Source of the DNA: Methanobacteriota archaeon
Lineage (GTDB): Archaea; Thermoplasmatota; Poseidoniia; Poseidoniales; Poseidoniaceae
Assembly: GCA_009936765.1 (NCBI GenBank)
Contig: JAACDL010000171.1
Coordinates: 1-33,726, forward strand
Length of the DNA: 33,726 nt
Direction of reading: 5' to 3'
The notes below the pieces were generated by a model, which worked only from the letters and a program-made list of their open reading frames with translations, did no database searches and was not told the origin of the DNA. Of the stretch, positions 1 through 33,726 are shown piece after piece. The stretch's first letter is position 1. Each line of letters opens with the position of its first letter. The position numbers were made by a program, and so were the translations under genes.

Positions 1-1949
1 AAGAACTGCCGGAGCATCGGATGCATTTCCATCGCCTGCTCCTTCTGAATTTGCTCATATGTACGTAATATGATACCTACGGCAAGCAGCAATCCCGTTC
101 CAGAGGCATTACCTACCGTTCCAAGCAAATCCGCTCCTGCAGCGAGTAATCCTACGAAAGCGCCAGAGAAGTAAGTCACTGGTGGAATATAACGCTCTAG
201 AATACGCTCTAGAACAAGCGGATTCTTACGGAACCCAGGAATCTGCATTCCCGTACGTTCAATCTGTTTAGCAACGTCCTTTGAACCCATATTGGTTGTA
301 TCGATCCAGAACTTCGCGAATACCATCGAACCTACTGTCATCAAAGTGACATAGAAGAATACGTGGCCTCCGATTTGCCAAAGGTTGTGACCATAGATGT
401 CACCCTCCTGGTTGAGAATCGGAATAAACCAATCATTCACACCACTAACCATCGAAGAATACCAAGCGAATCCACCACTTGCTGTAGACGAACCTGGCTC
501 ATATGTCCCAATATATTCAGACATACTTCCCCAACCGTTCTTACCAAGAATTGGAGTCTTCTGCAACGTTGGATGGTTCCAGAATAGAAGAGTGAACATG
601 TTGATGTTAGCAAGTAGAGCTGCCATCAAAATAACCGGAATGTTAGATGCGTATACCAAGCGGATTGGGTACTTACCACGATGTCCACGAACCTTACCGT
701 GAGTTAACGGCAATTCCAACTTACTTGATTCTGCATAAGCAACCACCAGGAATACTACTACGGAGGAGAATAATGCAATTACTGGATTGACGTGCGTCAG
801 CAGAATCGTTTCGAAACCGTTGCTCGCTATCATCTCGCCATTCGACGCCTCCCTAAACATATAGAACATCATAGGCAAGGTACCTGATGGTGGGTTTTGT
901 AGACTGTAACCCACGCCAGAAGTTGCCGCTAGCGGGGACAATGTACCTACGAATGTAGATTGAGCAACACCTGCTGCAATGAATAGAGAGATACCAGATC
1001 CAATTCCCCATTTGCTTACAAGTTCGTCGAGTAAGAATACCAGATAGGAACCTGCGAACAGTTGAGCAACGATTACGAAGTTAGCCCAACCCATTCCATA
1101 GTTGCTAATTAGAGCCTGAGTAGGGTCTAAGAAACCATAGGTCTGAGGAATGGATTCGATTGGAATCATCAAAAGAACAAGCAATTTCTGTACACCTTGG
1201 TACATTGCTTTATCTTCAGAGTCTTGTAGATCAAGACGAATAATCTTAGCACCTGCGAAAAGTTGCATGATAATTGAACCAGTAACAATCGGTCCAATAC
1301 CCAAATGCATGATGGTACCAGATGCACCAGCCATGATTGAACGGAAACCACTGAACAAGTCGAGAGCTTGTCCGGAAAGTCCCCAAAGCATGACGTTGGT
1401 CATAGCGAAGTAGATAATCAGAACAAGAGTTGTAGTCCACAACTTCTCGTTGAATCTAACGTGGCGCTCAGGCTTAGTGATTGTAGGGTAAGTGTCTACG
1501 AATCGACGTAGAGCGTACAAACGGCTACTCTTCTCGCCACTGTACATGAAACTAGTGAGGGCTGCTGCTGCTCCGAATCCAAGCAGAAGAACTCCGACTA
1601 GGAGATATCCAACTAGGTCTTGATGGGTTCCATCATACCAAGCGTTAGGTCGGCAATACCAGACTGCAACTCCGACGAAGGCTAACCATCCTAGCATCTT
1701 ACCATAGCGTCCAATGATTGGAACTTCTTTTAGCCCCTCAGGTAGATCTTTGGTGAAACAAAGAATGATGTATGCAACATATGCGACACCCATTCCAAAC
1801 CCGAAGATTGCTCCATCTTGAGCATTTTGAGTAGCATTTCCACCAAAGTTAAGTGCGGTTTCGAATGCTTCGTACTGCCAATAACCTAGCATACCGAAGT
1901 ACAGTATTCCAGTTAGGCCTACTGCCCAAGGGATTGATTGCTTGCCCAT
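1..1949 (-). CDS. secY: Preprotein translocase subunit SecY (3' end truncated by window edge), with a long N-terminal extension
   Basis: Translated by hand from ATG at 1949: MGKQSIPWAVGLTG... The canonical core is ...KPERHVRFNEKLWTTTLVLIIYFAMTN..., HLGIGPIVTGSIIMQLFAGAKII, KWGIGSGISLFIAAGVAQ, ILERYIPPVTYFSGAFVGLLAAGAD, LLAVGIILRTYEQ. Last gene of the spc-like operon. No stop before the left edge, which probably explains its absence from the ORF track. Confidence 0.95.
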   Translation of the reverse strand, partial: MGKQSIPWAVGLTGILYFGMLGYWQYEAFETALNFGGNATQNAQDGAIFGFGMGVAYVAYIILCFTKDLPEGLKEVPIIGRYGKMLGWLAFVGVAVWYCRPNAWYDGTHQDLVGYLLVGVLLLGFGAAAALTSFMYSGEKSSRLYALRRFVDTYPTITKPERHVRFNEKLWTTTLVLIIYFAMTNVMLWGLSGQALDLFSGFRSIMAGASGTIMHLGIGPIVTGSIIMQLFAGAKIIRLDLQDSEDKAMYQGVQKLLVLLMIPIESIPQTYGFLDPTQALISNYGMGWANFVIVAQLFAGSYLVFLLDELVSKWGIGSGISLFIAAGVAQSTFVGTLSPLAATSGVGYSLQNPPSGTLPMMFYMFREASNGEMIASNGFETILLTHVNPVIALFSSVVVFLVVAYAESSKLELPLTHGKVRGHRGKYPIRLVYASNIPVILMAALLANINMFTLLFWNHPTLQKTPILGKNGWGSMSEYIGTYEPGSSTASGGFAWYSSMVSGVNDWFIPILNQEGDIYGHNLWQIGGHVFFYVTLMTVGSMVFAKFWIDTTNMGSKDVAKQIERTGMQIPGFRKNPLVLERILERYIPPVTYFSGAFVGLLAAGADLLGTVGNASGTGLLLAVGIILRTYEQIQKEQAMEMHPMLRQF

Positions 1950-2021
1950 GTCACATTCCTCCTTTTTTGTGTGTTGTTGTACTATTCATGAAGATAACGG
2001 AGTAAACCTCGTGTGAGGTAC

Positions 2022-2444
2022 TCACTCCATCTCCTCTTCATCTTCGCCATCGCCTTCAATTGATCCGCCTGCCGCAGAGATTTTCTCTGCTGCCTTTGCT
2101 GACCATTCTCCAACAGTAACTGATATTGCAGTGTTGATTCTTCCGGATCCGAGAAGCTTATCGATTCCCATTTCAGTCAAATCTACTGAATCCTTTCCAT
2201 TTGCTATTTCTTCCAAATCACTTACGTTGCAAGTGACGTGAACTGTTCTAAGGCTTGGTTCACGGTTGAAACCATGCATTCCCCAGTGCCCTGGCATGTA
2301 TTTGATACGAGTCATAACGCGGTGCTTGTTCATACCAGCATTACCACGGCCTCCACGCTTACCTGCTCCACGTCCAGCCTTGTGGCCTCTTCCGTGTGTT
2401 CTGCAGCGTCCACGATGTTTGTTTGCTTTACTCATCATTCTCAC
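2022..2444 (-). CDS. rpl15: 50S ribosomal protein uL15
   Basis: MRMMSKANKHRGRCRTHGRGHKAGRGAGKRGGRGNAGMNKHR; lies between uL30 and SecY. True start may be internal (MSKANKHRG). Acidic C-terminal tail. Confidence 0.95.
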   Translation of the reverse strand: MRMMSKANKHRGRCRTHGRGHKAGRGAGKRGGRGNAGMNKHRVMTRIKYMPGHWGMHGFNREPSLRTVHVTCNVSDLEEIANGKDSVDLTEMGIDKLLGSGRINTAISVTVGEWSAKAAEKISAAGGSIEGDGEDEEEME

Positions 2445-2445
2445 C

Positions 2446-2916
2446 TCAAATCATTCTCTCAACTAATGCTGAGATTTCGTCTCCACGAGCACCTAGGGCT
2501 CCTCCAACTACGAAGGAACGCTTTAGACCGCCCCAGCCCTTAGGGCCGACAGGTGGATGTAGTCTGAATACACGCTTCATTTCAGGCAAGTCCTTGACGG
2601 TAGCATCGCCTGCAACGATAGCCGCTGCGAATTCCTTGATGGATGCAAAGTCGGTGTTTTCGTTGACATATTCGTCTGTGATTGGTTTGTCACCCATCAA
2701 ACGACCACGCTCTGTGATCATCTTTTCAACAAGTCCGACATCAGCATTACCCCAAGTAATGTAATCCTTAGCCTTCTGAAGCATTCCTTTGTACTGTGCG
2801 TTCTCAGGAATGATAACTGCGTGGTTAACACGGGTTAGATTCAGATAGTCCATAGTTTCTCTAATCGAGTGCTCAACTTTGACGTTAGAGCGAGCTCTTA
2901 CAACAATCCAGGTCAT
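2446..2916 (-). CDS. rpl30: 50S ribosomal protein uL30
   Basis: MTWIVVRARSNVKVEHSIRETMDYLNLTRVNHAVIIPE...; operon position. Confidence 0.93.
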   Translation of the reverse strand: MTWIVVRARSNVKVEHSIRETMDYLNLTRVNHAVIIPENAQYKGMLQKAKDYITWGNADVGLVEKMITERGRLMGDKPITDEYVNENTDFASIKEFAAAIVAGDATVKDLPEMKRVFRLHPPVGPKGWGGLKRSFVVGGALGARGDEISALVERMI

Positions 2917-3680
2917 TCTAGTAGCCTCCCTTTGTGAATATACAACTCAGCACGCTGAGATTCATTGACACGAGTACGGTTAATTTCTGCGAGTGCATTG
3001 AAAGTAGCAGCTGCATAATTGATTGTAGTACGTGTTTGTCCTTTGGTACGAGATAGAACATCTGAGATACCTGCGAGTTCAAGAACACGCTTTCCTGTTT
3101 CTCCAATAACCAATCCCTTACCAGACGGTGCTGACATGAGAGTTACACGAGTTGATCCTGCTTGTCCTTGTACCTTGAAAGGAACTGAAGTTCCAGGTCC
3201 TACGCTTGATTCCCATGAACCGTTACCACGCTGAACTTGAATCAGGTTGAGTTTAGCAGCGGTTAGAGCCTTACGGATAGTCTGTGCGACTTCCTTACCC
3301 TTTGCCATTGCTAGACCAACATATCCATCCTTGTTACCAACACAAGCCATTACGTTGAATCTTACACGTCGACCGGAGTCAGTCATTCTCTGAACCATGT
3401 TAACCTTGATTACTTCATCTTCGAGGTTAGGAATCAATGCATCTACGATTTCGACTTCACGGATTGGAAGACCAGAAGCAAGTGCTTGCTCGTAAGTAAC
3501 GATTCTGCCAGCCATTACTTCACGGCCGAGTCTAGTCTTAGGTGACCAAGAGCGTAGAGCAGCTATTGCTTCGTCTGCAGATGTACGACGGCGGCGACGG
3601 CCACCTTCGTTTTTCTCTTCTTCCTGTGGTGCAAAGGCCTTAATCAGACCTGGTGCCATCTGGGATGTATCATCACTCAT
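2913..3680 (-). CDS. rps5: 30S ribosomal protein uS5
   Basis: Internal ATG (MSDDTSQMAPG...) preferred over the ORF start. GLAMAKGKEVAQTIRKALTAAKLNLIQV and ...GKGLVIGETGKRVLELAGISDVLSRTKGQTRT are S5 signatures. Confidence 0.95.
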   Translation of the reverse strand: MSDDTSQMAPGLIKAFAPQEEEKNEGGRRRRRTSADEAIAALRSWSPKTRLGREVMAGRIVTYEQALASGLPIREVEIVDALIPNLEDEVIKVNMVQRMTDSGRRVRFNVMACVGNKDGYVGLAMAKGKEVAQTIRKALTAAKLNLIQVQRGNGSWESSVGPGTSVPFKVQGQAGSTRVTLMSAPSGKGLVIGETGKRVLELAGISDVLSRTKGQTRTTINYAAATFNALAEINRTRVNESQRAELYIHKGRLLE

Positions 3681-3681
3681 A

Positions 3682-4194
3682 TCAGAACGCCTCCTCAATC
3701 TTCGACTTGGTTGCTTCAACTGTTGAAGCGTAAGAATCATCGATATGTGCGCCGTTAAGGCGGTCTTCGCCAGGAAGAACAGATTCCCCGTGAGGTATCT
3801 CTAATCCTGCATCGACCATTCCTTTCAGAGCAGCGAACACACGGTTTCCGTTTGAACTAGCAGCCAATCCAATGTCAAGCACTGCTTCATCGTGTCCAGC
3901 AGCAAGTGCGGACTTTCCGAGAGCGTAGCCTACAAGGTAGGATGCTGGAATATTCTTGCGAGAGTTTGACTCAGGCCAGTCGTAGCGAGATACTAGATCG
4001 TCGCCAGTTACGGAGAGTTCAACTATGTCACCGTCTTTCTCCCAAGAGACAACTTGGCAGACTACACGAGTGTTAGAAACTCTAACAACTGCACGAGCGT
4101 TTCCACCCTTTAGTAGCTTTAGACGTCGACGGTAGTCTGTTTCACCTGTTCTTCGGCGACGGAATTGGTTGCGTTGTCGTGGACCTTGTGACAT
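3682..4194 (-). CDS. rpl18: 50S ribosomal protein uL18
   Basis: RNQFRRRRTGETDYRRRLKLLKGGNARAVVRVSNT...; YLVGYALGKSALAAG. Confidence 0.95.
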   Translation of the reverse strand: MSQGPRQRNQFRRRRTGETDYRRRLKLLKGGNARAVVRVSNTRVVCQVVSWEKDGDIVELSVTGDDLVSRYDWPESNSRKNIPASYLVGYALGKSALAAGHDEAVLDIGLAASSNGNRVFAALKGMVDAGLEIPHGESVLPGEDRLNGAHIDDSYASTVEATKSKIEEAF

Positions 4195-4670
4195 TACTGT
4201 TCACCTCCAATGGTGATTCCTTCAACGCCCATCTGAGCCTTCATGTGGCCGATTGAACGGTATGAGCCACCCTTTGCCTTGAGGTAGTAGTGGCGGTATT
4301 GGGAACTCTTGAGAGTTCCATCTTCACGCATTCCTTTCAGAGCGCGACGCTGAGCACGGATGGTAGCCATCCACTGTTGCTTGCGAGGATTGCGAGCGTT
4401 AGCGGAACCGGATCTCTTTCCTTGACCCTTCTGGCGACCCTTTTTCTTCTGTTCTTGGCGCTTAAGAGCACGGACACGGGAAGTTCCCTTGATTGCCTTA
4501 GCCTTAATCCACCCATTGCCGATAGCCTCACGGATATCTTCCTTCTGAACAGATTGTGCAACCTGGTCAAGATAGGATGGGTTGATCCAAACACGATGGA
4601 CACCAACTTCTCGTCCTTCCATAACAGAAAGTATCTGAGCAGCCATCTTCTTTTGGTTAGTAATCTGCAT
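4194..4670 (-). CDS. rpl19e: 50S ribosomal protein eL19
   Basis: NQKKMAAQILSVMEGREVGVHRVWINPSYLDQVAQSVQKEDIREAIGNGWIKAKAIKGTSRVRA... Confidence 0.95.
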   Translation of the reverse strand: MQITNQKKMAAQILSVMEGREVGVHRVWINPSYLDQVAQSVQKEDIREAIGNGWIKAKAIKGTSRVRALKRQEQKKKGRQKGQGKRSGSANARNPRKQQWMATIRAQRRALKGMREDGTLKSSQYRHYYLKAKGGSYRSIGHMKAQMGVEGITIGGEQ

Positions 4671-5305
4671 CAGCGATCCCTCCTGCGGTTAAGGACTCTA
4701 ATTCCCAATTCATCAGCACGTGAGTGAATAACTTCTCTCTTGCGGCCACCGACGGTAGCGCCAACACGTGCAGCTTGTGTCTCTGCATCCATGTTGTCTA
4801 AATCACTGGAATTGTGAACCATAACTTCTTTGAAACCGGATGGATGTAGGCCATTTGCTGCCTTTACCTTACCGTGACCGATTCTTACTAGAGAACCACG
4901 GTACTTGTAATTGCGGCGTTGCTTGTTATCCATTCCATGTGGAGCTCTCCATCCTGAGCGTGAAAGACGCTTGTAGCGGAACCATTCGGTTCTGCGGAAG
5001 GATGGAGTTCCTTTCTTCTGAGCAGCACGTAGTGCTAGAGCAGCTTTTAGGTCATCAGATAGTACTGGCTTTTGGCGAGCGACGTGTTCTTCATCGGCTT
5101 CCTCATCATCCCAGTCTTCATCTTCGTAATCATCAGATTCTTCGCTGACTTCTTCTTCAGCGACTTCTTCTTGTGCAGGTGCTGAATCTTCAGCACCATC
5201 TTGTAGGCGTGCAATCAAGTCTGCCTTCTTTCCAGAAACAGGTAGGCCTGCTTCCTTTAGCAACTCTTTGAGTTCTGCAACAGTCATTTTATCGTAATCA
5301 CTCAT
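4670..5305 (-). CDS. rpl32e: 50S ribosomal protein eL32 with N-terminal SAP-like domain and acidic linker
   Basis: Start MSDYDKMTVAELKELLKEAGLPVSGKKADLIARLQDG (SAP-like), then a Glu/Asp-rich linker, then the eL32 core FRRTEWFRYKRLSRSGWRAPHGMDNKQRRNYKYRGSLVRIGHGK. Confidence 0.93.
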   Translation of the reverse strand: MSDYDKMTVAELKELLKEAGLPVSGKKADLIARLQDGAEDSAPAQEEVAEEEVSEESDDYEDEDWDDEEADEEHVARQKPVLSDDLKAALALRAAQKKGTPSFRRTEWFRYKRLSRSGWRAPHGMDNKQRRNYKYRGSLVRIGHGKVKAANGLHPSGFKEVMVHNSSDLDNMDAETQAARVGATVGGRKREVIHSRADELGIRVLNRRRDR

Positions 5306-5318
5306 GTCAATTCCTCCA

Positions 5319-5858
5319 TCATGCCTTCTCAATCAAGTAAATTCCGTCTTGGAATACACGTCGGTCACGCTTCTTTATGGTTGTAGAGCGTTCGATATTT
5401 GCAGCAGTCTGACCGACTGCTTCCTTATCGATTCCGCTGACGACTACTTCGGTCTTGTTTTGGACCTTCACTTCGACGCCGTTGAGTATTGCTGCGGATC
5501 TTGGGACACGCTCTCCGAAGTAATTGTTTACTACGAAATTGTTGCCCTTTACCGCTAGTGTCATAGGGAAGTGAGAGTAAAGTGCTTTCAGTGTGTATGT
5601 GAAACCATCAGTTACTCCTTTCACCATGTTGTTTAGGTGTGCATTCCATGTTCCCGCAAGAGCTCTCTCTTTACGGCGAGGAAGATCGATGCGAACGATT
5701 AGAGCGCCGCCTTCTTTGAAAACGTCATGTCTTGGACTTGCGAATTCTCTAGATAGGCTACCCTTAGGGCCTGTGATTGTGATCATATCACCATCAATCG
5801 TTGCAGAAACTCCTTCTGGAACTTCTACTGTGTGTTCAATTCGGTCTAGTTTTACCAT
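5319..5858 (-). CDS. rpl6: 50S ribosomal protein uL6
   Basis: MVKLDRIEHTVEVPEGVSATIDGDMITITGPKGSLSREF...; preceded by GAGGTGAT. Confidence 0.95.
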   Translation of the reverse strand: MVKLDRIEHTVEVPEGVSATIDGDMITITGPKGSLSREFASPRHDVFKEGGALIVRIDLPRRKERALAGTWNAHLNNMVKGVTDGFTYTLKALYSHFPMTLAVKGNNFVVNNYFGERVPRSAAILNGVEVKVQNKTEVVVSGIDKEAVGQTAANIERSTTIKKRDRRVFQDGIYLIEKA

Positions 5859-5868
5859 TCTAATCACC

Positions 5869-6261
5869 TCAGAATACATATGCTAGGAGTTTTCCACCAA
5901 TTCGGCTGTCCTTAGCATCTTTGTGGTGCATAATACCACTGTTAGTTGTCAAAATCAGTAGTCCGAAATCTTGTGCAGGTAGGTAACGACCTTCCCACTT
6001 ATCGAACTCCTGGCGGCGGACTGAGTGGCGTGGCTTAACAACGCCACATTCGTTTATGGCGCCGCGAAGTTGCACAATGAAGCTGCCTCCACGTCCGTCG
6101 TCGTTCTTCTCAATCGCTCCGACATAGCCGGAGGTTTGCATAATCTCTAGTACAGATCCAAGTAACTTGGATGCTGGAGATAAATCTACGTTGTACTTAC
6201 CAGCTTGCTCTGCATTGTAGAGTTTTGCTAGTGCATCATTAAGGGGGTCAAACTGCATCAT
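5869..6261 (-). CDS. rps8: 30S ribosomal protein uS8
   Basis: QFDPLNDALAKLYNAEQAGKYNVDLSPASKLLGSVLEIMQTSGYVG...GLLILTTNSGIMHHKDA. Confidence 0.95.
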   Translation of the reverse strand: MMQFDPLNDALAKLYNAEQAGKYNVDLSPASKLLGSVLEIMQTSGYVGAIEKNDDGRGGSFIVQLRGAINECGVVKPRHSVRRQEFDKWEGRYLPAQDFGLLILTTNSGIMHHKDAKDSRIGGKLLAYVF

Positions 6262-6268
6262 AATCACC

Positions 6269-6421
6269 TCAATTCATTTTCTTAAATCCTATTTCAGGAG
6301 CAACGTCACGGAAACACTGTCTGCAAAGACGTAGTCCGTGGCGGCGGATCATTCCTCTTCGGCGTCCACATCTGCGGCAGCCGTTTGTTCTTCCAATACT
6401 TTCACCATGGTCTCGAGCCAT
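6269..6421 (-). CDS. rps14: 30S ribosomal protein uS14 (zinc-binding type), 50 aa, not in the ORF track
   Basis: Hand translation: [50 protein letters not shown], with C-x2-C...C-x2-C zinc motif. Fills the uS8/uL5 gap exactly where archaeal S14 is expected. Confidence 0.95.
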
Positions 6422-6423
6422 TT

Positions 6424-6951
6424 TCACTCCTCCAAGATTTTGATGCCAAAATTCTCAACAAACCATGCTCTGGCTTCATCAGCATTGGTTCGGTGGCTTT
6501 GTGCGACTTTTGCACTACGACGTCGGCGGCGGGTGACACGGTGGCCAGGCCTCTCTAGCACGATATTAATGTCCATGCCAAAGATTCCGATATCTGGATC
6601 GTACTTTTGTTCAGGTAGGTCTGTATAGTCAGGAATACCGAATGAAAGGTTACCTGTTCTATCAAAGTTCCATGATGGGATTGTGTTCTCACGAACCCAG
6701 AATGCATCCTTTAGGAAACTCTTGATTGACTCTTGGTCTCTCATAGTAGCTTTACATCCAATTGGGAATCCAACACGGACCTTCAGGTCACGATTTTGTT
6801 GCTTACCCAGAGTTCTGACCGGAGTAACTCCAGTAACTAGGTTCAGTACCTTCTCTGCGTTGGAAAGGCGATCTCCACCTTCACCGACACCGATGTTTAC
6901 GACAACCTTAGCGATTTGTGGAATAGACATTGGATTTACTGTCTCACTCAT
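6424..6951 (-). CDS. rpl5: 50S ribosomal protein uL5
   Basis: [71 protein letters not shown]. Confidence 0.95.
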
Positions 6952-7649
6952 TGGCTCACCTCCACACCAGGTAGTGTGCAATTGCCGACAGAGAATACGT
7001 TGTCAGTAACTGTACCGAACCCGTCGAATTCGACTTCGTTCGACATACTGGAACGCTTGACAATAACATCAGTTACGTCTGCAAGTTTTCCAACGTGAAC
7101 TCCACCAACTAGCATACAGCGAGTTCCTTCTCCGAACTTGATGTGTTCTAGGACCTTCTGCTCCGGTAGTGAAATCTTCAGAGAATCACCAGTCTTGTGT
7201 TCAGATGCATCATCGACAATGATGTTGCGTCCGTCGTGTAGGTGAACCTGTGTCTTTCCGCCCTTGATAGTGGACTTTCCTTCAACACGGCAAACCTTCC
7301 AGCCTGCTTCATCAGCAGAGATTGGGCGGTATCGAAGACGACCGTTTGTGTCGAGTACACAGCGGTAGTTTTCTTCACCAAGTGTTAGAACATCCATTAC
7401 ACCGACTCCACGACGTGTGTCCTTGACAATTCGACCATCGACCTTAGCAAGGCCATTGTGTAGAATTGTGCGGACTTCACGAGTAGATCGTGCTAGACCA
7501 ATAACATCTCTAATTACAATATTTAGAGGCATACATCTCTCAAGACTGTGAGCACCTGCACGAGGACGGGTTACCCAAACTGTTGTCTTGCGTGGAAGAG
7601 GCCAGCTACGAGGGATGGCCAATCGCTTCAAATGACTACTACTTCCCAT
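6948..7649 (-). CDS. rps4e: 30S ribosomal protein eS4
   Basis: MGSSSHLKRLAIPRSWPLPRKTTVWVTRPRAGAHSLERCMPLNIVIRDVIGLARSTREVRTIL... Stop/start overlap with uL5. Confidence 0.95.
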   Translation of the reverse strand: MGSSSHLKRLAIPRSWPLPRKTTVWVTRPRAGAHSLERCMPLNIVIRDVIGLARSTREVRTILHNGLAKVDGRIVKDTRRGVGVMDVLTLGEENYRCVLDTNGRLRYRPISADEAGWKVCRVEGKSTIKGGKTQVHLHDGRNIIVDDASEHKTGDSLKISLPEQKVLEHIKFGEGTRCMLVGGVHVGKLADVTDVIVKRSSMSNEVEFDGFGTVTDNVFSVGNCTLPGVEVSQ

Positions 7650-7654
7650 TTCAT

Positions 7655-8062
7655 TCAACTCCTGTCAGCGGTCAAGTGTTGCATTCGCAACTTGTCCGTC
7701 TCGTCTAACTTGGTGACGACGACGTTGGAGGAGTGGACCGGCACTGCCTCTTCTCTGTTGTCAGACTTTGTAGCGGTAGCACCTTCGATGAAGATACGAC
7801 CAGTATTGGATTCGACATTGATGACTTTACCCGTAAGTGGGTCAGCATTACGCTTTCCACCGACTCTCTTGCCGCCGTGTGCGTAATCGCCACGTACTAC
7901 ACGGACAGTGTCTCCGACACGGATTGTGACGGAGCGTAGTCCTGCAAGACGGGCGTCTGGTTTGTCTAATAATAGGCGAGCGCGTACACGCTTGCGCTTG
8001 ATGTGCATAGGCGCGTTAGCTTGTGCTTTGCGCTGTTTTCCTGGTTTGCTGCTCTTGACCAT
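7655..8062 (-). CDS. rpl24: 50S ribosomal protein uL24
   Basis: SSKPGKQRKAQANAPMHIKRKRVRARLLLDKPDARLAGLRSVTIRVGDTVRVVRGDYAHGGKRVGG... (KOW motif). Confidence 0.95.
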   Translation of the reverse strand: MVKSSKPGKQRKAQANAPMHIKRKRVRARLLLDKPDARLAGLRSVTIRVGDTVRVVRGDYAHGGKRVGGKRNADPLTGKVINVESNTGRIFIEGATATKSDNREEAVPVHSSNVVVTKLDETDKLRMQHLTADRS

Positions 8063-8071
8063 TGAATCACC

Positions 8072-8470
8072 TCATACGATCTGTTTCGCAGTTGCTGCGA
8101 TACGAGGCCAGCGTTCTGCTGCCTCACGTGATACAGGTCCTTTGATATCGGAACCTTGGACATCGCCTTTCTCATTTGTAATGACACAAGCGTTGTCTTC
8201 GAATTGAACCCAAGTACCGTCTACTCTACGGAATGGACGGCGTTGGCGTATTACTACTGCATTGAACATTTGACGGCGAGTTTCAGGGGTACCGCGCTTT
8301 ACTGAAATCTTGATCAAGTCCCCAACACCTGCTGCTGGGTAACGGCGCATAGTACCACCGAGTTTGCTTACGTTGATTAGTTGCCCAATCTTTGCACCAG
8401 TGTTGTCAGCGACCTGAAGTCTAGCCATTGTAGGCAGACCACGGGTTTGCCTTCCTGCGATTCCACGCAT
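8072..8470 (-). CDS. rpl14: 50S ribosomal protein uL14
   Basis: ARLQVADNTGAKIGQLINVSK...AAGVGDLIKISVKRGTPETRRQMFNAVVIRQRRPFRR. Confidence 0.95.
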   Translation of the reverse strand: MRGIAGRQTRGLPTMARLQVADNTGAKIGQLINVSKLGGTMRRYPAAGVGDLIKISVKRGTPETRRQMFNAVVIRQRRPFRRVDGTWVQFEDNACVITNEKGDVQGSDIKGPVSREAAERWPRIAATAKQIV

Positions 8471-8805
8471 CAGACTTCACCTCCATTGTTCTCAATGACG
8501 CAGAATGAAACTGTCTTGGAAAGCGGACGGCATTCCATAATTTTCACTCTGTCACCTATTTCTACTCCACCAATACAGTTTGGAAGATGAGCTGAAAGTG
8601 CACTTGTGCGCTTTTCATATCGTTCATATTTCTGCATGTAACGAACATTGTCACGTTCGACAACTATCGTTTTTAGCATACCTAAACTAGCCACTGTTCC
8701 TTCAAGTACCTGGCCACGAAGGCGCAGGGACCCATAGAACGGGCAATTCTCATCATCATCCCACTCACCGGTAGGGGGTTTTACATCAACTCCGATGTCG
8801 CGCAT
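8470..8805 (-). CDS. rps17: 30S ribosomal protein uS17
   Basis: MRDIGVDVKPPTGEWDDDENCPFYGSLRLRGQVLEGTVASLGMLKTIVVERDNVRYMQKYERYEKRTSALSAHLPNCIGGVEIGDRV. Confidence 0.94.
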   Translation of the reverse strand: MRDIGVDVKPPTGEWDDDENCPFYGSLRLRGQVLEGTVASLGMLKTIVVERDNVRYMQKYERYEKRTSALSAHLPNCIGGVEIGDRVKIMECRPLSKTVSFCVIENNGGEV

Positions 8806-8810
8806 CGTAA

Positions 8811-9074
8811 TCACTCACTCCTGTTATTGCGGTATATTCTATCCTCGGAACGTTGCCGCATCAGCATTCCGACGATGATAGCATCACTGCTATCGATTTT
8901 GAATTCGATAGAATTCTTCCCAAGAATAACCTCACGATCATTCTCGAGCATTGTTATGGTTTCTCTGGTTTCGTCTACGACTAGACCATTGCGACCGATT
9001 AGAGCCGCGTCTGGAGAAGAGGTGACTATCATGTCACGTCCAATCCAAGATTGATTCAGAACTGCGTTAACCAT
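8811..9074 (-). CDS. rnp1: Ribonuclease P protein component 1 (Pop4/Rpp29 family)
   Basis: MVNAVLNQSWIGRDMIVTSSPDAALIGRNGLVVDETRETITMLENDREVILGKNSIEFKI; conserved position between aIF1 and uS17. Confidence 0.88.
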   Translation of the reverse strand: MVNAVLNQSWIGRDMIVTSSPDAALIGRNGLVVDETRETITMLENDREVILGKNSIEFKIDSSDAIIVGMLMRQRSEDRIYRNNRSE

Positions 9075-9075
9075 C

Positions 9076-9381
9076 TTATCGCACCTCCACATTGAATCCA
9101 TTGTTTGAAAGAACAACTGCTGCCTTCTTCTTGTGATCTCCTTGAAGTTCAATCACACGGCCTTTCACAGTTCCGCCTGCAGCACATCTGTTCTTCAGAA
9201 GTTTAGCAAGTTGATTGATGTCGATTGCAGAATCTACGATTCCTTCGACCTTTGTTACAATCTTGCCGTAGCGGCGGCGGTCGGTGCTGATGGTAGCTTT
9301 TTGCTGTTCCTTAGCGATCTCTTGGCAGATGCATAATTCATCTGGGAGTCCACATACGTTACAGATTGCAGCCATTCTCAT
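9076..9381 (-). CDS. Translation initiation factor aIF1 (SUI1 family) with N-terminal Cys-rich motif
   Basis: MAAICNVCGLPDELCICQEIAKEQQK...YGKIVTKVEGIVDSAIDINQLAKLLKNRCAAGGTVKGRVIELQGDHKKKAAVVLSNNGF. Confidence 0.93.
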   Translation of the reverse strand: MRMAAICNVCGLPDELCICQEIAKEQQKATISTDRRRYGKIVTKVEGIVDSAIDINQLAKLLKNRCAAGGTVKGRVIELQGDHKKKAAVVLSNNGFNVEVR

Positions 9382-9411
9382 TCACCTCCGTTCTCTTTTA
9401 ATTTGATTATT

Positions 9412-9603
9412 TCACTCTGCCATCTTTGTCCTGATGCGCGCTATTGAGCGGCGGCAGGCCTTGAAAGCGCCCATGTTAGACGGGGTACCACCAAGTGATT
9501 GCTCTGCACGAAGTTGAAGAAGTTCTTCTTGTAACTCAGCAAGCCTATCGACTAAAGCATCAGAACTCATTGATGCGATTTCTCGGTTAGAAACGTGTGT
9601 CAC
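9412..9603 (-). CDS. rpl29: 50S ribosomal protein uL29
   Basis: REIASMSSDALVDRLAELQEELLQLRAEQSLGGTPSNMGAFKACRRSIARIRTKMAE; lies between uS3 and aIF1. Confidence 0.92.
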   Translation of the reverse strand: MTHVSNREIASMSSDALVDRLAELQEELLQLRAEQSLGGTPSNMGAFKACRRSIARIRTKMAE

Positions 9604-10271
9604 TCAGAACCCTCCTCTGCTTTTGGAGCATCTTCTGATGCTTCTGCATTCATTCTCAATTGCTCTTCAGAGTAAATTGTGATTTCGTGAGGTAGTTTGG
9701 TTCCTTTGCGCATGATTGCTACTGTTACACCGATTGTACCTAGTTTCTTGATACAAACTGAATATCCAACATCCATGTGTTGTAGAGCTGTTTCGCCACA
9801 GTACTTGACGTGTCCAAGAACGAACTTCTGTGTCCTGTTTCGACTTCCAGTTAGTTTACCTGCAAGAGTGATAATTACACCACGTGCTCCTGCTTCCATG
9901 ATATTCAGGGCAGCGGAGTGGCCTGCACGGCGGTAGTACCATCCACGCTCCATTGCGCTTGCGATCTTTTCTGCCATAACTTGTGCATTTAGTGCTGCAT
10001 CTTCGACTTCGTCTACTTTCAGACGAGGATTCTCTAGACCAAATCTCTCATCCAATTGCTTCTGAAGTTCGTTGATAATCTTACCTTTGCGGCCGATAAC
10101 CATACCTGGGCGTTCTGCCTTGACTGTTACTTCAGTACCAGTAGGTGTTCTACGGATATCTAATCCACCGAATCCGGCTTTCTTGGTGTTGTTCATCAAG
10201 AACTCTTTTACTAGGTGGCGCTCGACGTTACGGTCGATGATTTGCCTTAGTGTACTCTTATTGTTACTCAT
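9600..10271 (-). CDS. rps3: 30S ribosomal protein uS3
   Basis: Lies between uL22 and uL29; KH-domain signature VTVKAERPGMVIGRKGKIINELQKQLDERFG; ...AGARGVIITLAGKLTGSRNRTQKF. Confidence 0.95.
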   Translation of the reverse strand: MSNNKSTLRQIIDRNVERHLVKEFLMNNTKKAGFGGLDIRRTPTGTEVTVKAERPGMVIGRKGKIINELQKQLDERFGLENPRLKVDEVEDAALNAQVMAEKIASAMERGWYYRRAGHSAALNIMEAGARGVIITLAGKLTGSRNRTQKFVLGHVKYCGETALQHMDVGYSVCIKKLGTIGVTVAIMRKGTKLPHEITIYSEEQLRMNAEASEDAPKAEEGSE

Positions 10272-10282
10272 GATAATTCACC

Positions 10283-10882
10283 TCAGAAGTCGTCCTCCAA
10301 CTCGTCCTCAGCACCGCTGAAGTCTTCTAGGAATAATTCGAGATTTACTCGGTAGTGGTTCTTAGGAGATGCACGTCCACGAGCACGTGGAGTCCATCCT
10401 CTCTTAATCTGGCCACGGTGCGCAGCACAGTGGGTAATTACCATCTCTTCAGGATCGATGTCCTCATATTGATGGCGTGCATTTTCCATGCAACTTTCCA
10501 ACAGCTTGATCATTATTCGGCTAGCCTTAACTGGATAGCGTCCAGGACCGATTCCACCTTTGCGGTGTCCAACCATTGAAGGTCCAGATCGCTTGCGCTT
10601 CTTGTTTCCAGAACCTAGACGGAATGGAACTGCAACAGCCTTCTTACGAATATCAGGCCTGTCACTGTCAATCTTCAGTACGTTGTTTAGGAAAGTGATA
10701 GCATCCCCTGCTGTACGGTGCTTGATGGCACGTGCAATCTCGAAGAGGTGCTTTACGTGAACATCTGCGTTAACTGCACGAGCAGTTGCTAGGCGGCTTC
10801 CCTGAAGGAGCTGTGTGTAGCCCTTCTGAGGAAGTTCCTTACGCTTGGATCTGCGGTCCATTTCTGATTTCTTCCAACCCAT
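10283..10882 (-). CDS. rpl22: 50S ribosomal protein uL22
   Basis: MGWKKSEMDRRSKRKELPQKGYTQLLQGSRLATARAVNADVHVKHLFEIARAIKHRTAGDAITFLNNVL...THCAAHRGQIKRGWTPRARGRASPK. Confidence 0.94.
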   Translation of the reverse strand: MGWKKSEMDRRSKRKELPQKGYTQLLQGSRLATARAVNADVHVKHLFEIARAIKHRTAGDAITFLNNVLKIDSDRPDIRKKAVAVPFRLGSGNKKRKRSGPSMVGHRKGGIGPGRYPVKASRIMIKLLESCMENARHQYEDIDPEEMVITHCAAHRGQIKRGWTPRARGRASPKNHYRVNLELFLEDFSGAEDELEDDF

Positions 10883-10892
10883 AATAATCACC

Positions 10893-11387
10893 TCACTTCA
10901 ATGCCACGTGCGTAGAAGAGCGAGTCGCACCAACACCAGGTCCAGAATGTGTTACATTCTTTCGTGTTAGAGCGAACTCTCCTAGATAGTGACCTATCAT
11001 CTCTGGCTTGACTTCTATTTCGACGAAGTTCTGTCCGTTGTGAACAGCGATTCTCTTGCCGACGAATTCAGGCAGGATTGGGACGTCACGGCGGTGCGTG
11101 CGTACTGTACGGCCGGTTGAGCGGCGCATACGGTTAATGAAGTGCTCATTTTCAGAAGATAGTCCACGAGCAATAGATCTGCGTGCACGGCTAGTTAGCA
11201 GTGTGATTACAGATGGTGCGGATGGGTCCTCTTCAGACGGCCATAGTGGCATAGTCTTGAGTTCTTCAACTTGGAAACCACGGTATGTGAATTCTTTCTT
11301 CTTACGACCTGTTACAGTAGTGCGCTTCTTACGAGCCTTTCTTCTGCTCGCTTTAGGGGTCATAAAGGACTTCTTTTTCTTTGCCAT
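10893..11387 (-). CDS. rps19: 30S ribosomal protein uS19
   Basis: KKKEFTYRGFQVEELKTM...TVRTHRRDVPILPEFVGKRIAVHNGQNFVEIEVKPEMIGHYLGEFALTRKNVTHSGPGVGATRSS. Confidence 0.95.
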   Translation of the reverse strand: MAKKKKSFMTPKASRRKARKKRTTVTGRKKKEFTYRGFQVEELKTMPLWPSEEDPSAPSVITLLTSRARRSIARGLSSENEHFINRMRRSTGRTVRTHRRDVPILPEFVGKRIAVHNGQNFVEIEVKPEMIGHYLGEFALTRKNVTHSGPGVGATRSSTHVALK

Positions 11388-11398
11388 AATAATTCACC

Positions 11399-12118
11399 TC
11401 AGACCTTCTTGCCGCGGCCTCTTCCTGTGCGGCTTGGAGCTATGTTACCGACCTTAGCACCCGGAGGAGTGCCACGAGCGACGGAGTTTGGACCGTGAAC
11501 CGCTTGGTGGTTTCCTCCACCGTGCGGGTGATCTACTGGGTTCATTGCAACTCCACTTACGTGAGGATACAACTTACCACGAGCCTTAGCCTTGTAGTGA
11601 GCAGCACCTGCAGTTCGCAGAGGCATTTCACCACGGCCGTGGCCAGCAAGAACACCTATTGTTGCTCTACACAAACTAGGCATATCCTTTGAGACGCCAG
11701 ATGGTAGTCTAACACGTACCTTTCCATTGTCAAGGTGTGCTTCAATACTTGCAGAGTTACCTGCTGTTCTTGCAACCTTTCCTCCGTCACCTGGACGAAG
11801 TTCTAGATTGTTAATCGCTGTTCCTTCTGGAATATTTGCGATTGAAGTGATGTTACCAGGCCTTAGTGCGACATTGTCGCCTATTGCAACTGATGAACCG
11901 ATTGAGATTCCTTCTGTTGCAACGACGAGGTTTGTCTGACCGTCTGGTAGTTTCAAACGTGCCAGAGGTGCTGTGTGCACCGGACTGTGGATAAGTTCTG
12001 TGACTTCTCCAACTACATCCTTTACGCGTGGCATTGTGTTTGAACCTGGGAACCTGTGGCTCGCCACGCGGTAGCGCGGTGAGCTTCCCTTTCGTTGTGA
12101 ACGTGTACGCTTACCCAT
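11399..12118 (-). CDS. rpl2: 50S ribosomal protein uL2
   Basis: ...YKAKARGKLYPHVSGVAMNPVDHPHGGGNHQAVHGPNSVARGTPPGAKVGNIAPSRTGRGRG. Confidence 0.96.
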   Translation of the reverse strand: MGKRTRSQRKGSSPRYRVASHRFPGSNTMPRVKDVVGEVTELIHSPVHTAPLARLKLPDGQTNLVVATEGISIGSSVAIGDNVALRPGNITSIANIPEGTAINNLELRPGDGGKVARTAGNSASIEAHLDNGKVRVRLPSGVSKDMPSLCRATIGVLAGHGRGEMPLRTAGAAHYKAKARGKLYPHVSGVAMNPVDHPHGGGNHQAVHGPNSVARGTPPGAKVGNIAPSRTGRGRGKKV

Positions 12119-12130
12119 GATATCACCTCA

Positions 12131-12391
12131 TCAGAATGCGCCAAGTCGCATTGCAGCCTCATCTGCATGGTAGCCATCTGCTAATCTAACGCTAGCTACC
12201 TTTCCGTTCTTGGTATTACGGACATTGACTTTAGCAACTTCAGCATCGAATAATTTCTCAACTGCTGCTGCGATTTCGGACTTAGTTGCACTGCGGCGGA
12301 CGATGAACTCAAGGCGATTGCCTCCAGTTCTTGCTTCCATAGCCTTTTCAGTGATCCAAGGCATCTTGATTATGTCATACGGATTTACCAT
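12131..12391 (-). CDS. rpl23: 50S ribosomal protein uL23
   Basis: MVNPYDIIKMPWITEKAMEARTGGNRLEFIVRRSATKSEIAAAVEKLFDAEVAKVNVRNTKNGKV. Confidence 0.95.
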   Translation of the reverse strand: MVNPYDIIKMPWITEKAMEARTGGNRLEFIVRRSATKSEIAAAVEKLFDAEVAKVNVRNTKNGKVASVRLADGYHADEAAMRLGAF

Positions 12392-12404
12392 TCATCACAC
12401 CTCC

Positions 12405-13274
12405 TCAGTTCAGTGCCTCCACTGCTGCCTTAGTAAAGACAGTTAGACGGCCAAGGTCGCCACCAGGGGCGAGATGCTCGGCTGATAGGTCCTTAGCGGC
12501 GACTACGTCGACGCCTGGGAGATTGCGGGCAGCCTTAGCAAGGCCGTCCTTGTTAGCAACAACTAGTAAGACACTCTTAGGCGTCTTGTGGACACGTCCA
12601 CGCATTGTTGCTTTACCTGCTCTAATCTTTCGACCATTGCTTGCACGGCGAAGATCGTCTCCAAGGCCAAGAGCCTCGAAGATTGCACTGACCTTGCGAG
12701 TTCCACCAGATAGGTTGAATGCTTCAATGTCAATTTTCTTACCGTTTTCGGAATAGTCACCAAGAATGATTGGTAGAGTTGAGATTTCATCTGCGAAGCG
12801 GTGTCCACGATTGGATACCATTTCTATATCGGTAGTTGCAGCAAGTGCAGAGTTACGAGCTAGTCTTCTTTCGTTACGGTTCAACTTACGAGACCAGTCT
12901 TTCTCGACCTTTGGTCCGTGAGCACGGCGACCACCTAGAGTGTGCGGATTTTGTGCACCACGGCGCTGACCGGTGCTTCTCATAATTCTGGAGACACCAC
13001 GACCCTTACCCCACCATTCGACGGAGTGCTTCATACCGGCCATAGGCTTACGCTTTCCAACATGTGCGTTGGAACCGTACGCCTGCCTGCGGTTAGCACG
13101 AGCGCTTGCTACTGCCAACTTGACTAAATCTGTACGAATTGAAGTGCTGAAAGACTCAGGTAGCGATACCTTCTTGCCCATCTCCACATCTATTTCGTAG
13201 ACTTCCTGAAGGCGTCCAGCATCGAGTTCGTCTTGCTCGACCTTGTTGATGATGTTGTGTACTGATACCTTCAT
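12405..13274 (-). CDS. rpl4: 50S ribosomal protein uL4
   Basis: Archaeal L4: VEMGKKVSLPESFSTSIRTDLVKLAVASARANRRQAYGSNAHVGKRKPMAGMKHSVEWWGKGRGVSRI. Confidence 0.95.
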   Translation of the reverse strand: MKVSVHNIINKVEQDELDAGRLQEVYEIDVEMGKKVSLPESFSTSIRTDLVKLAVASARANRRQAYGSNAHVGKRKPMAGMKHSVEWWGKGRGVSRIMRSTGQRRGAQNPHTLGGRRAHGPKVEKDWSRKLNRNERRLARNSALAATTDIEMVSNRGHRFADEISTLPIILGDYSENGKKIDIEAFNLSGGTRKVSAIFEALGLGDDLRRASNGRKIRAGKATMRGRVHKTPKSVLLVVANKDGLAKAARNLPGVDVVAAKDLSAEHLAPGGDLGRLTVFTKAAVEALN

Positions 13275-13276
13275 CT

Positions 13277-14305
13277 TCAGACCCCCTGCTTGCTAGCTGT
13301 GCTAACATAAGTTATCTCGAACGGATGTTCGGTCTTGTCAGATCCACGAGTAGCGTCACGGAATCTAACCAAGCGCTTTGCAGGGCCAGGTAGGCTTCCC
13401 TTTACTAGTACGTATTCGGAGTTGACTTCTCCATAGCGCAGGAATCCTCCAGCTGGAGTGATTGCCTTGTCTTCTGCAGAAGCGATTGAAAGAATTCTCT
13501 TGTTGTATTCAGTACGCTGGTGGTAACCTGTTTGACCACCTTGACGGATTGTCTTACGTACATACCCTGTACCGAAGTCACCCATGTTACCGTGTTGTCG
13601 GCGTTTCTTGGAGTTCTTGTGAGATTGCAGCTTACCACCGAATCTCTTGATTACACCTTGCCATCCATATCCCTTGGTAACTCCGACAGCATCTACGAAG
13701 ACGCCTTCAGTGAATACATCACCAATTGATAATTCTTGACCGATGTTCTCCTTTGCCCATTCTAACTTAGCAGCAGAATCGCCACCAACTAGTCCGAGTT
13801 CCATAACTTCTGGAGTCTTGGAAGGAGTTCCTGTAATTGAATGCGGCTGAGTTGCAGCGATGATTCTAACTTCAACAAGGTCTGCTTTACCAAGCGCTTC
13901 AAGGTGCTTTTCAGTCTCGTGTGATTTTAGAGCATTCTTGTGAAGGCGGCGTTCTACTAGTTGTGGGAACGCTTCTGAAATTTGTTCTGAATCTACCCAT
14001 GCTTCACCAGCGGCTTGCTTGCCGTAAGGAGTCATTTTGTATCCTCGAACACCGAGTACTCTCATCTTAGGTACCTCGACAACGGTTACAGGAATTCTGA
14101 TTTCCTGTCCCGCACTGTTCGATCTAGGGTTTAGATCACGAGCCATGATGTGGGTCATGCCAGCCTTCCAGCCGGCGAATCCCTGTACACGGACCTCGCT
14201 CGCATCGGTTTCTGGCCACGACTTGACGTGTCCAAAATGGCGTGCTGACCGCTTACGCGGGCTAAACGCCATACTACCACGTCTTGGGTGACTTCTCTTT
14301 GCCAT
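13277..14305 (-). CDS. rpl3: 50S ribosomal protein uL3
   Basis: MAKRSHPRRGSMAFSPRKRSARHFGHVKSWPETDASEVRVQGFAGWKAGMTHIM...; first gene of the cluster. Confidence 0.96.
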   Translation of the reverse strand: MAKRSHPRRGSMAFSPRKRSARHFGHVKSWPETDASEVRVQGFAGWKAGMTHIMARDLNPRSNSAGQEIRIPVTVVEVPKMRVLGVRGYKMTPYGKQAAGEAWVDSEQISEAFPQLVERRLHKNALKSHETEKHLEALGKADLVEVRIIAATQPHSITGTPSKTPEVMELGLVGGDSAAKLEWAKENIGQELSIGDVFTEGVFVDAVGVTKGYGWQGVIKRFGGKLQSHKNSKKRRQHGNMGDFGTGYVRKTIRQGGQTGYHQRTEYNKRILSIASAEDKAITPAGGFLRYGEVNSEYVLVKGSLPGPAKRLVRFRDATRGSDKTEHPFEITYVSTASKQGV

Positions 14306-14510
14306 TTTTTCGGCCTCCTATGTTTCCGATACTCCGCATTGGCCCCCCGATAAGGGGCGTACAGAGGCTCTTCCGGTTGGGGAACCGCCGTGACACTGGC
14401 TCTCAGTCCACGATTGGGACGGGGAGTGATGGGGTGCTGTGCATTGCCCACTGTGTCTGGCTGCTCACCTTCTGAGCAGTCTCCCGACTTACCTCCCCTA
14501 TATGAGTGGT
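14306..14510 (-). promoter_or_regulatory. Putative long structured leader and promoter of the ribosomal operon
   Basis: Minus-strand TATA-like CTCATATAGGGGAGG near 14493-14510. Between it and the uL3 start are three perfect inverted repeats: 14461-14479 (CTGCTCA/TGAGCAG), 14374-14387 (CGGTT/AACCG) and 14342-14358 (GCCCC/GGGGC). Confidence 0.4.
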
Positions 14511-14641
14511 TCGGTTAAGAACGCTGTATAGGGCCGCTGGACACTGATGGTAATTGACAGTCTTCAAGCATTGTGGTTCGAACTGAAATTGAAGCACCAC
14601 CCATGCAAATCCTCTTGAGCCACCGACGCACACTCTTGCTT

Positions 14642-17212
14642 ATGACCCCTGTGCTAACCCACCCTCGTCTCTGCGATGGTGTTGAAGCTAGGGCGTACCA
14701 ATTAGCGGCAGCAAAACAAGCCATCTCAGGCTCCACACTACTTGTTATGCCGACTGGTTTGGGAAAAACTGCTGTTCAATGGATGGCTATGGCCGAGGCT
14801 TTGGACGGACCTGGTAAGATCGTCTTAGTAGCCCCAACCACAGGACTTGTAGCCCAGCAAGCCAAGATGGCAAGAGAGTTCGTGAATTGCGATGATGAAC
14901 TTATCGTTACCCTTACTGGTCAAGACCGCCCTGCCAAAAGAGAAGTAATTTGGAAAGATGCCAAGATAGTTATGGCTACCCCCCATGTAATTAGAAACGA
15001 TGCGAGGAATGGAAGAATATTACTTTCTGAGATTGACTTACTAATCGTAGATGAGGCACATCACGCAACAGGGTCTGATTCAATGGCACAGTTAGGCGAT
15101 ATGTATCTTGAATCATCATCGAAAGCCCTAGTTTTGGCTGCGACTGCGTCCCCCGGTGTGAAAGCAGCGAAAGTATTGGAAGTGATTCAGCGACTAGGAA
15201 TTGAAAGATTACATGTCACAAAAAGAGAAGATGATTTAGTTCAACCGTACATCACATCGATGGAAATTGAAAAACATGAATTGAATTTACCTGATAAATT
15301 GTTAGAGATTATTCGCCCATTAAGAATTCTTGAGGCTGAAGAAGCAGAGTTTCTAACTAGAGGAGGTTTTCTTGTCAAGGCAGGTAGAATCACGACTGCT
15401 GCTATCGAAGAGGCACATAGAAGAGCTAGTGCCGCTATTGGGCGTGGAGATGCTAGAGGATATGATGCTGCCAAAAGAATCGGTGATATTCGAAGATTAC
15501 ACCGTCTGCTAGATTTGCTAGACACTCAAGGCCTCAAGTGTGCAATAAAATATCTTGAAAGGGCTAAAATGGAGAAAGACCGCAAGACCAAGAGATTTCT
15601 ATCATTATCCCCTGTTGCCGACCTTCTCAGAGAACACAGAGATAGCGAAGAACTTCATCCTAAACCACACTTAGTACTAGATTTAGTAAACAAAGGATTA
15701 GAGAATGGTGGCAAAGTGATTATTTTCACAGAGTATAGAGATACTGTTGATAATCTACTGCAGATTCTGGATTCGGAGTCAGGTATCAAACCTGGTAGAT
15801 TTGTTGGACAAACCACTAAAGGAAGTCAATTGGGAATGAAACAAAAAGAGCAGATTGCTCAACTGAACAGATTTCGAGATGGAGAAATCAATGTACTTGT
15901 AGCTACAAGCGTAGGTGAAGAAGGGTTAGATGTTCCAGCAGCAGATAGTGTGATTCTGTACGAGCCGGTCCCGAGTGCCATTAGAGCCATCCAAAGACGT
16001 GGAAGAACTGCAAGACAGAAAGATGGTGATGTTCACATATTATTGGCGAAGGGAACTAGAGATGAGTATGTCCAACAGGCATCATTGCGTCGTGAACAAA
16101 TGATGTACAGAACTCTAGATTCACTACAGAAGCAATCTAGGTTACCAAGAAGGTCACCCCCTAATTCTGATGTCTTAGCATCATTCACAATTGATGGAAG
16201 TAATGCTGAAGACTTCATTGAATCTGAAGAAAAGAGACTTTACCGCAAAAAAGAAACTATTCAAGATAAACCAAAAGCGAAAAAGAAAGTTGAAATACAG
16301 ACTGAACAACCTCTGAATCGACCAAGAAATCAACGCTCTTTAGCAGATTTTGCTTCCACGAATGAAGAAACTAAACCTGTTGATTGGTGGAAACCAGTAT
16401 TGGATGGAACTGAAACACACACCAGAGAAAATGAGGCTAAAGTCGCAGCTGCTGCTCAGACTGAAGTTAATTCACTGAGCGTTGAAAGAGATTCTGAAAC
16501 TCTGATTACAATAGATCACAGAGAAGCGAATTCAACATTACCAGCGATGCTCAAACTTCACGGTCACCAAATAAGCCTGGAAAACCTGACTATAGGCGAC
16601 ATTAGAATTTCAGATCGGATATTGATTGAAAGAAAAAGCGCTAGAGACTTAGTAGATTCATTGATTGATGGAAGACTAATCCATCAAGCTAGAAGGTTAC
16701 ATAGTGCAGCACCCAGACCATTATTGATTGTTGAATCAAATGAAACTCAAAGGGTCCATCCTAATGCGATCCATGGAGCAATGGCCTGGATAACATTAGA
16801 TTTGGGATTGCCAGTAATAATGACTGGTTCGCCTGAACAAACTGCAAGATTTGTTTCCATTGCTGCTAAAAGAGAGGCAAGAGTTCTGGATTTACTAATG
16901 ACTCATTCCCGAAGAAGCCCAAAAGACGCAGAAAAGTCTGCAATTAAAGCCGCATCTTCCGAGATCATGTCAATAATTAATGGTGATATAGAGCACGGGG
17001 TTTTGTCCAAGAAATGGGACCAAGAAGTTCTGAAACAACGCACTAGAATACTCGGTGAATTACCGGGAATTGGACCCAAAACCGCTGAAAGAATTATGCA
17101 AGCATCCAAGGACATAATGGGATTATGTGCCATGAGTGAGCACGAACTGACTCAGATAGATGGAGTGTCTTCGATTCAGGCTAAAGACCTGTTCAAATTC
17201 CTTCACGGTTAA
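14642..17212 (+). CDS. hef: Hef-type DEAH helicase / XPF-family nuclease
   Basis: Helicase motifs MPTGLGKTAVQW, DEAHHATG, ATASPG, QRRGRTAR. XPF nuclease core DHREANSTLP...RILIERKSARDLVDSLIDGRL. C-terminal HhH: LGELPGIGPKTAERIM. ORF is open from 14573; Met at 14642 (MTPVLTHPRLCDG) is the likely start. Confidence 0.93.
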   Translation: MTPVLTHPRLCDGVEARAYQLAAAKQAISGSTLLVMPTGLGKTAVQWMAMAEALDGPGKIVLVAPTTGLVAQQAKMAREFVNCDDELIVTLTGQDRPAKREVIWKDAKIVMATPHVIRNDARNGRILLSEIDLLIVDEAHHATGSDSMAQLGDMYLESSSKALVLAATASPGVKAAKVLEVIQRLGIERLHVTKREDDLVQPYITSMEIEKHELNLPDKLLEIIRPLRILEAEEAEFLTRGGFLVKAGRITTAAIEEAHRRASAAIGRGDARGYDAAKRIGDIRRLHRLLDLLDTQGLKCAIKYLERAKMEKDRKTKRFLSLSPVADLLREHRDSEELHPKPHLVLDLVNKGLENGGKVIIFTEYRDTVDNLLQILDSESGIKPGRFVGQTTKGSQLGMKQKEQIAQLNRFRDGEINVLVATSVGEEGLDVPAADSVILYEPVPSAIRAIQRRGRTARQKDGDVHILLAKGTRDEYVQQASLRREQMMYRTLDSLQKQSRLPRRSPPNSDVLASFTIDGSNAEDFIESEEKRLYRKKETIQDKPKAKKKVEIQTEQPLNRPRNQRSLADFASTNEETKPVDWWKPVLDGTETHTRENEAKVAAAAQTEVNSLSVERDSETLITIDHREANSTLPAMLKLHGHQISLENLTIGDIRISDRILIERKSARDLVDSLIDGRLIHQARRLHSAAPRPLLIVESNETQRVHPNAIHGAMAWITLDLGLPVIMTGSPEQTARFVSIAAKREARVLDLLMTHSRRSPKDAEKSAIKAASSEIMSIINGDIEHGVLSKKWDQEVLKQRTRILGELPGIGPKTAERIMQASKDIMGLCAMSEHELTQIDGVSSIQAKDLFKFLHG

Positions 17213-18073
17213 TCATGAACCAATCATCATTGCACGAGTCTTGAGTTGTGCAAACCTATCAGTAAAGTGGCCCAGTGCAAAGGCAACAATCTCGGTGAAG
17301 TTTACCACTGGGATGTTTGTGTCTTTGTTAGCAACACGTCCTGCCTTCCCTTGGTACGAATCAAGGTTTGAATGGGACTGTGTACAAGCACTTACAAGAA
17401 TTTGAGCCCCTGCTTTCTTAGCATCATTTAGAACTCTAGCAGTCATTTTCATTACTGAATCACCAAGAGATAGAAGCGAAGGATTGCCTACACTAGAGGT
17501 CTTACTCTTGTATTCGACAGGTCGGCCTCCTAAAGCAGTGATTAGCCTCTCCATGTAATCTGGGTTCCATGGATCATCGCCTCCGCATGCGCCTTTCATT
17601 TGCATGTGAGGTCCGTAGTAGCATGCGATATCTAGATCCAATGGATTTACAACTGCTGCTTCTACTTTATCCAGTCCAATCTCATCAACTAATACATGAA
17701 GCAAGTGATTTGTAGAGATTTCAGAGGAATCAAGAGTCATTCCAGTAGTTCTCTCCAATACACGATTTGCATTTGCAAGAGCGATTGGGTCATTCTGGAA
17801 TGTCTCAAGTGAATCGTGAAGGATACCTTGAGCTGAAGCGCATGCTGTGATAATTTCATGCCCATTCATCTCAGCCAGTGCAAGGTTTCTTGCGTTTAGT
17901 GCTAGTTGTAGTTCCTTGTTGCCTTGCTTGATTATGTTTCCACCATCACCGTTGTAACCAACTATCTCAATCAGTTCAATCCCAAGACTGTTGCACAATG
18001 GCTGGATTGTATCCTCTACTTCTCTGGAAGATTGGCGGGCTACATTTCCGGGATAATAAGAATATTTTACCAT
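17213..18073 (-). CDS. HdrB/SdhE/TfrB C-terminal-like (CCG domain) protein with most Fe-S ligand cysteines substituted
   Basis: Fold landmarks YSYYPGNVARQSSREVEDTIQPLCNSLGIELIEI, ITACASAQGIL, DIACYYGPHMQMKGACGGDDPWNPDYMERLITALGGRPVEYKSKTSSVGNPSLLSLG, ILVSACTQSHSNLD. The CCG doublets are GD and SV. Start is coupled to the upstream gene's stop (TGAGGTGAAACTATG). Confidence 0.75.
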   Translation of the reverse strand: MVKYSYYPGNVARQSSREVEDTIQPLCNSLGIELIEIVGYNGDGGNIIKQGNKELQLALNARNLALAEMNGHEIITACASAQGILHDSLETFQNDPIALANANRVLERTTGMTLDSSEISTNHLLHVLVDEIGLDKVEAAVVNPLDLDIACYYGPHMQMKGACGGDDPWNPDYMERLITALGGRPVEYKSKTSSVGNPSLLSLGDSVMKMTARVLNDAKKAGAQILVSACTQSHSNLDSYQGKAGRVANKDTNIPVVNFTEIVAFALGHFTDRFAQLKTRAMMIGS

Positions 18074-18082
18074 AGTTTCACC

Positions 18083-20050
18083 TCAGAATCTCCGATCAAG
18101 TTCGTTGAAGATTGCAACAACTTGGTGATGGTTAGCAACTTTGCCATTGAACATGTTAGGAATTTTACCAATTCCTGCAGGAGGAACAAGCATTCCTTGG
18201 AAACCTCTCATTAGAGGACCGCCGTTTCTAGTAAATCCTAGCATCATCCTTAACGAAACACCATTCATTATGTTGGAACCAAGACCTAGAGGTCCTAGAA
18301 CCGAGCGATATAGTGTCGTTTCATTCACATTCCCGGACATCTTTACAGAACGTGAGTAGGCCTTGACCAATCTACCACTCTTACCTGAGAACTTGAATTC
18401 TGCAAGCAGTCTTGCTCTTGCTGCATAGAGGGAATCTGCAGCCTGTGAACCATCAATTCCATGCCTGTTGATAGATGAAATATCTGCTTCATCCCAAACT
18501 CCACCTTTCCCTTGCATTAAGCCAAACATCTTCTTGACGTGAGAATCTCCTGAGCGAGGGTCTTGGCTTCTGACCCATCTTTGCAAAGCAATTCCTGGAC
18601 CAGAATATACGTTGTCAACATCATAGGTGTCTGACATTGCATTGATCAATTGGAGTGAGCCAACATCCGCTAAAGCATGAAGTGAAGTTGCATCTGCAGA
18701 GTTCATAACTCCCATTGGAGCGCCGCTTGCTAGTCTTTCACCCTGACGAGGATCAGCTTCTAACCATGGCTTTGAATCTACACGTGCTATGTCATAGCGG
18801 TCGTAAGAAACCATCAAATCCTTTAGAACTTCATATCCAGGGACTGGTTCAACTGTTAGTGTACTACCATTGCCTACCAAATCGCAAATCCTTGTTGTGT
18901 CAGCAGGTACGATTCTACCATTTGCTTTAACTCCAGTAAGAGGGTTCATTCCAGCAATATTACCACTGCGGAAAGTTAGAGAGCCATCTGCCTCTCTCTT
19001 TACTGCAACTAATGCATCTTCAATAGTCGCATGCCCTGGCAATGCCACTGCAATAGTATCGTATCCCGATTGAGCCATAATTGGGTCGTATCTGAATATG
19101 CGCATAGTCAGTGAGATTGGAGCATGGAGAATACTTGGAGGACTGAAGTCTCCTTCATCCGCACCATCATCTTCATCGCCTGCTCCATAAGCAGTCATTG
19201 CTTCAACCAGATCTTCATGGAACACTCCAGTTGAATCGACACAAGCGATTCTAGGAAGAACTTCTGCTACCCACTGGCTCCAAGGCTCATCGAAATCAAC
19301 ATCGCACATTTTCATTGCAACTATTCTAGTTGCACCGAGTGCTGCAAACTTCTCATCCCAATCCTCTCCTGCTTTACAGAATTCATCGTAAGATGAGTCA
19401 CCGATTGCGCAAACCGAATAGTGAACGCCAGATAGGGAAGGATTGGATGCACTTGTAGCGTTCCAAAGTTCTTCAGCATTATCTGGCATCTCGCCTTCTC
19501 CCCAGGTGGAGGTGATTATGAGGATTCTCTTGTGTGATGCAAATTTTGACTGGTCGTAAGCATCCATGTCGATTACAGTTGGTTCCAAACCATAAGCAAC
19601 TGCAAGCTTAGCCGTTTTCTCAGCCAGACCTGCTGCATTTCCGGTTTGTGAACCGAAGAATATTGCTAGGCTACGGTCTCCTGAAAGAACACCGGCTAGA
19701 ACGCCCGCATCAGAACCAACATCAGCGACTGCTACAGGAACTGCTGCAACTTCAGCGGCAGGTGCAACTTCTTCAGCAACTGCTTCTGCAACTCCGCCTT
19801 CGTACTCGAATTTGATAATCTCAACCGGACAAGCATCTGCTGCTTCTTCAATCAATTCAGAATATTCTGCGCGGAACTCGTTTTTAATCGAAGAAAATCC
19901 GATGTTGCGATCGAATGAACCATCTTCACGAACATCCGCTTTGATGTAACTTGTATCGTCAGTTACCTCAAAAACTTCTGGCAAAATATCCTGACATGCA
20001 TCACAAGTGATGCAATCTTCCTCGATCCAGACCTTAGCGACGGTTGGCAT
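18083..20050 (-). CDS. Ferredoxin-flavodoxin-(SdhB/TfrB-N-like) fusion protein
   Basis: N-terminal monocluster ferredoxin (CITCDACQDILPEVFEV...DACPVEII). Flavodoxin domain with FMN loop FFGSQTGNAAGLAEKTAKLA and STWGEGEMPDNAEELWNA...AIGDSSYDEFCKAGEDWDEKF. C-terminal SdhB-like scaffold MRIFRYDP...YDTIAVALPGHATIEDALVAVKREADGSLTFRSGNIAG...VKANGRIV...GYEVLKDLMVSYDRY...PWLE...GPGIALQRWVRSQDPRSGD...GGVW. Confidence 0.78.
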   Translation of the reverse strand: MPTVAKVWIEEDCITCDACQDILPEVFEVTDDTSYIKADVREDGSFDRNIGFSSIKNEFRAEYSELIEEAADACPVEIIKFEYEGGVAEAVAEEVAPAAEVAAVPVAVADVGSDAGVLAGVLSGDRSLAIFFGSQTGNAAGLAEKTAKLAVAYGLEPTVIDMDAYDQSKFASHKRILIITSTWGEGEMPDNAEELWNATSASNPSLSGVHYSVCAIGDSSYDEFCKAGEDWDEKFAALGATRIVAMKMCDVDFDEPWSQWVAEVLPRIACVDSTGVFHEDLVEAMTAYGAGDEDDGADEGDFSPPSILHAPISLTMRIFRYDPIMAQSGYDTIAVALPGHATIEDALVAVKREADGSLTFRSGNIAGMNPLTGVKANGRIVPADTTRICDLVGNGSTLTVEPVPGYEVLKDLMVSYDRYDIARVDSKPWLEADPRQGERLASGAPMGVMNSADATSLHALADVGSLQLINAMSDTYDVDNVYSGPGIALQRWVRSQDPRSGDSHVKKMFGLMQGKGGVWDEADISSINRHGIDGSQAADSLYAARARLLAEFKFSGKSGRLVKAYSRSVKMSGNVNETTLYRSVLGPLGLGSNIMNGVSLRMMLGFTRNGGPLMRGFQGMLVPPAGIGKIPNMFNGKVANHHQVVAIFNELDRRF

Positions 20051-20115
20051 GAGTTCACCTTATGCTCACACTGAGCAATACATTCCACTAGGGCGTAGTC
20101 TTTGAAGGTTCCTTG

Positions 20116-20135
20116 CCTCTCCCTAAAGGGAGAGG
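20116..20135. repeat. Perfect hairpin between the thermosome gene and the ferredoxin-flavodoxin fusion gene
   Basis: CCTCTCCC-TAAA-GGGAGAGG, 8-bp stem, 31 nt past the thermosome stop in the direction of transcription. Confidence 0.7.
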
Positions 20136-20165
20136 TCTATACTGTCAAAATTAATTGAGCCGACA

Positions 20166-21794
20166 TCACATGTGGAAGTCGTCCATTCCACCCATCATAT
20201 CGCCGCCAGATACTCCCTTTGAAGATATGACATCATCGATACGTAGAATCATAATCGCTGTTTCTGTTGCAGACTGAATCGCCTGTTCGACAACTCTCTG
20301 AGGCTCTAAAACATTAGCCTCAAACATGTCCATCACTCCACCCTCTTCAACATTGATTCCAGAGTGTACTTTACCATCTGCGTGAGACTTCCTCAATTCG
20401 ATGATTGTTGTAACCGGATCTAAACCTGCATTTTCTGCAAGAGTTCTAGGAATAATTTCTAGTGCACTAGCGAATGCTTCGATTGCCATTTGTTCGCGTC
20501 CGCCAATAGATTCAGCGTAAGCACGTAAGTCACGCGATAGTGCTGCAAGCACACTTCCGCCACCAGTAAGAACAGCGCCATCTTCCCATGCTACAGAAAC
20601 TACTCCAACCGCATCGTCAAATGCTCTACGGATTTCATCAACAACGTGTTCAGTTCCACCACGAAGTAGAACAGATACGGACTTTGCTTCAGGGCATCCT
20701 GTAATGAAGGTCATATCCGACTCACCAATCTTACGCTCTTCGACTTTGGCTGCTGCGCCAAGGTCTTCATGAGTCAAGTCGTCAATGTTGGTTACAACAC
20801 GACCGCCTGTGGCTTTTGAAAGTGCTTCCATGTCACTCTTCTTGGCACGTCGTATTGCGAATATTCCTGCTTTGGACATGTAGTGTTGAGCGAGGTCATC
20901 AATTCCTTTCTGACACACGATAGCATTTGCACCACTTGCGATGATCTTTTCTACCAATCCTCTAATGTAATTCTCCTCTTCTTCTAGGAAAGATGCTAGC
21001 ATTGAAGGGTCTGTAATCTGGATTTTCGCATCAACCTCTGTCTTCTTGACTTCAATTGCGCTGTTAATCAATGCAATCTTAGCACCTGAAATTGAGCGTG
21101 GCATACCTGCATGAACTCTCTCCTTATCGAGAATAATTCCATCAACTAAAGAGCTGTCCTTGATTGAACCACCCTGGCGCTTCTCAACTTTGATATCTGA
21201 CAAATCAACCATTCTTTCTCCATCTTCGATGGTACCAACTGAATTGACTGCTCTAACACAAATGTCTGCTAAGAATGACTTAACAGCACCTGCAGATTTA
21301 CCAGTAAGAGAAGTTTTGGCAACTTCCATTAGCACAGCATCATCATTCTTGGTTGAAATACCGTGAGATTCAAGGCAACCAACTGCTTTTTCCGCAGCAA
21401 GTCTGAACCCTTCACAGATGACAGTAGGATGTACATTCTGATCGATAAGATCTTCCGACCTTTTCAATAGTTCACCAGAAAGAACGACCGCTGATGTAGT
21501 GCCATCATAGCAATGCTGTTCCTGGGTTTTAGCTACTTCGATAATCATCTTAGCAGCAGGATGTTCGATGTCCATTTCTTTCAGAATCGTAGCACCGTCG
21601 TTTGTGATAACTACATCACCCATGCTGTCAACTAACATTTTGTCCATGCCTTTTGGTCCAAGAGTGCTACGAACAGCATCTGCTACAGCCTTGGCTGCTG
21701 CGATGTTGTTTGATTGAGCACTACGGCCACGAGTTCTTTGAACTCCATCTTTTAGAATGAATATCGGTGCTTGTCCATTTCCGTACATATACAA
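20166..21794 (-). CDS. thsA: Thermosome subunit (group II chaperonin)
   Basis: [68 protein letters not shown]...[15 protein letters not shown]...[19 protein letters not shown]...[10 protein letters not shown]. Whether alpha or another paralog cannot be judged from the window alone. Confidence 0.95.
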
Positions 21795-21851
21795 TACCTC
21801 TGCAGTTCATCGGCACGAGGGGTATGACTTCAACCCATCGTCGAATCAGTT

Positions 21852-24800
21852 TCACATTTGGTTGTCAAGCCATTGCTGACCATAGTGACCCCATTGCTCC
21901 ATCGTCCAGCCCTCTGGAAGGCCTGCTGCGGGCACAGGAGGTCCAGTTTGAACCTCCGGTGTTTGAGCAATTTGTGGAGGAGGAGCTATCTCTGGGACTG
22001 ATTTTTCCATGGAGCCAATTGATGGAGCCGATGCGACTGCGCCGTATGTCGCAGAAAGGTTGTCTTCATACCCATCATCGTTCCAATCTTGTTCTTCTTC
22101 CTCTTCGCCATTGATTACAATTAGTAATACTCCAAGTAAAGTAATAATTAGAGCACCTCCGACTACCCATATTCCAATTCCAACCCAATCCCATGAGTCT
22201 GAACCAGATGATGCTGAATCACTGCTGCTTCCAGATGTGCTCTTTAGAGTGACAGATAGTTCCAGTGAGGCTGCGTCTTCAACAGAATTAGAAATCGCCC
22301 ATATCTTGACATTTGTTTCGATGAAATCATCATCAAGGGTCTCTAGAGTTGAACTCTGAACCTCGAATACAATGGTGACCTCTCTCTCACCTTCAACTTC
22401 AAGCCAGAAATCACGGTCAGTGGATTTAACTCCAGCACTGTACCAACGATTAGTTCCTTGTTGGTCCATTGACATGGATACAGATTGGCCTTCAGTATAC
22501 TGATTTCGAACACGTACTACTACCTCATAACGACCTTCTTCATCAATAATTGTAGATTCGGTTGAAATGATACGAAGCCAATTCTGTGAACCTACTCTGT
22601 ATGTACACTTACCATCAGAGGAAACTGTGTCATCATTTACACTGGTTGCGATGACCTTCAGAATTAATTGGCCATTGGTGTCATCATCGAAAGTGAAAGT
22701 TACTGTAACGTTGTATGAGGCACCAGGCTCTAACTGTGGAGTGATATCCCCTTCGATTAGTTGTTCGAATTCAGCATTCATTCCTTCAGGGACATCCAAT
22801 GACATAGTAAAACGATCAGGCTTATTCCCGTCGTTCGTAACTTCCAAGCGCATTGACTGTGAGTCGTCACCAGGTATGTATGATTGGTCGGCGTCTTCAT
22901 CTGACACAGAAACTGCTGCGGTGTCTGTAACATCGACATTGATTGTTATCTGCTCCATAACTGTTGGATCATCCAAACTTGTAGCGGTGACACGGGCCGT
23001 GTAGAGCCCAGGTGACAAACCAACAGGCATAGGAAGATTTAGAGCAATGCTAGTCTCTCCATCCCATGCATCGAGAATTGGAGTTTCGTCTGCTGAAAGA
23101 TATGCTTCTAGTCTCCAATTTGATTGTACAAGGTTTAGAGAATATGCCTCATCATCATTACCTAGATTCAATATGTCTATGTAGACGACTCGAGAGTTGC
23201 CATTCGCTGCTGCCTCGATCTCTAACTCCTCAGCGCTCATTGTAAATTCTCTAAGAACTGGAACTTCAATCTTCTTTGAAATCACATCATTACCGAATAA
23301 AGACTGGCCGCATGAAGGGCAAACTGCTCTAAGAGAGAATGGAACATCACCAGGTAGTTCATCATAAGGTGCTGTTACATTCAGAAGTAATTGAACTTCC
23401 TCGCCTTTGTCTAGAGGCATAGGCATCTGGACAATACTATGATTCAAGTCTGTTACGAACGAGACCCATTCCGTATTTTGGAAATTCGATGTGATGGTGT
23501 ATCCTGCTTCCCTGTTTCCAGCATTCTGTAATTTGAATGGAATGTCAGTGGTTTCTCCAGGGAGTAATGATGCTGCGAGTAGTGGAGCTGTTGATGATAG
23601 ATGCACACCATATTGCTCAGTAATTGCAATATCAGAAGTTACTCTTCCTAATTCTCCTAATTGAGTACCACCAGCATCTTCCCACCAGACTTGCCAAACT
23701 TGCTGTTGAACATCTGCACCTGCTGGTATTGATAGGTTAATCCACATTTCAGAAGTATTGCCTCCAGGAATGACAGGTAGAACAACGTTGGTTCCGTGCT
23801 GTGTTGGATTGTCACTGTCAATTCTAATCATTGGAAGGCTAGGGTTCATCCAAGTTGTGTTTGAAACATTTGATTGTAGACGCACCTGTGCGCCCATGTA
23901 ACCGTTGTTTGTGATAGTACAAAACATTGGAATGATTGTGTTAGGTGGTGTTGTATAACCACCTGTTGGGTCATCACATTCTACATCCAAAGTAAATTCG
24001 CTTACCTTTTCGATACCAAACATCACGAAGTCATCAACATGCATTCCACTTGAAGCACCTGAGCCATCTGACTGGAACAATATTCCGTAAGACCATGAAT
24101 GGCCTCCTAACTGATCTGTTGGATCCCAAGAGATGCTACTCCAAGAACCGGGAGTAGTGCTTGGGATATCTTCGACAAAGTTGTGATAGATCGTGCTTTC
24201 AGGAGCACCGTTTCCTCTCCACAATTCCAGAGCGACCATGTCTCCAGCACCCATCTGCCCCCAGGTTTGAACGTGCATTTGAGCCGAGACTAAACCTGCA
24301 GAGTTGAGTTGCACTTTGCACATCCACTGGATGTATTGTTGAGAAAGACCCCCATCCAATGATGCTCCATATCCACAATTACTGTCTGCGCCACGGAAAG
24401 CGAATACTAGGCGGCTACGAGATGCTGATGGGTAATCTGAACCGGAGTTTGAATGACGCCAGTTGGCAGACCCTACTGCTGAAGTAGAACCATCTTCTTG
24501 CCAGATTCCAATACCGTTAGCATCACTACCATCGATTGGATATTCGCCACCATAAAATGTAGACTTTGATGCGGCAGGAAGAGCTTGGTCACGAGGATCT
24601 CCTTCTGCATCCATGTCATCTTGAGCTAATGCAACAGGAAGTGATTTTTCCATAACATCGTTTTCATTTCTATCATCTGCAGAGTTGAAAACTGTTGCTC
24701 GAATGATTATTCCACCAGACAATTCATTGGTTGAAACATCCAGAGAGGAATGAGCAACACTTGCGGTGTATGTGAAGGAATCGATGTGCGATTGTCCACC

Positions 24801-25154
24801 GAGCATAGGAACTGTTTCCCAAGAAGTTGAATTCATTATGAATCCAATTGGATGAACCATGTCAACAAAAACCGTCGAACTGGAACCAGTTAGAGCTCCA
24901 CCTCCACGCTTTACTTCGACCGAGATGTCGACAATGTCACCTTTTGCAACATAGACTACTACGCTGCCATCAGGTTGCACCCAATGGTTGGCCTCTGAAG
25001 AATTAACCATGATTTCTGCAACTGAAAAGTCATCAGAAGAGCCACCCCTACCGGAGGTTGCTTCCACATTAGATGTGGATAATAGCAAAACGGATTGCAT
25101 GAGAAGAATGGTCACCAATAGGAATGGTATCGACTTGCGCATGTGCATCAACAT
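21852..25154 (-). CDS. Large secreted, membrane-anchored surface protein with Ig/CARDB-like repeats
   Basis: Signal peptide MRKSIPFLLVTILLMQSVLLLSTSNVEA; repeated beta-rich segments; C-terminal TM WVGIGIWVVGGALIITLLGVLLIVI; acidic and Pro-rich cytoplasmic tail ending LPEGWTMEQWGHYGQQWLDNQM. Confidence 0.75.
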   Translation of the reverse strand: MLMHMRKSIPFLLVTILLMQSVLLLSTSNVEATSGRGGSSDDFSVAEIMVNSSEANHWVQPDGSVVVYVAKGDIVDISVEVKRGGGALTGSSSTVFVDMVHPIGFIMNSTSWETVPMLGGQSHIDSFTYTASVAHSSLDVSTNELSGGIIIRATVFNSADDRNENDVMEKSLPVALAQDDMDAEGDPRDQALPAASKSTFYGGEYPIDGSDANGIGIWQEDGSTSAVGSANWRHSNSGSDYPSASRSRLVFAFRGADSNCGYGASLDGGLSQQYIQWMCKVQLNSAGLVSAQMHVQTWGQMGAGDMVALELWRGNGAPESTIYHNFVEDIPSTTPGSWSSISWDPTDQLGGHSWSYGILFQSDGSGASSGMHVDDFVMFGIEKVSEFTLDVECDDPTGGYTTPPNTIIPMFCTITNNGYMGAQVRLQSNVSNTTWMNPSLPMIRIDSDNPTQHGTNVVLPVIPGGNTSEMWINLSIPAGADVQQQVWQVWWEDAGGTQLGELGRVTSDIAITEQYGVHLSSTAPLLAASLLPGETTDIPFKLQNAGNREAGYTITSNFQNTEWVSFVTDLNHSIVQMPMPLDKGEEVQLLLNVTAPYDELPGDVPFSLRAVCPSCGQSLFGNDVISKKIEVPVLREFTMSAEELEIEAAANGNSRVVYIDILNLGNDDEAYSLNLVQSNWRLEAYLSADETPILDAWDGETSIALNLPMPVGLSPGLYTARVTATSLDDPTVMEQITINVDVTDTAAVSVSDEDADQSYIPGDDSQSMRLEVTNDGNKPDRFTMSLDVPEGMNAEFEQLIEGDITPQLEPGASYNVTVTFTFDDDTNGQLILKVIATSVNDDTVSSDGKCTYRVGSQNWLRIISTESTIIDEEGRYEVVVRVRNQYTEGQSVSMSMDQQGTNRWYSAGVKSTDRDFWLEVEGEREVTIVFEVQSSTLETLDDDFIETNVKIWAISNSVEDAASLELSVTLKSTSGSSSDSASSGSDSWDWVGIGIWVVGGALIITLLGVLLIVINGEEEEEQDWNDDGYEDNLSATYGAVASAPSIGSMEKSVPEIAPPPQIAQTPEVQTGPPVPAAGLPEGWTMEQWGHYGQQWLDNQM

Positions 25155-25194
25155 CCATGCGACTATAGTGTGGCATATGAATGTCCCCGTCTCA

Positions 25195-25211
25195 TGTCCC
25201 CGTAGGGGACA
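25195..25211. repeat. Perfect hairpin in the divergent intergenic region
   Basis: TGTCCCC-GTA-GGGGACA, with an ATGTCCCCGT direct repeat starting immediately upstream (25181-25190 and 25194-25203). Confidence 0.65.
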
Positions 25212-25304
25212 GAAGGTATGGTAGATTCAAAGAACCCTTTTAATCGCCTTCAAAGGGTCGACATGAAGGGCAACCTTTGAGAAAGTAAAGATTCGCGCTG
25301 TACC

Positions 25305-26579
25305 GTGGGTGAGTACTCGAACAAAGGGCCGATGGCCGCTCGCATCTGGCTCACAGGGCTGGTTTTCTGCCAGATATTTCTTACTCCAATGGCTGCGTTT
25401 TCAATCACATATCTGATAAACTTCGAACTCGCTTCTGAAAACTTCACAATGTCATTTCAATCAGAGATGATTCCTTGGATAATTGCCGCTTCTCTCGCTT
25501 ATGGAATGCTAGCCCTCTTGCTAGCACTATTGTTTGGCGGATTTACGCCGATTTCAGTAGTTGAGAAGGGTGGTTGGAAAGCGGCATTTGGCCTGACAAG
25601 AGCGAAAAGAGATGCTGCAAGTCTTCGTAATTCAAGAAGAAACCATGCAAGATCTCCTCATGCCAAATTAACAGTCATGGTTAACGACAGAATAACCAAG
25701 AAGCACTCATTACTTTCAACTCATGGAGGACTAGTCTTACTTGCAATACCTTTCCAGTTGATGTTGGTCATAATACCTCTCGGTTTTGTAATATTTATAC
25801 CCGAAGAATGGGTTCAAGCAAATAGAAGATTAGAGGTTGCTATGGCCTGCTACCTGATTGTTCTCATAATGGTCATGAGAGTATTTCCAAAATTCGCTCG
25901 CAAGCACATAACTATTGCAGCATTCACAAGACGTTGGCTAATTTCAATGACTAAATTGTCATGGTTAGCACCGGTACTTGTACTGTGGCTAATGGGCCGA
26001 CTTGCGAGTGTGATAGTACTCTCCTGGATTGGGGCTGACTTATCCAGCAACTTACAATTAGAACAGTCCTTCATGGAAGACTTACTCAGAATAGGAAGTG
26101 TTCCCGAAACCTCTTTCCTCGATCTGTTAACAGCGCTAGCAGTAATGCCATTAGCGGCATTTACCACTCTGGCATGCCTGGGTGGAGGCTCAGGGACTCC
26201 GCCAGAATGGATGCGAATTGGTGACGAAGTTGAAATCAAATCCCCAGAACAAGAAGGAGACGGAGGAGCATTAGTCGCAACTGGCCGAGTAATTGGAGCC
26301 GTTGCTGGCGCTGCTGTTGGAGTAGGAATTGGGCTTGCAGCTACTGCTGCATCAGGTATAGCAGCAAAAACGCATAGTGCGGGTACAACCGCAATTGCTG
26401 CTGCGAACTCTGCGCCTCAGGCCATGAGTAGTAGCATGGATGCAGTTTCAACTACAGAGGATGCCTTCTCCTTCGTAGATAAAAACAATATTATCACAGA
26501 AGCACCTCAAAATATAGAAACTGGAGGCGTCGAAGATGAGCCTTCTGAATTCGAAGGCTTTGGCTCTATGTTTGACTGA
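25305..26579 (+). CDS. Uncharacterised multi-TM membrane protein with Gly/Ala-rich hydrophobic segment
   Basis: Several hydrophobic segments (IWLTGLVFCQIFLTPMAAFSITYLI, MIPWIIAASLAYGMLALLLALLFGG, LVLLAIPFQLMLVIIPLGFVIFI, LSWLAPVLVLWLMGRLASVIVLSWIG) and a glycine-zipper-like GRVIGAVAGAAVGVGIGLAATAASGIAA. No family recognised. Confidence 0.7.
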   Translation: MGEYSNKGPMAARIWLTGLVFCQIFLTPMAAFSITYLINFELASENFTMSFQSEMIPWIIAASLAYGMLALLLALLFGGFTPISVVEKGGWKAAFGLTRAKRDAASLRNSRRNHARSPHAKLTVMVNDRITKKHSLLSTHGGLVLLAIPFQLMLVIIPLGFVIFIPEEWVQANRRLEVAMACYLIVLIMVMRVFPKFARKHITIAAFTRRWLISMTKLSWLAPVLVLWLMGRLASVIVLSWIGADLSSNLQLEQSFMEDLLRIGSVPETSFLDLLTALAVMPLAAFTTLACLGGGSGTPPEWMRIGDEVEIKSPEQEGDGGALVATGRVIGAVAGAAVGVGIGLAATAASGIAAKTHSAGTTAIAAANSAPQAMSSSMDAVSTTEDAFSFVDKNNIITEAPQNIETGGVEDEPSEFEGFGSMFD

Positions 26580-27170
26580 TTATTCCTCTTCGCTAGCCAC
26601 AATAGGCCGGCCATCAGTAATCATGAGGCGTACGAACCCCATAATCCAACCATCACTTCGTGGACGACCTAGATCAGGCCTAGGTTTATTCAGAAGATTG
26701 GAACCACAATTAGTACATCTAACTGCAGTCACTTGCCATACTGGATAAGGAAGGTTACAGCAGGACTCATCCGAATCGGCTCTATTTCTGACCAATTGTA
26801 GATTCATTGCTAACTGTTTTGTCCAGTTCGCTTCTTCACCTGCCAAAAATCCAGTCAATCGAGATAGAATTAACCATCCTGAAACAGACCACATCCCAAA
26901 TCCTATTGCTGCTGACCCGTATGACATACTGAACCAACCAAATACGAGAGGGATTAATGCAAAAACGATTGATAACCAATGGAAAAACCGCATGTGCATT
27001 ACTCTTTGAATTAAGTGGGCATCAACGTAAACGGCTTCTGGATGAGGAGGGAATTGCTCATTCCAAGTCTTCAGACGAGGGAACGTCAAAAATGGCACTC
27101 TAGTAATCATATGTGCTGTTACAGCACCGATTAAAAATTCAATGAACTCCGCCCACATTTCACTCGCCAC
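26580..27170 (-). CDS. Uncharacterised membrane protein with C-terminal Cys motif
   Basis: Two hydrophobic segments (FFHWLSIVFALIPLVFGWFSMSYGSAAIGFGMWSVSGWLIL) plus ESCCNLPYPVWQVTAVRCTNCGSNLL, a possible zinc ribbon. Overlaps the start region of the adjacent aminotransferase ORF end by 11 nt. Confidence 0.65.
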   Translation of the reverse strand: MASEMWAEFIEFLIGAVTAHMITRVPFLTFPRLKTWNEQFPPHPEAVYVDAHLIQRVMHMRFFHWLSIVFALIPLVFGWFSMSYGSAAIGFGMWSVSGWLILSRLTGFLAGEEANWTKQLAMNLQLVRNRADSDESCCNLPYPVWQVTAVRCTNCGSNLLNKPRPDLGRPRSDGWIMGFVRLMITDGRPIVASEEE

Positions 27171-28308
27171 GTAAACCTTTCAGTACAGCTTCAGTTTTGT
27201 CCATTCCAAGTGAAATATCTTCTCTTGAGATAGTATAGGCAAACCGAAGATGCCCTTCACCAGAGGGTCCAAAAGCACTTCCAGGAGAGCACAATACTCC
27301 TCCTTTCAGAAGTTCTAGCGCTATTTGCTCACTAGTCATACCTGGAACATCGACTTTGGGGAACACATAGAATGCGCCCTCTGGAACGTGACATTGAACT
27401 CCAGGCATAGCGTTTAGTCTTGAACCAATCAAGTCCCTTCTAGCCTTGAACTCAATACACATCTCATCAGGGTAGTCATTTGCTTGCTCAAATGCAGCAA
27501 GTACTGCATGCTGCATTGCATCATTTGAACATGCAGTAATGTAATACTGTAATTTTGTCATCTGCGACATGGCTTCAGGGTTTGCGGAAAGAATGTATCC
27601 GATTCTCCATCCAGTCATAGCGAAAGTTTTGGAGAAGGAATTGACAAGAATAACTCGCTCATCATCGCAACCCATGAATGATACATGGTCTCCATCAAAG
27701 ACGATTCGATCATAGACTTCATCTGTGATAAGCCAAAGGTCATGTTTTTGCGCAAACTGAAGTAACTCGTCTCTTTGTGAGGTTGAGATTGTTGCACCCG
27801 TTGGGTTTGAAGGGAAATTATACAGAATTGCTACTGTGTCGTCGTCAACCAAACTTTCCAAGTGTTCGACAGTAGGAACAAACTCATCCTCAAACAAACA
27901 TTCGTAGAATCTTGCCTCTCCACCCCATAGCCCAACATCAGGGCCGTAAAGAGGGAAGTAAGGCTCCGGTAGCAGAACATTCTTGCCAGGGTTGACAATT
28001 GTTGCAAATATATTCAGGAGTGCGTTTGTACCACTCATAGTCATACAAACATTACTTTCATCTAATCCGGGGCACACATTGTCCCAAGATTGTGCTATTT
28101 TTTTCCTCAATGCAGGTAACCCAGCGGTAGTAGTATACTTATTGTGGCCATCTTTCATTGCTTGATACATTGCTTCAATAGCGATAGCAGGTGGTTGGAA
28201 ATCTGGTTCACCCAAACCAAATGAAATTACATCATCCCCTGCCATATCAAACATCTTGCGTACGCCAGTAGGTTGGATATCCAACGCTCTATCAGAAAAG
28301 CCACGCAT
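27160..28308 (-). CDS. PLP-dependent aminotransferase class I/II (aspartate aminotransferase-like)
   Basis: SFGLGEPDFQPP, YNFPSNPTGATIS, DEVYDRIVFDG, PLP-lysine motif NSFSKTFAMTGWRIGY, LRFAYTISREDI. Confidence 0.93.
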   Translation of the reverse strand: MRGFSDRALDIQPTGVRKMFDMAGDDVISFGLGEPDFQPPAIAIEAMYQAMKDGHNKYTTTAGLPALRKKIAQSWDNVCPGLDESNVCMTMSGTNALLNIFATIVNPGKNVLLPEPYFPLYGPDVGLWGGEARFYECLFEDEFVPTVEHLESLVDDDTVAILYNFPSNPTGATISTSQRDELLQFAQKHDLWLITDEVYDRIVFDGDHVSFMGCDDERVILVNSFSKTFAMTGWRIGYILSANPEAMSQMTKLQYYITACSNDAMQHAVLAAFEQANDYPDEMCIEFKARRDLIGSRLNAMPGVQCHVPEGAFYVFPKVDVPGMTSEQIALELLKGGVLCSPGSAFGPSGEGHLRFAYTISREDISLGMDKTEAVLKGLRGE

Positions 28309-28333
28309 GGCAGGACGACTACGAGTTCACTTT

Positions 28334-30520
28334 TCAAGATGAGGTGCCATCTGATACATCATCTAGTAATGTGGCTTCTAAAGGTTCATCATCGACCACA
28401 GGTGGTAACAATGCTAAATCCGAACCCTCTGCAGCATAATGAAGTGGCTGTTCTGCTTGTTGCCTAATAGCAACAAGTGCTCCAAAAATAAATACTGCGA
28501 ATCCAACTACTCCAATGAAAAGTAATCTTCCAAGAGATTCACCACTACCGAATGATTCAACATTTCCTCCACCAAGAACTGAGTCCCATGAGATCATTGA
28601 GGAAGCACCTGTTTCGTCAACTCCTCTGACAATAATCATGTTGTAATCTTCTGGAAGGTAATCAGTATCTACGACAAATTGGAATTGGAATGACTCATAA
28701 GCAGTCATAGAACTGTTTACAGACTCATACATTACTTCGGTCCAAGTCTCCCCACCATCGACTGAATATTCTATTTTATCCAACACTGCACCCCGGCTCC
28801 AAGCTTGCCCTGTGTATGTGTTCACTGTGCCATCAGAAGATATGTCCTCAATATGAACTTGTAAATCCAAATTCATATCAGATGTGGTAATTCCAGACAT
28901 GTCGAGATATTGAGCAGTCCATACTGCATCATGGGCATCAACCATCCCCCAACCAAAATGACGGTTCCAGTGAGGATCAATATCTGGATAAGTAGCCCAT
29001 GGGCCTTCTTCAACTCCTTCGCCATCTGCCGCAGATAGAGTATCTCTTCTTTCAGCGGTTGAACGTAATATTTCCCTAATCACCAATGGATTAATCTCAT
29101 CATTTACTTCCATCATCAGAGCGATTACTCCGGTAACTGCAGGAGTAGCGTAAGAGGTTCCCGAACCTCTACCTGTGTAACCATTTTGAGAAGCATCGCC
29201 TCCTAAGAAGTTGTTACAGGAACCTGAAGTCACACAAGCTTCTGCTTGCACAATGTCTGAACCAGATGCAGTTACATCTGGCTTCATCTCATTGATAGGA
29301 TTAGAATCGCCATTGTCTCTACGAGGACCACGGCTAGAATAACCTGCGATTGTATCGTCCTCTCTTTCGATTGTATTCATGTCATCTGTGGCTCCAACAG
29401 TTATCGATAGAGAAGAAGAACCCATGCCAGATAGACCATCATTTCCTGAACCATCGTTTCCAGCGGCCACACTTACTGCAATTCCTGCAAGGGTTGCTTC
29501 GTTAAGGATACGTGAGTGCATGTCCTCTCCATCACTCCCTCCGCCTTCGTGGCTAGTAATTCCCCAAGAGAGTGAAATGATGTCGATACCATGTAGGCTT
29601 TCATCAACACCTGGCCATGCTGTGTCTTTATTGTCAATAATCCATTGAAGTCCATTCATAGCTGATTCATAAAATTCTTGAGATAGAAGGTAGTTTTCGA
29701 ATGGGCCTGCTCCCGCATCAGTACCAATTCTAACATCGATTAGACTAGCATTGGGTGCACTTCCTTCGTATCCAGTCTGGGCACCAGATGCATCTAAGCC
29801 AGTAGATGCAGCCATACCCATACAGGCTGTTCCATGCTGGTTTCCATCGTCTGGGTCGAATGAACCATCGGTTTCTCTTGCTCCAGAAAGGACACATGTT
29901 GGATCGGTGTGAAGATAACACACCGCATCATATCCTGCTACAAACTTATCTTTTAGACCAGGATGTTCGTTATCTGTTCCTGTGTCAACCATAGCGATAT
30001 TAATCCCTGCACCTTTCATAGTACTATGATTCCATGCAGTATGTGGATAAACATCTGAAGGCTCTGCTTTTATGTTTGGAGTTTGGACATCGCCCCATAA
30101 AATAACTTGGCCGTATCTTTCAACCATTACAACGCCATCGATTTGAGATAATTGCCAAATATCTTCAGAGTTGATTACTCCAAGTAGTACTGCGTCTACC
30201 GACTCGATTACATCTGTAATCTCATAGCCCATCGATTCGAGTAAGGCAACATCGGAATCAGTAACATCTCTACTGTAAGAAAGACCGACTCCTACGGATT
30301 CATTCAAGGATTCAAGTGAATCAAAAATCCCATTTCGATTAACATCCATTGTGGTCCTTTCCCACCAATCAATTTCATCGTATACTATCGGAGTCATTTC
30401 TGGAATGACGGAAGACCAATCTGATTGTACATCAGTTTCATTTCCTAAAGAACCAGTTAATGGTGCCAAGAAAAGTGTCAAACAGAGTAGTGTAAAACCG
30501 CGACGCATATGCTTCCCCAC
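28334..30520 (-). CDS. Secreted, membrane-anchored subtilisin-like serine protease (S8)
   Basis: Signal peptide MRRGFTLLCLTLFLAPLTGS. Catalytic Asp MVDTGTDNEHPGL, His GNQHGTACMGMAAS, Ser GSGTSYATPAVTGVIALMM. C-terminal TM LLFIGVVGFAVFIFGALVAI. Confidence 0.92.
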   Translation of the reverse strand: MGKHMRRGFTLLCLTLFLAPLTGSLGNETDVQSDWSSVIPEMTPIVYDEIDWWERTTMDVNRNGIFDSLESLNESVGVGLSYSRDVTDSDVALLESMGYEITDVIESVDAVLLGVINSEDIWQLSQIDGVVMVERYGQVILWGDVQTPNIKAEPSDVYPHTAWNHSTMKGAGINIAMVDTGTDNEHPGLKDKFVAGYDAVCYLHTDPTCVLSGARETDGSFDPDDGNQHGTACMGMAASTGLDASGAQTGYEGSAPNASLIDVRIGTDAGAGPFENYLLSQEFYESAMNGLQWIIDNKDTAWPGVDESLHGIDIISLSWGITSHEGGGSDGEDMHSRILNEATLAGIAVSVAAGNDGSGNDGLSGMGSSSLSITVGATDDMNTIEREDDTIAGYSSRGPRRDNGDSNPINEMKPDVTASGSDIVQAEACVTSGSCNNFLGGDASQNGYTGRGSGTSYATPAVTGVIALMMEVNDEINPLVIREILRSTAERRDTLSAADGEGVEEGPWATYPDIDPHWNRHFGWGMVDAHDAVWTAQYLDMSGITTSDMNLDLQVHIEDISSDGTVNTYTGQAWSRGAVLDKIEYSVDGGETWTEVMYESVNSSMTAYESFQFQFVVDTDYLPEDYNMIIVRGVDETGASSMISWDSVLGGGNVESFGSGESLGRLLFIGVVGFAVFIFGALVAIRQQAEQPLHYAAEGSDLALLPPVVDDEPLEATLLDDVSDGTSS

Positions 30521-30586
30521 AATAATTCAAGAGGTCCCTTAACATCAATATGTTGGTCACAGGATTGGATTGAGATTAGCAAAAGG

Positions 30587-30775
30587 TGGGAGCACAGGGA
30601 TTTGAACCCCGACCGGCTGGTATCTTCTGATCCGCCACTAAGTGTTTTGTGTACGGCTGGTGGCGGGATTTCACAGGTCAGTCTTCCAGTTGATCATCAC
30701 AATCTTCAGACCTTAACCTATCATCATTCCCGTGCAACTGGAGCCAGCTATACTACCAGGTTATACTATACTCCC
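30587..30775 (-). tRNA. tRNA-Trp (anticodon CCA), intron-containing
   Basis: Acceptor GGGAGTA/TGCTCCC; D-arm GTAT...GTAT with AACCTGGTA loop; anticodon arm GCTGG-CTCCAG/A-CCAGC; T-arm CGGGG-TTCAAAT-CCCTG; discriminator A. Exons 30738-30775 and 30587-30621; intron between positions 37 and 38. No encoded CCA. Confidence 0.9.
30622..30737 (-). ncRNA. C/D-box sRNA-like intron of tRNA-Trp
   Basis: C box ATGATGA (30721-30727), D' CTGA (30706-30709), C' TGATGA (30694-30699), D CTGA (30678-30681). The guide upstream of D pairs over 8 bp with the pre-tRNA anticodon region, placing N+5 opposite C34. Confidence 0.8.
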
Positions 30776-30796
30776 CTGTTCGTTTACCGTTCAACT

Positions 30797-30904
30797 TCAT
30801 TGCTTAGCCTGTCGGCGAGCACGCTTACGACGGCGTAGCTTCTTCTTGCGCCACTTCCATCGCTGATTACCAGTCTTCTTCCACGCTCTGGAACCTCGCT
30901 TCAT
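30797..30904 (-). CDS. rpl41e: 50S ribosomal protein eL41, 35 aa, not in the ORF track
   Basis: Hand translation: MKRGSRAWKKTGNQRWKWRKKKLRRRKRARRQAKQ*. KWRKKKLRRRKRARR matches the hallmark eL41 pattern (KWRKKRMRRLKRKRR). TATA-like CTCATATA lies about 40 nt upstream. Confidence 0.85.
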   Translation of the reverse strand: MKRGSRAWKKTGNQRWKWRKKKLRRRKRARRQAKQ

Positions 30905-30967
30905 GGTGAACAGTCCGCCGACCAACCTTTCGTATATGAGGACTTCCCAAAGGAGGTGATTAATCCA

Positions 30968-31804
30968 TCAAGCTAAAACGCCGTTCTGATAGTCTTCAAT
31001 AGCCTGCATTATCTCTTCCCTTGTATTCATTACGAACGGGCCATACCTAGCGATTGGCTCGCCAATTTCAGGTCCTGCGAGAATCAGGAACTCTGAATCC
31101 TCAGTGGCATTGAAGTTAACAGTAGTACCGTTTGACAATAAAGCCAGGGAGCCATCAGAAACAGACTTGCCAGCAATATCTAATTCTCCCTTGAAAACGT
31201 AAACCATACCATTCAGATCTAAGCCTAAAGATTTGTCAAGTGTTGATCCTTTGTCCATTTTCACATGAACATATGTTATTGGAATTACAGTGTCTAGAGT
31301 TGACTCAACACCTAAGCATTCCCCTGCGACTACTCTAGCCCAGACTCCTTCTTTCTCAGCGATTGGTGAATCTGCTGCTGTTAAATCTTGATATCTAGGA
31401 TTCATCATCTTATCTTTAGCCGGTAGGTTTACCCAAATTTGGAAACCGTGCATCAATCCACCTTCATCCATCATCTTCTTAGTTGGCATTTCGGAGTGAA
31501 TTATTCCTTTTCCAGCAGTCATCCACTGAACATCTCCGGGAGTTAGAAGTCCTTTGGAGCCTTGACTATCTTCGTGCTCCATCTCCCCCGATAACAAGTA
31601 TGTTACAGTTTCAAATCCGCGATGAGGATGCCAAGGTGCACCAACTGCTTCACCTGGCGCATAATCTACAGGTCCCATTTCGTCAAGAAGTAAGAAAGGA
31701 CTCATCAATGAACCCATTGCTGCTGGCCTTCGAACTTTGAAACCTCCACCTTCCATTACGGTGTGAGTGGGAACTATTGACTTTACTACTCTGAACTCGG
31801 ACAT
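30968..31804 (-). CDS. Pirin family protein (bicupin)
   Basis: Start MSEFRVVKSIVPTHTVMEGGGFKVRRPA; LLLDEMGPVDYAPGEAVGAPWHPHRGFETVTYLLSGEMEHEDSQGSKGLLTPGDVQWMTAGKGIIHSEMP is a canonical pirin metal-site region. Confidence 0.93.
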   Translation of the reverse strand: MSEFRVVKSIVPTHTVMEGGGFKVRRPAAMGSLMSPFLLLDEMGPVDYAPGEAVGAPWHPHRGFETVTYLLSGEMEHEDSQGSKGLLTPGDVQWMTAGKGIIHSEMPTKKMMDEGGLMHGFQIWVNLPAKDKMMNPRYQDLTAADSPIAEKEGVWARVVAGECLGVESTLDTVIPITYVHVKMDKGSTLDKSLGLDLNGMVYVFKGELDIAGKSVSDGSLALLSNGTTVNFNATEDSEFLILAGPEIGEPIARYGPFVMNTREEIMQAIEDYQNGVLA

Positions 31805-31882
31805 GCTTGCTCGTCTCAGACCAGAGATATAGAGCATTTAGTATCATGTTTGAGATTACCATTTCGAGTAATGTATGGATGG

Positions 31883-31956
31883 CGGGCGTACGGGGATTTG
31901 AACCCCGGTATTCGGCTTAGAAGGCCGAGATGATATCCAAACTACATCATACGCCC
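31883..31956 (-). tRNA. tRNA-Arg (anticodon TCT)
   Basis: GGGCGTATGATGTAGTTTGGATATCATCTCGGCCTTCTAAGCCGAATACCGGGGTTCAAATCCCCGTACGCCCG; loop CTTCTAA. CCA appears encoded just outside (31880-31882). Confidence 0.95.
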
Positions 31957-31988
31957 AACACGGCGGGAGGGAATCACCTCTATCAGCC

Positions 31989-32519
31989 TTACAGTGGTCT
32001 AGCACACTTGTGACACCGCATAGGTTTGCGAACAGTAGCGCGTTTCCACTCATATCCGCAGTGAGAACAGGTCCATGACTTGACTCGCGCCGAACCGAGG
32101 AATTCATCTCGCATTTCTTGTAACATTGGAGAATCTGAAATTGCAACTCCTGGTGCAATACTGTCAACTGCATCATGTAGCTCTTTTGAATGGTTCAAAA
32201 CTCCAGAAGCATGAACTAATTCATGTGCTAAAGTGTGCCTAAGCAAATCAGGCTCTTCCTTTAGACGGGGATGCAGTCCAATTGTGATATTACCTGGGTC
32301 TAGAGAAAATCTACGGCGGCGGACTAATTCCGCTGGTCCTTCTTCGAATCTCGTCATTCCTAAACGGTCATCACTTAGTTCCAACCAGGTCAAAGAAATA
32401 CGTTGAGTAAGCCATTTTGAGAATATATTCTCGGGCACTTGTGGGAGAAGTTCAGCGAGTACTTCCTCCACGTCCATGGAGGTCCGAGGGGCGACCAATT
32501 GAGAAGCCTTATGATGCAA
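31989..32519 (-). CDS. SprT-like zinc metalloprotease-domain protein
   Basis: HTLAHELVHASGVLNHSKELHDAVDSIAPG (HExxH) and zinc ribbon WTCSHCGYEWKRATVRKPMRCHKCARPL. Internal start MDVEEVL (32477) is possible. Confidence 0.85.
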   Translation of the reverse strand: MHHKASQLVAPRTSMDVEEVLAELLPQVPENIFSKWLTQRISLTWLELSDDRLGMTRFEEGPAELVRRRRFSLDPGNITIGLHPRLKEEPDLLRHTLAHELVHASGVLNHSKELHDAVDSIAPGVAISDSPMLQEMRDEFLGSARVKSWTCSHCGYEWKRATVRKPMRCHKCARPL

Positions 32520-32553
32520 GCACAGGTGGGCAGGCTGCCTTAGGCAAAGCGTT

Positions 32554-32626
32554 GGGCGCTTAGATCAGTTGGAAGATCGCTTGAGTGGCACTCAAGAGGC
32601 CGGGGGTTCAAATCCCCCAGTGTCCA
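32554..32626 (+). tRNA. tRNA-Ala (anticodon GGC)
   Basis: GGGCGCTTAGATCAGTTGGAAGATCGCTTGAGTGGCACTCAAGAGGCCGGGGGTTCAAATCCCCCAGTGTCCA; loop GTGGCAC. Confidence 0.93.
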
Positions 32627-32693
32627 TTTAACATCAAAGAATATGTTCTAATTCCGGCTCAATCTTTAATTGCTAAATCCCTAAGTTGATTTT

Positions 32694-33726
32694 ATGCAAG
32701 TGGCGCTACGAGACAGATGGCTTATTGGAATCGGCCTCGCTTGCTTGCTTCTGAACGTGACATTGCTACCAATTGTATTCACCGGTGCTGTTGAGGGAGC
32801 TGTTGAAGAAAAGTTTCAAACTTTTCCTCTTGATTCTGCATGTGGTGAAGACGGAGACTGCGACACATTAGAGGATGATTGGGCAGTATCAACTACCTCT
32901 AGAGATTACTATGCATGGGACATTACTAACCTGCAAGAAGTAATCGGAAATCAAGCCACTCCCAACTATGAGAGAATGGGGCCCTATACTTACGATATTA
33001 CTTCTGAAAAGACTTTGATTGAACACGACAGTTACAATGGACACTTGACATACAATGTTGTCAAAACATTCGAGTGTTCTCCGAATAGTAAGAACTCTTG
33101 TGATGAAGAGTTATCACAACTTAACATCCAATTTAGGCCACAGTTGATTGGAGCGACTGGTACAGCATTCAATGCAATAATGGATTTGACTAAAATTGGA
33201 TTTGCTAGTGGAATGATGAATCAGGACCTTAACACAACTCAAGCAGGAAAAGCCACTGCAGATTACATTACCACGATGACGAATACAATCGGTGGTGCTG
33301 GATTTGGGTCTTACGGTTATGCTGCATTAGGAGCCGCTGAAACTGCCGGTCAGGCAAGCGTAGTTATTCCGAATACAATGGACGGAAATATTTTGCCAAT
33401 TGCTAATTTCTTAGGCGGTATAGATCAAGCATTATATTCATCTGTTCATCCTTTAGACAACCAATTCAATATTTCATTATTGGATGAATCTGGCCCAGTC
33501 GCATTCGTGGGAATGGGGGAGCCTGAACAACTATTGTCAACAATAGAGAGCGACCCAAATAATTCTACAACGGTAATGAGAGCGACTGCATATGGCTATC
33601 TTGCAACTGAAATGGCAGATACTACAGGAGATGGAAACGAAGATACAATGGTTCCAGATTATGCTCAAACACTGATTAGAGACTGGTCCCTATACATAGC
33701 AATAGGATTAGAGTTCCAGTCCAATG
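32694..33726 (+). CDS. CD36/LIMP-2/SR-B family-like membrane protein (3' end truncated by window edge; not in the ORF track)
   Basis: Hand translation, open for at least 344 codons: MQVALRDRWLIGIGLACLLLNVTLLPIVFTGAVEGAVEEKFQTFPLDS...DYYAWDITNLQEVIGNQATPNYERMGPYTYDITSEKTLIEHDSYNGHLTYNVVKTFECSPNSKNSCDEELSQLNIQF... Resembles CD36 'FWIFDVQNPQEV...QRGPYTYRV...NTVSF...'. Confidence 0.72.
   Translation, partial: MQVALRDRWLIGIGLACLLLNVTLLPIVFTGAVEGAVEEKFQTFPLDSACGEDGDCDTLEDDWAVSTTSRDYYAWDITNLQEVIGNQATPNYERMGPYTYDITSEKTLIEHDSYNGHLTYNVVKTFECSPNSKNSCDEELSQLNIQFRPQLIGATGTAFNAIMDLTKIGFASGMMNQDLNTTQAGKATADYITTMTNTIGGAGFGSYGYAALGAAETAGQASVVIPNTMDGNILPIANFLGGIDQALYSSVHPLDNQFNISLLDESGPVAFVGMGEPEQLLSTIESDPNNSTTVMRATAYGYLATEMADTTGDGNEDTMVPDYAQTLIRDWSLYIAIGLEFQSN

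Follow-up and report, generated by a model that had tools for sequence, protein, structure and literature searches.

The two genes studied here raise the question of what role is left for an SdhB-like and an SdhE/HdrB-like protein that have lost the ligands of their Fe-S clusters and are joined to ferredoxin and flavodoxin domains. They lie on a contig of a 1.74-Mb MAG, called the window in the following, by which we mean the whole stretch of DNA analysed (33,726 nucleotides). We refer to the protein in which ferredoxin (Fd) and/or flavodoxin (Fld) domains precede an SdhB-like domain without cluster ligands as the B protein, and to the SdhE/HdrB-like protein as its partner. The relevant features of the window are:

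18083..20050, minus strand: gene of the 655-aa B protein (whole gene, intact ORF)
19811..20023, minus strand: ferredoxin domain, aa 10-80 (Pfam Fer4_13, 3e-10)
19286..19669, minus strand: FMN flavodoxin domain of the CysJ/P450-reductase type, aa 128-255 (Flavodoxin_1 6e-31, cysJ 1e-37)
18086..19138, minus strand: SdhB-like domain at aa 305-655, cluster ligands absent (Pfam, NCBIfam and PDB-profile matches)
18899..18973, minus strand: lost [2Fe-2S] site, now FRSGNIAGMNPLTGVKANGRIVPAD (alignment of 60 orthologues)
18656..18712, minus strand: lost first CxxCxxC..CP site, now GVMNSADATSLHALADVGS (orthologue alignment)
18446..18502, minus strand: lost second Cys cluster site, now GVWDEADISSINRHGIDGS (orthologue alignment)
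17213..18073, minus strand: SdhE/HdrB-like partner, 286 aa, intact ORF, both CCG sites broken here
17942..17950, minus strand: replaced first CCG motif, GDG at aa 42-44
17486..17494, minus strand: second CCG motif changed to SVG, aa 194-196, gone in every sampled orthologue
20166..21794, minus strand: thermosome subunit encoded upstream in the same orientation, a conserved neighbour that is listed for its synteny and not counted as a component of the device

A preliminary description of the locus, made from the sequence alone, had called the Fd and Fld domains of the 655-aa protein intact and had recognised an SdhB-like layout behind them, and both statements hold. The Fd, with a motif for one [4Fe-4S] cluster (CxxCxxC...CP; C13-x2-C16-x2-C19...C74-P), and the Fld exceed the Pfam cut-offs, and so does the C-terminus for Fer2_3 (5e-9), which in addition matches NCBIfam SdhB subfamilies (8e-12). 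A profile built from 30 orthologous C-terminal domains found the iron-sulfur subunits of SDH in the PDB (6e-16) and, over 310 columns that take in the tail, could be aligned with a cysteine-complete SdhB from archaea. The overall fold and sequence of a complex II iron-sulfur subunit are present in the 655-aa protein, the tail of which is poorly modelled by AlphaFold (pLDDT 71 and pTM 0.40 for the protein). The orthologue alignment also agrees with the replaced motifs as first quoted and with a single cysteine, C389, in the SdhB-like region.

The gene of the partner follows after a gap of 9 nt on the same strand, and translational coupling of the two is plausible. Its assignment as HdrB/SdhE-like was borne out by profile matches to SdhE (2e-33), HdrB (9e-32) and HdrB in the PDB (1e-25), and the AlphaFold model (pLDDT 89) superimposes on 5odc_B with a TM score of 0.87; the 286-aa protein has a bona fide SdhE/HdrB fold. 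Five cysteines are left in it. From the 10-Cys motif of the CCG family, which forms two five-Cys sites, the window partner has no complete site, the first CxxC being broken as well (C78xxA81), even though C78 is retained in 59 and C230 in all of 60 partner orthologues.

In order to see when the ligands disappeared we compared the orthologues. The ligand cysteines for the three Fe-S clusters of SdhB are conserved in none of 60 aligned SdhB-like domains, and the second CCG site of the partner is gone in 60 of 60, nearly all of which read SVG instead of CCG. Of the first site, six genomes retain all five cysteines (C10, C42, C43, C78, C81) and a seventh misses only C78; counted in this way, seven relatives have one site and none of those sampled has two. 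These seven fall in both families of the tree, f1 and f2, and elsewhere the CCG became SCG in most of f2 and S/G-DG in the family of the window. A search for retained cysteines in orthologues, as proposed beforehand, thus found none in the SdhB-like domains and the first CCG site in a few partners. The partner-only tree had placed the cluster-less members together. When the ligand columns are masked, a tree of the SdhB-like domain and the partner splits into the two families (97/98), and on it the lost state of the first site takes at least two changes, ruling out the single coordinated replacement that had been suggested at the outset. As the seven genomes retaining the site belong to both families, the stripping of clusters is, judged from these alignments and trees, stepwise and parallel; the simplest history would be one in which the order's ancestor still had one cluster site, which both families later shed. 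The 60 orthologues and their dN/dS values rule out local degradation or a sequencing artefact, and since a separate SdhB in the genome of the window has 13 Cys, the loss of cysteines is neither general in this genome nor caused by sequencing.

The B protein was found at the search threshold in all 61 related genomes searched; the SdhB-like part was matched in 60 of them, the match in the remaining genome (G012) being to flavodoxin only. The partner is present in 60 of the 61 and in 20 of 20 genera. G012 is without the pair and has an Fld-fused reductase of the kind described below; it is 59% complete and the absence may be only apparent. In a wider draw, counted by hand at E < 1e-50, about 163 genomes carry the SdhB-like domain out of 172 from the order, which we take to be, very probably, Poseidoniales (Marine Group II) with Marine Group III as its sister order; the 23 genomes of the sister order gave nothing beyond weak matches at the level of canonical SdhB. 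The pair has the same neighbours in 38-40 of 40 loci, where a gene for a secreted protein and the thermosome precede it and a convergent Hef-type helicase and rpl3 follow, and in these 40 loci no SdhA gene adjoins the pair. The Hef-type protein (14573-17212; DEAD helicase, ERCC4 nuclease and HhH) converges on the pair with no gap, and its longest frame is just about 580-600 aa in many f2 relatives. Upstream of the thermosome, an 1100-aa protein without Pfam match (21852-25154) is kept in 39 of 40 loci and has a signal-like stretch at its N-terminus and a hydrophobic one at its C-terminus. Values of dN/dS (NG86) are mostly 0.03-0.1 for both B and partner, with dS saturated in most pairs; in the unsaturated pair (G026) they are 0.05 and 0.08 for the two proteins compared to 0.05 for the thermosome. 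By these substitution rates the pair is under strong purifying selection, and the earlier view of maintained rather than decaying genes is upheld.

To trace the origin of the pair we searched 296 genomes of the phylum, where the best outside matches of the partner are SdhE proteins of acid-soil Thermoplasmata (1e-66 to 1e-73), Ca. Lutacidiplasma among them; their genes stand in SdhA-SdhB-SdhE operons in which no cysteine is missing. Such operons hold the nearest cysteine-complete homologues of the pair, and the same E-type ('non-classical') SdhABE layout, that of a succinate:quinone or 8-methylmenaquinol:fumarate reductase, has been described for Wolinella (PMC2680327). The pair shares with E-type complex II of Wolinella and of the Thermoplasmata operons (L174-L182) the SdhB and SdhE folds, the gene order B then E and an alignment over the full length, SdhB tail included; it differs in lacking the SdhB cluster cysteines, in having at most one SdhE cluster site and in the Fd/Fld domains fused to SdhB, whereas the SdhA paralogue of the order is encoded elsewhere and misses the residues of the dicarboxylate site. 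We are highly confident that the pair derives from an E-type SdhB-SdhE pair. The TfrB/SdhB-HdrB-type scaffold of the preliminary description was correct as to the homology, and its source can now be named more precisely as SdhABE. With HdrB of heterodisulfide reductase (5ODC, 8RVV) the partner has the fold in common, but in the window both noncubane cluster sites are broken and no HdrA is adjacent. The genuine SDH of the order, cysteine-complete as the proposed co-occurrence check revealed, is encoded at a separate locus (anchor-SdhA-SdhB) of the same genomes. As the pair has no clusters, it is predicted to have no succinate/fumarate:quinone activity.

A clue to its function comes from the carrier domains. 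Among 59 B proteins we found the architectures Fd-Fld-B (37), Fld-Fld-B (16), Fld-B (5) and Fd-B (1), three assignments having been set by hand after inspection. The idea that only Fd and FMN cofactor motifs are left thus applies to the clade of the window, and elsewhere the Fd was repeatedly swapped for a second flavodoxin. The single Fd-B protein (L080, G046) has no flavodoxin and occurs with a bare reductase; the Fld may be dispensable or lost in assembly. An Fld-Fld-B protein with very divergent flavodoxins (L064, G030; branches 0.6-0.8) represents an apparently independent loss of the Fd in family f1. A 997-aa Fld-Fld-SdhB-HdrB frame (G039) was seen once, with an incomplete SdhB tail and possibly a frameshift, and was not counted as a fusion.

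A CysJ-type FAD/NADPH reductase (FNR; FAD_binding_1 and NAD_binding_1) is also encoded in 57 of the 61 genomes. It is bare in most, and in 12 genomes that have a B protein it carries a flavodoxin of its own, the fusion in G038, where the gene lies at a contig edge, being deduced from its length and a flavodoxin fragment on another contig. In all 12 Fld-FNR genomes, which are related and do not represent 12 independent events, the B protein is without Fd, compared to 6 of 43 genomes with bare FNR, where the Fd is kept in 37. The correlation is one-directional, as these six carry Fld-Fld-B together with a bare FNR; the five genomes whose B has a single Fld all carry Fld-FNR. In a tree of the flavodoxins, the Fld of FNR forms the sister of the first Fld of Fld-Fld-B from f1 (100/97), and the first Fld of G060, in f2, falls together with it (94/92). 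Within one genus, a flavodoxin of this group sits on the reductase in G055 and on B in G060. This domain shuffling suggests that FNR interacts directly with the first domain of B, be it Fd or Fld. Next to the reductase gene lies one for biotin carboxylase, whether FNR is bare or carries a flavodoxin (L236-L239, L241-L270). FNR also occurs in the sister order, where the pair is missing, which implies another role there.

From these comparisons we propose, with a probability of about 0.55, that the pair is a platform for Fd and FMN carriers linked to NADPH through FNR. It would go back to the SdhB and SdhE subunits of an ancient E-type complex II, which ceased to move electrons through their own Fe-S clusters and became a docking platform. 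The separate FAD reductase FNR would oxidise NADPH and pass electrons to the first carrier domain of B (Fd, or the flavodoxin replacing it), from there they would reach the FMN of the second flavodoxin, and this flavodoxin, carried on the SdhB-like/SdhE-like scaffold, would be offered to an acceptor. The likeliest acceptor would be an FAD-binding SdhA paralogue that lacks the dicarboxylate site, or else a quinone or an enzyme that binds to the SdhE-like partner, and the reverse direction, from Fd to NADP+, might also be possible. Electron delivery had already been considered in the preliminary description, and as an inference it now gains indirect support from the link to the NADPH reductase.

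Could the scaffold instead have a different task? We regard it as very improbable that it is a decaying SdhB-SdhE relic retained solely for its useful Fd-Fld part. The loss of every SdhB ligand, the stepwise loss of those of SdhE and the lack of an adjoining SdhA gene would fit, but the SdhB-like part and the partner have dN/dS values near 0.05, similar to or somewhat above that of the thermosome, both frames are open across the sampled genomes, and the SdhB-like tail and many partner positions are highly conserved. Metal binding by unusual ligands, e.g. Zn or a cluster held by C78, C230 and nearby Ser/His, is unlikely: these two nearly invariant cysteines do occupy equivalent positions in the two halves of the partner and seven genomes retain the first CCG site, but the SdhB-like domain has no conserved Cys, and every partner orthologue has lost the other ligands of its second CCG site.

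Pseudo-subunits often turn into regulators, and with a genuine SDH in the same genomes and a thermosome next to the pair one might think of an assembly, maturation or regulatory factor for this SDH or another complex, using the complex II-like shape as template. The fused intact Fd and FMN carriers and their shuffling with the NADPH reductase imply redox work, though, and we consider such a factor quite unlikely. The similarity of flavodoxin and FNR to CysJ would also point to sulfite reductase or another partner system of the kind known for CysJ. Diflavin reductases of the CysJ and NADPH-P450-reductase type share the FMN domain and have the FAD/NADPH domain as a separate or fused gene; here, however, the flavodoxin sits on an SdhB-like scaffold, and a PF01077 sulfite/nitrite reductase domain was found in none of 11 genomes (control genomes positive in 11 of 14), which speaks against sulfite reductase as partner and makes the whole explanation extremely improbable.

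Coming back to the NADPH-linked carrier platform, a further candidate for it is a divergent SdhA paralogue (FAD_binding_2 and Succ_DH_flav_C). By a hand count about 161 of the order's 172 genomes have it, and at the level used for this count it is absent from the sister order. It keeps the glycines of the FAD fold and the C-terminal ESRG-H-R-D motif, and the active-site His and Arg motifs are gone, with QFHPT, HYxMGG and the Arg of HGANRLGGNS replaced. In pairwise comparison it scores best with SdhA of SdhABE operons (147-196 bits), compared to 140-155 with the order's own SdhA and 83-100 with NadB, and in the tree it sits on a long branch. A second SdhA-like match is NadB, and L-aspartate oxidase was set aside as partner. 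The paralogue gene (G000:C112:1084-2703, L288; also L286, L287, L289, L302-L331) lies beside HIT-family and acyltransferase-like genes. Only tentatively do we suggest it as partner of the pair, the link of this genomically unlinked gene consisting of homology and phylogenetic profile. It is doubtful, but conceivable, that A, B and E of the E-type complex were all rebuilt together into a new order-specific, NADPH-driven redox machine by discarding active sites and Fe-S clusters and installing flavodoxins. If so, the whole device would be iron-free in the Fld-Fld-B or Fld-B lineages.

Under the terms tried we found no description of the pair in the open-access literature, and for Marine Group II only canonical complex II is mentioned by Tully 2019 (PMC6336850). 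Complex II subunits are textbook Fe-S proteins, and here an order-wide, selected version exists from which the clusters were removed stepwise. This progressive loss and the Fd-to-Fld swaps look like stepwise iron saving, and the saving of iron may plausibly have been the driving force. The replacement of clusters by flavodoxins would be a natural experiment in the rewiring of electron-transfer chains and may show how iron is saved in archaea that probably live in the surface ocean. With the swap from Fd to Fld occurring in step with an Fld on the NADPH reductase, a specific redox partnership becomes testable.
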